Source: an uncultured bacterium (GTDB lineage: Bacteria; Bacillota_I; Bacilli_A; RFN20; CAG-826). Taken from it: 64,000 nt of DNA. Numbering within the stretch: the first letter of the stretch is position 1; each line of letters begins with the position of its first letter. The DNA lies in assembly GCA_949300345.1 (NCBI GenBank), contig CASGDR010000001.1:1-64000 (forward strand), read 5' to 3'. This document shows, piece after piece, positions 1 through 64,000 of this stretch. The notes below the pieces were generated by a model that made no database searches, had not been told where the DNA came from, and saw nothing but the letters and a program-made list of their open reading frames with translations. Position numbers and translations under genes: made by a program.

Positions 1-3000
1 GTTTGAGAGTCTTGCTAAAGCCATAATCTCTCTGACAGATATACTGCTCAAACGAAGAAGAACGAGTTTGAGAGTCTTGCTAAAGCCATAATCTCTCTGA
101 CGCCTCCTTCGCGACGGCGCGATACGTTGCGTTTGAGAGTCTTGCTAAAGCCATAATCTCTCTGACGCCCCGAGGGACGTAGCGCGTGGACAAATTGTTT
201 GAGAGTCTTGCTAAAGCCATAATCTCTCTGACTTCGACGTGACCGTACTTGAGATTGGCCGAGTTTGAGAGTCTTGCTAAAGCCATAATCTCTCTGACCG
301 CGCGTGGGCACGCGTTCTGCTTGATATAGTTTGAGAGTCTTGCTAAAGCCATAATCTCTCTGACGCCTCGCTGAAAAGTACCGCACCGTGCGGCGTTTGA
401 GAGTCTTGCTAAAGCCATAATCTCTCTGACAGGAAAGTAGCACTCTGCACAACGTTGAATAGTTTGAGAGTCTTGCTAAAGCCATAATCTCTCTGACGAG
501 CGCAAACGAGTTGGATGCGTTGATTCGTTTGAGAGTCTTGCTAAAGCCATAATCTCTCTGACATTGGCCTCTTCGACCATCAGGGTGCGGGCGTTTGAGA
601 GTCTTGCTAAAGCCATAATCTCTCTGACCGAGATAGAGGACCGTCTGCGCGAGCTTGAGTTTGAGAGTCTTGCTAAAGCCATAATCTCTCTGACACCGTC
701 TCGGCCTGTACGGCCAACACTTCCGTTTGAGAGTCTTGCTAAAGCCATAATCTCTCTGACGAGCGCAAATGAGCTGGATGCGTTGATTAGAGTTTGAGAG
801 TCTTGCTAAAGCCATAATCTCTCTGACTGAGCGCCAACGAGTTGGATGCCCTCATCAGTTTGAGAGTCTTGCTAAAGCCATAATCTCTCTGACAACAATG
901 GTGAATAGGTTTGAGCTGAATCCGTTTGAGAGTCTTGCTAAAGCCATAATCTCTCTGACCGAAAAGCCCGAGTTCATCTGCTCGCTCGAGTTTGAGAGTC
1001 TTGCTAAAGCCATAATCTCTCTGACAAAGACTTCTTTAGTCTCCGACTTTCTTCCGTTTGAGAGTCTTGCTAAAGCCATAATCTCTCTGACTTGATAGGC
1101 TTATTTTTGGACAGGGGGCCCGTTTGAGAGTCTTGCTAAAGCCATAATCTCTCTGACTAGTGGTGCTTCTTTGGTGGCTTTCTTACAGTTTGAGAGTCTT
1201 GCTAAAGCCATAATCTCTCTGACCAACTTTTTTCCGCTCAATTTATAATAAAGTTTGAGAGTCTTGCTAAAGCCATAATCTCTCTGACTGCTTGATATAT
1301 AAGTGCCCACTGACTGAGGTTTGAGAGTCTTGCTAAAGCCATAATCTCTCTGACTCCCTCTTGAAACGATGAAGAAGAAAGTAAGTTTGAGAGTCTTGCT
1401 AAAGCCATAATCTCTCTGACTTAAACAAGCGCGATCTACAATTGATGTTGTTTGAGAGTCTTGCTAAAGCCATAATCTCTCTGACAAGGAAAGGGGCGGG
1501 CCACCCCTCCCCGTGTTTGAGAGTCTTGCTAAAGCCATAATCTCTCTGACGGAATCAGTGCGTCCCATTCACGGAACAGCGTTTGAGAGTCTTGCTAAAG
1601 CCATAATCTCTCTGACGGAAGAAGGAAACGCCGTCCTTGCGCAGCTGTTTGAGAGTCTTGCTAAAGCCATAATCTCTCTGACGATATATATATATATTGA
1701 TATCAAGTGCGTTTGAGAGTCTTGCTAAAGCCATAATCTCTCTGACTTTTTTCCACTCAGCTTATAGTAAACGAAAGTTTGAGAGTCTTGCTAAAGCCAT
1801 AATCTCTCTGACACTTGTCGCCAACAAGCTCCATGATTACTTGTTTGAGAGTCTTGCTAAAGCCATAATCTCTCTGACTACTTGCCTTCTTCTACTCCGC
1901 AGACAAAGTTTGAGAGTCTTGCTAAAGCCATAATCTCTCTGACTGGTCTTGCGATGATGGTGCAATGCCTCTTGTTTGAGAGTCTTGCTAAAGCCATAAT
2001 CTCTCTGACGGCCGATCTGGTCTCTACAGGCGTTGACTCGTTTGAGAGTCTTGCTAAAGCCATAATCTCTCTGACCATACGACAAAATCACCATCAACAA
2101 CTTCGTTTGAGAGTCTTGCTAAAGCCATAATCTCTCTGACAACGATGTCGAAGAAGATTAGTCTTTCAATAGTTTGAGAGTCTTGCTAAAGCCATAATCT
2201 CTCTGACGAGCCACTCGGGACCTACGATGTCCTCCTCGTTTGAGAGTCTTGCTAAAGCCATAATCTCTCTGACCACGCAGTACCAGCGCACCCGCGCCGA
2301 TCTGTTTGAGAGTCTTGCTAAAGCCATAATCTCTCTGACTAAATAAATATAAATAAAAATATTAAAAATGTTTGAGAGTCTTGCTAAAGCCATAATCTCT
2401 CTGACGCCCTTTTGTGCTTGCGGGAGAACGCTAGGTTTGAGAGTCTTGCTAAAGCCATAATCTCTCTGACACTGTGTTGACGCCAGCTCGCTGTCGCTTG
2501 GTTTGAGAGTCTTGCTAAAGCCATAATCTCTCTGACGGATAGACCAGCGGGACGGATTGGACTGAAGTTTGAGAGTCTTGCTAAAGCCATAATCTCTCTG
2601 ACCGCGCGTGGGCACGCGTGTTCCTCGATATAGTTTGAGAGTCTTGCTAAAGCCATAATCTCTCTGACTATAACGATTGGTTTAGAGACCAAAACTACGT
2701 TTGAGAGTCTTGCTAAAGCCATAATCTCTCTGACGGCATCGGCCGAGTCCACCTGGCCATGAAAGTTTGAGAGTCTTGCTAAAGCCATAATCTCTCTGAC
2801 AAGCCTTCAGATATCGGAATACCTGGGCGGTTTGAGAGTCTTGCTAAAGCCATAATCTCTCTGACATACAGGTTCTCACGCAATATGGTTACAGGGTTTG
2901 AGAGTCTTGCTAAAGCCATAATCTCTCTGACGAGGCGATTAATCAATCGATTGATAAGAAGTTTGAGAGTCTTGCTAAAGCCATAATCTCTCTGACGGAT

Positions 3001-3045
3001 GCGATTCCGACCCCTGTCAACTCGTCGTTTGAGAGTCTTGCTAAA
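1..3045 (+). CRISPR. CRISPR array, 46 full repeats plus a truncated terminal repeat
   Basis: A 36-nt repeat beginning GTTTGAGAGTCTTGCTAAAG and ending CATAATCTCTCTGAC occurs 46 times without visible variation, from 1 to 2996, separated by 46 spacers of 28-31 nt (mostly 30). A 47th copy at 3027-3045 matches only the first 19 nt. A degenerate last repeat normally marks the leader-distal end, so the leader and newest spacers should lie at or beyond position 1, and transcription is inferred to run rightward. The repeat ends form an imperfect 9-nt inverted repeat (GTTTGAGAG / CTCTCTGAC). Length, GTTTGAGAG start and spacer size resemble type II arrays, but no cas gene or tracrRNA is in the window, so the type is inferred. 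Because the window opens exactly on a repeat, the array may continue upstream. Several spacers are homologous to each other. Confidence 0.99.
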
Positions 3046-3066
3046 AAAGCTCAAATTTTATTTTTG
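3027..3066 (+). terminator. Possible array-end hairpin with T-rich tail
   Basis: The truncated last repeat contributes TTTGAG (3028-3033), which can pair with CTCAAA (3050-3055). A T-rich run follows directly. The stem is only six base pairs with a 16-nt loop, so it is at best a weak terminator for the pre-crRNA. Confidence 0.3.
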
Positions 3067-3159
3067 GATTGAAACGCTCGTATGTTCTAATTCCACGAGT
3101 GGAAGACAATCCTGTGGCAAAACGTCTTTGTTCGACACTTTTGAGTTAAAGGTACATTC

Positions 3160-3498
3160 ATGTGCTATCATTTGCCCATGAAACAAGAAACCATCGATAG
3201 AATCCGTCGCTTCAGCGAGGATAGGGACTGGGATCAGTTCCATAGTCCTGCCAACTTGGCCAAATCCATAGCCATCGAGGCAGGGGAACTGCTCGAATGC
3301 TTTCAGTGGAATGATGACGGATATGACATCCAGGAAGTAAAAGAAGAACTTGCGGATGTCATGGTCTATTGCATCGACCTTCTCGATAAGCTTGGCCTTG
3401 ATGCCGATGAAATCATCAACGAGAAGATGGAAAGTAACGAGAAGAAATACCCCGTGGAAAAAGCCAAAGGCTCATCGAAGAAATACAATAAGCTTTAA
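3160..3498 (+). CDS. MazG-like nucleotide pyrophosphohydrolase
   Basis: This is a small all-alpha NTP pyrophosphohydrolase of the MazG/dCTPase (RS21-C6) type, expected to hydrolyse (d)NTPs to monophosphates and pyrophosphate in the cytosol. The typical metal-binding pattern is visible: an EAGELLECFQW segment, then EVKEELADVMVYCIDLLDKL, giving the ExxE...ExxD ligand set. Length (112 aa) fits a single-domain enzyme. I chose ATG 3160 because AAAGG lies 7 nt upstream; ATG 3178 would match family N-termini (MKQETID) but has no ribosome-binding site. The stop overlaps the next start by 1 nt (TAATG), so the pair is probably translationally coupled. Its place between a CRISPR array and a nuclease-helicase suggests a role in phage response rather than house-cleaning, which is inference. 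Confidence 0.88.
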   Translation: MCYHLPMKQETIDRIRRFSEDRDWDQFHSPANLAKSIAIEAGELLECFQWNDDGYDIQEVKEELADVMVYCIDLLDKLGLDADEIINEKMESNEKKYPVEKAKGSSKKYNKL

Positions 3499-5375
3499 TG
3501 ATTATATACAGCGGCACCCTCAAGCAGTTCAAACAGGACGTTTATCTAAATAAGCTAACAGAGAACCTGACGAGCCTTTTCTTGTCCATGGGCCTAGGCA
3601 ATACGCCGGAAGCCGAAAAGCGTTCCTGGGAAAATTCATTGCAGAAGATGACCAACGTCATGAACCTGACTTCGGTCGATCCCGAGGCCCATGTCGCGAT
3701 AGAATACAAGATTCCCCATAGCCAGAAACGGGTTGATTTCATTGTTTCTGGTTTGGATGAGAATCGCAATTTCTCAGCAGTCATCGTCGAACTCAAGCAG
3801 TGGCAGGAAGCCCAGGCTACCATGGAACCTGATTTGGTAAAGACATATCTTGGTGGTTGCATAAGATCACACACCCATCCTAGTTACCAAGCCTATAGCT
3901 ATGCCCGCACCATCGAAAATTTCAACGAGGATGTCCTTACCTACAAGATAAGGCTCAAGCCGTGTGCCTATCTCCATAACATGAATAGAAGAAACGGAAA
4001 GGGAATCCTCGACGAGCGATATTCCGAGGTCCTTAGGGAAGCCCCTTCTTTCTTGATGGACGATGCCAAGGCACTAGCGGAATACATTGACCGCTACGTA
4101 AAGAAATCCGACGGCGGGTTCGTACTAAATGCGATTGAAAACGGAAGGCTCAAGCCCTCGAAATCCCTGCAGGATTGCATCGGTTCGATGCTTGAAGGGA
4201 ATGAGTCCTTCGTTCTTCTAGATGAGCAAAAAGTTGCCTTCGAATACATTTCCAAAGCCATATTCGAAGTCAAAAAAGGCCGCGGCAAGTCAACGATTAT
4301 CGTCAAGGGAGGGCCCGGCACCGGCAAAAGCGTCATCGCCATCAATTTGTTGGCTGATTGCATCAGAAAGGGTCTAGCCTGTGCTTATACAAGCAAAACA
4401 TCGGCTCCTCGCAACGTTTATTCCCGCGAGCTTCAAAAAGGCCATGGTCTCAAGCGAAGTTATATTTCCTCGCTTTTCATGGGATCTGGATGTTTTGTCG
4501 ATGCCGGAAACAATACCTTTGATGTCCTTCTGGCCGACGAAGCCCATCGCCTCAATAAAAAATCCGGAATCTATCAAACCAAAGGGGAGAACCAAATCCA
4601 GGAAATCATCCATGCCAGCCGTGTTTCCGTCTTCTTCATCGATGAAAGGCAAAAGGTCACCAACAGCGATTTCGGCTCCATTGTCGAAATCCGGGCCTCT
4701 GCCTTGCGTGAGGGGAGCCGTGTCCTAGAAGGGGAGGATTTCGAATTGGTCAGCCAATTCCGCTGCATCGGCTCAGAAAGTTTCCTCCGTTTTGTGGAGG
4801 ATTTGCTCAACGGGCAAAGGAGCAAAGTCTATGATCCGTTGGACTTTGATTTGAAAATCTATGACGATCCCTCCTTGATGCGCGAAGACCTCAGAAAACT
4901 GAACACGAACAACAAGACCAGGATGGTGGCCGGATATTGTTACAACTGGATCAGCAAGCATGATCCCACGGCTTTCGATATCCAAATCGGCGACTTCAAG
5001 GCCCAATGGAATTTCTCCTCGACGACTACCTGGGCCATCGACCCCGAAAGTTTCGATCAGGTGGGCTGTATACATACCAGCCAGGGGCTGGAGTTTGACC
5101 ATGTCGGAGTAATCATGGGCGAAGATATTCGCATGGAAGATGACGGACATGTCGTCTTTGACTACGAAAAGCGCGCCAAAAGCGACCAATCCTTGAAGGG
5201 AATCAAGAAAAGCAAAAACTTCGGTTTGGCCCAAGAAATCATCCGCAACACCTACATGACCCTGCTGACCAGAGGGATGAAAGGGTGTTATATCTACATC
5301 CAAGACGAGCGGCTTAGGGATTTTGCCAAAAAACTTCTGGCCCATTACGAAAATCCACGACACCTGAAGGTTTGA
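3498..5375 (+). CDS. DUF2075 helicase with N-terminal PD-(D/E)XK nuclease-like domain
   Basis: A 625-aa P-loop helicase-like protein of the DUF2075/COG3410 group. The N-terminal ~110 residues carry a PD-(D/E)XK-type signature: E69, D80 (in RVDFIVSG) and E98-x-K100 (in VIVELKQW), suggesting a nuclease. The helicase part has Walker A GGPGTGKS at 271-278 and a DEAH box (LLADEAH) at 344-350. Near the C-terminus come a superfamily I-type motif with TSQGLEFDHVGVI and then LLTRGMKGCYI. Expected activity is ATP-driven nucleic acid unwinding with possible cleavage; the substrate is unknown. The start overlaps the mazG-like stop by 1 nt. Schlafen-like and DUF2075 helicases are often found among defence genes (general knowledge); anti-phage function here is inferred from the CRISPR neighbour. 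It ends in TGA, confirming standard stop usage. Confidence 0.85.
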   Translation: MIIYSGTLKQFKQDVYLNKLTENLTSLFLSMGLGNTPEAEKRSWENSLQKMTNVMNLTSVDPEAHVAIEYKIPHSQKRVDFIVSGLDENRNFSAVIVELKQWQEAQATMEPDLVKTYLGGCIRSHTHPSYQAYSYARTIENFNEDVLTYKIRLKPCAYLHNMNRRNGKGILDERYSEVLREAPSFLMDDAKALAEYIDRYVKKSDGGFVLNAIENGRLKPSKSLQDCIGSMLEGNESFVLLDEQKVAFEYISKAIFEVKKGRGKSTIIVKGGPGTGKSVIAINLLADCIRKGLACAYTSKTSAPRNVYSRELQKGHGLKRSYISSLFMGSGCFVDAGNNTFDVLLADEAHRLNKKSGIYQTKGENQIQEIIHASRVSVFFIDERQKVTNSDFGSIVEIRASALREGSRVLEGEDFELVSQFRCIGSESFLRFVEDLLNGQRSKVYDPLDFDLKIYDDPSLMREDLRKLNTNNKTRMVAGYCYNWISKHDPTAFDIQIGDFKAQWNFSSTTTWAIDPESFDQVGCIHTSQGLEFDHVGVIMGEDIRMEDDGHVVFDYEKRAKSDQSLKGIKKSKNFGLAQEIIRNTYMTLLTRGMKGCYIYIQDERLRDFAKKLLAHYENPRHLKV

Positions 5376-5575
5376 TTTCAGAATCGTTGGTTTCTAAATT
5401 CGCTCTTTCAGTAATTTTTGACTTTTGCCTTCGTTAACCTATGGAAATCCCTGTACCCAGTTATTTCCTCATGGTGTCGAACTCACTAAATTAAGGGGAC
5501 ATCCAAAGTGGCAAAACCCGGACGCAAAGGTAGGCTGCATGTTGATTGAATGTACCTGCTGAGCGGCCCCTTTTC
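5376..5575. other. Intergenic stretch without a recognised gene
   Basis: About 200 nt between the helicase gene and the promoter of the six-gene operon. I see no ORF with a ribosome-binding site, no strong terminator and no RNA gene here. Confidence 0.6.
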
Positions 5576-5604
5576 TTGACATGGGATTGATTAGGCCACA
5601 TAGT
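5576..5604 (+). promoter_or_regulatory. Sigma-A-type promoter of the six-gene operon
   Basis: A consensus -35 TTGACA (5576-5581) is followed after exactly 17 nt by CATAGT (5599-5604). Only 10 nt separate the -10 box from the ATG at 5615, so the transcript should be nearly or fully leaderless. Confidence 0.7.
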
Positions 5605-5614
5605 CAGCCTTAGG

Positions 5615-6724
5615 ATGCTGGGCCTAGAGTACAAAAGCAGCCGTTTGGGCTATACCTATCCCTTTTACCTTTGGGTCTATAAGTCCCGTGTTTTGGTAAT
5701 ACTGGCCTCGGTCTTTTTCGCCGCTCTCCTTTTAGGAGGGGGCGTCCTGGAAATACTGGTTATGATTGGGACAATTGAGCAAGCTAGGGTAAACCGCTAC
5801 ATGCTGTGGGTGGGGGTGCCCATCCTGGCCCTTGGCCTATTATGCATCGTCGGGATTACCTTTATCATCTATTACCTAAATGAGGCCAAGTACAGGCTGA
5901 TCAACTACGCTAGGCAACTGGGGGATGATCCTAGTAAAGCCAAGAAAAGATACAAGGAACTGGTCTTTTCCCAGAGGTCGATCAAGGAAGCGATGGACTA
6001 TGTGGAGGGCTATCGCCTTAGGATGGAAAAGGAACTCACTAGGCTCAGGAAGAAAGACGGGCTAGGGGAGATGGGCTTTGGCTATAACGATTCCTCCTTC
6101 GAGGGCCTTACCATTGGCTTTCTGAAGGTCTTCTTCCTAGGCGCGGCCATAAGCATGTTTACCCTAGGGCTAGGCTTTCCCTATGCTTTGCATATCTACG
6201 TCAAATGGGAACAGGATAACGCCATGGTCTCGGGATGCCCCAAGGAATACCGGGGCACCGTAAGGATGATGTACGCCCAGTGGGGCAAGTGGCTCCTATA
6301 TACCGTCTGCAGCTGTTTTCTGTTCCTATTCATCATCAAGAAAGCCGTCAATAGATGGGTACTTGAGAATACCTACCTCAAAGGCGGGAACATGAGCCTA
6401 GGGACGGCCTATGACACCTCGGTGTTCATCTCGGTCGGGTTCTCGCTGCTGCTTAAGCTACTGAAGTGGGGGACCCTAGGGATATGTTCCTCTTTGGTGG
6501 AGACCTGGAGGATGGGCTATGAGTACCGCCACCTGGTCCACTGGGGACGGCGCTATGAGTTCAGGGCGTCGGGGACCCTTTACTTTCTGAAGTTCCTGCT
6601 ATGGAGCTGGCTAAGCCTTATCACCCTTGGGATCTTTTCCCTCTTCGTGAGGGTCAGGCATCTGAAGTGGGAGTATTCCCATCTGAGGATGAAAGAACAA
6701 TTGACCCTAAGCAGGATATACTAA
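5615..6724 (+). CDS. DUF898 (YjgN)-like multi-span membrane protein
   Basis: A 369-aa protein with several hydrophobic segments, at roughly residues 27-55 and 65-85 and then four to five spans between 165 and 355. The middle and C-terminal parts resemble the repeated DUF898/YjgN module: a short entry motif (SSFEGLTIGFLKVFF), a TLGLGFPYALHIYVKW turn, and a second copy reading SLITLGIFSLFVRVRHLKWE. Residues 90-150 form a charged cytosolic helical stretch. Function of this family is unknown. It is the first gene of a tightly packed operon (2-nt gap to the next gene) and has a promoter immediately upstream. AGG just before the ATG is too close to be a normal ribosome-binding site, consistent with leaderless translation. 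The family call is moderate; membrane topology is clear. Confidence 0.7.
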   Translation: MLGLEYKSSRLGYTYPFYLWVYKSRVLVILASVFFAALLLGGGVLEILVMIGTIEQARVNRYMLWVGVPILALGLLCIVGITFIIYYLNEAKYRLINYARQLGDDPSKAKKRYKELVFSQRSIKEAMDYVEGYRLRMEKELTRLRKKDGLGEMGFGYNDSSFEGLTIGFLKVFFLGAAISMFTLGLGFPYALHIYVKWEQDNAMVSGCPKEYRGTVRMMYAQWGKWLLYTVCSCFLFLFIIKKAVNRWVLENTYLKGGNMSLGTAYDTSVFISVGFSLLLKLLKWGTLGICSSLVETWRMGYEYRHLVHWGRRYEFRASGTLYFLKFLLWSWLSLITLGIFSLFVRVRHLKWEYSHLRMKEQLTLSRIY

Positions 6725-6726
6725 TC

Positions 6727-7119
6727 ATGGTGAAAGACATCCAGTGGTTCAAATGCTCGGCCGGGGGGCTAGCCTCCCTTTACCATACCAACATCACCCT
6801 GAACAAGGACGCCAGGGTCCTCTTTGAGGAGGCTTCCTATTGCATGGTGGGCCTAGAGGGGGCCAAGTTGGCCCTAAGGCCACTAGATGAGAAAGAAGCA
6901 AACATAGCCATCAAAGAGGGCAATGCCGTCTATAAGGTGGGCCTAAGGCCCTCGTATGCCAGGATCTCTTCCACCGGGCTGATGGAAGAGATAACCCTAA
7001 GATGCGGACTAAGGTTCTCCGATAAGGCCAGGAAGTTCCCTTGCCATATAGACAAAAAGGAAAGGCTGCTTCTGGTCGATCTCTTATCGGAGATATCCAA
7101 GAAGGAGGAAGGGATATGA
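6727..7119 (+). CDS. Hypothetical protein, 130 aa
   Basis: A soluble, basic 130-aa protein I do not recognise. It has no signal peptide or membrane segment. A central stretch (residues about 50-80) alternates hydrophobic and charged residues and looks beta-rich; the C-terminus (KKERLLLVDLLSEISKKEEG) looks helical. The start lies 2 nt after the stop of the membrane protein gene, and the stop overlaps the next start (ATGA), so it belongs to the operon and is probably co-translated with its neighbours. A longer reading frame begins inside the upstream gene, but ATG 6727 fits the operon spacing better. Confidence 0.75.
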   Translation: MVKDIQWFKCSAGGLASLYHTNITLNKDARVLFEEASYCMVGLEGAKLALRPLDEKEANIAIKEGNAVYKVGLRPSYARISSTGLMEEITLRCGLRFSDKARKFPCHIDKKERLLLVDLLSEISKKEEGI

Positions 7120-7445
7120 AGTTCTTTTATGACGGGAATGACATCTATTTCCAAAATGAGGATGGCTCTTTGGTTTATAAAGATGGCTGGCTAGAAGTGC
7201 CTAAGGCCCTAGGGGAGCCCATCACACTATCCAAAGCCCTGGATATCCTCAAGCAAAAAGGCGGGAAGATGCCCCGTGCCTGCTTTTCCTATCTAGAAGG
7301 GCTAAGCTGCTCTATGGCCCTATCATCGGGCCGGCTTTTGGAATCCTTCCAGTGGGATGAGGGGAACTTTTCTTTATCCGACATCAGAAAATGCCTGGAG
7401 GAAATATCCTTTGAAGTTGGTAAACTCCTAGAGGAGACCAAGTAG
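7116..7445 (+). CDS. Hypothetical protein, 109 aa
   Basis: A small acidic cytosolic protein without recognisable domains. The first 30 residues look like short beta strands (KFFYDGNDIYFQNEDGSLVY), and the rest is predicted helical with a C-terminal amphipathic helix. A strong AGGAGG sits 7 nt before ATG 7116 inside the preceding gene, and the start overlaps the upstream stop by 4 nt. The next gene follows after 2 nt. Small, conserved-spacing partners next to a HEPN protein can be antitoxins or adaptors, but nothing in the sequence proves that. Confidence 0.75.
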   Translation: MKFFYDGNDIYFQNEDGSLVYKDGWLEVPKALGEPITLSKALDILKQKGGKMPRACFSYLEGLSCSMALSSGRLLESFQWDEGNFSLSDIRKCLEEISFEVGKLLEETK

Positions 7446-7447
7446 AT

Positions 7448-8164
7448 ATGGCCAATAACGACACCTTCATGCAGCTATACAATGACCTCGACGAGGCCAT
7501 TAGGGACAAGTACGGATTGGAGAAGCAATCCAACTCCGCAATCAATTTCTATATCGCCAAGCTCAGAAAAGCTTCCGGGGCTAGGGCCGAGCGCTTTTCC
7601 GAAAGCCTCGATGCCTTGCGCCAGCTTAGGAACAATCTGGTCCATTCCTCGAGGATAGACGGGCAGGAACTATTCGAAGTAAGCGAGACTTCAATCAAGG
7701 AACTCTCCCTTATTTTGGAATACGTCAAGAACCCCCCGCGGCTCATCGACTATGCGGTGTCCTATAAAGACCTGCTGAAGGCCGATATCAGGGAAAATCC
7801 CACCCTGGTTTTACTTAACGAAGAGATGCTTTCTAGAGGCATATCCCATGTCCCGGTCTTCGATGATGGTAATCTGGTCGGGGTCTATTCGGAAGCGGTC
7901 CTCTTCGCCTTCATGTGCGACCATCCAGAACTCCCGGTATCCGAGCTTAGTCTCGTCGACTTAAGCGATTACATCGGGATCGAGGAGCACACCAACGAAA
8001 GGTATATGTTCGCTTCTAGGCATTTCACCTTGGATGAGGCGGCTTTGGAATTCGCTAGCAGCAAAAAGAAGACCGGCTACCGCCTCGGACTCATCTTCAT
8101 CACCGAACACGGCCGGCCCTCCGAGCGCATCCTCGCCGCGGCCTCGATCGGAGGTCTTAGCTGA
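7448..8164 (+). CDS. HEPN-like domain fused to a CBS pair
   Basis: A 238-aa protein in two parts. Residues 1-95 are helical and carry RNNLVH at 61-66, which fits the Rx4H motif of HEPN domains (often metal-independent ribonucleases). Residues about 105-238 look like a tandem CBS unit: GISHVPVFDDGNLVGVYSE matches the typical beta-alpha-beta core, and a weaker second copy follows (RYMFASRHFTLDEAALEF, then RLGLIFITEHGRPSERI). CBS pairs usually sense adenosine nucleotides, so a nucleotide-gated RNase is a reasonable inference. The gene lies fourth in the operon, 2 nt after the preceding stop, and overlaps the TetR gene by 1 nt. The exact HEPN subfamily is not determined. Confidence 0.7.
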   Translation: MANNDTFMQLYNDLDEAIRDKYGLEKQSNSAINFYIAKLRKASGARAERFSESLDALRQLRNNLVHSSRIDGQELFEVSETSIKELSLILEYVKNPPRLIDYAVSYKDLLKADIRENPTLVLLNEEMLSRGISHVPVFDDGNLVGVYSEAVLFAFMCDHPELPVSELSLVDLSDYIGIEEHTNERYMFASRHFTLDEAALEFASSKKKTGYRLGLIFITEHGRPSERILAAASIGGLS

Positions 8165-8715
8165 TGGATAGGCGCATCGAAAGAAGCAAGAAAGCCATCA
8201 AATCTGCCCTGACCGAACTGGTTCTGGAGAAGGGCTTTGAAAACATCACGGCGGGGCAGGTGGCCTCTAAGGCCGGGGTCAATAGGTCGACCATCTATCT
8301 TCATTATTCGAGCCTGGACTACATCCTTTATGACATCGAAGACGAGGTCATCAAGGACATCATGAAAAGCGCCTTCATGCTCACCGATGATTTCTCCCTT
8401 TATATCAACCGCTTGGCTTTAGCCATCTTGGGCCAGAAAGAGAAGATCCGTGCGGTATTATCAAGCTGCTACGCCCACTTTTTGAAGAAGCTTGAAGGGG
8501 CCATCTTCCCCCTTATCAACATGTCCAGGTTCGGCGGGACCCTCTTTACCAAGGAAGAGGAAAAGCTCTTGCTCATCTTCCTGCTCGATGGCTCGATCGG
8601 GGTCATCGATTCGTATCTGAAGACCCACCATGACCCCGACGTCAAGGAGGTCGAGCATCTGGTAGAATCCTTCATCTCCTTCTTCCGCGACCCCATCTTC
8701 CAGGAAAAGAAATAG
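8164..8715 (+). CDS. TetR/AcrR-family transcriptional regulator
   Basis: A 183-aa repressor-type protein. The N-terminal helix-turn-helix is clear at residues about 10-55 (KSALTELVLEKGFENITAG, then QVASKAGVNRSTIYLHYSS). The all-helical C-terminal region resembles the TetR C-terminal domain (TetR_C_7-like). A GGAGG lies about 9 nt upstream of the ATG, and the start overlaps the HEPN-CBS stop by 1 nt. Because it sits inside the operon, it may autoregulate it; no clear operator palindrome is visible at the 5576 promoter, so this is inference. The ligand is unknown. Confidence 0.88.
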   Translation: MDRRIERSKKAIKSALTELVLEKGFENITAGQVASKAGVNRSTIYLHYSSLDYILYDIEDEVIKDIMKSAFMLTDDFSLYINRLALAILGQKEKIRAVLSSCYAHFLKKLEGAIFPLINMSRFGGTLFTKEEEKLLLIFLLDGSIGVIDSYLKTHHDPDVKEVEHLVESFISFFRDPIFQEKK

Positions 8716-8723
8716 CAAGCCTT

Positions 8724-9653
8724 ATGGATAATCTATCTTCCCTCTTCGATAAGGGCCAATACCAGGCCGTCATCGATCTTACAACCGGTTCAAGCGAGCC
8801 GAGCGATCTTTTATACCGCGCTTCGGCTTATTTGGCCCTAAATAAACCCGAGGAGGCCCTTGATATCCTCTCTAGCAATCGGGAAAGGCTTTACGCCTTC
8901 CGTCCGGTGGCCACCATCAAGGGGACCATGGGGGCCAGATATGCCCTCAATGACTATACCGGAGCCTTGCTTGATGCCCAGTGGTTTGCCGATCAGCCCT
9001 ACGTAAGCCAGGAAGTAGAAGAGGTGCTCCGGGAACTGCCAAAGCAGATCAAGGAGATGGAAGAGGCCAATAAGAAGGCCTTCCTCTTACCCAAGCAAAA
9101 AGCCAAGAAGGAAGAAAAGAAGGAGCAAGACGAGCAGTCCCTTCTATCCATCATCACCCGTCTTGGTCCGACCGGCTCCCCGGATGAGGGACTATGTAGG
9201 AAAATCGCTAGCCTACTCCCCGATGAAAAAGACCGCCAGATCGCCGCGGTGGGACTACTGTTGCTCATCCAATCCGGCTATCCCAACCTGGTCGAATACA
9301 AGAAGGGCTCGAAGATCTTTAGGGTAGTGCCCAAGGATCTGACCATCCCGATGTTTGATAAGGACTGCCTCTATGTGACCGAGGCCATCTCTAAGGATGC
9401 GTCTGACCCTGGGATCGCCCGCTTTGCCAACACCTATTTCATGACCTATGCCCTCGCCATGATGCCGGAGAAGGCCGTCGGGCCGGGGGAATCGCGCCTA
9501 TTGGAAGCGGCCATGCTCAAGATCGCCGCCGAAGCCTTGAAGTCAAGCGTGGACCTTGAGGCCCTAAAGGCCAGATACTCCCTTAGCGAGCAGGAAATCA
9601 CCGATAAGGCCAACGAAGTCAACCAATTGCTCTCCATGATGGGCAATGATTAG
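8724..9653 (+). CDS. TPR-like hypothetical protein
   Basis: A 309-aa cytosolic protein. Residues 1-110 form helical pairs of TPR type (LFDKGQYQAVIDLTTG, then LLYRASAYLALNKPEEALDIL). A lysine/glutamate-rich linker follows at about 112-140, then a helical C-terminal domain of unknown type ending in a coiled segment. No catalytic motif is visible. It lies 8 nt after the TetR stop and is followed by a terminator at 9709, so it closes the operon. There is no obvious ribosome-binding site before ATG 8724, suggesting coupling to upstream translation. A scaffolding role is possible from the TPR part only. Confidence 0.72.
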   Translation: MDNLSSLFDKGQYQAVIDLTTGSSEPSDLLYRASAYLALNKPEEALDILSSNRERLYAFRPVATIKGTMGARYALNDYTGALLDAQWFADQPYVSQEVEEVLRELPKQIKEMEEANKKAFLLPKQKAKKEEKKEQDEQSLLSIITRLGPTGSPDEGLCRKIASLLPDEKDRQIAAVGLLLLIQSGYPNLVEYKKGSKIFRVVPKDLTIPMFDKDCLYVTEAISKDASDPGIARFANTYFMTYALAMMPEKAVGPGESRLLEAAMLKIAAEALKSSVDLEALKARYSLSEQEITDKANEVNQLLSMMGND

Positions 9654-9708
9654 CCATCGCCTTGGTGTAGCTTCCTTTGTGACTTAAAGTAGGGGATGAA
9701 TAATGAGT

Positions 9709-9735
9709 TAGGGCCTTTGGCCCTATTTCATTTAT
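9709..9735 (+). terminator. Terminator of the six-gene operon
   Basis: A seven-base-pair hairpin (TAGGGCC, loop TTT, GGCCCTA) is followed by a T-rich tail (TTTCATTTATT). It lies 56 nt after the last gene of the operon. Confidence 0.8.
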
Positions 9736-9789
9736 TGGTTCGCTGCTTTGCTTTGGTTTTGGCGTCAGTGGCCCCACTATGCATTGCTG

Positions 9790-9818
9790 TTGCCCTTATC
9801 TCTAGATAAGAGTAAACT
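9790..9818 (+). promoter_or_regulatory. Promoter of tig-lon with internal palindrome
   Basis: TTGCCC (9790-9795) and TAAACT (9813-9818) are spaced by 17 nt. The spacer contains the palindrome CTTATCTCTAGATAAG (about 9795-9810). The -10 box ends 10 nt before ATG 9829, pointing to a leaderless or near-leaderless transcript. Confidence 0.6.
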
Positions 9819-9828
9819 TTAGCCCGAT

Positions 9829-11115
9829 ATGGAAATAACAAGAAAAGAACTCAGGCCCGGCGTCCTGGAAGTAACCGCCGAACTAGACCAAAAGACCTGG
9901 AAGGACGCTCAGGAAAAAGCCTTCCATAAGCTCTCCAAGGACGTCTCTGTCCCCGGCTTTAGGCCCGGCAAGGCTCCGGAGAAGCTGCTTAGAGAAAGGG
10001 TAAATAGCGCCTCCATCTATGATGAGGCCGCATCCAGCGTGCTAAATCCCACCTTGGTGGAAATCATCAACCAGACCAAGTGCGAGGTCTTCCGCCGTCC
10101 CGATGTCAGGATCGAGAAGTTCTCCGATAGCGAACTCACCCTGGTCTACACCATCGTAGTGGCCCCGACCTGCGAGCTCGGCCAGTACAAGGACCTCGGC
10201 GTCAAGAAGGAAGAAGCCAAGGTCGAGGACAAGGATGTCGATGAAGCCGTCAAGCGCGCCTTCGAAGGCCTAGCCGATCTGGTCAATGTCGAGCGCGAAG
10301 CCAAGGAAGGGGATACCCTGAGTATCGATTTCAAGGGCTTCATCAAGAACGAAAAGGGCGAGGAAGTCGCCTTCGAAGGGGGCGAGGCCCAGAACTATGA
10401 TCTGACCCTAGGCAGCCATAGCTTCATCCCCGGCTTCGAAGAATCCCTCGTGGGTAGCAAGACCGGAGAGGAGAAGGACATCGAAGTAACCTTCCCCGAA
10501 GCCTATGTCAAGGAACTCGCCGGCAAGCCTGCCCGCTTCCACGTGCTCATCCATGAGGTCAAGGAAAAGCAGCTTCCGGAGATGAACGACGAATCCGTGA
10601 AGGATCTATCCATCGAAGGGGTCGAGACCCTCGAAGCCCTCAGGGAACACGAGAAGGCCGAACTGCTGAAGAGCAAAGAGCAGGAAGCCGAAAACCGCCG
10701 CCTGGACGAAATCGTCAACAAGATCCGCGAAGGCTCCAAGTTCGTCATCGCCGACGAGATTGCCATCGATGAAGGTAGGGCCCGCCTTGAACAGCTTAAA
10801 GAAAGGGTCAAGTCTTCCGGACTGGAGTTCAGCCAATACCTCGAACTCACCAAGAACAGTGAAGAAAAGCTCCTCGAAGAATGCAAGGTCGAGGGACTTA
10901 GGAACATTCAGAACATGCTGGCCTTGAACGAGGTGGCCAAGAAGGAAAACATCACGGTCGGGGAAAAGGAACTCGAAGAACACTATAAGAAGCTCTCCGA
11001 GCAATACTCCATGCCCCTAGAAAACGTGAAGAATGCCCTCAAGGAAAGGGAAGGCGACATCCTCTCCCAGATCCGGGGCGAAGCCATCGTCGCCGCCTTG
11101 CTCAAGCTCAACTAG
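9829..11115 (+). CDS. tig: Trigger factor
   Basis: A 428-aa ribosome-associated chaperone and peptidyl-prolyl isomerase. The N-terminal ribosome-binding signature is present (GFRPGKAPEKLL, residues about 43-55), followed by an FKBP-type PPIase domain at about 145-240 (GDTLSIDFKGFI, then FIPGFEESLVGSKTGEEK) and the helical C-terminal arms. Length is normal. The lon gene follows after 10 nt, so folding and degradation functions are co-transcribed. There is no ribosome-binding site upstream; the -10 box is 10 nt before the ATG, so translation may start on a leaderless mRNA. Confidence 0.97.
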   Translation: MEITRKELRPGVLEVTAELDQKTWKDAQEKAFHKLSKDVSVPGFRPGKAPEKLLRERVNSASIYDEAASSVLNPTLVEIINQTKCEVFRRPDVRIEKFSDSELTLVYTIVVAPTCELGQYKDLGVKKEEAKVEDKDVDEAVKRAFEGLADLVNVEREAKEGDTLSIDFKGFIKNEKGEEVAFEGGEAQNYDLTLGSHSFIPGFEESLVGSKTGEEKDIEVTFPEAYVKELAGKPARFHVLIHEVKEKQLPEMNDESVKDLSIEGVETLEALREHEKAELLKSKEQEAENRRLDEIVNKIREGSKFVIADEIAIDEGRARLEQLKERVKSSGLEFSQYLELTKNSEEKLLEECKVEGLRNIQNMLALNEVAKKENITVGEKELEEHYKKLSEQYSMPLENVKNALKEREGDILSQIRGEAIVAALLKLN

Positions 11116-11125
11116 ACGGAGATAT

Positions 11126-13474
11126 ATGAGCGAAGAAAGAAAGAGCAAATCCACCCTTAGGCTCCCGCTCCTTGTGACCAAGGGGCTGGTCCTATTCCCC
11201 CAGATGTCCGACGCCATCGAGGCGGCCAGGGCCTTTTCGGTCGCGGCCATCTCCATGGCCAAGGAAACCACCAACAACCTCATCTTCGTGGTAAGCCAGA
11301 AGAAACCCGAGCTGGAGGAAATCGGCCCCGATGACATCAACGAGGTCGGTACCTTGGCCCGCATCGTAAGCCTCAGCAGCCACGAGAACAGCTTCCGGGT
11401 CAAGCTCATCGGCTCCAAGAGGGTCCATTTCGATAGCATACTCTTCGAAGAGGGCTCCTTCATCGCCGAAGGCAGCGTCCTAGAGACCGTCAAGGGCAAC
11501 GAAGCCGATGAGGCCTCTTTGGTCAGGAATATCATTGCCACCTTGGAGTCTTCCCCCTATATCGGTAGGGACATCCCTAGGAACGTCCTCTCCGAGATGG
11601 GTAAGACCCTCTCTAACGAAGAGCTATCCGAAAACCTCGCTTCCTATCTGCCTTTGAAGGCCGAAGAGAAGCAAGAGCTATTAGAGGAGACCAACCTCAA
11701 CAATAGGCTCGCCATGCTTAACGGCTACATCGAGGGCCTGAAGGCCTCCGAGGAGCTGGAGGGCAAGCTTGCCAACACCGTCAGGGAAAAGGCTGAGAAG
11801 AACCAGCGCGAATACATCCTGCGCGAGAAGATGAAGGCCATCCGCGAGGAACTCGGGGAAGACAATGAGCACACCTCGGAAACCATCCTTGAGAAACTCG
11901 AGAAGAATCCCTATCCCGAAGGGGTCAAAAACAAGGTCAAAAGCGAGCTGCGCCGCTATGAGATGATGCCGGATTCCTCCCTGGAAGCCAGCCTCATCAT
12001 GAGCTATATCGATAATCTCATGAACGTCCCCTGGTTCCAGAAGACCGAGGACAACGATGACCTCGAGAACGTCAAGAAGATCCTCGATGAGGACCACTAT
12101 GGCCTCGAGAAGGTCAAAAAGAGGATCGTCGAATACTTAGCGGTAAAGAAGATGACCGGGACCCTGAAGGCCCCCATCCTTTGCTTCTATGGTCCCCCGG
12201 GCTGCGGCAAGACCTCTTTGGCCAAGTCCATCGCTAGGGCCTTGGGACGGAAGTTCTTCAAGGCCTCCTTGGGCGGGGTGACCGACGAATCGGAAATCCG
12301 CGGCCATAGGCGCACCTATGTCGGCTCCATGCCCGGGCGCATCATCCAGGGCATGACCAGGGCCGGGACCGTCAATCCGGTCTTCCTGCTCGATGAGATC
12401 GATAAGGTCGGCAATTCCTCCTATCGCGGCGATCCTAGCAGCGCCTTGCTTGAGGTCCTCGACCCGGAGCAGAACATCGCCTTCAACGACAACTACATCG
12501 AAGAGCCCTATGACCTCTCCAATGTCCTATTCATCGCTACGGCCAACTACCTCGAAAACGTGCCGGCCCCTCTAAGGGATAGGCTCGAGCTCATCGAGGT
12601 GCCTTCCTACACCGAGATCGAAAAGATCAAGATTGCCGCCGGGTTCTTGCTTGGCAAGCAAGCCAAGGCCAACGGCCTTAAGGAAGACGACATCGTCTTC
12701 GATAAAGAAGCCTATGAGGAAATCATCCGCTTCTACACCCGCGAGGCCGGGGTCAGGGAACTAGAAAGGCTCATCGCTTCCATCTGCCGCAAGGTGGTGG
12801 TCGATCTATTGACCGACGAGAACACCAAGCGTCCGGTCCATATCGATCCCGAAAAGGTCAAAAAGTACCTCGGGGTCGAGATCTTCGACTCTTCCAAGAA
12901 GGAAAAAGACCCCCAGATCGGGGTCATCACCGGACTGGCCTATACCGAATACGGAGGGGACATCCTTCCCATCGAGGTGACCCACTTCCCCGGCAAGGGC
13001 GGACTCGTCCTCACCGGCAAGCTCGGCGATGTCATGAAGGAATCGGCGACCATTGCCCTCGACTACGTCAGAGCCAACGCCGATAGGTACCGCATCGACT
13101 CTAGCATCTTCAAAGAAGATGACGTCCATATCCACGTCCCCGAAGGGGCGGTGCCCAAGGATGGGCCCAGTGCCGGCGTAGCCATCACCTGCGCCATCAT
13201 CAGCGGCCTATCGAAGACCTACACCGACAACAACGTGGCCATGACCGGAGAGGTGACCCTCAGGGGCCAGGCCCTTCCGATCGGGGGACTACGCGAAAAG
13301 TCCTTGGCCGCCCTAAGAAGCGGCATCAAGACCATCGTGGTGCCCATCGATAACAAGAAGGACGTAAGCGAGCTTCCCCAAGAGGTGAAGGATTCGCTCA
13401 ACATCGTCTTCATGAAGTCGGTGGACGACGCCTTGAAGGTCGCGCTTCCCACCTTGCAGTTCGAAGCCCACTAA
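11126..13474 (+). CDS. lon: ATP-dependent protease La (Lon)
   Basis: A 782-aa Lon protease that degrades misfolded and regulatory proteins in the cytosol. The domains are in the usual order: N-terminal LON substrate-binding domain (residues about 10-200), AAA+ module with Walker A GPPGCGKTSLAK and Walker B VFLLDEIDK, then the protease domain with the Ser-Lys dyad (PKDGPSAGVA for Ser; GLREKSLAALRSGIK for Lys). The start ATG 11126 has GGAG 5 nt upstream; a longer frame beginning inside tig is less likely. It forms an operon with tig and is followed by a terminator at 13486. Confidence 0.98.
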   Translation: MSEERKSKSTLRLPLLVTKGLVLFPQMSDAIEAARAFSVAAISMAKETTNNLIFVVSQKKPELEEIGPDDINEVGTLARIVSLSSHENSFRVKLIGSKRVHFDSILFEEGSFIAEGSVLETVKGNEADEASLVRNIIATLESSPYIGRDIPRNVLSEMGKTLSNEELSENLASYLPLKAEEKQELLEETNLNNRLAMLNGYIEGLKASEELEGKLANTVREKAEKNQREYILREKMKAIREELGEDNEHTSETILEKLEKNPYPEGVKNKVKSELRRYEMMPDSSLEASLIMSYIDNLMNVPWFQKTEDNDDLENVKKILDEDHYGLEKVKKRIVEYLAVKKMTGTLKAPILCFYGPPGCGKTSLAKSIARALGRKFFKASLGGVTDESEIRGHRRTYVGSMPGRIIQGMTRAGTVNPVFLLDEIDKVGNSSYRGDPSSALLEVLDPEQNIAFNDNYIEEPYDLSNVLFIATANYLENVPAPLRDRLELIEVPSYTEIEKIKIAAGFLLGKQAKANGLKEDDIVFDKEAYEEIIRFYTREAGVRELERLIASICRKVVVDLLTDENTKRPVHIDPEKVKKYLGVEIFDSSKKEKDPQIGVITGLAYTEYGGDILPIEVTHFPGKGGLVLTGKLGDVMKESATIALDYVRANADRYRIDSSIFKEDDVHIHVPEGAVPKDGPSAGVAITCAIISGLSKTYTDNNVAMTGEVTLRGQALPIGGLREKSLAALRSGIKTIVVPIDNKKDVSELPQEVKDSLNIVFMKSVDDALKVALPTLQFEAH

Positions 13475-13485
13475 GGATTGAGTTA

Positions 13486-13511
13486 GGCCCGGTCATCGCT
13501 GGGCCTTTTCT
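13486..13511 (+). terminator. Terminator after lon
   Basis: GGCCCGG and CTGGGCC (with a G-T pair) form a hairpin around TCATCG, followed by TTTTCTT. It lies 12 nt downstream of lon. Confidence 0.8.
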
Positions 13512-13590
13512 TATGCTTATAGCCCCTTGATAAAGTAGAGGTAGCCGCGCCCAAAAGGTTGACAAAAGTCCCCAAATGGGGCTTTCTAAT

Positions 13591-14175
13591 GCCATGGCCG
13601 AGAACTTTTCCAAAGTCGAATTCATCAAGTCCGCCCCCAGCGTGGATTTGGCCCCGGGCGAGAAGAAGAAGGAAGTCATCCTTCTTGGGCGTAGCAACGT
13701 GGGTAAGAGTTCCCTTTTGAACGCTTTGACCAACCAGAAGATCGCCTTTTCTTCCAAGAAGGCAGGCAAGACCCTGTATCTTAATTACTTTTTGATCGAT
13801 AAGCGCTTCTACCTCGTCGATAGCCCGGGATACGGCTATACGGCTTATGGTAGTAAGCTGGATACTTCCTTCTCGGAGATGATGGAAGGCTATTTTAGAA
13901 GCGATAGGAAGGGCATCGCCTTGCTCCTTGTCGATTCTAGAAGAGGGGCCGGGGAAGAGGAGCATTCCCTCATCGAACTCGCTAAAAAAGAGGATATGCC
14001 CATCGTGGTGGTCTATACCAAGGCGGACACCTTGGGGCAAAAGGAAAAGGCCCTTAGGGAGAAAGAAGCCGCCTTACTTAGAAATAACGGCGTCGAATGT
14101 CTATATTCCTATAAGGACAAACGCTCCGTCAATGAGCTTAGGGGACTGATATCGCGCCTGCTTACGACCATCTAG
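13591..14175 (+). CDS. engB: Ribosome biogenesis GTP-binding protein EngB (YsxC)
   Basis: A 194-aa GTPase of the YihA/YsxC family, needed for large-subunit assembly. G1 GRSNVGKSS, G2/G3 region VDSPGYGYTAYG and G4 VYTKADT are all visible. ATG 13591 gives MAENFSKVEFIKSA, which aligns well with known N-termini (KSEIVISA in Bacillus); ATG 13576 would add five residues. No clear ribosome-binding site is seen for either. In many Firmicutes this gene follows lon directly, as here, although a terminator separates them in this window. Confidence 0.95.
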   Translation, partial: AMAENFSKVEFIKSAPSVDLAPGEKKKEVILLGRSNVGKSSLLNALTNQKIAFSSKKAGKTLYLNYFLIDKRFYLVDSPGYGYTAYGSKLDTSFSEMMEGYFRSDRKGIALLLVDSRRGAGEEEHSLIELAKKEDMPIVVVYTKADTLGQKEKALREKEAALLRNNGVECLYSYKDKRSVNELRGLISRLLTTI

Positions 14176-14185
14176 ATGGTTGGTT

Positions 14186-14208
14186 GATGCCCCTGTGGGG
14201 CTTTTATA
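14186..14208 (+). terminator. Terminator after engB
   Basis: GCCCC (14189-14193), loop TGT, GGGGC (14197-14201), then TTTTATATA. It lies 13 nt after the engB stop. Confidence 0.7.
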
Positions 14209-14309
14209 TAGGCTCTCTTTATTGGGCCTAGGATGACGAAACGCCCATAAAGACAGGAATATGGTATTTTCCTCTTTAATGTCCCTTCTTTTGATAGTTG
14301 AATTTGACT

Positions 14310-15551
14310 ATGCAGAAAGACCTAGTCCTCCAATCCCTGATCAATGAGGAAACCGACCGCCAGAACCAAGGCATCGAACTGATCGCCTCCGAAAACTATC
14401 CCTCCCTCGACGTGATGGAAGCCCAGGGTAGCATCCTCACCGCCAAATACGCGGAAGGCTATCCCGGAAACCGCTACTACGGGGGCTGCGAAGTCATCGA
14501 TAAGGTCGAAGACCTTGCCCGTGATAGGGCCAAGGAGCTATTCGGGGCCAAGTACGCCAACGTCCAGCCCCATTCGGGGTCGCAAGCCAACTATGCCGCC
14601 TACCACGCCCTCATGCCAAATGGGGGCAAGGTCCTCTCATTGGTCCTAAATGACGGGGGACATCTAACACACGGCTCCCCGGTATCTTTTTCCAGCCATA
14701 CCTATAGCTTTTCCCATTACCCATTAGGGGATGAGGGAAGGCTAAGCATAGAGGAAATAAAGAAGGCCCTGGATGAGCATGATCCCGACGTCTTCCTAGC
14801 CGGCTATTCCTCCTATCCCTATGACATCGATTTCAAGGCCATGAGGAAGGCCATAGACGAACATAATGCTAGAAAAGGCACCCATACCCTCTTCATGGTG
14901 GACATGGCCCATATCGCCGGCATCGTAGCCGCCGGGCTATGCCAGAACCCGGTGGAATATGCCGATGTGGTCACCTCGACTACCCATAAGACCCTTAGGG
15001 GCCCTCGGGGCGGCCTTATCCTCTCCAATAACGAAGACTACTTCAAAGCCCTTGATTCGGCGGTCTTCCCTTATGCCCAAGGCGGGCCCTTGGAGCATGT
15101 GATCGCCGCCAAAGGGGTGGCCTTCCTGGAGGCCTTGCAGCCTGAGTTCAAAGAATATATGAAGAAGGTGCTTGAAAACACCAAGACGGCCGCCGAGGAG
15201 TTCCTTTCCATGGGGGTAAGTTCTTCAGGAAGCGAAAACCATCTCTTCTTGCTAAATGTCCTTGATTCCTATGGCCTAAATGGAAAAGAGGCGCAGATCC
15301 GCCTTGGAAAAGCCGGCATCACCGTCAACAAGAACATGATCCATAACGATACCCTTTCTGCCTTCAAGACCTCGGGCATCAGGATCGGCTTTGCCGCGGC
15401 GACCACAAGGGGATGTAGCACATCAGAAGCCATCGAAATCGCCCATCTCATCGACCGGGTGCTAAAGGGGGAAGATCCCTTGGCAATCAAAAAGCGCTGC
15501 GTGGAAATCGCTTCGGGATGGAAGAGGATCGAGGCAATAAGGCATCTATAG
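14310..15551 (+). CDS. glyA: Serine hydroxymethyltransferase
   Basis: A 413-aa PLP enzyme that interconverts serine and glycine and charges tetrahydrofolate with a one-carbon unit. Hallmarks are IELIASENYPS near the N-terminus, YGGCEVIDKVEDLARDRAKELF, and the PLP lysine region VVTSTTHKTLRGPRGG. I chose ATG 14310 (MQKDLVLQSL); an in-frame TTG at 14298 would add four residues. A GATAGT box (14293-14298) lies 11 nt before the ATG. A hairpin terminator follows the gene. Confidence 0.97.
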   Translation: MQKDLVLQSLINEETDRQNQGIELIASENYPSLDVMEAQGSILTAKYAEGYPGNRYYGGCEVIDKVEDLARDRAKELFGAKYANVQPHSGSQANYAAYHALMPNGGKVLSLVLNDGGHLTHGSPVSFSSHTYSFSHYPLGDEGRLSIEEIKKALDEHDPDVFLAGYSSYPYDIDFKAMRKAIDEHNARKGTHTLFMVDMAHIAGIVAAGLCQNPVEYADVVTSTTHKTLRGPRGGLILSNNEDYFKALDSAVFPYAQGGPLEHVIAAKGVAFLEALQPEFKEYMKKVLENTKTAAEEFLSMGVSSSGSENHLFLLNVLDSYGLNGKEAQIRLGKAGITVNKNMIHNDTLSAFKTSGIRIGFAAATTRGCSTSEAIEIAHLIDRVLKGEDPLAIKKRCVEIASGWKRIEAIRHL

Positions 15552-15565
15552 TCTCTTGATATAAG

Positions 15566-15594
15566 AAAGCCCGATGATATCGGCTTTTTTTCTT
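15566..15594 (+). terminator. Terminator after glyA
   Basis: An AAGCCCGAT / ATCGGCTT hairpin with a GAT loop (one bulged base) is followed by a run of seven T. Confidence 0.85.
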
Positions 15595-15761
15595 TGATGG
15601 CCATATATGATGGGTAGGGGTCTTGATATGGGTAGAGAAAGTCTCAAAACCCCAAAAGGATTTAGGATTTTTGAAAGACTTTATGGGGTCTAAGGCGTCT
15701 TGGGCATATCGTCCTAGGCGGGGGTATTTCTTCTTAAGCGGATTCCTTTTAAAATCAAACC

Positions 15762-17102
15762 ATGAAGAAAGCCTTTCTCTTATCGTTTCTAGCAATATCA
15801 ACCCTGCTTGTAGGATGCGGTGGCGATCCCATCTCTTCATCAACCGCACATGATAGCACCTCATCCAACGAATCCTCGTCTTCGGATAGTTCGTCTTCAT
15901 CTACCTCCATCGATGAGGCGGAGGAACTTGAAGCTGCCATCGCCTCGATCAGCCAGGCTTATAAGGCCAGAATCGAAATGAACATGGTTTCGTCCATATA
16001 TAGCGATAGCCTAGCCACCTATCAGATGATCCAGGTAGAGGGCACCCGGTCCTACTATGAGGAAAGCCTTGAAGATGGGGGAGAGCCTACCTTTTCAAAT
16101 GCCTACCAATTCGTCGATGAGGAGGGGAATCTCTACTATGAAAGCCTCGACTACACCAACACGGTCGTAAAGACCTCGACCGGCATAAGCTTCGAGACCC
16201 TGACCCAGGCCGATCCCTTCCTGCACCTTGATGCCACCTATTTCACCTATGAATCCAAAGGAGTCTATAAAGTAAGCCCGGAAGCCGTCCTATCGATATT
16301 CGGGGAGGTACTTTCCCAATTCATCGATCTTCTCGATGAGAACATCAGCGCGACGATAGGGGTGGAGAATGGCAAATTTGCTTCTTTTGAAGCGATACTG
16401 GGCTCCAATGACTATCTCAGCATCGAAATAGACGTGCGCTTCGACGGCAGCGGCCTTGATTGCTATACCCCGGTCCATAAGACCCCCAAGGAGGACGATG
16501 GGACCGATAAGAGCAAGCTCATATCCGCCTTTTCGAGGATTGGGAACGCTTCTTCCTATACCCTAACAATATCCACCTATGCTAGCGGTGAGCTGACTAC
16601 CACCTATTACCTATTCGGGGGCGATTCCGTCCTTGTTAGCGAACATGGGCCGTATAGTGGAGAAAACGGCGGTGATAGCCGCTACCAGGAAGGGGACATC
16701 TATTTTGCCTATGCTAGCGAAGGGGATACGTCCTTGACCCGTTATACCTATGATGTTTCCAGTCAAAGGTTCATAGAAGCCACTGACATAGATTCAGGGT
16801 ATCACATCCCTATGTCCTATGAGGAATTCCTAGATGAAGGGCATCTGGTAGCCCCGGCGTTCTATAGCGGAATCCACGATGGCTGGCTCATCTATGGAAG
16901 CGAATATATCGAGCTATGCTATCCCGCCTATTTCCCAGGCTATCCCCGCAATCGAAAGAGCAATGAATGCCTCTCCCTTAGCCTAAGATTAGGTAGTGGA
17001 GATTTGCCTTCAATTACCCTTTCCTATAAGGATGGAACGTTTCAAACCATCACCTATTCTTCCCTAGATAGCACCGACCTAAGCGGGGTGCCTCTAGCCT
17101 AG
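15762..17102 (+). CDS. Hypothetical lipoprotein with Ser-rich linker
   Basis: A 446-aa predicted lipoprotein. The N-terminal signal peptide (MKKAFLLSFLAISTLLVGCG) ends in a lipobox LVGC. Residues about 24-50 form a serine/threonine/aspartate-rich flexible linker, then an alpha-beta ectodomain follows with many Tyr, Ser and acidic residues. I do not recognise the ectodomain; it faintly resembles LppX/LolA-type lipid-binding folds in pattern (YESLDYTNTVVKTSTGISF), but I would not assign it. TAAAAT (15750-15755) is 6 nt before the ATG, with no ribosome-binding site, again suggesting a leaderless mRNA. It is a single-gene unit. Confidence 0.85.
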   Translation: MKKAFLLSFLAISTLLVGCGGDPISSSTAHDSTSSNESSSSDSSSSSTSIDEAEELEAAIASISQAYKARIEMNMVSSIYSDSLATYQMIQVEGTRSYYEESLEDGGEPTFSNAYQFVDEEGNLYYESLDYTNTVVKTSTGISFETLTQADPFLHLDATYFTYESKGVYKVSPEAVLSIFGEVLSQFIDLLDENISATIGVENGKFASFEAILGSNDYLSIEIDVRFDGSGLDCYTPVHKTPKEDDGTDKSKLISAFSRIGNASSYTLTISTYASGELTTTYYLFGGDSVLVSEHGPYSGENGGDSRYQEGDIYFAYASEGDTSLTRYTYDVSSQRFIEATDIDSGYHIPMSYEEFLDEGHLVAPAFYSGIHDGWLIYGSEYIELCYPAYFPGYPRNRKSNECLSLSLRLGSGDLPSITLSYKDGTFQTITYSSLDSTDLSGVPLA

Positions 17103-17286
17103 TATTCCAAGGCTTGCCTTACAGATTCTTAGTCGTTTTTTAGTAGTTTCTGCTTAAGCAGGGGTGCAAATCCCTAATTTTGCCATCTGAAAATAATGCA
17201 GCAAATCACTCTTATGGTGGGGGCCCTGGAGCTATCTCGATCGAGCGCCTAAGCCACTAGAAAAAGCAACATTTGTCCATAATTCC

Positions 17287-17315
17287 TTGTAAGCGCTTTC
17301 ATAAGAGGGTATTAT
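17287..17315 (+). promoter_or_regulatory. Promoter with -10 box 8 nt before the start codon
   Basis: TTGTAA (17287-17292), a 17-nt spacer, and TATTAT (17310-17315). ATG 17324 follows after 8 nt, which places the expected transcription start at or beside the initiation codon. Confidence 0.65.
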
Positions 17316-17323
17316 CGTCCGTT

Positions 17324-18439
17324 ATGATTGATGAAGAACTCAAAAGGGCAATAGATAACAAGACCTCTCTGGTCAATCTCTCCAATTCGATACTGCAGGG
17401 CCTAGGGGCCGAACCCATGCATCCGGTTATCCCCGAGGTCACTTCCTTAGTAAGGGGCCGCAAGAAGGTCTGTTTGATGCTATTTGACGGGATGGGGACC
17501 CATGTCCTAAATAAGCATCCCAAAGCTTCGAAGAAACTGCTTGAGCACAAGATCATGGAGATATCCTCGGTCAACCCGGCGACCACCGCGGCGGCCACGA
17601 TATCCCTACTAAGCGGGAAATACCCCATGGAAACCGGCTGGCTAGGCTGGTCGATACCCCTTGATGGGTATGAGGAACCCGTCGATGTCTTTCCCAGCGT
17701 TTTATCCGGTAGCAAGAAGAAGCTGAAGAAGGATGCCATGCTCGAACAATGCCCCCTAAGGACCATCGACATGATCTTAAGGGATAAGGGAGTTAGGGCC
17801 GAACTAGCCTATCAGGAGCCCATCAGGCCCAATACCTACAAGGACCTTAAGGGCATGATGGAATATGCTGGCCGTTTCTTTAAAGAAGGGGATGGCTTTT
17901 TGTACCTTTATTACACCAATCCTGACGGCCTTATCCATCGCCATGGGGTCGAGTCCAGATGCGTGGATAGGCAAATAAGGGATATTTCCAAACATGTGGA
18001 TAGGTTTAGCAAAGAGCATCCCGATGTCCTTGTTCTGGTCTGCGCCGACCACGGCTTGCTCGATGTGGTATACCGCGATATCGCCCCTTATGAGGACTTG
18101 ACCTCCTTATTATCTTCCCCGATGGCGATAGAGGGCCGCATGCGCAGCGTCTACCTCAAGACTGGAAAAAGGGAAGAGTTCAAAACGCTCTTCCTAGATA
18201 GATTCGGGGACGATTTCCATCTAGTGGATTCCATAGAGCTTCTGGAAGAGGGCTATTTCGGGGTCGGGGAGGAACACCGTAAGACCAGGAAGTTCCTTGG
18301 GGATTTCCTCATCATTCCTAAAGGAAACCAATTCCTTAGGGATAGTTCCTTCTCCCTTTTCGATCCGGTCCTGATGGCCCATCACGCCGGGCCCTTGGAT
18401 GAAGAAAAGTCCATAAGTCTGCTCTCCTATAACGCCTAA
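17324..18439 (+). CDS. Alkaline-phosphatase-superfamily phosphodiesterase/nucleotide pyrophosphatase
   Basis: A 371-aa metal-dependent hydrolase of the type I phosphodiesterase/nucleotide pyrophosphatase family. Expected zinc ligands and nucleophile are visible: Asp in LMLFDGMGTHVL, Thr in NPATTAAATISLLSG, Asp/His in NPDGLIHRHG, Asp-His in VCADHGLLDV, and a C-terminal His in MAHHAGPLDEE. There is no signal peptide when ATG 17324 is used, so it appears cytosolic. The promoter spacing supports this start over a TTG further upstream. The natural substrate is unknown; cleavage of phosphodiester or pyrophosphate bonds is the family activity. Confidence 0.85.
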   Translation: MIDEELKRAIDNKTSLVNLSNSILQGLGAEPMHPVIPEVTSLVRGRKKVCLMLFDGMGTHVLNKHPKASKKLLEHKIMEISSVNPATTAAATISLLSGKYPMETGWLGWSIPLDGYEEPVDVFPSVLSGSKKKLKKDAMLEQCPLRTIDMILRDKGVRAELAYQEPIRPNTYKDLKGMMEYAGRFFKEGDGFLYLYYTNPDGLIHRHGVESRCVDRQIRDISKHVDRFSKEHPDVLVLVCADHGLLDVVYRDIAPYEDLTSLLSSPMAIEGRMRSVYLKTGKREEFKTLFLDRFGDDFHLVDSIELLEEGYFGVGEEHRKTRKFLGDFLIIPKGNQFLRDSSFSLFDPVLMAHHAGPLDEEKSISLLSYNA

Positions 18440-18535
18440 ACGTAATTTAACCCTTGAAAATCCTCCCATTGCTGCCAATTTTGCTACATGAATACCGCTG
18501 AGTTCGCCAAGATGGTCCCACATTCAAAATTTGAA

Positions 18536-18564
18536 TTTACAGCAAGATGCATAAAGGCTATAAA
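18536..18564 (+). promoter_or_regulatory. Promoter of the DUF368 gene
   Basis: TTTACA (18536-18541), a 17-nt spacer, and TATAAA (18559-18564). The start codon is 26 nt beyond the -10 box, with GGGGGA as ribosome-binding site, so this is a conventional short-leader promoter. Confidence 0.7.
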
Positions 18565-18590
18565 GTCCTCGGCGATTTGGGGGAATCCAA

Positions 18591-19580
18591 ATGGAAGAAA
18601 ACAAAGACTTGCAGGAAGTAGAGGAACAAAAGGGCGATAGTCCTGAGGTTCCCGCCTACGAAGAAGACCTGCGCTACGATAGCAAGGCGCAGTGGTTCAA
18701 AGGCGGCTTACTAGGCATTTTCATCGGCCTAGCCATCATCGTGCCCGGGGTGTCCGGAAGCGCGGTCGCCATCATCTTCAAACTATATGAGAAATTGCTT
18801 TATGCCATCGGCAACATCCTCAAGCGCTTCAAGGTCTGCTTCTTGTTCCTGCTTCCCGTCCTCCTAGGGGCCGTGATCGGCTTTTTGCTCGGCTTTTTCG
18901 CCATCCAGCAATTGCTCGATCTATTGCCCTTTGCCACCGTGGCCCTTTTTGCCGGGATGATGCTTGGGGCCTATCCGGCCGTGACCGATCAGATCAAAGA
19001 GGAAAAGCATACCCCCTTTAGGATCGTCCTTGGCCTATTAGGAATCGCCATCCCCATCGCCATCTCCGCGGTGTCGATCGCCATCAACGAGGGGAGCGCA
19101 CCTCTAGAAGACCTCTCCTGGTACCATTACATCATCTTCGTTTTGCTCGGCTTTGTCGTAGCCATAACCCAGCTTTTGCCGGGCCTTTCGGCCACCGCGC
19201 TTCTCATGGCGGTGGGCTACTTCACCCCGCTGATGGAATCCGTCCACCTCTCCTATTGGAAGAGCAATCCCATGGTCCTATTGGTCTATCTATGCCTGGT
19301 AATCGGCTTCTTGATCGGTTTGGTTTCCGTTTCCAAGTTGCTTAGCTATCTCATCAGCAAGTTCCGCGGGGCGGTCTTCCATCTGGTGGTCGGGCTCTCG
19401 CTAGGTTCTTTCATCTCCATGTTCTACAATCCCGAAATCATGGCTACCTATGCCGGTTTCGAAGCCCCTAAGATGTGGATCGATATCGGAGTGGGCATCG
19501 GACTATTCATCATCGGAGTCGGTATTGCCTACTTCTTCGTCTGCTATGAGCGGAAGCACCAACCGATAAAGAAGGAATAG
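18591..19580 (+). CDS. DUF368 polyprenyl-phosphate transporter (PopT-type)
   Basis: A 329-aa membrane protein with about eight to nine hydrophobic spans. The DUF368 signature is at residues about 40-60 (GIFIGLAIIVPGVSG), and a second copy-like motif lies near 200 (ITQLLPGLSATALLMAVG), as in this pseudo-repeated family. DUF368 proteins (PopT) are known to recycle undecaprenyl phosphate across the membrane for cell-wall synthesis. The N-terminus is acidic and cytosolic. Start ATG 18591 has a GGGGGA ribosome-binding site. The gene is monocistronic, with its own promoter and terminator. Confidence 0.9.
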   Translation: MEENKDLQEVEEQKGDSPEVPAYEEDLRYDSKAQWFKGGLLGIFIGLAIIVPGVSGSAVAIIFKLYEKLLYAIGNILKRFKVCFLFLLPVLLGAVIGFLLGFFAIQQLLDLLPFATVALFAGMMLGAYPAVTDQIKEEKHTPFRIVLGLLGIAIPIAISAVSIAINEGSAPLEDLSWYHYIIFVLLGFVVAITQLLPGLSATALLMAVGYFTPLMESVHLSYWKSNPMVLLVYLCLVIGFLIGLVSVSKLLSYLISKFRGAVFHLVVGLSLGSFISMFYNPEIMATYAGFEAPKMWIDIGVGIGLFIIGVGIAYFFVCYERKHQPIKKE

Positions 19581-19591
19581 GGCATATGATG

Positions 19592-19618
19592 GGCCTTCCC
19601 CTAGGGGAGGGCCTTTTT
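19592..19618 (+). terminator. Terminator after the DUF368 gene
   Basis: GGCCTTCCCC and GGGGAGGGCC pair around TA (one G-T pair), followed by TTTTT. Confidence 0.88.
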
Positions 19619-19679
19619 CCTTTTGAGGGTCCCATTAGGATAAACCCTTCCTAGAAGGGTGGCTTTGTAGCATAATTGC

Positions 19680-19895
19680 TACTGCCTAAGAACAGGGAGG
19701 GAGCCATAAACCCCGCCGATAGAGAGTCCCGGATGGTGGAAGCGGGATGGCGGAGTCCGGCAAGTCGCCCTAGGAGGCTTCCTAGAGATGGGACGCGCCC
19801 CGCGTTAAAGGGACAAAGTGCCTAGCAAGCCTAGGAAGTCGGGTGGTACCGCGCGCCGCGTCCTGATGGAGGCGGCTTTATTATTGGAAGGTAGC
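19680..19895 (+). promoter_or_regulatory. T-box riboswitch of valS
   Basis: The leader contains the AGAGAG element (19721-19726) followed by a GGTGGAA-containing Stem I arm, and the invariant T-box GGGTGGTACCGCG at 19841-19853. An intrinsic terminator follows (GCCGC..TCC / GGA..GCGGC, 19855-19876, then TTTATTATT). Uncharged tRNA-Val is expected to stabilise the antiterminator and allow valS expression. The likely -10 box is CATAAT at about 19671-19676. I did not assign the specifier codon by structure. Confidence 0.93.
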
Positions 19896-19898
19896 CAT

Positions 19899-22454
19899 AT
19901 GCTAGAGAAAAGATACGACCATAAGGCGGTCGAAGAAGGCAAGTACGATAGTTGGAAGAAAGGCGGCTATTTTAGAGCCGGCGATAAGTCCAAACCGCCC
20001 TTTTCCTTGGTCATACCGCCTCCCAATGTGACCGGGAAGTTGCATCTAGGCCACGTGATGGACACCATCCCCGACGACATCATCGTCCGCTACAAGAAGA
20101 TGAAGGGCTTTGACGTGCTGTGGCTACCGGGCTGCGACCACGCCGGCATCGCCACCCAGGCCAAGGTCGAGGAAAAGCTCAGGGAGCAGGGGATATCGCG
20201 CTATGATCTAGGACGGGAAAAGTTCCTGGAAACCGCCTATCTCTGGAAAGAGGAATATGCCTCCATCATCCACAAGCAGTGGGCCAAGCTCGGGCTATCG
20301 GTCGATTATTCCCGCGAGAGGTTTACCCTCGACGAGGGATTGCAGAAGGCCGTCAAGCATGTCTTCAAGACCCTTTATGAGGAAGGGCTAATCTATAGGG
20401 GCGAGAGGATCATCAACTGGGATCCTGAGCTCCGTACCGCACTTAGCAACATCGAAGTGGAACACCTCGATGACGAGGGCGAATTCTTCTATTTCTCCTA
20501 TGATATCGTGGGCAAAAAGGAAAAGCTCATCGTGGCCACGACCCGTCCGGAGACGATGTTCGGGGATACCGCCGTCTTCGTCAATCCCAAGGACGAACGC
20601 TACAAGCATCTGATCGGCTCTAAGGCCATCAACCCCGCCAACGGGGAAGAGCTTCCCATCATGGGCGACGAGTACGTCGACATCGAATTCGGGACCGGGG
20701 CCATGAAGTGCACCCCAGCCCATGACCCCAATGACTTTGCCCTAGCCAAGAAATACGGATTCCCGCTTCTTAGGGCCCTGGACGAAAGCGCCCATATCAC
20801 CGGCCTTGGCGGCAAATTCGAGGGCATGGATCGCTATGAATGCCGCAAGGCCCTGGTCGAAGACATCAATTCCAGCGGGCATCTGGTCAAAATCGAGAAG
20901 ATGGTCCATTCCGTCGGACATAGCGAAAGAAGCGGCACCGTGGTCGAACCCATGGTGTCCAAGCAGTGGTTCGTTAAGATGAAGCCGCTGGCCGAGGCCG
21001 TGCTCAAATACCAGGAATCGGATAAGGCCATCAAGTTTTATCCCGACCGCTTCAAGAAGGTGCTCTCGAGCTGGATGGGAGAGGTCGAGGACTGGTGCAT
21101 TTCCCGCCAGCTATGGTGGGGACATCGCATTCCGGCCTATTACAACGATAAGGGCGAGGTCTTGGTTTCCGAGACCGATCCGGGAGAGGGATGGCATCAG
21201 GACGAGGATGTCCTTGATACCTGGTTCTCCAGCGCCCTATGGCCCTTTGCGACCATGGGCTGGCCCGAAAAGAGCGATGATCTAAGCCGCTATTACCCAA
21301 CCTCGGTCCTAGTGACCGGCTATGACATCATCTTCTTCTGGGTTTCCCGCATGGTCTTCCAGGGCCTTCATTTCACCAAGGAGGCCCCGTTCAAAGAAGT
21401 GGTCATCCATGGCCTCATCCGCGACGAAAAGGGCCGGAAGATGTCCAAGTCGCTTGGCAATGGCATCGATCCCATCGACGTCATCGAAAAGTATGGGACC
21501 GACGCCCTAAGGTATTTCATCTCCACCAATTCAACCCCGGGGCTAGACATGCGCTACATCGAAGAGAAGGTGGCCTCCTCAGCCAACTACCTCAACAAGA
21601 TCTACAATGCCGCTAGGTATTGCCTTATTAGCCTAGGCGAGGACTATGTGCCCCAAAATATCGATGCTGCCTCGCTTTCGGTGGCCGATAAGGCCATCCT
21701 TTACCGGCTCGATAAGACCATCTCCGAGGTCGATAGGCTACTATCCAAATACGAATTCGGGCAGGCTTCCAGCAAGCTATATGACTTCGTCTATGATGAC
21801 TATTGTTCCTCATACCTCGAGTCCTCGAAAATCGATCTGAGTAGCGGCAAGAAGACCACCAAGGACGTCATCTATCATCTGACCAAGTCCATCGTGCTTC
21901 TCATCTATCCCTTTGCCCCCTTCATCGCCGAAGAGATTTATCTATCCCTTCCCGGGCATAAGGATTCCATCATGCTCGAGGAGTTCCCATCAGAGCTCGG
22001 GCTAGGGGACGAAGAGTCCAGCAAGGCCTACGCGGTCTATGAGGCCATCCTTAAGGATGTAAGGAACTTCAAGTCCACCAACAAGATCGAGCCGACCGCC
22101 AAGATCGAACTGGTGGTTTCCCCCAAGCTGCCCTTTGAAGAAGCCGAGGCCTATCTCAAGCGCTTCCTCTTCGCCGAAATGCTCGAGGTGAGCCCTTCTT
22201 CTCCGGAAGGGGCCATCATGCGCCCGGATTATTCGGTCTTGGTCAAGCAGGATATCGATCCAAAGAAGCTAAAATCCAACCTCCTAAGCCAGAAGGAGCG
22301 GCTTATGAAGGAAGTCGCTAGGGGCGAGGGCATCTTGTCCAACCCCGGCTTCCTAAGCAAGGCTCCCGAAGCCAAGATCAATCTCGAAAAGGAAAAGCTT
22401 TCCAAAAACAAGGCCCTATTGGCCGAGATCGAATCCCGCCTCCAAGGCCTTTGA
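19899..22454 (+). CDS. valS: Valyl-tRNA synthetase
   Basis: An 851-aa class I synthetase that charges tRNA-Val. HIGH motif variant PPPNVTGKLHLGHV, ATATRPETMFGDTAVFV-type editing domain (VATTRPETMFGDT), WWGHRIPAYY, KMSKSLGNG (KMSKS) and a C-terminal coiled-coil arm (residues about 785-850) are all present. Start ATG 19899 has GGAAGG 7 nt upstream and lies right after the T-box terminator. An in-frame upstream extension would be translated from the T-box and is rejected. Regulation is by the T-box. Confidence 0.98.
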   Translation: MLEKRYDHKAVEEGKYDSWKKGGYFRAGDKSKPPFSLVIPPPNVTGKLHLGHVMDTIPDDIIVRYKKMKGFDVLWLPGCDHAGIATQAKVEEKLREQGISRYDLGREKFLETAYLWKEEYASIIHKQWAKLGLSVDYSRERFTLDEGLQKAVKHVFKTLYEEGLIYRGERIINWDPELRTALSNIEVEHLDDEGEFFYFSYDIVGKKEKLIVATTRPETMFGDTAVFVNPKDERYKHLIGSKAINPANGEELPIMGDEYVDIEFGTGAMKCTPAHDPNDFALAKKYGFPLLRALDESAHITGLGGKFEGMDRYECRKALVEDINSSGHLVKIEKMVHSVGHSERSGTVVEPMVSKQWFVKMKPLAEAVLKYQESDKAIKFYPDRFKKVLSSWMGEVEDWCISRQLWWGHRIPAYYNDKGEVLVSETDPGEGWHQDEDVLDTWFSSALWPFATMGWPEKSDDLSRYYPTSVLVTGYDIIFFWVSRMVFQGLHFTKEAPFKEVVIHGLIRDEKGRKMSKSLGNGIDPIDVIEKYGTDALRYFISTNSTPGLDMRYIEEKVASSANYLNKIYNAARYCLISLGEDYVPQNIDAASLSVADKAILYRLDKTISEVDRLLSKYEFGQASSKLYDFVYDDYCSSYLESSKIDLSSGKKTTKDVIYHLTKSIVLLIYPFAPFIAEEIYLSLPGHKDSIMLEEFPSELGLGDEESSKAYAVYEAILKDVRNFKSTNKIEPTAKIELVVSPKLPFEEAEAYLKRFLFAEMLEVSPSSPEGAIMRPDYSVLVKQDIDPKKLKSNLLSQKERLMKEVARGEGILSNPGFLSKAPEAKINLEKEKLSKNKALLAEIESRLQGL

Positions 22455-22614
22455 TAGCAGATGGCATTGGGATTTATACCCCCGGTATATTTCCTTTATC
22501 CGTAGCTCACTTCGACCACAAGATGGTTTTGATTTGCCCTAGATGAAAAATTCTTCGGGCAATTTCGATACCTTTATGTCTTTTGCGTCTACTTTCTAGT
22601 GGAGGTGAGAATAT

Positions 22615-22797
22615 ATGAGATCAGTAGCGCTAAGTGATCGCGAACTGGAAACCAGCCGTCCCGGCGAGGCCGTTACCCTTGCCGCGGTGGCCGCCATCAT
22701 GGCCATCGGGATCCTGGCCGTGGTCATCTACAAGCTCTTCGTTTCCAAGACGAGCACCGTGAAGCTGCCCGGCGGCTACACGTTCGAGTGGAAGTGA
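22615..22797 (+). CDS. Short membrane-active-like peptide with degenerate double-glycine leader
   Basis: A 60-aa peptide preceded by a strong GGAGGTGAG ribosome-binding site. The first 17 residues fit the double-glycine leader pattern LSxxELxxxxGG in register: L6 (-12), S7 (-11), E10 (-8), L11 (-7), G17 (-1), with Pro at -2 instead of Gly. The remaining 43 residues comprise a hydrophobic helix (about 20-41, TLAAVAAIMAIGILAVVIY) and a polar tail ending LPGGYTFEWK. This is the layout of bacteriocin-like or signalling peptides cleaved by C39 peptidases; a C39-domain membrane protein is encoded at 24943. The stop overlaps the radC start by 10 nt. Function is unknown; it could also be a plain single-span membrane peptide. 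Confidence 0.72.
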   Translation: MRSVALSDRELETSRPGEAVTLAAVAAIMAIGILAVVIYKLFVSKTSTVKLPGGYTFEWK

Positions 22798-23471
22798 AGA
22801 TCAAGGACCTCTATGAGGAAAGACGCCCCCGCGAGAAGGCCGGCCTTTATGGTATTTCCAGCCTCTCCGAGGGCGAACTCCTCGCCCTGGTAATCGGTAG
22901 CGGCACCAAGGGAAAGAACGCCCTGGAATGCGCAAGTAGCCTGCTTAACGGCTACCCTAGTCTTTCTTCCTTATCCGAAGGGGCCATTTCCCTTCGATTA
23001 AAGGCGGAGGGCATCGGCAAAGCCAAGGCCTACGCCCTAGCGGCCTGCTTCGAACTAGCCAGAAGACTGAATAGGGAAGGGGTCCTCAAGGGCCTTAGCC
23101 TTGAACCCCATGACCTTTACCTCCGTTACCGGGAGCGGCTTTCCAAGCTTCGCGGAGAGTCCCTCCTGGTCATCTATCTCGACCATAGGAACAAGCCCCT
23201 TAGGGAGGTGGAGCCTTCCAGGGGCAAATCCTTGACCTTCGACCCCAAATCCATCGTCGCGGAAGGGGTGATGATTAACGCCAAGGGAATGCTCCTTTTC
23301 CATAACCATCCATCCGGTATTCCCATGCCTTCGAAAAAGGATATTGACTCCACGATGATTTTATATAAAACTGCACAGCAGTTTAATCTACCAATAATCG
23401 ACCATATCATTATCGTGGGCGAGGGGTATTTCTCCTTTGCCGAAGAGGGCTTGATAAAGGGGTGGGGTTAG
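22788..23471 (+). CDS. radC: RadC-family JAB-domain protein
   Basis: A 227-aa RadC/UPF0758 protein. The N-terminal part has a helix-hairpin-helix-like stretch (GISSLSEGELLALVIGSGTKG; GIGKAKAYALAACFELARR). The C-terminal MPN+/JAB domain shows the metal motif FHNHPSG...PSKKDID and an upstream Glu. The role in DNA repair is disputed; metalloprotease or nuclease activity has not been settled for the family. The start is GTG 22788 (or GTG 22794), inside the end of the short peptide gene in another frame, so both are likely co-translated. Confidence 0.9.
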   Translation: MEVKIKDLYEERRPREKAGLYGISSLSEGELLALVIGSGTKGKNALECASSLLNGYPSLSSLSEGAISLRLKAEGIGKAKAYALAACFELARRLNREGVLKGLSLEPHDLYLRYRERLSKLRGESLLVIYLDHRNKPLREVEPSRGKSLTFDPKSIVAEGVMINAKGMLLFHNHPSGIPMPSKKDIDSTMILYKTAQQFNLPIIDHIIIVGEGYFSFAEEGLIKGWG

Positions 23472-23494
23472 CCTGTATGGCATGGATAAACGAG

Positions 23495-23666
23495 GGCAAA
23501 AGCCAAAGTTTAAGATTTGCAAATGCTTCTTATTGCATACCTTGAACCTCAGTGCCAAAATAGCGGCAACCAAGCCGTAGGGACGTACTTGAAATCCCTC
23601 GGTGCGGGGCAGGTTATCCTGCCGAAGCGAAGGCCCGGGTGTTAGAAAACCCCCGGGCTTTTCCGT
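23495..23666 (+). ncRNA. Possible structured RNA ending in a terminator
   Basis: This intergenic stretch has a run of stable hairpins: CGGC/GCCG (around AACCAA), AGGGA/TCCCT, GGCAGG/CCTGCC (loop TTAT), and a final CCCGGG...CCCGGG hairpin followed by TTTT (about 23631-23664). A weak promoter (TTGATA, 17 nt, TGTATG) lies at the end of radC. I cannot match it to SRP RNA, 6S RNA, tmRNA, RNase P or a known riboswitch. It may be a small RNA or only the 3' UTR and terminator of the peptide-radC unit. Confidence 0.35.
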
Positions 23667-23782
23667 TGTAGGGTATAACCTCACTGGACTGTTCTATAAG
23701 CGGACCCATTACTATTGCGGCAATAGCAGGACCCTCTTTATTTTCCCTAAGGGAAGCGCTTCAAAATGACTAAGGGCATCCC

Positions 23783-23840
23783 TATAATCAGGCCGACATA
23801 TAAACTCGGGCTTTTCTTATAGATAAGAAGCCTCTATAAT
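23783..23840 (+). promoter_or_regulatory. Tandem promoters of the rplU operon
   Basis: Two perfect TATAAT boxes lie at 23783-23788 (with TTCAAA 17 nt upstream) and 23835-23840. Between them is the palindrome TTCTTATAGATAAGAA, similar to the one in the tig promoter. Two start sites about 50 nt apart are expected for this ribosomal-protein operon. Confidence 0.6.
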
Positions 23841-23846
23841 TCACTC

Positions 23847-23935
23847 CGTTGCGAGCCCAACTGGGCCACAACCGCCTCGAAAGGGCCCTAAGCGGAGCGA
23901 TCCCGCCCCTAGAGCGAGTACTTGGAACAGGAGGA
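23847..23935 (+). promoter_or_regulatory. Candidate L21 ribosomal-protein leader
   Basis: The roughly 90-nt 5' UTR of rplU is GC-rich and can fold (for example GGGCC-type arms; GAGCGATCCCGCCCCTAGAG). Its position and composition resemble the L21 leader of Firmicutes, which mediates autogenous control. I did not verify the consensus base by base. Confidence 0.5.
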
Positions 23936-23942
23936 AAAGCAC

Positions 23943-24251
23943 ATGTACGCCATTCTGGAAACCGGCGGCAAGCAGATCAAGGTCTCCGTCGGAGACAAGA
24001 TCTACGTCGAGAAGCTCGATGCCGAAGGCGGCAAAGACGTGGTCCTCGACAAGGTCCTTTTCATCGGCGGGGACAAGCCCGTCTTCGGAAAGCCCTTCGT
24101 CAAAGGCGCCAAGGTCACTGCCACCGTCGAAAAGCAGGGCCTCAGCCGGAAAGTCACGGTCTACAAATACAAGGCCAAGACCAACGAGAGGAAGAAGATC
24201 GGACATAGGCAGCCCTATACTTGCCTAGTGATCAAGTCCATCGAGGCCTAA
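23943..24251 (+). CDS. rplU: 50S ribosomal protein L21
   Basis: A 102-aa ribosomal protein L21. The N-terminus ([20 protein letters not shown]) and the C-terminal [15 protein letters not shown] motif are typical. ATG 23943 has AGGAGG 8 nt upstream. The stop overlaps the prp start by 1 nt. It is the first gene of the rplU-prp-rpmA operon. Confidence 0.98.
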
Positions 24252-24565
24252 TGGTAATAGTCAGGGTAGGCCAGGACAAAGAGGGCAGGATCACTTCCCT
24301 CAGCCTTAGCGGCCATGCGGGCAGCGGCCCAAAGGGCCATGACCTCGTCTGCGCCGGCGTAAGCGCCGTAAGCCAAGGCGCCCTGAATGCCATAGACCAA
24401 GACGGCTTCCACATCGAAGTAAAACCCGGGAAGCTCGAGTTAATCGCCAAGAGCCTCCCCAATAGCCATGACCAGATAGTCCTAGAGACGGTCGTGGTAC
24501 AGCTAGAAAGCCTAGAGGCATCCTATCCGGATTGCATCAGGCTAGAAAGGAAATGCGGAAAATGA
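24251..24565 (+). CDS. prp: Ribosomal-processing cysteine protease Prp (YsxB)
   Basis: A 104-aa cysteine protease that removes the N-terminal extension of L27. The catalytic His is in [20 protein letters not shown], and the Cys lies in the same segment (DLVCAG). The overlaps with rplU (1 nt) and rpmA (4 nt) and the position between them are the standard Firmicutes order. The matching substrate extension is present in the next gene. Confidence 0.95.
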
Positions 24566-24852
24566 AAAGATACCTCATAGACCTTCAGCTCTTCGCTTCC
24601 AAAAAAGGCGTCAGTTCAACCAAAAACGGCCGTGATTCGGCCGGCAGGCGCCTCGGAGCCAAGAAGGGCGACGGACAGACCGTGAAGGCTGGCAACATCC
24701 TTTACCGCCAGAGAGGGACCAAGGTCCATCCCGGCGAAGGCACCATGATGGGTGGGGACGATACCATCTTCGCCACCATCGACGGAGTCGTGAAGTTCGA
24801 ACGCCTCGGGCGCAGGGGGACCAAGGTCTCCGTCTACGCTTCGGCAAAGTAA
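24562..24852 (+). CDS. rpmA: 50S ribosomal protein L27 with cleavable N-terminal extension
   Basis: A 96-aa L27 precursor. Residues 1-12 ([12 protein letters not shown]) form the extension cleaved by Prp, with the site expected after F11 and before ASKKG. The conserved core follows ([20 protein letters not shown]). Start ATG 24562 overlaps the prp stop (ATGA); in-frame ATGs nine and thirty nt upstream are possible but would lengthen the extension. A terminator follows 20 nt downstream. Confidence 0.97.
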
Positions 24853-24871
24853 GGGACGATATAAGCTTATG

Positions 24872-24896
24872 ATCCGGGGGCGACCCCGGATTTTTT
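24872..24896 (+). terminator. Terminator after rpmA
   Basis: ATCCGGGG and CCCCGGAT pair around GCGA and are followed by six T. Confidence 0.92.
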
Positions 24897-24942
24897 CATG
24901 CCAGTTTTGGGACCTTTGGCAAAAACAGGGCTACTTATTGCT

Positions 24943-26163
24943 ATGAGAAAGAAAAAGAGCCTGGTGTTATCCACCAAACACAAAGAATGCGCCCTAGACT
25001 GCCTGAGGATGCTCCTCATCGATTATAGCGGCGACACTAACTATGTCTATCTGAGCATGCCGGAAAAGCCCCCGTATAGCCTTAAGGACATCATTAGGCT
25101 GGCCAAGCGGCAGGGGCTAAAGGCCGAGGGCTACCGCTGCCTGGATAAGAAGGAGCTAAAAGACAATGAATCCTTTCCCTTATGCCTTGTCATCAAGGAA
25201 GGGGAGGATACCCATATGGTGATACTCGATAGGATCACTAAGGGCATGGCCTATCTCCGCGATCCGGCTGCGGGCCATAAGAAGATGCCCCTTGATGCCC
25301 TGATAGAAAGATGGACCGGGGAGTATCTTCTCATAGGTCCTTTCGAGGGTTCCTTCTATAGCGGACCCCTTCCCGACAAGATTTCTTCCGATGGAAGGTA
25401 TGTGGCCATGGGGCTATCCTTGCTTAGCCAATTATGCGTCTGGGCCGGCTTCTATCTGATATCGGTGCACGAGGGTTTGGTATTGCCCCTTATCTGTTTC
25501 TGCCTATTTGCCTTGCTCGAGCTATCGGTGCGGCTATATTCGGTCAGGCTTGGCCGCAAGTTCGATGAGAAATACCTATATCGGCTAGAGGAAGCATCCG
25601 AGGAGGATATCGCCGAGGGCTATTCCTATTACCAGCGCTTCAAAAGCGCTTATTTCGCGATGCCCCTATCCTTGTTCGCCAACCTCTTCGGGGGACTAAG
25701 CCTCTCGGTCTTGTTCATCATCAATGACATGAGCTTTTTGCTCCCTTATAGCCTCTTACTACTAGCCCTTTTCTTTGATGCGGCCTTCTTGGAGGGGAGA
25801 TTGGCCAAGAAGAGCATGGCCCTAGAGGAAAAGGAGAAAGGGCTATATGGATTACCTAGGGGGAGCGAGAGGGGCTTTTATCTCATCGCCCTTTCCCAGG
25901 AGGGCAATAGCCTAGGCAACCTCATCGTCTATAGGAAGCTACTATTCATCTTCCTAGAAGGGGTCTTGGCCTTACTGGCCACCTTGATCGGGGGACCTAT
26001 TAGCCTCAACCGCTTCCTGCTGTTCTTCATGGCCGAGCACGCCATATCGATGTCACTGGGCAGTGCCTTATCCATCCTTCTTAGGTATCAGGAAATCAAA
26101 GCCGGGGAAATCGGATTCAGGAGAGCCTACCTGCTAGGTAGACCCAATCCGCCCGCTTTATGA
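24943..26163 (+). CDS. C39-peptidase-domain membrane protein lacking an ATPase
   Basis: A 406-aa protein. Residues 1-135 are a C39 (double-glycine peptidase) domain: C16 in KECALDCLRM, H91 in THMVILD and D107 in YLRDPAAG form the expected triad. The usual oxyanion Gln six residues before the Cys is Ser here, so activity is uncertain. Residues about 155-400 hold five to six hydrophobic spans, like the permease half of a peptidase-containing ABC transporter, but there is no Walker A or nucleotide-binding domain. It may process or export a leader peptide such as the one encoded at 22615. ATG 24943 is chosen because the domain begins directly after it; an upstream ATG at 24898 falls at the rpmA terminator. 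Confidence 0.78.
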   Translation: MRKKKSLVLSTKHKECALDCLRMLLIDYSGDTNYVYLSMPEKPPYSLKDIIRLAKRQGLKAEGYRCLDKKELKDNESFPLCLVIKEGEDTHMVILDRITKGMAYLRDPAAGHKKMPLDALIERWTGEYLLIGPFEGSFYSGPLPDKISSDGRYVAMGLSLLSQLCVWAGFYLISVHEGLVLPLICFCLFALLELSVRLYSVRLGRKFDEKYLYRLEEASEEDIAEGYSYYQRFKSAYFAMPLSLFANLFGGLSLSVLFIINDMSFLLPYSLLLLALFFDAAFLEGRLAKKSMALEEKEKGLYGLPRGSERGFYLIALSQEGNSLGNLIVYRKLLFIFLEGVLALLATLIGGPISLNRFLLFFMAEHAISMSLGSALSILLRYQEIKAGEIGFRRAYLLGRPNPPAL

Positions 26164-26175
26164 TAAGATAGCCTC

Positions 26176-26646
26176 GTGCACGTACTATATGAGGACACGC
26201 TTGGGGTGGGGGAAAATCTCGAATCCCTCTTTTCCAAGATGGCGGACCATGTATCCAAAGAGCTTGCCATCAAGACCGACTACGAAGTAGACGTCAGTCT
26301 GCTAAGCCTAGAAGAGATACGGGAAATCAACCGCGAATATAGGGGCAAGGACATGCCGACCGACGTCATTTCCTTCGCCTTCCTCGATGACAAGGACCCC
26401 AGCCACAAGATCAATGACTTCGACGGGGACATGATGCTAGGGGAAATCCTCATCTGCCCCGATAGAGCCAGGGAACAGGCCGATGACATCGGACAAAGCC
26501 TGACTCGGGAAATGGTCTTCCTTTTCCTGCATGGCCTGCTCCACCTGCTTGGATATGACCATATGAAGAAGGAAGACGAGGAGATCATGTTCCCGCTTCA
26601 GGATAAGCTCATGGAGGGATTTATAAGCGCCTATGGACGAATTTGA
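26176..26646 (+). CDS. ybeY: Endoribonuclease YbeY
   Basis: A 156-aa metal-dependent endoribonuclease for 16S rRNA 3' maturation and quality control. The zinc motif is present as HGLLHLLGYDH, and NREYRGKDMPTDVISF is typical. The start is GTG 26176. The stop overlaps cdd by 14 nt. ybeY-cdd-era-recO is a common Firmicutes order. Confidence 0.95.
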   Translation: MHVLYEDTLGVGENLESLFSKMADHVSKELAIKTDYEVDVSLLSLEEIREINREYRGKDMPTDVISFAFLDDKDPSHKINDFDGDMMLGEILICPDRAREQADDIGQSLTREMVFLFLHGLLHLLGYDHMKKEDEEIMFPLQDKLMEGFISAYGRI

Positions 26647-27031
26647 ACTGATACAAGAGGCCAAGAAGGCTAGGGAAAAGACCTATTCTCCCTATTCCAA
26701 ATTCGGGGTCGGGGCTGCCATATTGACCAAGGACGGAAGGATCTATCACGGGACCAACATCGAAAATGCCTCCTATGGCCTATGCATGTGCGCCGAACGC
26801 AATGCCTTATATGGCCTATATTGCGACGGCCTTAGCCAGGACGACATCCTCATGATGGCGGTCGTGGCCGATACCGAAGGGCCGGTGAGCCCCTGCGGGG
26901 CCTGCCGCCAGGTCCTAAGCGAGCTCTTTCCTAGCCAAGCGCCCATCATCCTGGCCAACCTAGAGGGCGACATCAAGCGCACCACGGTCAAGGAACTGCT
27001 CCCCTTCGCCTTTGAAATGGAGGACCTATGA
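26633..27031 (+). CDS. cdd: Cytidine deaminase
   Basis: A 132-aa zinc enzyme converting cytidine and deoxycytidine to uridine and deoxyuridine in pyrimidine salvage. The motifs are complete: YSPYSKFGVGAA at the N-terminus, CAERNA (C-A-E) and PCGACRQVLSE for zinc. It overlaps ybeY upstream by 14 nt and era downstream by 4 nt, so it is embedded in the operon. Confidence 0.97.
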   Translation: MDEFELIQEAKKAREKTYSPYSKFGVGAAILTKDGRIYHGTNIENASYGLCMCAERNALYGLYCDGLSQDDILMMAVVADTEGPVSPCGACRQVLSELFPSQAPIILANLEGDIKRTTVKELLPFAFEMEDL

Positions 27032-27909
27032 AGTCGGGCTTCGTCGTCATATTGGGCCGCCCCAATGCCGGAAAATCCACCTTTTTGAACGCCTTTTTGT
27101 CCAAAAAGGTCTCGATCGTCACCCCCAAGGCCCAGACCACCCGCGAAGCCATCGTGGGCATCTACCACGAAAAGGACCTGGAGATTTCCTTCATCGATAC
27201 CCCGGGGATCTTCGATGGGAAGGAAGGACTATACAAAAGGATGGCCAAGGACATCTCGGTGTCTTTGTCTTCCGCCGATATTGCCCTATATATCGTCGAT
27301 GGCTCCAAAAAGGACCTTGAAGGGGAGACTAGGGCCATCAAGTCCCTCAAGATCCCGGTGCCGCTTATCATCTTGCTAAACAAAATCGACCTGATGGAAG
27401 TCCCCGACGGGATGGCGGCCAAGGAGCATTACGCGAAGGAATTCCCAAACGCCAGGCTCATCGAGGTATCGGCCTTGAAGAACTATGGCTTCAACGATGT
27501 GAAGGAAGCCATCAGATCCTATCTACCCGAGGGACCCCAATACTATGAGGATGAGCGCATCACCGATAAGGACAAGGCCTTCATGGCCAGGGAAGTGATC
27601 AGGGCCAAGCTATTACGCTTTTTAAATAACGAAATACCCCATACCTGCGCGGTTTTGGTGGATGAATTCATCCAGAAGAAGGACTCGGTTTCCATCACCG
27701 CGACCGTCTATTGCGAGAAGGAGCGGCACGTGCCCATCATCGTGGGCAAAAACGGGGCCATGGCCAAGAAGGTCTCGATGGCCGCTAGGCAAGAGCTCGA
27801 GCACGATTTCCACGCCCATGTGAGCCTCTACCTCAATGTCAAATGCGCTCCCGGCTGGCGGGACGATGCCAGGCTTTTGGCCAAACTCGGATATGGCAAG
27901 GACGCTTAA
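27028..27909 (+). CDS. era: GTPase Era
   Basis: A 293-aa GTPase that helps 30S assembly. G1 GRPNAGKST, the switch region TTREAIVGI, G3 DTPGI and G4 NKID are visible. The C-terminal KH domain contains VGKNGAMAKKVSMAARQELE. The start overlaps cdd by 4 nt and the end overlaps recO by 17 nt. Confidence 0.98.
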   Translation: MKSGFVVILGRPNAGKSTFLNAFLSKKVSIVTPKAQTTREAIVGIYHEKDLEISFIDTPGIFDGKEGLYKRMAKDISVSLSSADIALYIVDGSKKDLEGETRAIKSLKIPVPLIILLNKIDLMEVPDGMAAKEHYAKEFPNARLIEVSALKNYGFNDVKEAIRSYLPEGPQYYEDERITDKDKAFMAREVIRAKLLRFLNNEIPHTCAVLVDEFIQKKDSVSITATVYCEKERHVPIIVGKNGAMAKKVSMAARQELEHDFHAHVSLYLNVKCAPGWRDDARLLAKLGYGKDA

Positions 27910-28621
27910 TAAAAAGGGGTATCTGCTCAGGCTTTCCCCCTATAAGGAGAAGGATGCGATGGCCCTGATACTGGGGCCGGAGGGCTATGCCTCTTTTTTG
28001 GTAAGGGGCGCCTATTATGAGCTATCCAAACACCGGCCTAGCCTCATCGAGCTTTCCTATTCCGAATTTTTGCTCGACGTGGGTCGGGGAGATAAGCTCT
28101 CACTATCCGAGTCCAAGGCCCTAGCTAGCCCAAGGCTAGAAAATGACCTCCCGCTGCTAGCCAGCTATAACCTATTGCTAGAATCAAGCGCCAAAGCCAT
28201 GGGCGCGGTCGATGAAATTAAGATGTTCGGCCTCCTAGATAAGATCGCTAGTAGCATCAAGGAGGGCTATGACCCCATCAGTGCCTCATCCATCTATTTG
28301 GCCAAACTCATCTCCCTACTAGGACTAGCCCCGAAAATAGATGGCTGCGCCGACTGCAACAAGAAGGATGAAATCGTCGCCTTCTCGCTCCGCCATGGGG
28401 GGCTATTATGCCGAAACGATGCCCTAAAAGAAGGGGTATCGCCCAACTCGGCCAAGTACATCCAGATAGCCCGTTATTGCTTCATGTGCCCCTTAAATGA
28501 TGTCGGAAGGGTGGAATTATCCAAAGCCGAAGCCATGGAATTCATCAAGCATTGCTTGGTATTTGTTTCGGAAGAATCGGGACTTTCCCTACATTCCGCC
28601 AGGCTATTGGCCTTTCTTTAG
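27893..28621 (+). CDS. recO: DNA repair protein RecO
   Basis: A 242-aa RecO mediator that loads RecA on SSB-coated DNA with RecR. It has an N-terminal OB fold (RTLNKKGYLLRLSPYKEKDA) and a C-terminal helical domain with a zinc-site pattern (CADCNKK and CRN; MCPL). ATG 27893 starts inside the era 3' end; a longer version would be in the era frame region and is unlikely. It is the last gene of the ybeY-cdd-era-recO operon. Confidence 0.92.
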   Translation: MARTLNKKGYLLRLSPYKEKDAMALILGPEGYASFLVRGAYYELSKHRPSLIELSYSEFLLDVGRGDKLSLSESKALASPRLENDLPLLASYNLLLESSAKAMGAVDEIKMFGLLDKIASSIKEGYDPISASSIYLAKLISLLGLAPKIDGCADCNKKDEIVAFSLRHGGLLCRNDALKEGVSPNSAKYIQIARYCFMCPLNDVGRVELSKAEAMEFIKHCLVFVSEESGLSLHSARLLAFL

Positions 28622-28627
28622 TTCACT

Positions 28628-28655
28628 TATATAGGGTTGACATACTCCCTATATA
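28628..28655. repeat. Perfect 9-bp inverted repeat before glyS
   Basis: TATATAGGG (28628-28636) and CCCTATATA (28647-28655) are perfect inverted repeats separated by 10 nt that include TTGACA (28637-28642). It could be an operator over the -35 element of glyS, or a weak terminator for recO. Confidence 0.6.
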
Positions 28656-28703
28656 TGGGGGCAAAATTTACGCCGTTTGAGTAAAAGTTACCAGAGGTAA
28701 ACC

Positions 28704-30083
28704 ATGAGCAACAGATTTCCTTTCGAAGACATCGTCCTGCACCTGCAATTGACCGGCTACGTCTATCCGGGCTCCCAGATCTACGGGGGCCTTTCCAATA
28801 CCTGGGACTATGGTCCGCTAGGCTCGGAGCTAAAGAAGAACATCCGTTCGATGTGGTGGAAGAAATTCGTCCAGGAATCGCCCACCAACGTGGGGATCGA
28901 CGCCGCCATCTTGATGAACCCCAAGGTCTGGGTGGCCACCGGACATGCCTCGACCTTCAATGACCCGATGGTGGACTGCAAGGCCTGCAAGGGCCGCTTC
29001 AGGGCCGATAATCTCATCAAGGACAATGACCCGGAAGCCAATACCGAGGCCATGGACTATGAAGCCATGGACAAGTTCATCCATGAACACAACGTGAAAT
29101 GCCCAATCTGCGGCAAGCACGACTTCACGCCCATCAGGAAGTTCAACATGATGTTCAAGACCCATATCGGGGTCACCGAAGGAAGCGAATCGGAGGTGTA
29201 TCTACGCCCCGAAACCGCCCAAGGCGTCTTCGTCAACTTCAAGAACGTCCAGCGCTCCACCAGGAAGAAACTGCCCCTTGGCATCTGCAATGCCGGCAAG
29301 AGCTTCCGCAACGAAATCACCCCCGGGAACTTCACCTTCAGGACCCGCGAATTCGAACAGCTGGAGATGGAATTCTTCTGCAAGCCCGGGACCGACCTCG
29401 AATGGTTCTCCTATTGGAAGGACTATTCGCTAAAGTTCGTCAAATCGCTAGGTATCAAGGAAGAAAACCTACGCTATAGGGACCATTCTCCCGAAGAACT
29501 TGCTTTCTACTCCAAAGCGACCACCGACGTCGAGTATGACTTCCCTAGCCTTGGCTGGGGCGAGATCCTCGGCGTGGCCGATCGGACCGATTATGACCTC
29601 AAGCGCCACATGGATTTCTCCAAGGAAGACCTGACCTATTTCGATCCGGAGAGCAACGAGAGGTATATCCCTTACTGCATCGAACCCTCGATGGGGCTTG
29701 ATAGATTGATGCTCATGGTCCTCACCGATGCCTATGATATCGAAGAGAAGGAAGGGGAGGAAGACCGTAAGGTCATGCATTTGCTCCCGGCCCTAGCCCC
29801 ATATAAGGCCGCGGTACTGCCCCTAAGCAAGAAGCTCAACCCCAAAGCCCAGGAAGTCTATGCCATCTTGAGCAAGCAGCTCTCGGTTACCTATGACGAA
29901 ACCGCCTCCATCGGCAAGCGCTATAGGAGGCAAGACGAAATCGGGACCCCGTATTGCATCACCGTCGATTTCCAGACCCTCTTAGACCAGACCGTGACCC
30001 TCCGCGACCGGGACACCATGTCCCAGATCAGGCTCTCGATTACCGATCTGGCCAAATACCTCGCCGTCAAGTGCTTCTACTAA
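28704..30083 (+). CDS. glyS: Glycyl-tRNA synthetase (alpha2 type)
   Basis: A 459-aa class II synthetase of the single-chain dimeric type. Motifs include [18 protein letters not shown], a zinc-like set (CKACKGRF and CPICGKHD), [13 protein letters not shown] (motif 2 region), [19 protein letters not shown] and [10 protein letters not shown] (motif 3). GAGGT lies 6 nt before ATG 28704. Unlike valS there is no T-box; an inverted repeat overlaps the putative promoter. Confidence 0.97.
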
Positions 30084-30125
30084 GACCTAGTAGATAATTG
30101 GGAGACCTAATACAAAGTATTAATC

Positions 30126-31931
30126 ATGGCCATCAGCCGCGAACTTATCGAACGTATCCTCAAGTCCGTGAACATCGTGGACGTGATTTCAAGCTACATC
30201 GAGGTCCATAAGAAAGGACGCCAATTCGTCGCGGTATGTCCCTTCCATGACGACAAGAATCCCTCGCTTCAGATTTCCGAGGAGAAGCAGATCTTCAAGT
30301 GCTTCGTCGACGGGACCGGAGGCAATGCCTTCGACTTCGTGATGGCCTATGAGAAGGTCGATTTCCACGAGGCGGTCAGGCGCGTGGCCAAGATGGCCGG
30401 CATCTCCGATCCCTCATTGGAGGACACCTATAGGAAGACCGACCCGAGGAAGGAACCCTTGTATTCCTTGGTCGCCGACCTCGATAAGTATTACCGCTAC
30501 TGCCTGAAGACTGCCGAAGGCAAAGCGGCGATGGACTACCTAGGCGAAAGGGGACTAGGCGAGGAGGAAATAAGGAAGTTCGGGATCGGCTATGCGCCCC
30601 TAGACGGGGAAAAGACCATCTCCTATCTAAGGGCCAAAGGCCATGGGGACAAGGACATCGAAACCGTCGGCATCGCCATGGTCGGGGCCAACATGAAGGA
30701 CAAAAACGCCGGTAGATTGGTCTTCCCGCTCTTCGATACCGAGGGCAGGACCATTGGCTTCTCGGCCAGGCGGCTGAGCCAAGACAAGGAACAGCCCAAA
30801 TACGTCAATACCCAGGAAACCCCGATCTTCCATAAAGGGGAGAACCTCTATAATTACCATAATGCGATAAGCCAGGCCCGAAAGCTTGGCTACCTCTATG
30901 TCCTAGAGGGCTTCATGGACGTCATCGCCCTAAGCCGGGCCGAGGTCCCGGGGGTGGCCCTGATGGGCACCGCCCTAAGCAAGGACCAGATCCAGCTATT
31001 AAAGAAAGCCAATGCCGAAATCAGGCTTTGCCTGGACGGGGATGCCCCGGGACAGGAAGCCATGATGCGGGCCATCACCCCGCTCAGCCGCGCCCATGTG
31101 CCGCTTCGCATGGTGGTCTCAACTAGCGAGGATGATCCCGACGATCTCTTCCGTAAAGGGGGGAAACAAGCCCTGATGGAATTGCTCAATAACCTCTCCG
31201 ATCCCTTCTATTTCCAGCTCAATTACTACACCCATAACCGCAAGCTGGGCACCCAAGAGGAACGCCGCAAGGTAGCCGAACACTTCCTGCCTTACATCGC
31301 TAGCCTCAAGGCCGGGATCGAGCGGGAAGACGCCATCGAAAGGCTAAGCGGGGCTACTGGATACTCATCGGGGGCCATCCGCAACTTGTTAGGTCGCTAC
31401 CGGAACCTGGCCGAGGAGGAAGAGGCCATGGTCCTAGAGACCGTGGGTAGCCAAGAGCCAAAGAAGCCGCGCGAGGGACGGCTAGCCAAGGCCGAAAGGC
31501 AAATCCTCCATTACATGCTGACCCATTCGGAGGCGGTGGGCTTCTATGAGAAGAACATCGATAATCTGCAGACCCCTTTATACCAGACCATCGCCAACTA
31601 CCTCGTCGAATATGTCTATGAACACGGGGAAGGGCCGGTGGAAATCGCCTCGCTATTACTAGACATCTCATCAAGCGGAGAGGAAGACTCCGTGAAAAAC
31701 GAGGTGGCCTCGATAGCCCAGGAAGAGGGCTATCCCGAGTACGGGCCCGAAGCCCTGGAGGCCTGCGCGAAGGCCATCAGGGAGGAAAAGGAAAAAGCCT
31801 ATATCGACCAGAAGGCCGAAGCCTTATTAAGCGGCAAGAGCCAGGCTGAGAAAGCCGCGGCCCTAAACGACATCATCACTGCCAAAAAGAAGCGCTTGAG
31901 CGCTACAAGGAAGGAGAAGGAAAATGTCTGA
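30126..31931 (+). CDS. dnaG: DNA primase with altered zinc site
   Basis: A 601-aa primase that makes RNA primers at the replication fork. The N-terminal zinc-binding domain has C38-x2-H41 and C59, but the fourth ligand position holds D62 (CFVDGTGGN) where the family normally has Cys. The TOPRIM domain follows ([22 protein letters not shown]), then a C-terminal helicase-binding region. The stop overlaps the rpoD start by 8 nt, the classic dnaG-rpoD order. No ribosome-binding site is evident; a palindrome TAATACAAAGTATTA (30108-30122) lies just before the start. Confidence 0.95.
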
Positions 31932-33288
31932 ACCAAGGAAGGAAGAACTAGAAGAAACCGAAGGGCTCTCGTTGGCCGATCCGGCCGATGAGGAGTCCGA
32001 TCTCATCAAATCGCTGGAAAGCATCAAGAAGGACCTGCTCAAGGAAGCCAAGGATAGCGGCGGATCCTTGGACATGGACGCGGTCATGGAGGCCACCTCG
32101 AAGCTCGATCTGAGCGAGGACGACTTCGAAAGCCTCATCGCCTTCTTCCGCGAACAGAAGGTCACCATCCATAGCGATGACGAGGGCGATGCCGAAGACG
32201 CCGAACTCTCGGCCGAAGACATCGAGAAGGCTGCCGCCGAAATGGAAGAGGACGCTACCGACGAGGACGCCGACGTCAGCGAGGAAGAACTGGCCTCGGT
32301 CGAGGAGCTAAGCAAGATCCCGACCGGCGAGGTCAAGGTCAACGACTCGGTCAAGATGTACCTCAAGGAAATCGGCAAGGTCGATTTGCTTTCGGCCAAA
32401 CAGGAAACCGAACTGGCCAAGCGCATCGTCAAAGGCGAAGAAGCCAAGGCCAAGCTCGAAGAGGCCATCGCTAGCGGTAACGAAAAGGCCCGCCGCTTCG
32501 CCCAATACGACATCGATGACGGGATCGCGGCCAAGCATCAGCTGATTTCGGCCAACCTCAGGCTAGTCATCTCCATTGCCAAGCACTATGTGGGTAGGGG
32601 CATGCATTTCCTCGACCTCATCCAGGAAGGGAACATGGGCCTTATGAAGGCCGTCGAGAAATTCGACTACACCAAGGGCTTCAAGTTCTCGACCTATGCC
32701 ACCTGGTGGCTCCGCCAGGCCATCACCCGCGCCAGCGCCGACCAGGCCCGGCCCAGCCGCATCCCGGTCCACATGGTCGTGACCATCAACAAGATGACCA
32801 GGGCCCAGAGGGCTTTGGTCCAGGAGTACGGACGCGAACCCACCCCCGAGGAGATTTCCGAGAAGATGGAAGGCCAGCTAAGCGCCGACCAGATCCGCCA
32901 CATCCAGCGCATCGCCATGGAACCGGTCTCTTTGGAGACCCCGATCGGGGAGGAAGACGATAGCCACCTCGGCGACTTCATCGAGGACAAGGAAACCCAG
33001 TCCCCCGAGGAATATACGACCAAATCGCTGCTGCGCGATGAGCTATACCAGATCATGGGCGACCTCACCGAAAGGGAACAGAAGGTCCTCAAGCTCCGCT
33101 ATGGCCTTGAAGACAATAGGCCGAGGACCTTAGAAGAAGTCGGGCGCGAGTTCAACGTCACCCGCGAACGCATCCGTCAGATCGAGGCCAAGGCCATCAG
33201 GAAGCTGCGCCATCCCACCCGCTCCAAGCGCCTAGGGGACTACCGCGATGTCTTATACGCCTCCGGCCCGGACACCAAGGGGAAGTGA
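31924..33288 (+). CDS. rpoD: RNA polymerase sigma factor RpoD (SigA)
   Basis: A 454-aa primary sigma factor. Region 1.1-like acidic N-terminus (residues about 1-135, very Glu/Asp/Ser-rich), region 2 ([35 protein letters not shown]), region 3 and region 4 ([21 protein letters not shown]) are in order. The -10 and -35 readers are intact, matching the TTGACA/TATAAT promoters seen here. It overlaps dnaG by 8 nt, and trmK follows after 3 nt. Confidence 0.98.
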
Positions 33289-33291
33289 TAG

Positions 33292-33960
33292 ATGAAGAGG
33301 ATCGAGCTGGTCAGCTCCCTTGCTTCATCCGCCACCTATTTCGCCGAGATCGGAAGCGACCACGGGCTCATTTCGCTCCGTCTGCTTAAGGAAGACCCTA
33401 GCAAAAGGGGCTTATTGATCGATAACAAGAAGGGGCCATTTGAGGTCTCGAGGAAGGCCATCTCTTCCAATTCATTGGAAGGTCGGGCCAGCGCCCTTCT
33501 TTCCGATGGCATTAGGGACATCCCGCCCGAGGTGGACACCTTGGTGCTCGCCGGCATGGGGGGACTACTCATCGCCAAGATCCTAAAAGAGGGCAAGAGG
33601 AAGCTGACCAACATCAAGCGCATCGTGGCCGAGCCCCAGGGCCATCGGCCCGAGATGCTAAAAGCCATCCATGAGCTAGGCTATAAGGAGACCTCCTATC
33701 TCACATGCCAAGATCAGGGGCACTATTATGAGGGCTTCCTCTTCCTAAAAGGGAAAATCGAGGGCATTGGCCAATTGGAAGAACATTTCGGCGCCCTTTT
33801 CGAGCTGGGCGGTCAAATATTCGTCAACCGCGAGAAAAAGGCCCTAGGGGCCCTAAAGCGGCTTTTGGAGGGCAATCTATCACCAAAGAGAAGGGAAGAA
33901 GTGGAAAGGGAAATCGCCCTGATCCAGGCGGCCTTAGGAAGGATGGGTTATGCAGACTAG
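33292..33960 (+). CDS. trmK: tRNA (adenine(22)-N1)-methyltransferase
   Basis: A 222-aa SAM-dependent methyltransferase of the TrmK family. The SAM-binding motif is FAEIGSDHGLISLRLL, and the family motif VLAGMGGLLIAKIL follows, with AEPQGHRPEML later. It lies 3 nt after rpoD and overlaps the next gene by 11 nt, as in the common rpoD-trmK-nif3 cluster. Confidence 0.94.
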   Translation: MKRIELVSSLASSATYFAEIGSDHGLISLRLLKEDPSKRGLLIDNKKGPFEVSRKAISSNSLEGRASALLSDGIRDIPPEVDTLVLAGMGGLLIAKILKEGKRKLTNIKRIVAEPQGHRPEMLKAIHELGYKETSYLTCQDQGHYYEGFLFLKGKIEGIGQLEEHFGALFELGGQIFVNREKKALGALKRLLEGNLSPKRREEVEREIALIQAALGRMGYAD

Positions 33961-34729
33961 GCTATTTCTAAAGAAACTGGGACGAGTATACCCCAGGCGT
34001 TTGGCCGAGGCCTGGGACCATGTCGGGCATCAGGCCGGGGCTTTGCCGCCTGAGGTGAGACGCGTCCTTCTTTGCCTTGATTTCGATAGCGAGGTCCTAG
34101 AAAAGGCCTCTTCCTTCAAGTCCGATCTCATCATTAGCCATCATCCCTTTTTCTTCGGTAAACCCAAGGACATCTTGGCCTATGACGGCCATAAGGCCGA
34201 ACTCCTTAGGTTCATAGAAGAGCAAGGCCTCTGTCTTTATAGCTACCACACGAACTTCGATAAGGCATCAGGCGGGATGAACGACGTCTTGGCCGAGTTC
34301 CTAGGCCTAAGCGATGTTTCCGTCTTACCCAGCGAGCCGACCGCGAGGGGCGGATATCTGCCCTTTGCAATGAACGAGGAAGAGTTTGGACGCTACGCCA
34401 TCGAAAGGCTCGGCTGCCATGAAGGGCGCCTCATCGGAAAATGCGCCCATATCCTTAGGATTGCCGTCCTAGGCGGGGGAGGTTCCTCCTCTTGGAGGGC
34501 GGCCAAGGAAGAGGGCTATGACGCCTACATCTCCGGGGATGTGAGCCACTCTAGGAGAAGGGATATCTTGGGAGCGGGCTTCTGCTACTTGGATGTTCCC
34601 CACGAAATCGAAGAGAAAGGATTCATTGAGGGGATGGGTCGGGCCATAAATAAAATCGACCCCACGATCGAGGTCGAGTCGTGCTATTTTGAACTGGATG
34701 AGCTAAAGCATCCGATCGTAGTGGATTAA
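33950..34729 (+). CDS. NIF3-like (DUF34) dinuclear metal-binding protein
   Basis: A 259-aa member of the Nif3/DUF34 family, often annotated as GTP cyclohydrolase 1 type 2, although its real role is uncertain. Metal-site motifs are visible: ISHHPFFFGKP (His-His), YSYHTNFDKASGGMND, and ISGDVSHSRRRDILGAG with HEIEEKG near the C-terminus. It ends the dnaG-rpoD-trmK-nif3 operon and overlaps ispH tail-to-tail by 4 nt. Confidence 0.92.
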   Translation: MQTRLFLKKLGRVYPRRLAEAWDHVGHQAGALPPEVRRVLLCLDFDSEVLEKASSFKSDLIISHHPFFFGKPKDILAYDGHKAELLRFIEEQGLCLYSYHTNFDKASGGMNDVLAEFLGLSDVSVLPSEPTARGGYLPFAMNEEEFGRYAIERLGCHEGRLIGKCAHILRIAVLGGGGSSSWRAAKEEGYDAYISGDVSHSRRRDILGAGFCYLDVPHEIEEKGFIEGMGRAINKIDPTIEVESCYFELDELKHPIVVD

Positions 34730-35583
34730 AGGCTTTCGAGATACTCCTTGGCCTCAAGGATGGTATCCATGTCGCTGGAGGCGCCTGAAAGAAGATGGCA
34801 GCATCCTTTTCCTTTCATCTCTTCCTCATGGAGGAAAAGCTCTTCCTTGTCCAAGGCTCTGATGACTAGGGCATAGGGGAAGGCCTTAGAGGCCGCCTCG
34901 GCCAAGGCGTTCGTGTTGCGGCTGGTCTTAGAGCCAAGTATCACGATGAGCTTGGCGCCTTCGGGGATTTCCCCGATCAAGGACTGCCTCTTTTTGGTGG
35001 CCGGGCAGGGGGCGGCCTTATCGATGAAGCCGGGGAAGCGATCTTGGATTTCCCGGCGGGCCTTTTCGATTTCGCTTAGTTCCATGGTGGTCTGGCACCT
35101 ATAGATGGGCGATGCATCCTTTATTGGTAGTTCCTTAGTAGTTCCTTCCTTTAAAAGGAAGATATTGTCCGCAATCGAAAGGGCAGCGATGCATTCCTGG
35201 TGGTTTTCCTCGCCTAGATAGATGATGTCATGCTCCTTGGATTCCTTCTTCATGGCCCTTTCCTGGGCCTTCACGTAAGGGCAGGTCAGATCGATATAAG
35301 GGATGCCGAGGCTTTCGGCTTTTTGCCTGTAGGAGTCCGGATGGCCGTGGGCCCCGAACAGCAAGGTCCCGCCTTGGGCGGATCCGATGAGTTCCAAGGG
35401 ATCGCTTCCTTCTAGCAGGGTAATACCCGCTTCTTCTAAAGAAGAAGAGACCCTCTCGTTATGGACAGGGGCAAAAAGCATGTAGACCTTTCCGTCTTTT
35501 TCCTTGCGGGCTTTTAGGGAAGACTCGACGGCCCGTTTGACCCCGTCGCAGAATCCAAGCGGGGAATGAAGCACTACAAGCAT
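34726..35583 (-). CDS. ispH: 4-hydroxy-3-methylbut-2-enyl diphosphate reductase
   Basis: A 285-aa 4Fe-4S enzyme of the last MEP step, giving IPP and DMAPP. Three cluster cysteines are seen in PLGFCDGVKRAVE, DLTCPYVKAQ and APCPATKKRQ; the E126-type region and the ILGSKTSRNTNAL motif are typical. It is convergent with nif3 (4-nt overlap). ispG and dxs of the same pathway lie elsewhere in the window. Confidence 0.95.
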   Translation of the reverse strand: MLVVLHSPLGFCDGVKRAVESSLKARKEKDGKVYMLFAPVHNERVSSSLEEAGITLLEGSDPLELIGSAQGGTLLFGAHGHPDSYRQKAESLGIPYIDLTCPYVKAQERAMKKESKEHDIIYLGEENHQECIAALSIADNIFLLKEGTTKELPIKDASPIYRCQTTMELSEIEKARREIQDRFPGFIDKAAPCPATKKRQSLIGEIPEGAKLIVILGSKTSRNTNALAEAASKAFPYALVIRALDKEELFLHEEEMKGKGCCHLLSGASSDMDTILEAKEYLESL

Positions 35584-35812
35584 GGCCGAATTCTAGCACC
35601 CCCAAGGGCATTCCTAAAGGAACATGGCTATTCCTCTAGTGGATATGCCGCTTTGAAGCGCAATTCCCTGAAAAAGTTCTTCGGTGCGGATTTTCCGCGC
35701 TTTTATTCGGATTATCTCGGATTATCCTATGTAAATCCTTGGCAAAAGGCTTTGGTATTGATGCTTCCTTCCCGCATAGGTGGTAATATCCGGCTTGAAA
35801 AGAGGCCGTATT

Positions 35813-36478
35813 ATGAAAAAACAACTGCTAATGCTCTCCCTCCTTCCTTTATTGGCCATCACCGGATGCTCCGGCGATGCCGTTTCGAGCTCGACCGGTG
35901 AGGAATCTTCATCCGATTCTTCCAGCCAGAGCCAGGAATCAACGAGTTCATCCAGCGAATCTTCTTCCTCCTCGAGTTCCTCATCCTCGGAAGAACCCAA
36001 GACCCTTGTTGCCACCATCGACTTCTCGAATGTCACGCAGAGTGCCGGACACAACTTCGTGGATAACCCCGATGACTTCAGTGCCTATCTTCCGGATGAG
36101 GTGGTCACCTCCTTCAGCCTATATAAGGTCTTTGCCCAAGATCCCAGCGACGAGACCGGAGTCAGAATGACTTTGGGTTCGAGCAGCGAAGCCGGCACCA
36201 TTGCCCTGGAACTGAATGTGGAAGTCAGCCGTGTCGAAATCGTCTGCCAGGACTATTACCGTTACATCGCCTATACCGATAGTTGGAACAACGACATGGC
36301 CAAGGTAGGGGTCTTCGATACCCAGCTCGAGCTTAGCCATGCAAGCGGGAGCGCCTCAAGCGTCGAGACCCTCGCCTTCGACGGGGAAGCCACCAGCAAC
36401 CTGACCATCTCTGGGTACCATGTCGAAGAAGGCACCTCCTGCCGCGTGTTCATAGAGGCCATCAGGCTATACGCCTAA
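35813..36478 (+). CDS. Hypothetical lipoprotein with long Ser linker
   Basis: A 221-aa predicted lipoprotein. The signal peptide MKKQLLMLSLLPLLAITGCS carries a lipobox ITGC. Residues about 22-60 are almost entirely Ser, Glu and Gln, then a compact beta-rich domain of about 155 aa follows (VATIDFSNVTQSAGHNFVDN). I do not recognise this domain; jelly-roll carbohydrate-binding folds are possible from the strand pattern. AGAGG lies 7 nt before ATG 35813. It is monocistronic with a terminator downstream. Confidence 0.82.
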   Translation: MKKQLLMLSLLPLLAITGCSGDAVSSSTGEESSSDSSSQSQESTSSSSESSSSSSSSSSEEPKTLVATIDFSNVTQSAGHNFVDNPDDFSAYLPDEVVTSFSLYKVFAQDPSDETGVRMTLGSSSEAGTIALELNVEVSRVEIVCQDYYRYIAYTDSWNNDMAKVGVFDTQLELSHASGSASSVETLAFDGEATSNLTISGYHVEEGTSCRVFIEAIRLYA

Positions 36479-36485
36479 ATAATGG

Positions 36486-36513
36486 GCCCGGGCCTTGGGG
36501 CTCGGGCTTTTTC
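36486..36513 (+). terminator. Terminator after the lipoprotein gene
   Basis: GCCCGGGCC and the following GGGGCTCGGGC form a GC-rich hairpin followed by TTTTTCC. Confidence 0.82.
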
Positions 36514-36556
36514 CTTTTGTAGCCATAAAGGGCCCTTCGGCGCTTATGCTCTGCCA

Positions 36557-36588
36557 AAAAGGGTCCCTTTTGGGATATAATCCCACAG
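36557..36588 (+). promoter_or_regulatory. Promoter with nested palindromes before the DEAD-box gene
   Basis: TATAAT (36576-36581) ends 7 nt before ATG 36589. It is enclosed by the palindrome TGGGAT-ATA-ATCCCA (36571-36585). Immediately upstream is a second perfect palindrome AAAAGGG-T-CCCTTTT (36557-36571). No good -35 box is visible, so an activator or repressor site is possible. Confidence 0.6.
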
Positions 36589-37932
36589 ATGGCAAGCTTC
36601 CGTGCACTAGACATACCCGAGCAGGTGATAACCATCCTCGGGGAAAACGGCTACAAGGAACCCAGCGAGGTCCAGCTTTCGGTCATCCCTAGGGCCCTGA
36701 GGGGCGAATCCATATTGGCCCAATCGCCCACGGGCTCGGGAAAGACCCATTCTTTCCTGATTCCCATCATCAGCAGGGTCGATCCTAGCCTTGGCCGCCT
36801 GCAGGCCATCATCATCGCGCCTACCCGCGAATTGGCCCGGCAGACCTATTTATTCGCCGAACCATTCAACAAGGGCATCGAAGGCCTTAGGATCCGCCTA
36901 TACTCGGGCGAAAACGAAAGGGCCGGGGATCTGGAAGGACTGGCTTCTTCCTCGCCCCAGGTCGCTATCGGCACGCCCGGAAGGCTTTTGGATTTGCTTA
37001 CTAGCGGCGTCCTTTCGCCCAAATACGTGAAAACCGTGGTGCTAGACGAAGCCGACATGCTGCTGGACATGGGTTTCTTCGACGAATGCGCCTCCATCAT
37101 GGAAAAGCTGGAAAATCCCCAGACCTTGGTCTTCTCGGCCACCCTCAAGGAACACCTAAAGAGTGCCCTTTCCAAATTCGTGAAGGCCTCGTTCTCCTTC
37201 GAAGGGGGCGTAGAGAAAACAGCGGGGGAAGTAAAACACGTCTTCGTCGATAGCCGCCACCAGGATAGATATCAGGCCGCCGTAAGGTTATTCAAGAACA
37301 AAAAGCCCTTCCTTGGGATCTTGTTCGTCTCCAAGCGCGAAGAGGCTCCCATCGCCCACAGGGCCCTTAAAGAGGCCGGTTTCGACTGCGTCGTCTATAG
37401 CGGCGACCTCTCCGAGAGGGAACGCAAGAAGACCATGAAGGCCATCAGGGAGAACAAATACCAGATCATCGTGGCCTCCGACCTTCTTGCCCGTGGCATC
37501 GATCTGCCCGACGTGGACATGGTGGTCTCCCTTGATCTACCCAACGAACTGGATTTCTATTTCCACCGCGCCGGCAGGACCGGACGCTTCGGAAAAGTCG
37601 GGGAATCCTACCTATTCTACGATTCCGACGATGCCTCAAGGACCTCGATGCTACTGGAGCAGTGCTCGCCCAAATTCATGACCCTAAAAGGGGACCGTCT
37701 CGTCGATGATCCGGTCGGACTTCTTCCCAAGAAGAAACTCAACAAGACCAAGAAGTACGGCGATGACGAGCAACGGGAAATCGCCATCGTGAAGGCCAAG
37801 CACTCCGGCAAGAAAATCAAACCCGGCTACAAGAAGAAAAAACAGGCCGACATCGATAAGGTAAAGCGCAAGTACCGCAAGAAGGCGATACGCGAAAACA
37901 TCAGGAAGAACCTTGGGAAAGCAAAGAAATAG
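36589..37932 (+). CDS. DEAD-box ATP-dependent RNA helicase
   Basis: A 447-aa RNA helicase. The Q motif (FRALDIPEQVITILGENGYKEPS), motif I (SPTGSGKTHSF), Ia (PTRELARQ), II (DEAD), III (SAT), V (ASDLLARGIDLPDV) and VI (HRAGRTGRFG) are all present. The C-terminus (about 385-447) is extremely Lys/Arg-rich (KKKKQADIDKVKRKYRKKA), suiting RNA binding, possibly in ribosome assembly or cold response. Paralogue (CshA/CshB-like) is not resolved. The mRNA is probably leaderless. Confidence 0.95.
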   Translation: MASFRALDIPEQVITILGENGYKEPSEVQLSVIPRALRGESILAQSPTGSGKTHSFLIPIISRVDPSLGRLQAIIIAPTRELARQTYLFAEPFNKGIEGLRIRLYSGENERAGDLEGLASSSPQVAIGTPGRLLDLLTSGVLSPKYVKTVVLDEADMLLDMGFFDECASIMEKLENPQTLVFSATLKEHLKSALSKFVKASFSFEGGVEKTAGEVKHVFVDSRHQDRYQAAVRLFKNKKPFLGILFVSKREEAPIAHRALKEAGFDCVVYSGDLSERERKKTMKAIRENKYQIIVASDLLARGIDLPDVDMVVSLDLPNELDFYFHRAGRTGRFGKVGESYLFYDSDDASRTSMLLEQCSPKFMTLKGDRLVDDPVGLLPKKKLNKTKKYGDDEQREIAIVKAKHSGKKIKPGYKKKKQADIDKVKRKYRKKAIRENIRKNLGKAKK

Positions 37933-38395
37933 ACTCAAAGCCAAGACCAACGTCGCCGAATGGGTAGGGCTGTTTTTCCTCATCCCCCTGATCGATGCCT
38001 TATGCGCCATCGGCTACCTCGTTTTCTGGTGCTTTTCCCCCGAAACGCCCTTCAACTGGACCGTCTTCCTCATTTTCCTGATCCTAAGCCTCGGCCTTAT
38101 GTCCACCTGGCCTTTGGCCCTGATCCTAGGCAAGGAATTCCTGGGCAAGGAGGGGAAGCAATATATCCTTCATAGCATCGGAGTGGATGACATCGGCTTT
38201 AGCGAAGAGGATGTCATCGCGGTCCGCCACATCAGGGTGCCTTGGTACTGCCTACCGATTTATATCGTCTATCGGGGCGGGGCCGGATATCAGACCGAGG
38301 TGGATATCAAAATGGGCAAGACCGTCCGCACCATCAGCTTCCAGATGCTCACCAAAGATCTGAGGAAATTCTTCTCCGACATCCAGTATGTCTAG
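37913..38395 (+). CDS. Hypothetical two-span membrane protein
   Basis: A 160-aa protein with two hydrophobic segments (about 16-42 and 48-72) and a soluble C-terminal domain rich in beta strands (ILHSIGVDDIGFSEEDVIAV). No family is recognised. The likely start is TTG 37913, which overlaps the helicase gene by 20 nt and has AGGAAG upstream; no good ATG is available. It is probably co-expressed with the helicase. Confidence 0.65.
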   Translation: MGKQRNRLKAKTNVAEWVGLFFLIPLIDALCAIGYLVFWCFSPETPFNWTVFLIFLILSLGLMSTWPLALILGKEFLGKEGKQYILHSIGVDDIGFSEEDVIAVRHIRVPWYCLPIYIVYRGGAGYQTEVDIKMGKTVRTISFQMLTKDLRKFFSDIQYV

Positions 38396-38424
38396 TAATT
38401 AATTGGTAGATACTAATCTAAAGA

Positions 38425-39474
38425 TTAGGCTTCTATCTTTTGATTAAACTTGTTGTATAGGGCAATGGCGTCGGGATTGCCGACGTCCATGGCGATTTTA
38501 AGGTAGTTGGCAGCCTTTTCGGGATCATAATCCAGATCGAGGTATTCCTTGGTCAGATATTCCATCGAAAGGGTATAGGCGGCATCGCCATGTCCCGAAT
38601 CGGCGGCTTTCTTGATGTAACTATAGGCCAACTTGGGATTGTGCCCAAAGCTGGCGATGCCTTGGGCATAGGCCATCCCCAAGGTGAAGTTGGCGTGGCT
38701 TTCGCCCCGCCTAGCGGCCCCGACCAAAAGCCTCTTGGCTTCTTCCTTGTTGCCTTTGAAGTAATCGGCCAGAACCATCCAGCCATAGACCCCTTGGGCG
38801 TGGATATTGCCGCCCTCGGAAGCCATCTTCAGGTATTTGCAGGCCAACTGCAAATCGGGCTTATCTTCGCCAAGGATCATGCAGGCATAGCCGTCCATGC
38901 AGGAGGGATCGCCTTTCTCGCAGCCTTTCTTGTAGTAATAGAAGGCCTTTTCTCGGTCGGCGGGGACATACTCTCCCTCCAGATAGATGCTACCGAGGCG
39001 GTCATAGGCCTCATAGAAGCCGCAGGCGGCGGCCTTTTCCAGCCAATGGATGCCTTTCTCAGGATCTTTTTCTACCCTCCCGATGCCCGAGAGGTAAATA
39101 TGGCTAAGCGATAGGCAGGCCAGATACTCCCCGGCATAGCCGGCGGTCTCCAAGATGGAAAGGGCCCTTTTGTCGTCTTCTTTGCTGCAGTTGGATTCTA
39201 GGAGGATCGTCGTGGCGTAGCTGACGGTTTCCTTGACGTCATGCGGGGCTTCCGGGTCAAAGCTCTCCAAAAAGGCCTTGATGTCCATGAAGGCGCTATC
39301 GGGGGCCTTGCCGGTCGTAATCAAATCGACGATTTCCTGGGTAAAGCGTTCCGCGGTCGCGTGGTAGCCGCAGGCATTGCAGTTAAACATCTGGGTCTTG
39401 GGGTCTATCTTGACGTCGGATGAAAGGCATCGGGGACAGAAGATCCGGATGTTGATGTTGTCATTCTTCTTCAC
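38425..39474 (-). CDS. Sel1-repeat protein with N-terminal zinc ribbon
   Basis: A 349-aa cytosolic protein. An N-terminal zinc ribbon (CPRCLSSDVKI...CNACGYHA, residues 14-37) is followed by about six Sel1-like repeats with the A-x-x-LG-x-x-Y-x-x-G pattern (for example AYDRLGSIYLEGEYVPADREKA and ANFTLGMAYAQGI). Such repeats act as protein-protein adaptors; no enzymatic motif is visible. It is a single gene on the minus strand, convergent with the helicase unit. Confidence 0.88.
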   Translation of the reverse strand: MKKNDNINIRIFCPRCLSSDVKIDPKTQMFNCNACGYHATAERFTQEIVDLITTGKAPDSAFMDIKAFLESFDPEAPHDVKETVSYATTILLESNCSKEDDKRALSILETAGYAGEYLACLSLSHIYLSGIGRVEKDPEKGIHWLEKAAACGFYEAYDRLGSIYLEGEYVPADREKAFYYYKKGCEKGDPSCMDGYACMILGEDKPDLQLACKYLKMASEGGNIHAQGVYGWMVLADYFKGNKEEAKRLLVGAARRGESHANFTLGMAYAQGIASFGHNPKLAYSYIKKAADSGHGDAAYTLSMEYLTKEYLDLDYDPEKAANYLKIAMDVGNPDAIALYNKFNQKIEA

Positions 39475-39542
39475 GGAGGCAATTATAGCACCCGCGGGCG
39501 CCTAGGCTCGTCTAGGCTAGGAAGAGCCGATATGGCCTTAGG

Positions 39543-39569
39543 GAAAAGAAAAGGCCCCGTTTAGGGCCT
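39543..39569 (-). terminator. Terminator after ispG
   Basis: On the minus strand AGGCCC, loop TAAAC, GGGGCCT (one extra G) is followed by TTTTCTTTTC, 25 nt after the ispG stop. Confidence 0.8.
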
Positions 39570-39593
39570 ATGGCAAACAAGCAATGGATGGTC

Positions 39594-40634
39594 CTAGAAG
39601 GAATCAATCTCCTTCTTTAGGACCTCGAAGGCTTCTTCTTCCTTAAGGGAGACCACCATCTTGCCTTTTTTGAAGAGCACGAAGCTGCCTCTTCCTCCGG
39701 CGATGCCGATGTCCGCGTGGCTGGCCTCGCCTGGCCCATTTACGATGCAGCCCATCACCGCGACCGTTATGGGCTTTTTCACGGATTCGAGGTATTTCTG
39801 GACCTTGTCCGCTAGGGGCATGAGGTCGACTTCGGTCCTGCCGCAGGTGGGGCAGGAGATGAAGGTCGGGTAATCGGGATATAGGCCGATATCGTGCAAT
39901 AGGCGGCAGGCCGCCTTGATTTCCTCCTCGGGCGGCTCGCTTAGGGAAATGCGGATGGTGTTACCGATCCCTTCGAGCAATAAGGGGGATAAGGCGGCCG
40001 CGCTTCTAAGCAATCCCACATCCTTGGTTCCGGCTTCGGTGACCCCAAGATGGAGGGGATAGGGGAAAGTCCTTGAGGCAATCCGGTAGGCTTCGATGGT
40101 TTCCAATACCGAGGAGCCTTTTAGGCTCACCACGATGTTACGGAAGTTCATCTCTTCTAAAATGGCCACGTGCTTCTTGGCCGAAGAGACCAAGGCTTCC
40201 GCCCCGCTAAGATGGAGCAGTGTCTTATCAAGCGAACCGCCGTTTACCCCGATGCGGATGGGAACATTATGCCTAGAGCAAGCCTCGACCACCGCGTGGA
40301 TTTTATCCATCGAGCCGATGTTTCCGGGATTTATCCTGACCTTATCGACTCCCGATTCGATGGCCGCTAGGGCCAAATGGTAATCGAAATGGATGTCGGC
40401 CACGATGGGGATATCGACGGCTTCCTTGATGGCCTTGAAGGCCCTTGCGTCCTCGAAGTCGAGGCAGGAGCAGCGCATCAAATCGGCCCCCAGGTCCTTG
40501 CAACGCCGGATCTGGGCAATTACTTCATCGCTATGCGATGTCTTGATGGAACACATCGACTGGATGAGGACTTTGTCCGATCCGCCGATATAGGTGCTAC
40601 CAAGCTTGATTCTTTCCGTCTTGCTGCGTTCCAT
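39594..40634 (-). CDS. ispG: 4-hydroxy-3-methylbut-2-en-1-yl diphosphate synthase (flavodoxin)
   Basis: A 346-aa 4Fe-4S enzyme of the MEP pathway. The TIM-barrel part has VLIQSMCSIKTSHSDEVIAQ and PIVADIHFDYHLAL; the cluster domain has CPTCGRTEVDL and CIVNGPGEASHADIG. It is single-copy and monocistronic here, with its own terminator. Divergently oriented to rpmG. Confidence 0.97.
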   Translation of the reverse strand: MERSKTERIKLGSTYIGGSDKVLIQSMCSIKTSHSDEVIAQIRRCKDLGADLMRCSCLDFEDARAFKAIKEAVDIPIVADIHFDYHLALAAIESGVDKVRINPGNIGSMDKIHAVVEACSRHNVPIRIGVNGGSLDKTLLHLSGAEALVSSAKKHVAILEEMNFRNIVVSLKGSSVLETIEAYRIASRTFPYPLHLGVTEAGTKDVGLLRSAAALSPLLLEGIGNTIRISLSEPPEEEIKAACRLLHDIGLYPDYPTFISCPTCGRTEVDLMPLADKVQKYLESVKKPITVAVMGCIVNGPGEASHADIGIAGGRGSFVLFKKGKMVVSLKEEEAFEVLKKEIDSF

Positions 40635-40747
40635 GGCCTAATTATAGAAGATACTCCGGCAAAGCGTATGCGCGCAAAAGGCTATGGATTGGCGCTTTGA
40701 AGCGTGGTATAGTTTTGCCCGCTAGAAGAAAGAAGAGTTGAACAACC

Positions 40748-40906
40748 ATGGCAAGCAAACGCGAACAAGTCATCCTAAAGTGCACCGAATGCGGTGAAGA
40801 GAACTACCTGTCCAGCCGCAACAAGAAGCTCCATCCCGATCGCATGGAGACCCAGAAGTATTGCAAGGTGTGCCACAAGAAGACCCTGCATAAGGAAAAG
40901 AAGTAA
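40748..40906 (+). CDS. rpmG: 50S ribosomal protein L33
   Basis: A 52-aa L33 protein (MASKREQVILKCTECG...). Four cysteines form a zinc ribbon (CTEC near residues 12-15 and CKVC at 39-42), so this is the zinc-binding C+ form. TATAGT at 40709-40714 may be its -10 box, and AGAAAGAAG precedes the start. A strong terminator follows. Confidence 0.96.
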   Translation: MASKREQVILKCTECGEENYLSSRNKKLHPDRMETQKYCKVCHKKTLHKEKK

Positions 40907-40925
40907 ATCCTTTTGGCAAAATCAT

Positions 40926-40957
40926 GACCGGGCTTATAAAAGTCCGGTTTTTTTGTT
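40926..40957 (+). terminator. Terminator after rpmG
   Basis: ACCGGGCTT and AAGTCCGGT pair around ATAA (one G-T pair), followed by seven T. Confidence 0.9.
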
Positions 40958-41072
40958 GCCTAAGAGCATTGGCCATACCATTAGGCTTCCAATAAGATGC
41001 TTAATGGACCAATGCGGTTCGATTGATGCGGCTTTTTAGTGTCACGGCCTTCTATTTTGCTATCCTTAGAAC

Positions 41073-41705
41073 ATGAAGATCCAGCAGGAATTCCCCGGAT
41101 CGCATAGCAACTTGTCCAATGCCTACCTTTATGGGCAGGAAGGCGGCGAGGCCTTTCTCATCGACTGCGGCTTTTCTAGTGCCGAGCCCGTGCTCCGCCA
41201 CTTGGAAAAGCACGGCATGAGGCTCAAAGGCATCCTATTGACCCATGGCCATTACGATCATATAAGGGGCATCGATGCCATATCCGAAGCCACCGGGGCC
41301 AAAGTCTATATCCATCCTAGTGACGCCGTTTGCCTAAGCGATTCCCGCCTGAGCTCGGCCATTTTGTTCGGAACCGAGTTCAGTAGCAAACAAGTACCGC
41401 TCACCTTCCAAGACGGCGATGCATTGAAGGCTGGGGAGATAAGCCTAAGGGTCATCCATACGCCTTTCCATAGCGAGGGAAGCTGCTGCTTCCTAGATGA
41501 AGAGGCCAAACTCCTTTTCTCGGGGGATACCCTGTTTCGCTTCTCGATCGGAAGAACCGATCTGGCCGGTTCGCAGGCACGGTATGTTTCCCAAAGCCTT
41601 GAAAAGCTAAGGGCACTCGATCCCTCGACCAAGGTCCTACCAGGGCACGGAAGGGCCACCTCCATCGCGGCCGAAGAAGCCTACAATCCCTATTTCGATA
41701 GATAG
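41073..41705 (+). CDS. MBL-fold metallo-hydrolase (glyoxalase II-like)
   Basis: A 210-aa metallo-beta-lactamase-fold hydrolase. The metal motif is LTHGHYDHIRGID (HxHxDH), with later ligands in HTPFHSEGSCC, LFSGDTLF and LPGHGRAT. Glyoxalase II-like hydrolases of thioesters are the closest functional guess, but many members have unknown substrates. TATCCT lies 6 nt before ATG 41073, with no ribosome-binding site. It is monocistronic. Confidence 0.9.
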   Translation: MKIQQEFPGSHSNLSNAYLYGQEGGEAFLIDCGFSSAEPVLRHLEKHGMRLKGILLTHGHYDHIRGIDAISEATGAKVYIHPSDAVCLSDSRLSSAILFGTEFSSKQVPLTFQDGDALKAGEISLRVIHTPFHSEGSCCFLDEEAKLLFSGDTLFRFSIGRTDLAGSQARYVSQSLEKLRALDPSTKVLPGHGRATSIAAEEAYNPYFDR

Positions 41706-41708
41706 ATG

Positions 41709-41738
41709 CTTCCCCTATGGGGAATAGGGCCTTTTTTA
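41709..41738 (+). terminator. Probable terminator after the MBL gene
   Basis: TTCCCC (41711-41716), loop TAT, GGGGAA (41720-41725), then a short spacer and six T. The T run starts 7 nt after the stem, so efficiency is uncertain. Confidence 0.55.
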
Positions 41739-41804
41739 TGAATAGGCCAAGTCCTATAATATGCCTTGGCTGAAAAACACAACCAAACCAATTAGGAGAA
41801 ACAC

Positions 41805-42359
41805 ATGAACGTTACCGAACTGCGTCCCGGCAATTACTTCATTGACGAGAACACCCTTTATCAGGTCCTTGATATCCTGCTCAACAAGACCGCCATGAGG
41901 AAGATGGTGGCCAAGCTCAAGGTCAAGAACGTCCGCACCGGCGCCATCACCGAAATGGCGAGGAACTCCGGCTATGACGTCACCGAATGCCGCGTCGACA
42001 AGCGCCCGATGCAATACCTCTATGACGGAGGAGCCACCCTGGCCTTCATGGATCCGAAGACCTATGACCAGATCGAAATCGGCAAGAACCAGCTCGAAGC
42101 CGAGATTCCCTTCCTAGTACCCAACCTCGAAGTCACCGTTGTTTCCTTTGAGGACGAAATCCTCGGTGTCCTGCTTCCTTCCAAGGTGGCCATGGAAGTC
42201 ACCGAATGCGAACCCGCCGTCAGGGGCGACACCATCAACTCCGCGATGAAGGACGCCGTCCTTGAGACCGGAATGAAGATCCGCGTGCCTCTATTCGTCA
42301 ACCAGGGCGACAAGGTCTCCGTCGACGTCGCTACCGGCAAGTACGACGGGAGGGCCTAA
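41805..42359 (+). CDS. efp: Elongation factor P
   Basis: A 184-aa EF-P that rescues ribosomes stalled at polyproline stretches. Three beta-barrel domains are recognisable, with the loop carrying the modification site near MRKMVAKLKVKN (residues about 29-40) and the C-terminal signature VNQGDKVSVDVATGKYDGRA. AGGAG precedes ATG 41805. yneF follows after 2 nt. Confidence 0.97.
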   Translation: MNVTELRPGNYFIDENTLYQVLDILLNKTAMRKMVAKLKVKNVRTGAITEMARNSGYDVTECRVDKRPMQYLYDGGATLAFMDPKTYDQIEIGKNQLEAEIPFLVPNLEVTVVSFEDEILGVLLPSKVAMEVTECEPAVRGDTINSAMKDAVLETGMKIRVPLFVNQGDKVSVDVATGKYDGRA

Positions 42360-42361
42360 GC

Positions 42362-42604
42362 ATGCCGATCGTTGCCTTGATTGAAATCGATCTTTGGCAG
42401 GTCATCGTCTGGCCGATTCTCGCTCTGATCGTCGGCTTCATCGTCGGATTCTTCGTAGCCAGGAAGCTCATCCAGAGGGAAATGGAGAAGAACCCGCCGA
42501 TTTCCGAAGCCGCCATCCGTGCCATGTTCATGTCCATGGGCCGCAAGCCCAGCGAGGCCCAGATCAAGGCCACCATGAACGCCATGAAGAAGGCCAACAA
42601 ATAG
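42362..42604 (+). CDS. YneF family (UPF0154) membrane protein
   Basis: An 80-aa protein with one N-terminal hydrophobic segment (residues about 12-33, IVWPILALIVGFIVGFFVAR). The UPF0154 signature follows (REMEKNPPISEAAIRAMF...GRKPSEAQI). Function is unknown. It is downstream of efp in the same transcript, with a terminator after it. Confidence 0.93.
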   Translation: MPIVALIEIDLWQVIVWPILALIVGFIVGFFVARKLIQREMEKNPPISEAAIRAMFMSMGRKPSEAQIKATMNAMKKANK

Positions 42605-42623
42605 GCTTATCGAAGACCGATTT

Positions 42624-42652
42624 GCCCCAACCTCAGGCTGGGGCTTTTCTTT
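42624..42652 (+). terminator. Terminator after yneF
   Basis: GCCCCA and TGGGGC, with an inner CCT/AGG, form a hairpin, followed by TTTTCTTT. Confidence 0.85.
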
Positions 42653-43352
42653 ATGGAAAGGCCCATGAGTGAGGCAGTTGGGTTGCAAATAGAGGCAACA
42701 ATCAGAACGGAAATCCCTTGAACTGTGTCTATGAGGCGCGAAGTAGCACAAGCAGAAGGATAAAAGAGAAGTTCCTGGCCATGTAAGACGGTCCTATTTG
42801 CAAAGAGGAAGGGGATAAGTAATAAGCAGGCAACAATAGCCGCACGATCAAAATGGGAATTTATAGACAAAAGTCCAATTGTAAAGAAAAGAGCTGCTCG
42901 GTTATGAAACAAAGCAAAATAGTAGTGGTGGAACATAATGGCAAAAACTAAAAATGCATAATTTCTAAGCTTTAAGGGATTGCTAATTTATTCAAAAAAT
43001 AATTTTGAAAGTGCTCAAGTTTTATCATTTGAATTATTTGAAATGTCGTGATTTGTCTTTACATACGACAAACCAAAAATTGATTGGGCAGAATAGAATA
43101 AATTAAATAGCAATCCATCAAAAAAAGTTGATGTGTCAATGAAAAATATACTCCTTAGTGGTGTTTCATATTGACTAGGTTTGCCTTTTGTAAAGTTTAG
43201 TAGTTTTTACCTGTTTGAGATCCAAATTTGTGTCACGTGAGACATTTCATCAAGTTTATCTAACCAATTTCTACCAATGGTGGTAGTGGGACAAGGAGTA
43301 AAATTGAAAAGTGTCAATTAAAAACAATGCTACAATCGATATTTTCCCAAGG
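42653..43352. other. AT-rich intergenic region without a supported gene
   Basis: About 700 nt of visibly lower GC than the flanks. Short frames exist but none has a convincing ribosome-binding site or recognisable product. The 109-codon minus-strand frame at 42607-42936 runs through the yneF terminator and is probably not a gene. It may be decayed or foreign DNA. Confidence 0.6.
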
Positions 43353-43385
43353 TTTTGAAAAGGGGCTGAATTTTCCACAGCCCCG
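43353..43385 (-). terminator. Terminator after plsY
   Basis: Seen from the minus strand, GGGGCTG and CAGCCCC pair around TGGAAAATT, followed by TTTTC. It lies about 30 nt after the plsY stop. Confidence 0.8.
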
Positions 43386-43414
43386 ATTTTCGAAAATCAA
43401 AAACTACTAAAAAA

Positions 43415-44161
43415 CTACTTGAGCCACTTAACTTTAGACTCATTTCCCTCCCTCATGCGGCGGATATTGGAGGAATGACGGAAGACCAAGATCAAGAACA
43501 TAATTGTAAAGGCAATGCACATTGGGAAGGAGAAATAGAGCAACCCACCAACGCCAAAATTAAAGAACAACACACCCGAATTCCACGATGGTAAAAGCCA
43601 TTGGATAGTAGCCATACAATATAGGAATACAAGAGAAATGAAGGAAGAGATAATCGAAGTGTACGATACGATTTTCTTAAGTTTGAGAATTCCGAGGTAA
43701 GTTACTAAACCAAATGCCATCCCAACATAGGTAGTGCCTCCTAAAATTCCATAGAAGCACGCCACGGCCTTGCCTCCCTTGAAGCCAAGGTAGAGGGGAT
43801 AGCAATGCCCCAAGGTTCCGGCCACCGGGACAAGCCATAGATAGGCCAGGGAAGCCCATTCGTGGAAACCATATTGCTCTGGAATGCCACTAAAGGCCAG
43901 GAAGGCCCACATCCCATAGATGGGGATCAGAACCTTGATCATATCCAGAAAAATGCATATCAGTCCGACTTTATAGCCAAAGACCCGCCCGGTATTCGTA
44001 CCCCCGGAATTATGGGAACCGTAATCCCTTGGGTCTTTGCCGAAGAATATCTTTCCAATCAACACTCCGTTCGGAATCGAACCAAACAGATAACCGGCCA
44101 CTATGGCCACAATGCCGACTAGGGCATGAACTAAGGTCGCACTCATGGGGATATTATCCAT
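43415..44161 (-). CDS. plsY: Glycerol-3-phosphate acyltransferase PlsY
   Basis: A 248-aa membrane acyltransferase that transfers an acyl group from acyl-phosphate to glycerol-3-phosphate, the first phospholipid step. The three PlsY motifs are present: YLFGSIPNGVLIG and GSHNSGGTNTGR, GFKGGKAVA, and RHSSNIRRMREGNE. At 248 aa it is slightly longer than the usual ~200, mainly in loops. It is divergent from parE (58 nt between starts), the usual Firmicutes plsY-parE-parC arrangement. The 3' half is more AT-rich than neighbours. Confidence 0.95.
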   Translation of the reverse strand: MDNIPMSATLVHALVGIVAIVAGYLFGSIPNGVLIGKIFFGKDPRDYGSHNSGGTNTGRVFGYKVGLICIFLDMIKVLIPIYGMWAFLAFSGIPEQYGFHEWASLAYLWLVPVAGTLGHCYPLYLGFKGGKAVACFYGILGGTTYVGMAFGLVTYLGILKLKKIVSYTSIISSFISLVFLYCMATIQWLLPSWNSGVLFFNFGVGGLLYFSFPMCIAFTIMFLILVFRHSSNIRRMREGNESKVKWLK

Positions 44162-44192
44162 ATTGGGTGATACTTTCTCAAGGCGCGTGCGC

Positions 44193-44198
44193 TATAAT
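44193..44198 (+). promoter_or_regulatory. -10 box of the parE promoter
   Basis: A perfect TATAAT lies 21 nt before ATG 44220, in the 58-nt gap shared with the divergent plsY gene. The -35 region is weak. Confidence 0.55.
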
Positions 44199-44219
44199 AC
44201 CCCCGTTACTAAATTAATC

Positions 44220-46181
44220 ATGCCCACCGACATCGAGAAAGCCAGCGCCTCCTACACCGGCAAAGACATTGAAATCCTCTCTGAACTCGAAGGCGTCCGG
44301 AAACGCCCCGGCGTCTATATCGGCTCCACGAATACCACAGGCTTACATCATTTGGTCTGGGAAATCGTCGATAACGGAGTCGACGAAGCCGTCAATGGTT
44401 TCGGAGAGAAGATTTCGGTTACCCTTCTTAAGGATGGCTCCGTCCAAGTAGAAGACGAAGGGCGCGGCATTCCCTGCGATATCCAGCCCCAGACCGGGAT
44501 TCCGGCCATCCAGCTAATCTATACGACCCTCCATTCCGGCGGCAAGTTCTCCAACAAGGTCTATGCCTCCAGCGCCGGCCTCCATGGTATGGGTGCCACG
44601 GTCACCAACGCCCTTTCCGAATGGGTGGATGTCACCGTCTACCGCGATGGGCTGATCCGCCACATCGCTTTCGAAAACGGGGGCAAGCTCAAGACTCCGC
44701 TGGAAGTGATAGGGCAAAGCAAAAAGCACGGCACCGTCGTGCGTTTCAAGCCCGACAAGACCATCTTCCAATCTGTCGATTTCAAATGGGAAACCATCTA
44801 TAGCCACCTCCAGGAAGAGGCTTTCTTGCTCAAGAAGGTCCGCTTCTTCCTAAAAGACGAAAGGGTGACTCCGCATCTCAGCCACGAGTTTTACTATGAA
44901 AACGGCCTCAAGGAATATGCGGAAACCCTGACCTCGACTAAGAACAAAATAGGGGACATCCTGTATTTCGAAGGGAAGTCGGGGGACATCTCCGTGGAAC
45001 TAGCCATGGCCTGGTGTGCCGGCGACTATGGGGAAAACATCCTCAGCTATGCCAACTCGGTCCGCACCCATGACGGGGGCACCCACGAGACCGGCTTCAA
45101 GATGGGCCTTGGCAAGGCCATCAACGACTTTGCCATCGAATCCCAGCTCATCAAGGAAAACCAGAAGATCGACGGGGAGGACATCCGCGAAGGGCTCACC
45201 GCCGTGCTTTCGGTGAAGATCACCAATGAAGAAAAGCTCCAGTTCGAAGGGCAGACCAAGGGAAAACTAGGCACCCCCGAGGCCCTAGCGACCCTCAACC
45301 AATTCGTCTCCCGAGAAGTCCTTTATTACCTAAGGGAACACAAGGCCTTTGCCGTCGACCTCATCAAGAAGTGCCAGGCTGCCAAGGAGGCCCGCGATGC
45401 CGCTAGGCGCGCCAAGGAGGCCTCAAGGAGCACCAAGAAGAAGGGGCCCGAGCTCATTATTTCCGATAAGCTTGCCCCGGCCCAGAGCAAGGACTATGAG
45501 GCCAACGAACTCTTCATCGTCGAGGGCGATTCCGCCGGCGGCTCGGCCAAAACCGGGCGCGACCGCATCCATCAGGCCATCTTGCCCTTGAGGGGCAAAC
45601 CCCTGAACACCGAATCGGTCACCATCGAAAGGATGAAGGAAAACGCCGAATTCGCCACCCTGATCCAGACCATCGGAGCCGGCTTCGGTCCGGAATTCGA
45701 CCCCAACAAATCACGCTATGGCAAGATCATCATCATGACCGATGCCGATACCGACGGGGCCCATATCCAGACCCTGCTTTTGACCTTCTTCTACAAATAC
45801 ATGAAACCCCTGATTACTAGGGGCATGGTCTATATCGCCCAGCCCCCGCTTTACCGGGTCTATAAGAAATCCAATCCCAGCAATGAATACATCTATGCTT
45901 GGAGCGAGGCCGAACTCGACGAAGCCAGGAAGAAGATCGGTCCGGGCTATGGGATCAACCGCTACAAAGGCTTGGGCGAGATGAACCCCAGCCAGTTGGC
46001 TTCGACCACCATGAACAAGAAGACCCGCGTTTTGCTTCAGGTCAGGATCGAGGATCCTTTGGTGGTGGAGCGCAAGATCGGCATCCTGATGGGCAATGAC
46101 GCGGCCCCCAGGAAGGAATGGATCGAGGAAAACGTCATCTTCAACGAACACGATAGCTTCATGGACGAGGTGGATAGATGA
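44220..46181 (+). CDS. parE: DNA topoisomerase IV subunit B
   Basis: A 653-aa GHKL ATPase subunit that with ParC decatenates chromosomes. The ATPase domain has EIVDNGVDEAVNG and DEGRGIPCDI with LHSGGKFSNKVYASSAGLHGMG; the TOPRIM domain has VEGDSAGGSAKTGRDR and TDADTDGAHIQTLLLTFFYKYM, which favours ParE over GyrB together with the adjacent parC. ATG 44220 is chosen; a longer frame would run back into the divergent plsY region. It overlaps parC by 4 nt. Confidence 0.95.
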   Translation: MPTDIEKASASYTGKDIEILSELEGVRKRPGVYIGSTNTTGLHHLVWEIVDNGVDEAVNGFGEKISVTLLKDGSVQVEDEGRGIPCDIQPQTGIPAIQLIYTTLHSGGKFSNKVYASSAGLHGMGATVTNALSEWVDVTVYRDGLIRHIAFENGGKLKTPLEVIGQSKKHGTVVRFKPDKTIFQSVDFKWETIYSHLQEEAFLLKKVRFFLKDERVTPHLSHEFYYENGLKEYAETLTSTKNKIGDILYFEGKSGDISVELAMAWCAGDYGENILSYANSVRTHDGGTHETGFKMGLGKAINDFAIESQLIKENQKIDGEDIREGLTAVLSVKITNEEKLQFEGQTKGKLGTPEALATLNQFVSREVLYYLREHKAFAVDLIKKCQAAKEARDAARRAKEASRSTKKKGPELIISDKLAPAQSKDYEANELFIVEGDSAGGSAKTGRDRIHQAILPLRGKPLNTESVTIERMKENAEFATLIQTIGAGFGPEFDPNKSRYGKIIIMTDADTDGAHIQTLLLTFFYKYMKPLITRGMVYIAQPPLYRVYKKSNPSNEYIYAWSEAELDEARKKIGPGYGINRYKGLGEMNPSQLASTTMNKKTRVLLQVRIEDPLVVERKIGILMGNDAAPRKEWIEENVIFNEHDSFMDEVDR

Positions 46182-48796
46182 GCAAGAAGAAACCGGTTGA
46201 GGAAATAGTGGAAAACATCCGCCCCTTGGTGCTCGACATCATCATGGGCGAGCGCTATGCCGTCTACGCCAAGGATGTCATCCAAGACCGCGCCATCCCC
46301 GACGCGCGGGATGGTTTGAAGCCGGTCCAGCGCCGCATCGTCTACTTCATGGAAAAGACGGGTAACACCATCGATAAGCCCACTAGGAAATGCGCCCATA
46401 TCGTCGGCGGCGTCATGGGCCAATACCATCCTCATGGCGACTCTTCCATCTATGACGCTTTGGTTAGGCTAAGCCAGACCTGGTCGGTCAGGGAGCCCCT
46501 GGTGGATTTCCAAGGCAACAACGGCTCCATCGATGACGACCCGCCGGCCGCTTTCCGTTATACCGAGGCAAGGCTTAGCAAGCTGAGCGAAGAGCTGGTC
46601 CGCGATTTGGAAAAAGACACGGTGGACATGCAGCTGACCTTCGATGACATGAACAAGGAACCGGTGGTCCTACCGGCCCATTTCCCCAATCTCTTGGTAA
46701 ACGGGGCCGAGGGCATCGCCGTCGGCATGGCCACCCATATCCCGCCCCATAACCTCAGGGAAGTGATTTCGGCCGTGACCTACCGCCTCAAGCACCCCGA
46801 ATGCGAAATCGAATCATTGCTCCGCTTCGTCAAAGGGCCCGATTTCCCCACCGGGGGCATCATCAATTCCTCCAAGGGAATCGAAGAACTCTATCGCACC
46901 GGGCACGCCCATCTACCTTTGGTATCCCGCGCGCATGTCGAAAAGATGCCTAACGGCAACGAGCAGATCGTCATCACCGAGATTCCCTATGGAACCGTCA
47001 AAAAGCAAATGGTCTACGCCATCGACAAACTCAGGGCCGATAAGGCGGTCCCGGGCATCGACGAGGTCCGCGACGAGACCGATAGGAATGGCTTACGTAT
47101 CGCCATTGACCTCAAAAGCGGCGCAAAAGCCCAATCGATTTTGGCATATTTGTATTCCAAGCCCTGTGGAAAGGGCGGCATCTCTTCCTCCTATAGCGCC
47201 AACATGGTGGCCATCGTGGAAGGGCGGCCCAAGACCATGGACCTTCTCTCCTATTGCGATACCTACATCGCCTTCAGGATCGATACCGAAAAGCGTAGGG
47301 TCCGCTTCGACTTGGCCAAAAACGAAGCCAGGCAGAACGTGGTCGATGGCCTCATCAAGGCCCTGAGCATCCTCGATGAGCTGATCAAGACCATCAGGGC
47401 CAGCAAGGACAAGGCCGATGCCAAAAACAACATCTGCAAGGAATACGGCTTCAACGAAGAGCAGGCCGAAAGCATTGTCACGATGCCGCTTTATAAGCTC
47501 ACCCATACCGATATCGCCATCTTGGAAAAAGAACATGAAGACCTTGTAGCGGAGCACCTATTGCTCACCGAGCTGCTCACCGACGAGCAGAAGATGCGCG
47601 ACTTTATAAGCGAAGATCTCAGACGCATCGCCAAGACCTATGGCAGCGATAGGAGGACCACCATCGCCGGGGAAGAGGAAAATCTCAGCACCCCGACCCT
47701 CAACGAACGCGACCTCATCCAAAAAGAAGACGTCTATATCGCTTTGAGCAGGGATGGATACCTCAAGCGCTCCAGCACCAAGTCCTGGAAGGGCTCCGGC
47801 GGGGACAAAGGCGCTTTGCCCGGTCTCAAGGAAGGGGATAGCCTGGTCTATTATGGGCTTGCCAAAACAACCGACTGGCTATTGGCCTTTACCTCTTTGG
47901 GCAACTATGTCTATGTCCCGGTCAACGAACTGAAGGAAGGCAAGTGGCTAGATGAGGGCGCCCATATCAACGCCGTGGCCACCGTGGCCCCCGAAGAGAA
48001 GATCGTCAAGGCCTTCGTCTTCTCCAACTTCCCCGATTCGGTCTATATGGTCTTGCTTTCCAAGAAGGCCCTGATCAAGAGAGTGCAGCTATCCCTTTTC
48101 CCGGTCAGCCGCCGCAACAGGGCCGTAAGCGCCATCAGGATGTCCCTTGAGGACCGCCTCGTGGACGTGGCCCTTACCTATGGGGATTCCACCTTGGTCG
48201 TCTTCTCCGTGGACGGGCAGGCCGAAGCCTATAGCGAGAACCAGATCCCGCTTACCAATCCCAAGACGGGAGGGGTCAAGGCCGGGATGTTCAAGGCCAA
48301 GGATATGGCAGCCCTTTTGGCCTATCGCCCCGGCGAGAAGACCAAGGCTCTGCTTGCCACCGATCTCGGGGCGACCCGCATCATCGAGGCCACTAAGATC
48401 CCAGTCAGCGTCCGCCTAGCCAAATCCACCTTGGTCTATCCCTCATTCAAAGGCGAACCCCATGAGTTAAAACAGGCCATGTGGCTCGGGGATTGCCAGC
48501 CGCCGCTTACCCTCAAGGCCATGCTAGCCAATAAGAAGACCACCGATATTTTGGTAGAAGATTTCTACCTCACCCCGGCGGACAAGTACATCAAGAAACC
48601 CGAAAAGTTCGTCAAGAAATACCCAGTGGAGAACTATTTCGCCACCCTTTCTAAATCCTATGACGATAGCCTTATCGGCGTGCCCCTTCCCGTTAAGGAA
48701 GAACCTAAGCCGGGCGAACCGCCGGCCATACTGGAAGAAAGGAAGAGTGAAGAGGAGATTTCCAATTTCGAACAGATTAGCCTCTTCGATGAATGA
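46178..48796 (+). CDS. parC: DNA topoisomerase IV subunit A
   Basis: An 872-aa DNA-cleaving subunit. The QRDR segment (YHPHGDSSIYDALVRLSQ) and the active-site Tyr in AFRYTEARLSKL are intact. The C-terminal beta-pinwheel is present (residues about 500-820) but has no GyrA box as in GyrA, supporting ParC. Start overlaps parE (ATGA), and the stop overlaps the yqeG start. Confidence 0.95.
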   Translation: MSKKKPVEEIVENIRPLVLDIIMGERYAVYAKDVIQDRAIPDARDGLKPVQRRIVYFMEKTGNTIDKPTRKCAHIVGGVMGQYHPHGDSSIYDALVRLSQTWSVREPLVDFQGNNGSIDDDPPAAFRYTEARLSKLSEELVRDLEKDTVDMQLTFDDMNKEPVVLPAHFPNLLVNGAEGIAVGMATHIPPHNLREVISAVTYRLKHPECEIESLLRFVKGPDFPTGGIINSSKGIEELYRTGHAHLPLVSRAHVEKMPNGNEQIVITEIPYGTVKKQMVYAIDKLRADKAVPGIDEVRDETDRNGLRIAIDLKSGAKAQSILAYLYSKPCGKGGISSSYSANMVAIVEGRPKTMDLLSYCDTYIAFRIDTEKRRVRFDLAKNEARQNVVDGLIKALSILDELIKTIRASKDKADAKNNICKEYGFNEEQAESIVTMPLYKLTHTDIAILEKEHEDLVAEHLLLTELLTDEQKMRDFISEDLRRIAKTYGSDRRTTIAGEEENLSTPTLNERDLIQKEDVYIALSRDGYLKRSSTKSWKGSGGDKGALPGLKEGDSLVYYGLAKTTDWLLAFTSLGNYVYVPVNELKEGKWLDEGAHINAVATVAPEEKIVKAFVFSNFPDSVYMVLLSKKALIKRVQLSLFPVSRRNRAVSAIRMSLEDRLVDVALTYGDSTLVVFSVDGQAEAYSENQIPLTNPKTGGVKAGMFKAKDMAALLAYRPGEKTKALLATDLGATRIIEATKIPVSVRLAKSTLVYPSFKGEPHELKQAMWLGDCQPPLTLKAMLANKKTTDILVEDFYLTPADKYIKKPEKFVKKYPVENYFATLSKSYDDSLIGVPLPVKEEPKPGEPPAILEERKSEEEISNFEQISLFDE

Positions 48797-49326
48797 TGAG
48801 AAAGAAGTACATTCCGGATTTCCTTTTCTCTAGGGCCATCGATGTCCCGGTTTCCTTTTACCTTGAGCATAATATCAAGGCCGTCTTTTCCGACCTCGAC
48901 AACACCTTGGCCGCCTACCATGAGCCGCTGCCTAGCCAGGAGGTAAAAGACTATGTGGCCGCCTTGAAAGAGCAGGGCATCGATTTTTACATCGCTAGCA
49001 ACAACCGCGGCAAAAGGGTCAACGAATACTCCAAGGCCCTAGGGGTCGAATGCGCCTCGATGCTCTTCAAGCCCTTTGCCCTCTTCTTCAAGCGCTTCAT
49101 CAAATCCCGGGGGCTAAGTCCCATCCAGTGCGCGATGGTGGGCGATCAAACCGTCACTGACGTGGCGGCCGGCAACAAAGCCGGATGCCTTACCATATTG
49201 GTAGAACATCTATCAGAAGAGAAACCCATATGGACAAAAATCAATTCTTCGCGTGATGATAGATATAGGAAAAAAATCATGGCCGATAAGCTAAGCGTGG
49301 ACCTAAGGTCAGGGGGTAAGAAATGA
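48793..49326 (+). CDS. yqeG: YqeG family HAD IIIA-type phosphatase
   Basis: A 177-aa HAD phosphatase. Motif I is FSDLDNTLAAY, motif II is YIASNNRGKRV, and motif IV is MVGDQTVTDVAAGN. The substrate is unknown; family members are linked to lipid phosphate or ribosome-related clusters. The start is ATG 48793 or the next ATG at 48796, overlapping the parC stop. It is followed by yqeH with a 4-nt overlap, as in Bacillus. Confidence 0.93.
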   Translation: MMRKKYIPDFLFSRAIDVPVSFYLEHNIKAVFSDLDNTLAAYHEPLPSQEVKDYVAALKEQGIDFYIASNNRGKRVNEYSKALGVECASMLFKPFALFFKRFIKSRGLSPIQCAMVGDQTVTDVAAGNKAGCLTILVEHLSEEKPIWTKINSSRDDRYRKKIMADKLSVDLRSGGKK

Positions 49327-50462
49327 GCAAACTTCAGATTGTAAGGAGATGTTATTCCTGCGGGAAGATCCTCCAAAGCGAAGATCCGACCAAAGAGGGA
49401 TACATCAACCCCCGTTTCAACGATGCCTCCCTTGAGACCATCCTTTTCTGCGATGCCTGCTATAACGAAGAGAAGTTCAACCAGGCGCCCCAGGAAATCT
49501 CGGCCTCAGAGGACTTTCTGACCATGCTCGAGGATGCCTCGGCTTCCGATGCCCTCATCGTCTATGTGGTCGACCTATTTTCCTTCGAATGTTCCTTCAT
49601 CCAGTCGGTCAACGAAGTGATCAGGGGAAGCAACATCCTCGTCATCGCCAATAAGCGCGACCTGCTTCCTAGCGAGGTAAAGGATGAGGCCATCCGCGAA
49701 TATGTGGCCCACCGCTTCAGGGTGGCCAGGCTCAATGTTTCCGCCAGCGACGTGATCTTGGCTTCGGCCAACATGAGCGATTCCGAGGCCATCATCAAGA
49801 CCATCAATGACCGCCGCATGGGACACGACATCTATTGCATCGGGGCCGAGAAAGCCGGCAAAACCTATTTCCTATCTTCTTTTCTACGCCACTACAAGAA
49901 CACCTCGGGCAGGAACATCGTCACCAAGAAGTATTCCGGGACCGGGCTCCACATTTTGGAAATCCCGCTCGACAAATCGACTTCCATCTACGATACCCCC
50001 GGGACCAGCGTCCAGAATACCGTACCCTCCAAGGTCGAAAGCGAATTGGTCCGCCTCATCGTCCCGACCGTGGAAGTGACCCCGCGCAAGGAAGCCCTCC
50101 AGCCCGGGGACTCCGTCTTCCTAGGTGGCCTAGCGAGGATCGAACTGGTCTCCTCGAAGAAGGAAGGCAAGCAGGAATTCACCTTCTATGCCTCCGACAG
50201 CGTCAAGATCAGGAAGGTTTCCCTCAAGGAACCGGGCAAGGAATTCTTCGCCGCCATCGAAAGGAAGGCCCTAAGCCCCGTCTCCAAGCTATTGAATGAC
50301 GAGAAGGCCTTCGATGCCTATGAGGTCAAGGTCGATGAAGAGGGCAGCCGCGACATCGGCATTGCCGGACTTGGTTGGTTCAATTTCATCGGCGCCAACC
50401 AGACCATCAGAGTCTATGTCCCCCATGGGGTCTCCGTCTATGGCTCCAGGGCCAAGATATAA
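49323..50462 (+). CDS. yqeH: Ribosome biogenesis GTPase YqeH
   Basis: A 379-aa circularly permuted GTPase for 30S assembly. An N-terminal zinc finger (CYSCGKILQ...CDACYNEE) is followed by permuted motifs: G4 ANKRDLLP, G5-like SASDVILASA, then G1 GAEKAGKTYFLSS and G3 YDTPGT. The C-terminal RNA-binding domain is beta-rich. It overlaps yqeG by 4 nt; yhbY follows after 2 nt. Confidence 0.95.
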   Translation: MSKLQIVRRCYSCGKILQSEDPTKEGYINPRFNDASLETILFCDACYNEEKFNQAPQEISASEDFLTMLEDASASDALIVYVVDLFSFECSFIQSVNEVIRGSNILVIANKRDLLPSEVKDEAIREYVAHRFRVARLNVSASDVILASANMSDSEAIIKTINDRRMGHDIYCIGAEKAGKTYFLSSFLRHYKNTSGRNIVTKKYSGTGLHILEIPLDKSTSIYDTPGTSVQNTVPSKVESELVRLIVPTVEVTPRKEALQPGDSVFLGGLARIELVSSKKEGKQEFTFYASDSVKIRKVSLKEPGKEFFAAIERKALSPVSKLLNDEKAFDAYEVKVDEEGSRDIGIAGLGWFNFIGANQTIRVYVPHGVSVYGSRAKI

Positions 50463-50464
50463 GC

Positions 50465-50758
50465 ATGCTGAGCAAGAAAGAACGCAAGGAACTCTCCAAG
50501 ATTGCCCTCGGGGGTTCCTTTCCCGTCTGCCTCATCATCGGCAAAAGGGAAATAGAGGATAGCCATATCGAGGTCCTTAACAAGGCCTTGGAGGCCAATG
50601 AGCTAGCCAAGGTCAAGGTCCATGTCGAGGATGCCGAGTCCATGAAGGAAACCGCCGCCGAACTCCAGGAGAGATCCGGAGCCGAACTTGTGGAAACCCG
50701 CGGCCATACCGCGGTATACTACCGCCGCTCCGAGAAGCACCCTCGCTACCTCCTATAA
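50465..50758 (+). CDS. yhbY: YhbY/CRM-domain RNA-binding protein
   Basis: A 97-aa CRM-domain protein that associates with pre-50S particles. It shows LSKKERKELSKIAL at the N-terminus and LVETRGHTAVYYRRS at the C-terminus, while the usual GxxG loop appears as GKRE. ATG 50465 follows yqeH by 2 nt. The stop overlaps the next start by 1 nt. Confidence 0.93.
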   Translation: MLSKKERKELSKIALGGSFPVCLIIGKREIEDSHIEVLNKALEANELAKVKVHVEDAESMKETAAELQERSGAELVETRGHTAVYYRRSEKHPRYLL

Positions 50759-51861
50759 TGGGAAACATCATTATCTACGGGGGATCGTTCGATCCCGTCC
50801 ATAACGACCACATCCGCATTGCCATCGCCGCCCAGAAAGAACTCTCCGGCGTGCTTTTCTTCTTGCCCAATGCCAGACCCAGGTGGAAAAGACCGGGCGT
50901 AGCCATTTCCGATAGGATCGCCATGCTGAGGCTTGCCATCAAGGACCTCGATCCCGAACTCTTCAAGATCGACGAATCCGAACTCGAAGCCGAGGGCAAA
51001 GACACCATCTATAGCGTCGATACCTTGCACCAGATCAAGGCCAAATACCCTAAGGAAAACATCTATTTCCTGATCGGAGGGGATTCGGTGAATACCTTCG
51101 ATGACTGGCGCGATCCCGACGCCATTGCCCATCTTAGCCACATCGTCTATGTCCGCCGCAAGGGGCAAAGCATCGACATGGATAACGTAAAACGTTATAG
51201 GATGCAGGAAATTCGGTTCGGATCGACCCTTGGAACCTCCTCCAGCTTAGTGCGTTCCATGAAGTCCTACGATATCGATAAAGGCGTAAGGGACTACATC
51301 GAAGAACATCGCCTCTACTATGTAGAGAAGCTTTCTTCAATAATGTCAAAGTCACGCCTCAATCATTCAATTTCCGTAGCCCGCTTGGCTGAGGAAATCC
51401 TTATAAGCAACCATATAGACCATCCTGAGAAGGGCTACTTTGCCGGACTGGTACACGATATTGCCAAGGATCTAGATCCCAAGGCTTTGAAGTCGCTTAT
51501 CTACCGCGACCACCCCGAATTCATTCCCTTCCCGGAGTGGACCTATCACCAGTTCGCCGGGGAATCGATACTCAGCCATGAGTGGGGGATACAAGATGAG
51601 GAACTGCTATCGGCAGTAGCCTGCCACGCGACGGGGAAAATGGGGATGTCGACCCTAGATAAAGTCATTTATAGTGCCGATAAAATCGAGCCGACTAGGG
51701 GATATGACTCCCGCTACATGATAGAGGCCATGATGGGGGATATAGACAAAGGATTCCGTCTGGTCCTGGAGGAGAACATGAAGTACCTGGCATCCAAAGG
51801 CTACAAGATCGATAACGCCCTTACCGCCGGGGCCGTAAACCAATACCTGAAAGGAGAATAG
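50758..51861 (+). CDS. nadD: NadD-YqeK fusion: nicotinate-nucleotide adenylyltransferase and HD-domain Ap4A hydrolase
   Basis: A 367-aa two-domain protein. Residues 1-190 are NadD: IIIYGGSFDPVHNDHIRIA (HxGH variant NDH) and GTSSSLVRSM, making NaAD for NAD synthesis. Residues about 195-367 are a YqeK-type HD domain: NHSISVARLAEEI, GLVHDIAKDL and VACHATGKMGMS, which in homologues hydrolyses Ap4A symmetrically. In many Firmicutes these are two adjacent genes; here they form one ORF with no internal stop. The gene overlaps yhbY by 1 nt and is followed by rsfS after 2 nt. Confidence 0.93.
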   Translation: MGNIIIYGGSFDPVHNDHIRIAIAAQKELSGVLFFLPNARPRWKRPGVAISDRIAMLRLAIKDLDPELFKIDESELEAEGKDTIYSVDTLHQIKAKYPKENIYFLIGGDSVNTFDDWRDPDAIAHLSHIVYVRRKGQSIDMDNVKRYRMQEIRFGSTLGTSSSLVRSMKSYDIDKGVRDYIEEHRLYYVEKLSSIMSKSRLNHSISVARLAEEILISNHIDHPEKGYFAGLVHDIAKDLDPKALKSLIYRDHPEFIPFPEWTYHQFAGESILSHEWGIQDEELLSAVACHATGKMGMSTLDKVIYSADKIEPTRGYDSRYMIEAMMGDIDKGFRLVLEENMKYLASKGYKIDNALTAGAVNQYLKGE

Positions 51862-51863
51862 AG

Positions 51864-52193
51864 ATGAACATCGAAGAAGAAATCAAAACCATAACCGAGA
51901 TATTGGACAAGCACGGTGCCTTGGACATCGTGGCCATTCCTTCCCAGGAGAGGAATCCATTTTGCGACTACTATGTCCTAGCGACCGCACCCAATAATAG
52001 GGCCATCGCGGCCTATATGGAGACTATTCCCGATGAGCTTGAAGAGAGGGGAATCGCCATTCGGCAGATCGAGGGGACCCAGAATTCCAATTGGGTGATA
52101 ATTGACACATATAACTGCCTAATTTCCCTCTTCTTGGCAGAGGCCCGGGAGAACTTCGCCTTAGAGGATTTGCTAGAGGTACATAAGGCCTAA
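51864..52193 (+). CDS. rsfS: Ribosomal silencing factor RsfS
   Basis: A 109-aa RsfS/YbeB protein that binds L14 and blocks subunit joining. Typical segments are DIVAIPSQERNPFCDYYVLATA and GTQNSNWVIIDTYNCLISLFL. AAGGAGA precedes ATG 51864. It is the last gene of the parE-to-rsfS run. Downstream begins the AT-rich gap. Confidence 0.95.
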   Translation: MNIEEEIKTITEILDKHGALDIVAIPSQERNPFCDYYVLATAPNNRAIAAYMETIPDELEERGIAIRQIEGTQNSNWVIIDTYNCLISLFLAEARENFALEDLLEVHKA

Positions 52194-52267
52194 TCCAATT
52201 TAGCGATTTGTAATGAATCGTATATTTCTCGGAAACGGGGGTTTTTCTTCCATTGCTATTTACTTCG

Positions 52268-52283
52268 CATAATGTCCATTATG
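52268..52283. repeat. Perfect 7-bp inverted repeat
   Basis: CATAATG and CATTATG are separated by TC. It lies in the AT-rich gap, followed by GGAGAGG but no ORF. It could be an operator or remnant. Confidence 0.5.
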
Positions 52284-52349
52284 TTAACTAGGAGAGGTAT
52301 AAAAAGCCAATAATCGCTAGTTTTTGAAATTTTGATTCAAGATTTTCAG

Positions 52350-52520
52350 TCAAAATGTGGATTTTTGGGCTATATACAGACGTTTTACCAAAGTTCTACT
52401 AATATCTAGTTTTACCTTTGCAATTGTTATCTGCGTATTCAGTGATTTCTTTGCCGTTTTGCTTAGGTATTCAACATCTTCGACAAGATAGCATTTCCTA
52501 TTGGTTTTGTTGACATCCAT
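52350..52520 (-). CDS. Small hypothetical protein, 56 aa
   Basis: A 56-aa basic protein (MDVNKTNRKCYLVEDVEYLS...), unrecognised. The case for a real gene is a strong AAAGGAGGGG ribosome-binding site about 7 nt before ATG 52520 (minus strand). The C-terminal half looks helical and basic (KVKLDISRTLVKRLYIAQK). It is isolated in an AT-rich gap. A regulator, antitoxin or remnant is possible; nothing decides. Confidence 0.5.
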   Translation of the reverse strand: MDVNKTNRKCYLVEDVEYLSKTAKKSLNTQITIAKVKLDISRTLVKRLYIAQKSTF

Positions 52521-53121
52521 CAAAAACCCCTCCTTTGTTGGGTATTCGAACATCAATGCCCTTTTTTATGGGGTTTTGAAGGCCTCTTTCTTTGGGCTCG
52601 TGCGGACACCTCCTTAGAGATCTGGGTATTGCCACTCAAAAGGACGACCACCACTTCCCATAGCCTTGCCCAATATACTTGTTTGGATTCAAACCTTTAT
52701 TCTTCCTAATTCCTTATACCAATGAAAAAGAAATCTGTGCGCCACGCCGATTTATGATCCCACCAAACCGTCTGTTGATCCGTTTTACTCGTCTATCAAA
52801 TTCATCCGAATACTAATTTGTTTGTCTTTTCGACCTGCAGGATCACGGCCCTGGAGTCTTGCTCAAGGCAAATAGATGGATTGTCTGGTTTACGAAAGCT
52901 CCTAGAGAGCCTTCTCCTGGTTTCGTTTCTATCTGAACCCCTTTGCTGCCCAACGCTACGGCCATGCTGTTTTCCAATAGGACATCTTGTTTGGAATCAA
53001 ACTGGTTTTTCCTATTGTTTCTGGATGATGCCTGGCATGGATAAAACATCGTTACCGCCTGATGTCTTAAATACCTATTGGAAATTCAGTAGGATTTGTC
53101 AGGATTTTCAGCCTAATGCCC
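52521..53121. other. AT-rich intergenic region with a repeated palindromic motif
   Basis: About 600 nt without a supported gene. The 17-nt motif CTTGTTTGGAWTCAAAC occurs at 52678-52694 and 52986-53002. The region sits just downstream of the ABC permease gene, where an ATPase gene might be expected. Confidence 0.6.
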
Positions 53122-53952
53122 CTATTTGGCGCCAACATGGAACCAGGGTTTATGTTCTACCCCAAGGCGGTTTCTGATAAGCCAGGTCACCCCGTCTATT
53201 ATCAATATGAGGAAAACCGCTACGAGGCTCACGGCAATCAGATCCTCCATGTCCATATTCAGGCGATAGAGATAGATTTCCATGCCAAGGCCATAATGGT
53301 CCGATGAGGAAACCATTATTTCCGACATGATGGTTACTTTTAGGCTAAGCCCCAAGGACTGGGAAACCGATAGGCCGATATAGGGCGCGATCATGGGCCA
53401 ACTTATATAGATGACGCCTTTGGGGCTTCTTTCGCCCACATCTAGGGCCATCGCGTCCCTGATGTCGGGGCTTATTTCTCCTATCCCTTTGACAAAGGCC
53501 TCGTAGACGATGGGAAAAACAATCAAAAAGGACAGGATGCACGGGAGATATCCGGTGTCCCACTGTATGGAGAAGAACACGCAGGTAAGGATCAGGACGA
53601 TGGCCGCGGCCGGGAAGACCTTGGCGACCGCCACGAAGAAGCTCAGGAAGCTCTTCACCCCGGGATATAGGGCTGCCAAAGTGCCTAGTAGCCCCGCCAG
53701 AACAAAGGAAACGGAAAAGCCGATCAAAACCCGGGCCAGACTCCATCCGACGGCCCTATAGGTCCTGAAGGCCAAGTCCCCGAATAGCATCTGACAAAGC
53801 GAGACCAAGACATCATGGGGATAAGGCAAAATGCGATTGCCATGGTATTCCCTTAGGATCCAAGTGACCAGATACCAGAGGGCGATGAACAAAAGGACCC
53901 CGCCTAGGACGAGTAAGGGTCCTTTGGCGATGGTCCGTTTGCTTTTCTCCAT
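53122..53952 (-). CDS. ABC transporter permease (SsuC/TauC-like)
   Basis: A 276-aa inner-membrane permease with about six spans. The EAA-loop-like motif (DAMALDVGERSPKGVIYISWP) identifies the nitrate/sulfonate/taurine type permease family. It probably moves a small organic or sulfur substrate, unknown here. It lies 7 nt after the binding-protein gene. No ATPase gene is present next to it. Confidence 0.88.
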   Translation of the reverse strand: MEKSKRTIAKGPLLVLGGVLLFIALWYLVTWILREYHGNRILPYPHDVLVSLCQMLFGDLAFRTYRAVGWSLARVLIGFSVSFVLAGLLGTLAALYPGVKSFLSFFVAVAKVFPAAAIVLILTCVFFSIQWDTGYLPCILSFLIVFPIVYEAFVKGIGEISPDIRDAMALDVGERSPKGVIYISWPMIAPYIGLSVSQSLGLSLKVTIMSEIMVSSSDHYGLGMEIYLYRLNMDMEDLIAVSLVAVFLILIIDGVTWLIRNRLGVEHKPWFHVGAK

Positions 53953-53959
53953 GAAGTGA

Positions 53960-54988
53960 TTATAGGAACAAAGAGGCTTCGAAGGTATCTTCAGTTACGT
54001 CAGTGAGCTTCTTGTAGAACTCGTTGACGAAGGAAGCGTTGTCGATTTCTTCCCCGCTGGTAAGGCCGAAGCGGTTCTTGCCGGAAGCCTGGAGGTTTCC
54101 GACCAGCGTGGCATTGAAGCCGAAGCGGGCGCTTTGCTCGGTGGCATCGGAACTATAGGCATTGATGGCAGTAGCGGCTTCGGTCCCGTCGGCATAGGTC
54201 GTCTTCACATTGTCGCGGATATGCTCTAGCCAGGCATCGAATCCGGCCTTATCAGAATCATAATGATCCTTGTGGACGAATAGGCCGGCCTGGGGGATGG
54301 CGTCCTGATCGGCGAATTCCTTCCACTGGGCCCTTAGGTCATAGATTTCGTTGACCGTGGTGCCGTTGAGTTTGCTCTTGGCCGAGGTAAGCGAGGGTTC
54401 GGCGATGAAGTAATAGTCATAGGCATCCGGGCTTGCCGCCAAGGTGCTAGAGACGGTCGAGGTGCCATCGACATAGGTGATGTTCTGCCCGCTGGTAAAG
54501 GTGATGTCCCAGCCCCAGTGGTCGGCAGCCAACTTCTTGAAGACCGAATCCGGGAGGCTTCCCTCATTGAAGCTCAGGAAGGTCGAATCGGCGGTCGGAA
54601 CCTCTTCGGCGGTGTGCTTGGTGGAGACCAGATGGAAGTTGCCTCCGGTCAGCCACATGGCTAGGACATAGGAAGAGTCCTCGCCGGCATTGTGGATTTG
54701 CTTTAGTCCGTTTACCCCATCGAAGACGATGGCGTCATAGGTATCGGTCTTGAAGTTGGCCGGGATCGAGGTGGTGGCGCTGGTGGAAGTCCAATTCTGA
54801 TTGGCGCCTTGGTCATAGAAAGCCAAGGCCGGAGCCCCGACGGGGCTGATCCAGTTGACGTCCCTCTCAACCACGGACGAGGATGAGGACTTGCTAGTAT
54901 CTCCGGAAGAGACTTCCAAGGACGAATGGATGGCGCAGCCGGATAGCGCAACCAAAGCGACCGGCAATAGAAGATAGGTTTTCTTCAT
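53960..54988 (-). CDS. ABC transporter substrate-binding lipoprotein
   Basis: A 342-aa lipoprotein with signal peptide MKKTYLLLPVALVALSGCA and lipobox LSGC, followed by a Ser-rich linker. The body (ISPVGAPALAFYDQG, then YDAIVFDGVNGLKQI) fits the NMT1/SsuA-like periplasmic-type binding fold. It pairs with the permease at 53122 (7-nt gap) and follows deoB by 11 nt. Confidence 0.85.
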   Translation of the reverse strand: MKKTYLLLPVALVALSGCAIHSSLEVSSGDTSKSSSSSVVERDVNWISPVGAPALAFYDQGANQNWTSTSATTSIPANFKTDTYDAIVFDGVNGLKQIHNAGEDSSYVLAMWLTGGNFHLVSTKHTAEEVPTADSTFLSFNEGSLPDSVFKKLAADHWGWDITFTSGQNITYVDGTSTVSSTLAASPDAYDYYFIAEPSLTSAKSKLNGTTVNEIYDLRAQWKEFADQDAIPQAGLFVHKDHYDSDKAGFDAWLEHIRDNVKTTYADGTEAATAINAYSSDATEQSARFGFNATLVGNLQASGKNRFGLTSGEEIDNASFVNEFYKKLTDVTEDTFEASLFL

Positions 54989-54999
54989 GGCGTTCCTTT

Positions 55000-56193
55000 C
55001 TAAAATAATTCCCTGATGGGGTTGCCCGTGACGATCTCGGGTTTCTCCAAGCCGAAATTGTATAGCAGGGTGGCCCCGATGTCAGCGAATGTGCTTCGAT
55101 GTCCTTCCAAAGTTTTCCCACCCTTAAGCTTCTTTGAATAGATCAGTAGCGGAACCAGTTCCCTGGTGTGGTCGGTCCCGGTCCAGGTCGGGTCGTTGCC
55201 GTGGTCGCTGGTGACCATGACGATGGTGTCTTCATCGATTATGTCGAGCAATTCCTGAAGGCGCTTGTCGAAGGCTTCCAAAGCCCGGGCATAGCCCACC
55301 GCGTTGCGGCGGTGGCCGTATTCGGAATCGAATTCCACGAGGTTGGTAAAGACCAGTCCTTCCCAGGACTTGTCCTTGGCCGCGGCAATGGTCTTGTCCA
55401 TCCCGTCCTCATTGGAAACGGTGTGGGTCGAATCAGTGATGCCGGCCATATTGAAGATGTCGCCGATTTTGCCGATCCCGCCGGTCCTTAGCCCATGTTG
55501 CTTCATGATGTCAAGGGCTGTGATTTGGCTAGGCGAAAGCGCATAGTCATGGCGGTTGGGAGTCCGCTTGAAGTCATCGGCAGAGCTACCGACGAAGGGC
55601 CTAGCAATCACGCGTCCCACCTTGTATTCGGGGCGCAGGCAGATCTCGCGGGCAATCTCGCAGCAACGGTATAGCTCTTCGACCCCGGTCGTGCCCTCAT
55701 GGGCGGCGATCTGAAGGACCGAATCGGCCGAGGTATAGACGATGAGGGAATTCTCGCGCATCTGCTCTTCGCCAAGGACCTTGAGGATTTCGGTCCCGGA
55801 AGAGGCGTAGTTGCCGATGACCTTGTGGCCGGTCTTTTCCTCGAGCTCCTCGATGAGCTCCTTGGGGAAGCCGGTATCGGTGAAGGTCTTGAAGGCCACG
55901 GGAGTATAGACGCCCATCATCTCCCAGTGCCCGGTCATGGTGTCCTTGCCGTTTGAGGCCTCGTATAGCCTCATGGCCAGGGCCTGGTCAGAGTTTTTCC
56001 TTGCGACCCCAGGGATATCATCGAGGGTCCCTAGTCCCATCTTTTCCATGGTGGGGACCTTGAGCCCTCCGACGGACTCGGCGGCATGGGCGTAGGTATT
56101 TGATCCCTCGTCCCCGAAGTCCTTGGCCCTAGGGCAGTGCCCGATGCCGGCGGAGTCGGTGACGATAAGGATGGCGCGTTTGAAGTTAGGCAT
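55000..56193 (-). CDS. deoB: Phosphopentomutase
   Basis: A 397-aa alkaline-phosphatase-superfamily mutase that interconverts (deoxy)ribose 1- and 5-phosphate in nucleoside salvage. Metal sites are visible: VTDSAGIGHCPRAKDFGDEGSNTYAH, VEFDSEYGHRRNA and VTSDHGNDPTWTGTDHTRE. Normal length. It follows xerD by 27 nt, as in the Bacillus ripX-drm order. Divergent use with cdd: both salvage pyrimidine nucleosides. Confidence 0.97.
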   Translation of the reverse strand: MPNFKRAILIVTDSAGIGHCPRAKDFGDEGSNTYAHAAESVGGLKVPTMEKMGLGTLDDIPGVARKNSDQALAMRLYEASNGKDTMTGHWEMMGVYTPVAFKTFTDTGFPKELIEELEEKTGHKVIGNYASSGTEILKVLGEEQMRENSLIVYTSADSVLQIAAHEGTTGVEELYRCCEIAREICLRPEYKVGRVIARPFVGSSADDFKRTPNRHDYALSPSQITALDIMKQHGLRTGGIGKIGDIFNMAGITDSTHTVSNEDGMDKTIAAAKDKSWEGLVFTNLVEFDSEYGHRRNAVGYARALEAFDKRLQELLDIIDEDTIVMVTSDHGNDPTWTGTDHTRELVPLLIYSKKLKGGKTLEGHRSTFADIGATLLYNFGLEKPEIVTGNPIRELF

Positions 56194-56220
56194 GTTTTAC
56201 CTCCTGGGTAAAAGTCTATC

Positions 56221-57102
56221 TCACTTGCGTTTGCTATACAAAGAGTAGGCACTCATGATGCGCTTGGAAGAAACCGAGGTATAGATTTCGGTGGTCGCGA
56301 TTTTGGAATGTCCGAGCAGAGTTTGCACGGCCCTTAGCTCGGCCCCGTTTTCGAGCAGGTGGGTGGCGAAGCAGTGGCGGATGGTATGAGGGCTTACATG
56401 GCGGTCGATGCCGGCGGATTCGGCGTACTTTTTCACCGCCTTGAAGAAATAGACCCGCGATAAGGGTTTGCCTTGCTTATTGAGGAAGACGTATGGGCTA
56501 TTATTTCCCTTGTTTTCGAATCGGGATTTGGCGATATATTCTTTCAGCACATCGCAGGCATATTCGCCCATGGGGACCTTGCGCTCCTTGTCCCCCTTCC
56601 CGATGACGCGCACGATGTTCCTTTCAAGATCGATGTCCCTAAGGCGCAAGGAAAGCAGTTCGCTTACCCTAAGCCCGGTAGCGTACATCAGCTCGAGCAT
56701 CGCCTGGTCGCGTAGACCCGATGGCGTTTTGGGATCGGGGGCCTCAAGCAAGGCGTCGACTTCCTCAAGGGAAAGCACATCGGGAAGACGCCTTTCCTTC
56801 TTGGGCGGATCGTATTTGGGGATTTCGCCACCATAGATTCCTTCTTCCTTGAGGAATGAGAGGAAATGCCTGAGCGAGGAGGTGCGGCGCAAGATGGTGC
56901 TGACGGCATAGCCTTGCTCGGAAAGAAAACGGATATAGCCCGTGAGCATCGCGGAGTTAATTTCTTCGGTTCCGAACTTTATATGGCTGTGCAGCATGAA
57001 GCTAGCGATGTCCGAGCGGTAATCCTCCAGCGTGGCTTTCGAGCAGCCTTTCTCGACTTCGAGGTATTGCAAAAACCTATCGGTGGCCTGGCTTATTTCC
57101 AT
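56221..57102 (-). CDS. xerD: Tyrosine recombinase XerD-like
   Basis: A 293-aa tyrosine recombinase. The catalytic set is present: Arg in YATGLRVSELLSLRLRD, HTIRHCFATHLLENGA (HxxR), LGHSKIATTEIYTSV with the nucleophilic Tyr. An N-terminal SAM-like core-binding domain covers residues 1-100. The place before deoB and length favour chromosomal XerD over a phage integrase. It overlaps dinB by 26 nt. Confidence 0.93.
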   Translation of the reverse strand: MEISQATDRFLQYLEVEKGCSKATLEDYRSDIASFMLHSHIKFGTEEINSAMLTGYIRFLSEQGYAVSTILRRTSSLRHFLSFLKEEGIYGGEIPKYDPPKKERRLPDVLSLEEVDALLEAPDPKTPSGLRDQAMLELMYATGLRVSELLSLRLRDIDLERNIVRVIGKGDKERKVPMGEYACDVLKEYIAKSRFENKGNNSPYVFLNKQGKPLSRVYFFKAVKKYAESAGIDRHVSPHTIRHCFATHLLENGAELRAVQTLLGHSKIATTEIYTSVSSKRIMSAYSLYSKRK

Positions 57103-58273
57103 CCTTTACCTCCGAAAGCAGTTTCAGATAATCGCCATCGAGGCGGCGGTTGAATTCCTGGACCAAGAGCTTGGTCGCGTCTTTCTTCTCATATATCTCA
57201 TAGTCATCGAAATTCATCTGGACCACCGAGGTATCGGCCTCGGTAAGGCCGCTGATGGAGATGCCAAGGAGCCTAATCGAGGTCCCCAGATAATTGTTCG
57301 TAAACAAACTAATGGCCCGGTCATAGATGCTATCGGCGTCAAAAAACGGCTCGCGGGACGTGAAGGATTTGCTATGGGATTTGAAATCCGAATCCTTGAG
57401 GTGGAAAGTCAGTGTCTTTCCTTCCTTCCTAGCGGCTTTCAAAGAGGAAGAAACCTGCAAGGCAAGCTCCTCGATGACCGGGGCGATTTCATCATATGAG
57501 ACGATATCGTAAGGCATAGTACGGGAACGCCCGATGCTTTTGGGATCATCGGGAATGGGCGAGACGATGTCGCTTCCATAGCCTAGGGCGTGGGCTTTGA
57601 CCGTCTCATAGGACTTCCCGAAGAAGGCCCTGGTCCAGGGATCGTCTTCCTTGCACATCTTGGCTAGATCGCCGATGGTCTTGATGCCGTGGCTAGAGAG
57701 GATGGGAGCGCTTTTCCTTCCGATGCCCCAAAAGGCGGAAATCGGCATGGGATATAGGACCTTTTCGATGTCCCTTCTTCTTAAAAAGACTAGGCCCATC
57801 GGCTTTTGCATGTCCGAAGCCATCTTGGCCAAGAAGCGGTTGGGCGCTACCCCGATGGAGCACTTCAGGCCGATTTCCTTTTCCAATCCCGCTTGGAGAT
57901 TCCGGAAATATAAGACCGGGTCCTTGACCCCCTCCAGGGCCTTGGTCATATCCACATAACCCTCGTCGATCGAGGCGGGTTCGACCAAAGGCGAGTAGCG
58001 TTTCAGATAATTGAAGAAGGAAGAAGAGAGCATTTCGTAATAGTCGAAATCCACGGGCAGGAAGATGAGCTCGGGACATCTTTCCTTGGCCAGATACCCT
58101 GGCATCGCCGAAGATACCCCGAAACTGCGGGCCACGTAGTTGGCGGTGGAAACCACTCCGCGCCTACCGGTCCCTCCGACGGCGATGGGCTTACCGACAA
58201 GCTCGGGATGGCGCAGCTCCTCTGCCGTAGCAAAGAAGGCGTTGAGGTCGATGTGGGCAATGATCTTGGGCAC
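57077..58273 (-). CDS. dinB: DNA polymerase IV (DinB)
   Basis: A 398-aa Y-family translesion polymerase. Catalytic acidic motifs are DLNAFFATAEELRHP and SIDEGYVDMTKAL (the common SIDEAYLD has G for A); the thumb HhH (MPISAFWGIGRKSAPILSSHGI) and little-finger domain follow. It overlaps xerD by 26 nt and follows dxs by 31 nt. Confidence 0.95.
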   Translation of the reverse strand: MPKIIAHIDLNAFFATAEELRHPELVGKPIAVGGTGRRGVVSTANYVARSFGVSSAMPGYLAKERCPELIFLPVDFDYYEMLSSSFFNYLKRYSPLVEPASIDEGYVDMTKALEGVKDPVLYFRNLQAGLEKEIGLKCSIGVAPNRFLAKMASDMQKPMGLVFLRRRDIEKVLYPMPISAFWGIGRKSAPILSSHGIKTIGDLAKMCKEDDPWTRAFFGKSYETVKAHALGYGSDIVSPIPDDPKSIGRSRTMPYDIVSYDEIAPVIEELALQVSSSLKAARKEGKTLTFHLKDSDFKSHSKSFTSREPFFDADSIYDRAISLFTNNYLGTSIRLLGISISGLTEADTSVVQMNFDDYEIYEKKDATKLLVQEFNRRLDGDYLKLLSEVKDGNKPGHR

Positions 58274-58304
58274 GGACTATTTATAAACCAAGTCCGCCGT
58301 TATG

Positions 58305-60161
58305 TTAACCAAGGAATTGGAGCAGTTCTTGCTTGGCGAAATCCAAATCTACATGGTTTTCCCTAAGCTGGGGTTCAAGCAGATCATGATGGATGAACTC
58401 ATGGGGGAAAGAAACGGCCTTGAGCTGACCTTTGTATCCGGCCTTGAAGAGGGAGCTTTCGAGATTCTTTAAAAATCCGTCCTCGTCGGAATAGGAATCA
58501 TAGACGAAGATCTTGGGATAAAGGAGCAAGCGGGAAATGTCGTTGGGATGGAAATCGTTTAGGAAAAGAGGATTGCAGAAAGCGATATTTTTGTTTGCTT
58601 CCAAACTTTTATATAGTTCCCGACCGCGGGGACCGACTCCGATATAAAGGCTTTCTCCTTGTCCTTCGAACACAAATCTTCCAAAACGGATATCGGCCTT
58701 ACCCTTTAGATTCCCGCTAAGCGGATCCTTGGGATAACGGATGGCCACGAGCCCGTGTCCTTTTTCGAGCACCGACATCTCGGCCAAGGCCCGGGCTTCC
58801 TGGGGGGTAGAAGGCATGGCCACATGGGCCCCGGGAACCGAAGAGAGATAGGAAACATCGTATAGGCCCTGATGGGTAGCCCCGTCTTTTCCGACCGGAC
58901 CGGCTCGATCGACGAAGATGGTCGCATCGCACATAAAGCGGGCGATGTCGTGGCTTATTTCGTCGTAGGCCCTTTGCAAAAACGTCGAATAGACGGCCAA
59001 AATGGGCTTGAAGCCGTTTAGGGCCAAGGCCCCGGTAAAGGTGGCCGCATGTTCCTCGGCAATGCCGACGTCATGGCATCTTTTGGGGTATTTCCTAAAA
59101 CAATCGTATAGTCCCGAACCTTGGATCATGGCCGGGCAGATGAGCCTGACGTCCTCGTCCTTGGCCAATAGTTCTTCGGCCAAACTACCCATGAAAGAGG
59201 GCCAGTTGGCGATGTTTTCGCTCAACTTGATCCCTTGCTTGGGATCAAAGGGAGCCACCCCATGGTAGAGCCCGGTCTTGTCGTTTTCGGCCTTCTCGTA
59301 GCCCTTGCCTTTCTTGGTATAGACATGGACGATGGTCGGCTTGGTGGTGTTTTTGGCCCTAGAGAGGGACTTGTCAAGTTCCTTGACGCTATGGCCGTTG
59401 ACCGGACCGATGTAGGTAAAGCCGAGATTGTCGAACAAGGTGGTCGGAACCAAGGTCCGCTTGAGCGAATTCTTCATACGGTAGCTAAGCCCATAGAACC
59501 AGCGGCCGATCGCGGTCCTATTCATAATGCGCTGGTAGTTCTTTTTGGCCCGGTTATAGCCCTTCTGGGAGGAAATCTTGCGGAAGAAGCGGCCCAAAGC
59601 CCCGGCCGGAGAGGAGATGGACATGTCGTTGTCATTTAGGATCACGATGACCTTCGTGCCGCTGGCGGCGAGGTTATTGAGGCCCTCGAAGGCCAGTCCC
59701 GAAGCCATGGAAGCATCGCCGATTACCGCGATCACTTCGTTTTTGTCCTTCCTTACGTCGCGGGCTAGGGCAAAGGCGGTGGCGGCCGAAATCGAAGTCG
59801 AGGAATGCCCGGCTTCATAGACGTCATAGGGCGATTCTGGCCGGCACTGGAAGGGAGAACCCGCCGCCTTTTCCCCTAGATGGGCAAGGCTACGGCCCGA
59901 GAGGATCTTCTGGGTATAGCACTGATGCCCCACATCAAAGATGATCTGGTCAAAGGGCGGGTTGAAGACCCGGTATAGGGACACGGTCAGTTCGACGGCC
60001 CCGAGGTTGCTGGAAAGATGGCCCCCATAGGCGGCTACCTCTTTGATGATTTCCTGGCGGATGTCATGGCAAAGGATGGCCAAAGACTTCGGACCCAAGG
60101 CCTTAACAAAGGAGGGATCCCTGATCTTGGAAATGTCTATGCGGACTAAGGTTTCCTTCAT
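58305..60161 (-). CDS. dxs: 1-deoxy-D-xylulose-5-phosphate synthase
   Basis: A 618-aa TPP enzyme condensing pyruvate and G3P, the first MEP step. The TPP motif is VIGDASMASGLAFEGLNNL...ILNDNDMSI; the N-terminal GGHLSSNLGAVELTV and the transketolase-central part DVGIAEEHAATFTGALA are typical, as is DRAGPVGKDGATHQGLYDVSYL. It lies 31 nt after xseB and belongs to the same operon. Confidence 0.97.
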   Translation of the reverse strand: MKETLVRIDISKIRDPSFVKALGPKSLAILCHDIRQEIIKEVAAYGGHLSSNLGAVELTVSLYRVFNPPFDQIIFDVGHQCYTQKILSGRSLAHLGEKAAGSPFQCRPESPYDVYEAGHSSTSISAATAFALARDVRKDKNEVIAVIGDASMASGLAFEGLNNLAASGTKVIVILNDNDMSISSPAGALGRFFRKISSQKGYNRAKKNYQRIMNRTAIGRWFYGLSYRMKNSLKRTLVPTTLFDNLGFTYIGPVNGHSVKELDKSLSRAKNTTKPTIVHVYTKKGKGYEKAENDKTGLYHGVAPFDPKQGIKLSENIANWPSFMGSLAEELLAKDEDVRLICPAMIQGSGLYDCFRKYPKRCHDVGIAEEHAATFTGALALNGFKPILAVYSTFLQRAYDEISHDIARFMCDATIFVDRAGPVGKDGATHQGLYDVSYLSSVPGAHVAMPSTPQEARALAEMSVLEKGHGLVAIRYPKDPLSGNLKGKADIRFGRFVFEGQGESLYIGVGPRGRELYKSLEANKNIAFCNPLFLNDFHPNDISRLLLYPKIFVYDSYSDEDGFLKNLESSLFKAGYKGQLKAVSFPHEFIHHDLLEPQLRENHVDLDFAKQELLQFLG

Positions 60162-60192
60162 TTCAATAAATTGAAAAACTACTGATTAACTA

Positions 60193-60402
60193 CTATTTCC
60201 CTTCTGGTTCGTCTACGGTGGCTACCTTGTAGGACTCCAGTTTCTTCTCGGCCTCCAAGATGGTCTTATTTAGGGATTTGGAAAGGTTCTGCCCTTCTTC
60301 GACCAAGGCTAGGGTCTCTTCTAGGGAAAGCTGGCCGGATTCGACCTTGGCCACAATTTCCTCAAGCCGCTTCAGGCGTGCTTCGAAACTATCGTTTTCC
60401 AT
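60193..60402 (-). CDS. xseB: Exodeoxyribonuclease VII small subunit
   Basis: A 69-aa coiled-coil subunit (FEARLKRLEEIVAKVESGQLSLEE). It starts immediately after the xseA stop. Length and sequence are typical. Confidence 0.96.
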   Translation of the reverse strand: MENDSFEARLKRLEEIVAKVESGQLSLEETLALVEEGQNLSKSLNKTILEAEKKLESYKVATVDEPEGK

Positions 60403-61587
60403 TTACTCCTCCAGGATTTCCGAATGGATTATACCATCCGATAGGCGCGTCTCCATAACCTGGCCCCGATGGGCCTGGGCGACGCTGGTGATGGGCTTGC
60501 CGTCCACCAATGATATCGAATATCCCCTCTTTAGGACCATGCCGGGGTCGATGACCGTGAGCCTTTTGGAAAGCATGTCTACCTTGTTGATATTCCTCTC
60601 TAGGGCCATGCTGGCGGCATTTTCCAGTCTCCTGGTCAGGTTTTCGATCCTGTCCTTCTGGGGGCCATAGACGGCCTCCGGTCGCAGGAAATAGGACCTT
60701 GAGGAAAGTAGGCCCAGTTTCTCTTTGGCTTTGATAATGTGCCTATTTGCGGCATCAAATAGGGAGCGCTCCTCATCATAGACCCATTCCTGGATCTGGC
60801 TGAGGTCTGGGAAGATCGAAGCGGCCGCGGCCGTCGGGGTCGAAACCCTTTTGTCGCTGACAAAGTCCACCAGGGTGAAGTCGATTTCATGGCCGATGGC
60901 GGTGACGGTGACCACGCTTGAGGAGGAAACGGCCCTTACTACCTTTTCGTCATCGAAGGCCGCAAGGTCCTCCAAAGAGCCGCCGCCCCTAGCGATGATC
61001 AAAATATCGAGCTTGCCCTTTTGGGCCAAGGAGATGGCGTTTATGAGGCTATTGGGGGCCGAATCGCCCTGAACCAGGGCCGGATAGACGATGAGTTCGG
61101 CCAAGGGGTAGCGGTTATAGGTATTCCTGACAATGTCGCTTAGGGCCGCCGAGGGGCAGGCGGTGACGATGCCGACCCTACGCGGAAAAGGCGGCAGCTT
61201 CCTTTTCCTAGACTCATCGAAGAGGCCCTCGCCGGCTAGTTTCTTCTTCAGGGCTTCGCGCCGCTCTATGAGGCTGCCGGTCCCTTCGGACTTGGCATCC
61301 TTGACATAGAACTGGTAGCGCCCTTGCTTGGGATAGACGCTCAATCGCCCGGTAAGGACCAACTGGTCGCCGTTTTTGGCCTGAAAGGAATGATAGCCGG
61401 GGTCCTTGGCGAAATAGACGCAGGGAAGCGGGCAATTCTCGTCCTTGATGTCGAAATAGCACCCGAAGGCGTAGCGTTTGAAATTGCTGACTTCTCCCCT
61501 GACGGAGAGCTCATTGAAGAAAGGAACGCCGTCGAGGCATTCCTTGAGGACCATGGTGATTTCGCTGACGCTATAGACCTTGCCCAT
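60403..61587 (-). CDS. xseA: Exodeoxyribonuclease VII large subunit
   Basis: A 394-aa nuclease large subunit that with XseB degrades single-stranded DNA. It has an N-terminal OB fold (VSEITMVLKECLDGVPFFNELSV) and catalytic-core motifs GIVTACPSAALSDI, IARGGGSLEDL and VTAIGHEIDFTLVDFVSDKR. Overlaps nusB by 17 nt. Confidence 0.96.
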   Translation of the reverse strand: MGKVYSVSEITMVLKECLDGVPFFNELSVRGEVSNFKRYAFGCYFDIKDENCPLPCVYFAKDPGYHSFQAKNGDQLVLTGRLSVYPKQGRYQFYVKDAKSEGTGSLIERREALKKKLAGEGLFDESRKRKLPPFPRRVGIVTACPSAALSDIVRNTYNRYPLAELIVYPALVQGDSAPNSLINAISLAQKGKLDILIIARGGGSLEDLAAFDDEKVVRAVSSSSVVTVTAIGHEIDFTLVDFVSDKRVSTPTAAAASIFPDLSQIQEWVYDEERSLFDAANRHIIKAKEKLGLLSSRSYFLRPEAVYGPQKDRIENLTRRLENAASMALERNINKVDMLSKRLTVIDPGMVLKRGYSISLVDGKPITSVAQAHRGQVMETRLSDGIIHSEILEE

Positions 61588-62038
61588 CGATTAGTGCCTT
61601 GTCGAGGATGGCGTTGACGAAGGCGTAATCCTTCCCGTCGAGGTATTTCTTGGCCAAATCCACCGAGGAGGAAATGATCACGGCCTTGCCGGGCTTTTCC
61701 TCGTCATAGAGGAAGCGGCAATAGGCAAGTAGTAGCAAGGCCTGCTCCACCCGGTTATGGCGGTCCCAGCTCCAGTTCCTTAGCAAAGGCTCATAGACCC
61801 TCACGATATCCTGGTAGTCCTTGATCGCATGGACCACCATGCTTTTCACATAGAAATCGATGTCTTCGTATTTCTTGCCGGTCAGCCTTTCGAGGATTTC
61901 CTCGACCGGGACGGGTTCGCCCATATCCAGATAGGTCAAGAAATCATAGATGGCCACTAAAGCCACTTCGGTCTGCTTATTCCTGGAATTGGAGCGCATG
62001 ATGAAGGGCTTTATCCCTTCTTCTTTGTCCTTACTCAT
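61571..62038 (-). CDS. nusB: Transcription antitermination factor NusB
   Basis: A 155-aa NusB. Typical segments are NSRNKQTEVALVAIYDFLTY and KAVIISSSVDLAKKYLDGKDYAFVNAILDK. It overlaps xseA by 17 nt and the upstream membrane protein gene by 8 nt. The asp23-(X)-nusB order is Firmicutes-like. Confidence 0.93.
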   Translation of the reverse strand: MSKDKEEGIKPFIMRSNSRNKQTEVALVAIYDFLTYLDMGEPVPVEEILERLTGKKYEDIDFYVKSMVVHAIKDYQDIVRVYEPLLRNWSWDRHNRVEQALLLLAYCRFLYDEEKPGKAVIISSSVDLAKKYLDGKDYAFVNAILDKALIDGQGL

Positions 62039-62525
62039 TCGAAGAGCCCTCCTTTTTTGCGAATAGGCGATAGAGCCTGATATAGGCGATGATGGCCGCC
62101 ACCATCAAGGCAAAGCCGATGCAGCGGAATACCATCAAGGTGATGTAAGCTTCGGTAGTCAGATGCCCATACATGCAGCAGGCAAGGATGAAGTCGATAA
62201 GCACTAGAGCCGCCAAGGCGATGCCATAGCGGTACTTGGCCTTGATGGCCTTTATCGATAGATAGCCAAGAAGGAATGAGACCAGAAGGCTAGAAGCCAT
62301 GAAGGCGATGTAGTTATAGACGATATTGCCCGCATATTCGCTTTGGAACATCAGCTCCCTAAGCCAATAGACGAAGCCATATGAGAAGCCGATGGAATAG
62401 GTGGTCTCGAAGCAGGAAACCAGGCTTCCGAAGGCGGAAACAAAGGCCAAAACCAGCTGGCCATAGGCCAAGCGCTGGTAAAGGGCCAAGGCTTTGTCCT
62501 GGCGGTGCTTGAGACTATTTTCCAT
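62031..62525 (-). CDS. Hypothetical four-span membrane protein
   Basis: A 164-aa protein with four hydrophobic segments (about 24-45, 68-90, 97-115 and 125-150) and charged ends. No family is recognised. I use ATG 62525 (MENSLKHRQDKALAL), 5 nt after the asp23 stop; longer frames overlap asp23 and are unlikely. It takes the position where some Firmicutes have amaP-like or yqhZ-neighbouring genes between asp23 and nusB. Confidence 0.78.
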   Translation of the reverse strand: MENSLKHRQDKALALYQRLAYGQLVLAFVSAFGSLVSCFETTYSIGFSYGFVYWLRELMFQSEYAGNIVYNYIAFMASSLLVSFLLGYLSIKAIKAKYRYGIALAALVLIDFILACCMYGHLTTEAYITLMVFRCIGFALMVAAIIAYIRLYRLFAKKEGSSNE

Positions 62526-62530
62526 GGGTT

Positions 62531-62872
62531 TTAGGTCAAGGAGACCACCCGGATCTTGATGGAGAAAGGCACGGTCTCGCACATCATCTGGATGTGGGAG
62601 GCGACGTTTTGCTGTATCTGCAGGCAGACGTCCTGCACTTTGGCATCCTTGCGGAGCGAGACTTCTAAGACGATGTCGATCTTGCCGTCCTTGCGGAAGA
62701 TGACATTGGCCGGTCCTTTGACCTTGAAGATGCCCTTGTTCTTCTTCAGGGCCGGAGAAGCGGTGCCCACCTCCTCTACCGCCTTGTTGGCAATGGATTC
62801 GAAAAGGCGGCGCGAGAGGGCGATGTTCCCGGTCGGAGAGAAGTTGTTGAGGACGACGTAATTGCTGGACAT
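62531..62872 (-). CDS. Asp23/Gls24 family envelope stress protein (YqhY-like)
   Basis: A 113-aa Asp23-family protein. The segment GNIALSRRLFESIANKAVEEV and the strand pair GKIDIVLEVSLRKDAKVQDVC are typical. YqhY in Bacillus, upstream of nusB, modulates acetyl-CoA carboxylase; the position here is similar. It is a cytosolic protein. Confidence 0.9.
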   Translation of the reverse strand: MSSNYVVLNNFSPTGNIALSRRLFESIANKAVEEVGTASPALKKNKGIFKVKGPANVIFRKDGKIDIVLEVSLRKDAKVQDVCLQIQQNVASHIQMMCETVPFSIKIRVVSLT

Positions 62873-62911
62873 GTGGATAGTCTAGGACAAATGCCTTTAT
62901 AAGGCAATTGC

Positions 62912-64000
62912 TTAGAAGGCCTCTTTGATGGCCATAGCCACCCCTTCCGGCGTGAAGCCATAGGCCTCCAAAACCGCCTTTTCGTTGCCTGAGGCCCCGA
63001 AGCGGTCGACCCCGATATTGGTCTTTCCGTATTTGCCCCAACCAAAGGTTGAAAGCATTTCCAGGGTAATGGTTTTATCGTGCGGTAGATGCAGCACGGA
63101 GTCTTTGTATTCCTGGCTTTGCTTCTCGAATACTTCTAGGCTCGGGGCGGAAACCACTTCGAAGTATTTTCCTTCCCCTTCTAGGATTTTGGCGGCCTGT
63201 ATGCCCAAACTCACTTCCGAGCCGGTGGCCATGATGATGCCCTCGGGCTTGATCTTGGCCTTGGGGGCATAGACGCGGTAAGCGCCTTTATTGAGCCCTT
63301 CCTCTGAGGTGTTATCAAGCAAAGGTAGGTTCTGACGCGACAAGATGATGATGACCGGGCCCTCCTTATGAGTTAAGGCAAAGCGCCAGGCGGCATAGGT
63401 TTCCCTACTATCGGCGGGGCGAAGAACCGTCACTCCGGGGATGGAGCGAAGGGCCGCCAGATGCTCGATCGGCTGGTGGGTCGGCCCGTCTTCGCCGACC
63501 GCCAAGGAATCATGGCTGAATAGATAAATGGCGGGCAGATGTTCCAAAGCGCTCATCCTGATGGCGGATTTCATGTAGTCGCTGAAGACGAGGAAGGCCC
63601 CACAGTAGCTGACCAGTCCCTTATGGAGCAAGATGCCGTTCATGGCAGAGGCCATGGCGAATTCCCTGATCCCGAAATAGATGTCATGGGCTTCGGGATG
63701 TTCCTTGGAAAATCCGGGGTCGCCGGGGACGGAGGTCTTGACCGAGGAGGCCACGTCGGCGGAACCGCCGAAGGCGAAAGGCATCTTCTTGTGCAGCTCG
63801 GCGATGATCTTGCCGGATACGTTGCGGCTGGAATCCGTCTTCAGTTCGGTCGGGATTTCGGGGATATAGGCCTCGATATCGCGGTTGAGCCCATCGAGGT
63901 AGGGCTTGGCCTCCTCGGGACGGGAGATGAAGTCATTGCGGCTATCATCGAGGGCCTTATGGCATTCATCCAGCCGCTTGGAAATGGCTTCGCGGGTGAC
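62912..64000 (-). CDS. tkt: Transketolase, C-terminal part (cut by window edge)
   Basis: Only the C-terminal ~362 residues are in the window; the frame stays open to 64000. The pyrimidine-binding domain has FGIREFAMASAMNGI, HDSLAVGEDGPTHQPIEHLA and RSIPGVTVLRPAD, and the C-terminal domain GIIMATGSEVSLGIQAA. It moves two-carbon units in the pentose phosphate pathway using TPP. It is the first seen gene of the minus-strand run that includes dxs, the related enzyme. The start codon is outside. Confidence 0.96.
   Translation of the reverse strand, partial: VTREAISKRLDECHKALDDSRNDFISRPEEAKPYLDGLNRDIEAYIPEIPTELKTDSSRNVSGKIIAELHKKMPFAFGGSADVASSVKTSVPGDPGFSKEHPEAHDIYFGIREFAMASAMNGILLHKGLVSYCGAFLVFSDYMKSAIRMSALEHLPAIYLFSHDSLAVGEDGPTHQPIEHLAALRSIPGVTVLRPADSRETYAAWRFALTHKEGPVIIILSRQNLPLLDNTSEEGLNKGAYRVYAPKAKIKPEGIIMATGSEVSLGIQAAKILEGEGKYFEVVSAPSLEVFEKQSQEYKDSVLHLPHDKTITLEMLSTFGWGKYGKTNIGVDRFGASGNEKAVLEAYGFTPEGVAMAIKEAF

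Follow-up and report, generated by a model that had tools for sequence, protein, structure and literature searches.

The window analysed here, 64,000 nucleotides in length, opens with a CRISPR array that is closed by a truncated terminal repeat at 3027:

1..3045, forward strand, type II-A CRISPR array of 46 identical 36-nt repeats (GTTTGAGAGTCTTGCTAAAGCCATAATCTCTCTGAC) and 46 spacers of 28-31 nt

This stretch is the trailer-side portion of the array. The only further copy of the repeat in the host genome lies at the extreme end of contig C9 (L012:11269-11304), where cas9, cas1, cas2 and csn2 are followed by a leader and the first repeat, and the same repeat was not found in the other genomes of the host genus searched. 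The cas genes match type II-A models (TIGR01865, 1.3e-236; TIGR03639, 1.1e-78; TIGR01573, 2e-17; TIGR01866, 1.9e-29), and Cas9, Cas1, Cas2 and Csn2 form the complete set for type II-A adaptation, encoded directly beside the array leader. Immediately upstream of cas9, a stretch resembling the repeat at 17 of 20 nt is read from the opposite strand and is followed on that same strand by a hairpin and T run that appear terminator-like by eye. It looks like the anti-repeat of a tracrRNA, as a type II-A locus should carry near cas9.

We infer that contig C9 joins the window contig, C1. The array is split over the two contigs at a repeat, and its leader-end (newest) spacers are absent from the assembly. 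The leader, the cas9-cas1-cas2-csn2 genes and the tracrRNA-like anti-repeat set the crRNA to the forward strand. With the leader and the cas genes placed on the left, lower coordinates correspond to newer spacers, and the assembly break within the array means that still newer ones are missing between the leader repeat of C9 and window position 1. At the trailer end, a MazG-like gene and a gene for a Schlafen group 3 helicase-domain protein adjoin the array (3160-5375). Within it, spacer 36 (2340-2369) is devoid of any G or C (TAAATAAATATAAATAAAAATATTAAAAAT), unlike the remainder of the array, while spacers 21 (1355-1384) and 33 (2141-2171) both carry ACGATG followed by Lys-rich codons (MKKKV and MSKKISLSI), as if they had been taken at gene starts.

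Three spacers in the left part of the window array, which we term cluster A, encode the same peptide:

498..526, forward strand, spacer 8 (cluster A), 29 nt, GAGCGCAAACGAGTTGGATGCGTTGATTC, SANELDALI
761..791, forward strand, spacer 12 (cluster A), 31 nt, GAGCGCAAATGAGCTGGATGCGTTGATTAGA, SANELDALIR
828..857, forward strand, spacer 13 (cluster A), 30 nt, TGAGCGCCAACGAGTTGGATGCCCTCATCA, SANELDALI

The first-pass annotation had reported these coordinates and sequences, the common frame, the predominance of third-position differences and the shifted ends, and all of this holds. Over 29 aligned positions, spacers 8 and 12 differ at 3, spacers 8 and 13 at 6, and spacers 12 and 13 at 7, which are distributed over codon positions 1, 2 and 3 as 2/0/1, 2/0/4 and 2/0/5, respectively. 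The position-1 changes comprise the Leu pairs TTG/CTG and TTG/CTC plus the C/A that opens the next codon. Thus, the 27-nt core contains seven variable sites, all seven synonymous (two at Leu first positions, the rest at third positions), and no amino acid is altered. The remaining five frames, by comparison, would contain 1-5 amino-acid changes or stops. Under random substitution on the core, an all-synonymous, stop-free outcome in any of the six frames has P = 0.0004 (P = 0.0016 with transitions only). The codon after Ile (C.., AGA and A..) is compatible with Arg in all three, as had been proposed, but is complete only as the AGA of spacer 12. Spacer 13 begins 1 nt earlier than its relatives, its leading TG fitting what we infer to be an ATG (Met) codon, and spacer 12 finishes 2 nt later. 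The three spacers therefore show what homologous sites of diverged phages should show, one frame with synonymous divergence. No chromosomal copy of the site exists, and matches in the host genome are confined to the three spacers themselves.

The pattern is wider than the first-pass annotation had recognized. In an all-against-all spacer comparison, we regarded as related those pairs that scored above 13, the maximum reached in 60 dinucleotide-shuffled spacer sets. The cluster A pairs score 23.0, 18.5 and 13.5, and two further pairs, clusters B and C, behave likewise:

299..328, forward strand, spacer 5 (cluster B), RAWARVLLDI
2603..2632, forward strand, spacer 40 (cluster B), RAWARVFLDI
1224..1252, reverse strand, spacer 19 (cluster C), YYKLSGKKL
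1747..1776, reverse strand, spacer 27 (cluster C), FVYYKLSGK

Spacers 5 and 40 (score 20) differ at 4 nt with one amino-acid change (Leu/Phe), and since they lie 35 spacers apart, this site was sampled at widely separated points in the history of the array. Spacers 19 and 27 (score 15) share YYKLSGK antisense to the crRNA, with all four changes synonymous (P = 0.015). Their offset by about 5 nt identifies them as overlapping rather than as one repeated protospacer, and their antisense orientation shows that the array does not follow the sense direction of cluster A as a rule. An 11-nt overlap between the ends of spacers 5 and 20 was rejected, as shuffled sets often reach its score. The assignment of cluster B to an N-terminal Rep motif was likewise dropped, because the W-A-R spacing misfits and the profiles give no signal.

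A blastn search with all spacers matched phage records solely through spacer 41; all of these records are microviruses, and the matches sit in the major capsid gene wherever a feature is annotated. We built profiles of six protein families from 19 genomes that represent a single gut group of gokushovirus-like viruses, against which five spacers stand out:

2669..2698, forward strand, spacer 41, YNDWFRDQNY, microvirus major capsid protein motif
1813..1842, forward strand, spacer 28, LVANKLHDY, microvirus major capsid protein motif (LKANKLHDYFTSVLP)
2406..2434, reverse strand, spacer 37, SVLPQAQKG, microvirus major capsid protein motif
1421..1449, forward strand, spacer 22, LNKRDLQLM, microvirus Rep motif VxKRDVQLF
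2274..2303, forward strand, spacer 35, TQYQRTRAD, microvirus DNA pilot protein motif TAYQRAVAD

All five score at least 16, compared with 0.1 spacers expected from shuffled sets, and each fits a conserved motif in its own frame with a permutation P of 0.0003 or less. In leave-one-out analysis, a score of 16 was attained by 37% of 30-nt windows drawn at random from such viruses, and a score of 20 by 24%, which suggests that roughly 8-13 of the 46 spacers (2/0.242 to 5/0.374) derive from the gokushovirus-like group, and more if the targets are more divergent. The best profile match of spacer 27 is also to microvirus Rep (consensus LVFYKKSKR; LVYYKCSGR in genome L065), with P = 0.015 in the frame preset by synonymy, and P = 0.15 is obtained for the longer peptide of spacers 19 and 27 at this position. 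The mapping of this pair to Rep is therefore suggestive only. Spacers 43 and 44 were not counted as capsid motifs because the fit is weak and spacer 43 also fits a second capsid motif in another frame.

The motifs resemble those of gokushovirus-like Microviridae of mammal guts (bajarodmic, Sigmofec and Dulem viruses; major capsid protein of about 630 aa), none of whose records is similar enough to qualify as the target itself. In IMG/VR, scans for exact matches to degenerate peptides returned nothing for the capsid motif YNDWFRDQNY or the cluster B peptide, and a search there for close relatives of one microvirus capsid was likewise negative. Microvirus contigs of ~5.4 kb with capsid, pilot and Rep genes occur in 2 of 224 genomes of the host family (L044, G074:C21; L045, G043:C58); these contigs may be binning artefacts, with free viruses having been assigned to the host bin. 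Microviral prophages in Erysipelatoclostridium and Mammaliicoccus sciuri were reported in a 2022 survey as the first microviruses in Gram-positive bacteria (PMC9239249). By one housekeeping protein, the nearest relatives of the present host among the genomes compared are labelled Bacillales and Erysipelotrichaceae, which makes it look Bacilli-like.

The source of cluster A was sought by several routes. Its peptide had no exact match in degenerate-peptide scans of IMG/VR. Six MSANELDA loci in that database are unconvincing, as none of the six continues with LI and most start within other open frames. In the blastn search with all spacers, cluster A matched no phage or plasmid record; a 22-nt plasmid match of that search, in a nod gene of Mesorhizobium, was put down to chance. 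About 600 related genomes of the same order and class gave scattered single matches to cluster A with 1-2 mismatches, none of them usable, which we provisionally put down to chance. The peptide occurred in none of the 80 distant microviruses that an alignment query returned. Against the microvirus profiles, SANELDALIR scores no better than its own permutations at conserved protein positions (P = 0.57; 0.45 with Met).

We consider it probable (about 0.85) that the copies arose by separate acquisition of one coding site from diverged relatives of a single invader. On three occasions, an ordinary type II-A CRISPR-Cas9 system would have taken homologous protospacers from diverged members of one group of mobile elements, most likely phages, with a separate phage lineage behind every variant. 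The site would lie inside a gene whose protein sequence is kept constant while its codons drift. That the same array holds five spacers matching microvirus proteins supports the sampling of phages. The 46 identical full repeats make mutation within the array after duplication unlikely, and, together with the shifted spacer ends, they leave separate acquisition from diverged relatives as the simplest account. The first-pass annotation had proposed sampling of at least three related viruses: a coding site under purifying selection in at least three diverged variants is borne out, while a single viral family is not established. Its claim that the crRNA carries the sense sequence stands, the direction being fixed as described above, and each cluster A crRNA would accordingly direct Cas9 to the opposite strand. 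It was also right about the direction in placing these spacers in the newer half of the array. This half, however, lacks the newer spacers lost at the assembly break, and the further claim of a current pathogen is not supported for the same reason.

The distribution of the mismatches bears on the use of such copies. The Cas9 seed lies in the 3' third of the spacer. Five of the six differences between spacers 8 and 13 fall into this third, so that neither should cover the target of the other. The retention of several variants would broaden immunity across a diverging phage group.

Separate acquisition by itself does not account for the number of copies. With 3000 sites, as for ordinary 40-kb phages under uniform sampling, about 0.3 related pairs are predicted among 46 spacers, whereas five are observed, so that some further factor is required. 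Candidates are target genomes of small size, hot spots of acquisition and selection that favours useful spacers, any of which could produce this multiplicity. One specific form, in which the adaptation machinery prefers the same sites in successive diverged phages (through sequence-fixed hot spots or Cas9-guided updating), we regard as unlikely. If true, such site-preferring adaptation would generate arrays with allelic series of one protospacer, of which the three clusters would be the trace.

Among the alternatives, the best survivor names a source and is compatible with separate acquisition: cluster A, like cluster C, would come from gokushovirus-like microviruses of about 5 kb, whose small genomes offer few acquisition sites, such that repeated sampling of one site is expected. 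The yield of five homologous pairs corresponds to about 200 eligible sites on the assumption that a single small genome had supplied all 46 spacers. The five firm matches to this virus group and the best match of the 19/27 pair to its Rep point in the same direction, and similar positions exist in its protein families, near the C-terminus of either a scaffold-like protein (family consensus MDSSQLRSLYD) or a small membrane-protein family (LSDEQLKKLVD). Against this, the profile score of the cluster A peptide does not rise above permutations, the group accounts for only the fraction of spacers estimated above, and its five firm representatives lie at spacers 22-41, outside the cluster A part of the array. 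We therefore hold a microvirus origin of cluster A to be possible but doubtful.

Updating primed by Cas9 cleavage appears improbable. Here, an older, partially matching spacer would have led Cas9 to cut a diverged relative, after which new spacers would have been drawn from that site or its vicinity. Primed acquisition close to Cas9 targets has been documented in type II-A systems (PMC7105378, citing Nussenzweig et al, 2019), and in the present array spacers 12 and 13 are adjacent with spacer 8 nearby. However, it is not unusual for two out of three positions among 46 to be neighbours, and the 3' third of spacer 13 carries 4 differences from spacer 12 and 5 from spacer 8, which makes cutting by the older guide unlikely. 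Moreover, primed spacers are reported to be enriched across the 500 bp that flank the target and not at exactly the same site. Cluster A may also stem from three paralogous copies carried by one element. Duplication of a single spacer inside the array followed by mutation, which would suit the location of the copies within 360 bp, is highly improbable, since copies that differ by up to 24%, synonymously only and with shifted ends, lie between repeats that are all identical.

Separate acquisition from diverged relatives, our preferred reading, extends a known theme. Arrays with several spacers against one recurrent mobile element are well documented, for instance in Legionella with LME-1, where a protospacer on a priming plasmid was also noted to have yielded two spacers independently (PMC5071653). 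Our array resembles the Legionella arrays in that one kind of invader was sampled repeatedly and independently; it differs in its type II-A system, in its putative invader and in its copies, which are synonymous variants that have diverged at a single coding site. Type II-A primed adaptation (PMC7105378) shares the subtype and the extra spacers against an already recorded phage, but its spacers spread over flanking DNA, in contrast to the same site (or the ~5-nt shift of spacers 19 and 27) seen here. An equivalent description of a clean synonymous spacer series was not found in a targeted literature search of partial coverage. The clean series is a mildly unusual feature, while repeated acquisition itself is already known.

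Synonymous allelic series in an array expose the reading frame and the constraint of a viral gene, even for a virus that has not been sequenced, and they supply peptide probes for finding that virus. Otherwise, the array is an immune record of the ordinary kind that offers a useful hint as to which viruses infect the host. The more useful by-product is the link that it draws between a gut group of gokushovirus-like microviruses and a Bacilli-like host, a modest phage-host clue.

Follow-up and report, generated by a model that had tools for sequence, protein, structure and literature searches.

The operon and its flanks

We begin by considering the layout of a six-gene locus in the window, by which we mean the whole stretch of DNA that was analysed (64,000 nucleotides, or 64 kb, from an uncultured bacterium). 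ORF calling in this 64-kb window gives six co-directional open reading frames on the plus strand (5615-9653), which are referred to here, in gene order, as MEM, S1, S2, HEPN-CBS, TetR and TPR (Table 1). The gaps at the successive junctions are +2, -4, +2, -1 and +8 nt, and from this geometry the six tightly packed genes make one apparent operon, in agreement with the compact unit of the preliminary description (gaps of -4 to +8 nt). The single terminator given there is recovered as well, in the form of a terminator-like G+C-rich stem with a T-rich tail, downstream of which comes tig, followed by lon, engB and glyA. The promoter, which had been called strong, does not fare as well: sites matching the consensus at 10 of 12 positions are observed 6 times versus 4.3 +/- 2.4 times in shuffled sequence, which is not above chance, and transcription from the candidate would give MEM a 5' leader only about 4 nt long. 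As had been described, the operon has defence-type genes beside it on the upstream side: a CRISPR array, from 1 to about 3050, and then the MazG-like/helicase genes (3160-5375).

The gene identities proposed at the outset are borne out: a DUF898-like protein, a TetR regulator, a HEPN-CBS protein, a weakly TPR-like protein and two small proteins. MEM passes the Pfam gathering cut-off for PF05987 (DUF898; E 9e-7) with 28.7 bits where 28 are required, and the TPR-like protein gives a weak TPR-like Pfam signal together with weak helical-repeat matches against the sequences of solved structures. In the single-sequence Pfam search S1 and S2 have no match, and the HEPN-CBS protein matches CBS (E 2.5e-4) and HepT-like (E 0.011) models, both below the cut-off.

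Table 1. Coordinates of the operon features, counted from the first letter of the window
Feature	Position	Strand	Description	Basis or remark
Promoter candidate	5576..5604	+	sigma-70-like, TTGACA-17-CATAGT	10/12 consensus match
MEM	5615..6724	+	DUF898-like multi-pass membrane protein, 369 aa	PF05987, hydrophobic segments
S1	6727..7119	+	predicted tandem beta-beta-alpha-beta-beta protein (AbrB/MraZ-like), 130 aa	apparently orphaned S1-NfeD-SPFH operon member
S2	7116..7445	+	109 aa; C-terminal half a short MazG-like segment without catalytic Glu	BLASTP
HEPN-CBS	7448..8164	+	predicted HEPN ribonuclease (R61-N62...H66) plus CBS pair, 238 aa	
TetR	8164..8715	+	TetR-family regulator, 183 aa	Pfam TetR_N (PF00440), E 3e-7
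TPR	8724..9653	+	TPR-like helical protein, 309 aa; lineage gene upstream of tig	
Terminator-like stem-loop	9709..9725	+	TAGGGCCTTTGGCCCTA, T-rich tail	7-bp G+C-rich stem, before tig

Gene order in related genomes

Do the six genes stay together in the relatives? A check of the related genomes finds them scattered, and the idea of a conserved six-gene system is rejected, since the genes break up into separate modules. The relatives of MEM in other genomes are solitary genes. Homologues of S1 occur in 21 of 61 relatives and in 162 of the 395 genomes of the class, and are followed by NfeD and SPFH genes at 13 of the first 15 loci and at nearly all of 20 further loci, in many families; at one of these loci (L013) the genes after S1 match the Pfam models NfeD (5e-15) and Band_7 (2e-37). 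Judged by these neighbourhoods, S1 is the first gene of a class-wide S1-NfeD-SPFH operon. In one relative (G029) S1-NfeD-SPFH stands directly before S2-HEPN-CBS-TetR-TPR. At the corresponding place in this genome S1 is found preceded by MEM, and in a second relative (G006) the HEPN-CBS unit has no S1, SPFH or MEM alongside; SPFH is not found in this genome or in G006 at E 0.001.

At the other end of the operon, the order S2-HEPN-CBS-TetR-TPR-tig is kept in this genome, G029 and G006, the genes abutting or overlapping one another, and the longer arrangement HEPN-CBS-TetR-TPR-tig-lon-engB-glyA is common to this genome and only those two, which are other species. Orthologues of TetR lie between HEPN-CBS and TPR at loci L013 and L014, and nearby at L193-L198. 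The TPR-tig pair is also present in relatives that have no HEPN-CBS gene there, often with a HAD phosphatase gene upstream instead, and TPR-tig is on this comparison the genus background. Another genus of the same family (g26) has DegV-HEPN-CBS-(epimerase-like genes)-TetR-TPR-tig, an order which shows that the tie of HEPN-CBS to this locus is an older one. A palindrome at tig is a candidate TetR target, and its core is also found in G004 and G009, both of which have no TetR at the locus; a contig scan with tig returned mostly lactobacilli. Taken by its gene content, the operon is a lineage-specific mosaic around a known HEPN-CBS architecture.

The HEPN-CBS protein and its MazG-like neighbour

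The fusion of HEPN and CBS, as first proposed, is upheld by both motif and model. The RN-x3-H motif (of the Rx4-6H type) is invariant in all 53 homologues (alignments of 12, then 53), and the AlphaFold model (pLDDT 89.8) has a four-helix N-terminal domain (residues 3-22, 31-41, 45-66 and 80-94) followed by a CBS pair. Residues 96-238 match solved CBS pairs with Z about 12-13 and rmsd about 2-3, and sequence matches to solved CBS proteins reach E 4e-22; the structure-match list was filled by CBS chains and holds no solved HEPN fold. In 52 of 53 homologues CBS1 lacks the ribose-binding Asp of T/S-x-x-D; the corresponding Asp of CBS2, kept in 46/52 of the family, is missing in the window protein and four other genus members. 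Because both ribose-binding Asp residues are lost, adenine-nucleotide gating is unproven in the clade of the window protein. Anantharaman et al. (2013, PMC3710099) proposed that HEPN-CBS fusions regulate RNA stability in response to nucleotides, and the window protein shares the same domain pairing; it differs in that it has no HD domain and is accompanied by S2, TetR and TPR, an operon that the portions of that paper drawn on here do not describe.

HEPN-CBS genes are found in 12 of the 61 relatives and in 6 of 37 genus genomes, this genome counted, and their tree groups mostly by family with few exceptions. One family (f28) has the fixed locus rpoA-rplQ-HEPN-CBS-ecfA, another (f5) carries the gene at Mrp/FeFe-hydrogenase loci, and single loci adjoin ffh/SRP54 and an ECF sigma factor gene. 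In a further family (f18) a gene for a LigT-type 2'-5' RNA phosphoesterase lies 2-3 nt upstream of HEPN-CBS. Cleavage by a HEPN-type RNase is expected to yield 2',3'-cyclic phosphates, on which LigT-type enzymes can act; the pairing is suggestive because the HEPN products are possible LigT substrates. The inheritance of HEPN-CBS thus surveyed appears mostly vertical, at fixed, largely housekeeping loci. With the window HEPN-CBS as the query no match was found among phages or plasmids, and a genome-contig scan gave no usable match. Queries with distant homologues return a few plasmid copies (Rhodococcus and Chlorohelix) and one apparent phage copy, which is rejected as an Enterococcus chromosomal contig filed as phage.

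An E. faecalis chromosomal contig carries fhs-HEPN-CBS-lspA-rluD-pyrR-pyrP, and the protein it encodes is a full-length HEPN-CBS homologue (hhalign probability 98.6). Since pyrR is EF1721 (PMC2902013, PMC5383250), we infer from the gene order that this homologue is EF1724, which is conserved in 24/24 enterococcal species and, with a dVal of 0.020 in broth, is classed as 'Fitness Important' (PMC7701990), an effect that may be due to polarity on lspA. EF1724, so identified, differs from the window protein in being core and fitness-important in enterococci, in its neighbourhood (lspA-rluD-pyrR) and in having no S2 or TetR beside it.

We turn our attention to S2, which matches the ordinary MazG-like protein of the window (3160-3498) with a BLASTP E-value of 2e-7 and, as a profile, of 1.3e-8. 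Where the ordinary protein reads EAGELLE, the S2 proteins have SSGRLLE, HAGRLLE and RSGRLLE, with other residues in place of the catalytic acidic ones. Only 3 of 61 genomes (this genome, G029 and G006) give a strong S2 match, at E about 1e-32. The next best match is at 5.6e-11, and among the weaker ones many adjoin a Schlafen-type helicase gene, as does the window's ordinary MazG-like gene. In all three genomes that have S2, its gene lies directly upstream of HEPN-CBS, overlapping or abutting it; in G029 and G006 it is a frame of 57-66 aa that overlaps the HEPN-CBS start and has 'GRLLExFQWDE' in common with S2. On its sequence S2 is a small, catalytically degenerate MazG-like protein, like the MazG-like pyrophosphohydrolases in its GxLLExFQW segment and different from them in being short and devoid of the catalytic acidic residues.

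This arrangement raises the thought that S2, a dead, half-size MazG-like protein, has become a subunit that senses a ligand for the HEPN ribonuclease or inhibits it, the CBS pair of that ribonuclease having lost its canonical nucleotide-binding residues. In the three genomes with S2, a pyrophosphohydrolase fold might then have been put to new use, as the switch that controls an RNA-cutting effector of stress or defence. We consider this unlikely, and keep it as a conjecture because G004 and G012 have lost the CBS2 Asp though they have no S2.

Interpretation of the operon

Combining this information, we arrive at a reading to which we give an even chance, in which the HEPN-CBS protein is a HEPN RNase that is gated by a ligand, controls RNA in stress or housekeeping, and stands at the centre of a mosaic operon. 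The protein is predicted to be a metal-independent, dimeric HEPN endoribonuclease, its activity would be gated by the C-terminal CBS pair, and by cleavage it would control RNA and translation, under stress or as a housekeeping function. S2 is probably co-expressed with it and is a likely regulatory partner, TetR is probably co-expressed also and may regulate its own unit, and the TPR-like protein, again probably co-expressed with HEPN-CBS, belongs to the tig-lon neighbourhood. MEM and S1 at the front may be a later addition or a relic of an S1-NfeD-SPFH membrane operon. Several things count against this reading: the presence of the gene in the genus is patchy (6/37), unlike that of a core housekeeping gene; there is DS-11, a one-protein CBS+HEPN anti-phage system; the ribose-binding Asp residues are lost; and the fitness effect of EF1724 may come from polarity.

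The first two of these points favour a dedicated phage-defence module, in which a DS-11-like HEPN-CBS protein would sense an adenine derivative or other infection signal, cut RNA and abort the infection, with S2, MEM and S1 tuning the response. DS-11 has been shown experimentally to protect E. coli from phage, and the protection is lost in HEPN catalytic mutants and in the CBS Y157A mutant (PMC13092281); the window protein resembles it in having CBS and HEPN in one protein, a likeness taken from the description in PMC13092281 and not from sequence, and differs from this one-protein E. coli system in having no T/S-x-x-D Asp in either CBS repeat. Some distant HEPN-CBS copies are on plasmids, and CRISPR and the MazG/Schlafen-helicase pair are next door in this genome. 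This proximity is not kept, however: about ten relatives have the pair elsewhere, as a two-gene cassette of its own, and the helicase lies about 119 kb from the HEPN-CBS unit in G029 and about 76 kb in G006. A conserved link to these neighbours is therefore rejected, and the CRISPR and MazG/Schlafen-helicase genes are, by this comparison, incidental neighbours. PADLOC gives no defence match among the six genes except a marginal one for TetR (E 0.021). The neighbours of about 50 HEPN-CBS genes match 44 PADLOC families versus 37 in the control, with no visible excess; the comparison is a rough one, since it counts families and generic ABC/helicase models swell the numbers. Furthermore, several families inherit HEPN-CBS at one fixed housekeeping locus. 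The association with defence genes suggested at first is not upheld, and the membrane/RNase abortive-infection logic proposed for the operon survives in part: anti-phage activity is possible for a protein of the HEPN-CBS kind, as DS-11 shows, but the view of the six genes as one system is not supported. Of the two roles, a switch for stress or housekeeping control is the more likely, and dedicated defence is possible, if doubtful.

That S2 sits against HEPN-CBS wherever it occurs, and is small and without the catalytic Glu, as expected of a binding-only protein, would also fit a toxin-antitoxin-like pair in which the mini-MazG neutralises the HEPN RNase and TetR controls the unit. Most HEPN-CBS genes, however, have no S2 and their upstream genes are variable, so that an obligate antitoxin is not general, and no MNT nucleotidyltransferase, the antitoxin of HEPN/MNT systems, is matched among the six genes; we find such a pair quite improbable. 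Of very low probability, in our view, is a membrane-linked stress unit, in which MEM and S1 take over the lost microdomain function of S1-NfeD-SPFH and pass a signal on to HEPN-CBS. The position of the S1-NfeD-SPFH genes in G029, and of MEM-S1 in their place in this genome, with no detectable SPFH, would agree with it; the HEPN-CBS unit of G006, with none of S1, SPFH or MEM adjoining, and the S1 triads that stand without HEPN-CBS at the other S1 loci sampled, speak against it.

To return to the preferred reading of HEPN-CBS as a stress or housekeeping RNase, this architecture is already known as a proposed RNA-stability switch and, once, as an anti-phage protein. What the survey adds is a broad HEPN-CBS family in one class, and a clade in which the CBS motifs are altered and a dead MazG-like gene lies next door. 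Whether HEPN-CBS is a gene for defence or a core RNase of the stress response is now directly testable, given the fixed loci (in a ribosomal-protein operon, near ffh or near tig) and the E. faecalis member, which by its inferred identity is fitness-important.

A by-product of the survey is S1 itself, which appears as the uncharacterised leading gene of SPFH-NfeD membrane operons throughout the class. It is like the known SPFH-NfeD operons (PMC2636767) in that S1 heads an S1-NfeD-SPFH operon class-wide, and unlike them in this genome, where it stands beside a DUF898-like gene with no detectable SPFH. No Pfam or NCBIfam model fits S1, and its profile has no match among the sequences of solved structures. 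The structural model (pLDDT 87) consists of two beta-beta-alpha-beta-beta units, and against solved structures the MraZ chains come out on top (Z 5.3-4.2, other chains at most 3.1; Foldseek E only about 0.1), from which an AbrB/MraZ-like fold may reasonably, if weakly, be inferred.

CRISPR array and the two-gene cassette

We begin with the left end of the window, where the CRISPR array is truncated by the contig start and no ORF in the first 16 kb was recognised as a cas gene. The MazG-like gene and the Schlafen-group-3 helicase gene that follow form a mobile cassette of two genes: about ten relatives have them adjacent again, at loci elsewhere. The PADLOC matches of the helicase are AbiO, Nhi and PDC-S41.

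Features and their coordinates
Feature	Sequence	Positions	Remark
CRISPR array	window	1-3050	period ~65-66 nt
MazG-like and Schlafen-group-3 helicase genes	window	3160-5375	
Palindrome CTTATCTNNAGATAAG	window	9795-9810	16 bp; within -35/-10 spacer of tig promoter
LigT-type and HEPN-CBS genes	L229	4788-6043	
LigT-type and HEPN-CBS genes	L230	4614-5867	
HEPN-CBS gene and neighbours	L251, Rhodococcus plasmid	4404-6714	

Neighbours of HEPN-CBS in other records

At two loci (L229, L230), the gene for HEPN-CBS, the predicted ribonuclease fusion, is preceded 2-3 nt upstream by that of a LigT-type 2'-5' RNA phosphoesterase, a plausible partner in RNA-end processing. On a Rhodococcus plasmid it lies near HNH, NTP pyrophosphohydrolase and DEAD/DEAH helicase genes, and shortened copies are found near IS21 elements on two further Rhodococcus plasmids. 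The record titled Enterococcus phage Efs 1-1-1 (OR846607.1, L253) looks like a host contig rather than a phage, since it carries the chromosomal genes fhs-CBS-lspA-rluD-pyrR-pyrP.

S1 operon and tig promoter

The S1-NfeD-SPFH operon is spread class-wide (loci L279-L298, L069-L083, L013), and its uncharacterised first gene, S1, is predicted to encode an AbrB/MraZ-like fold. The tig promoter palindrome occurs at a single site per genome in the window's own genome and in two relatives (G029, G006), and two others (G004, G009) have a shorter variant.
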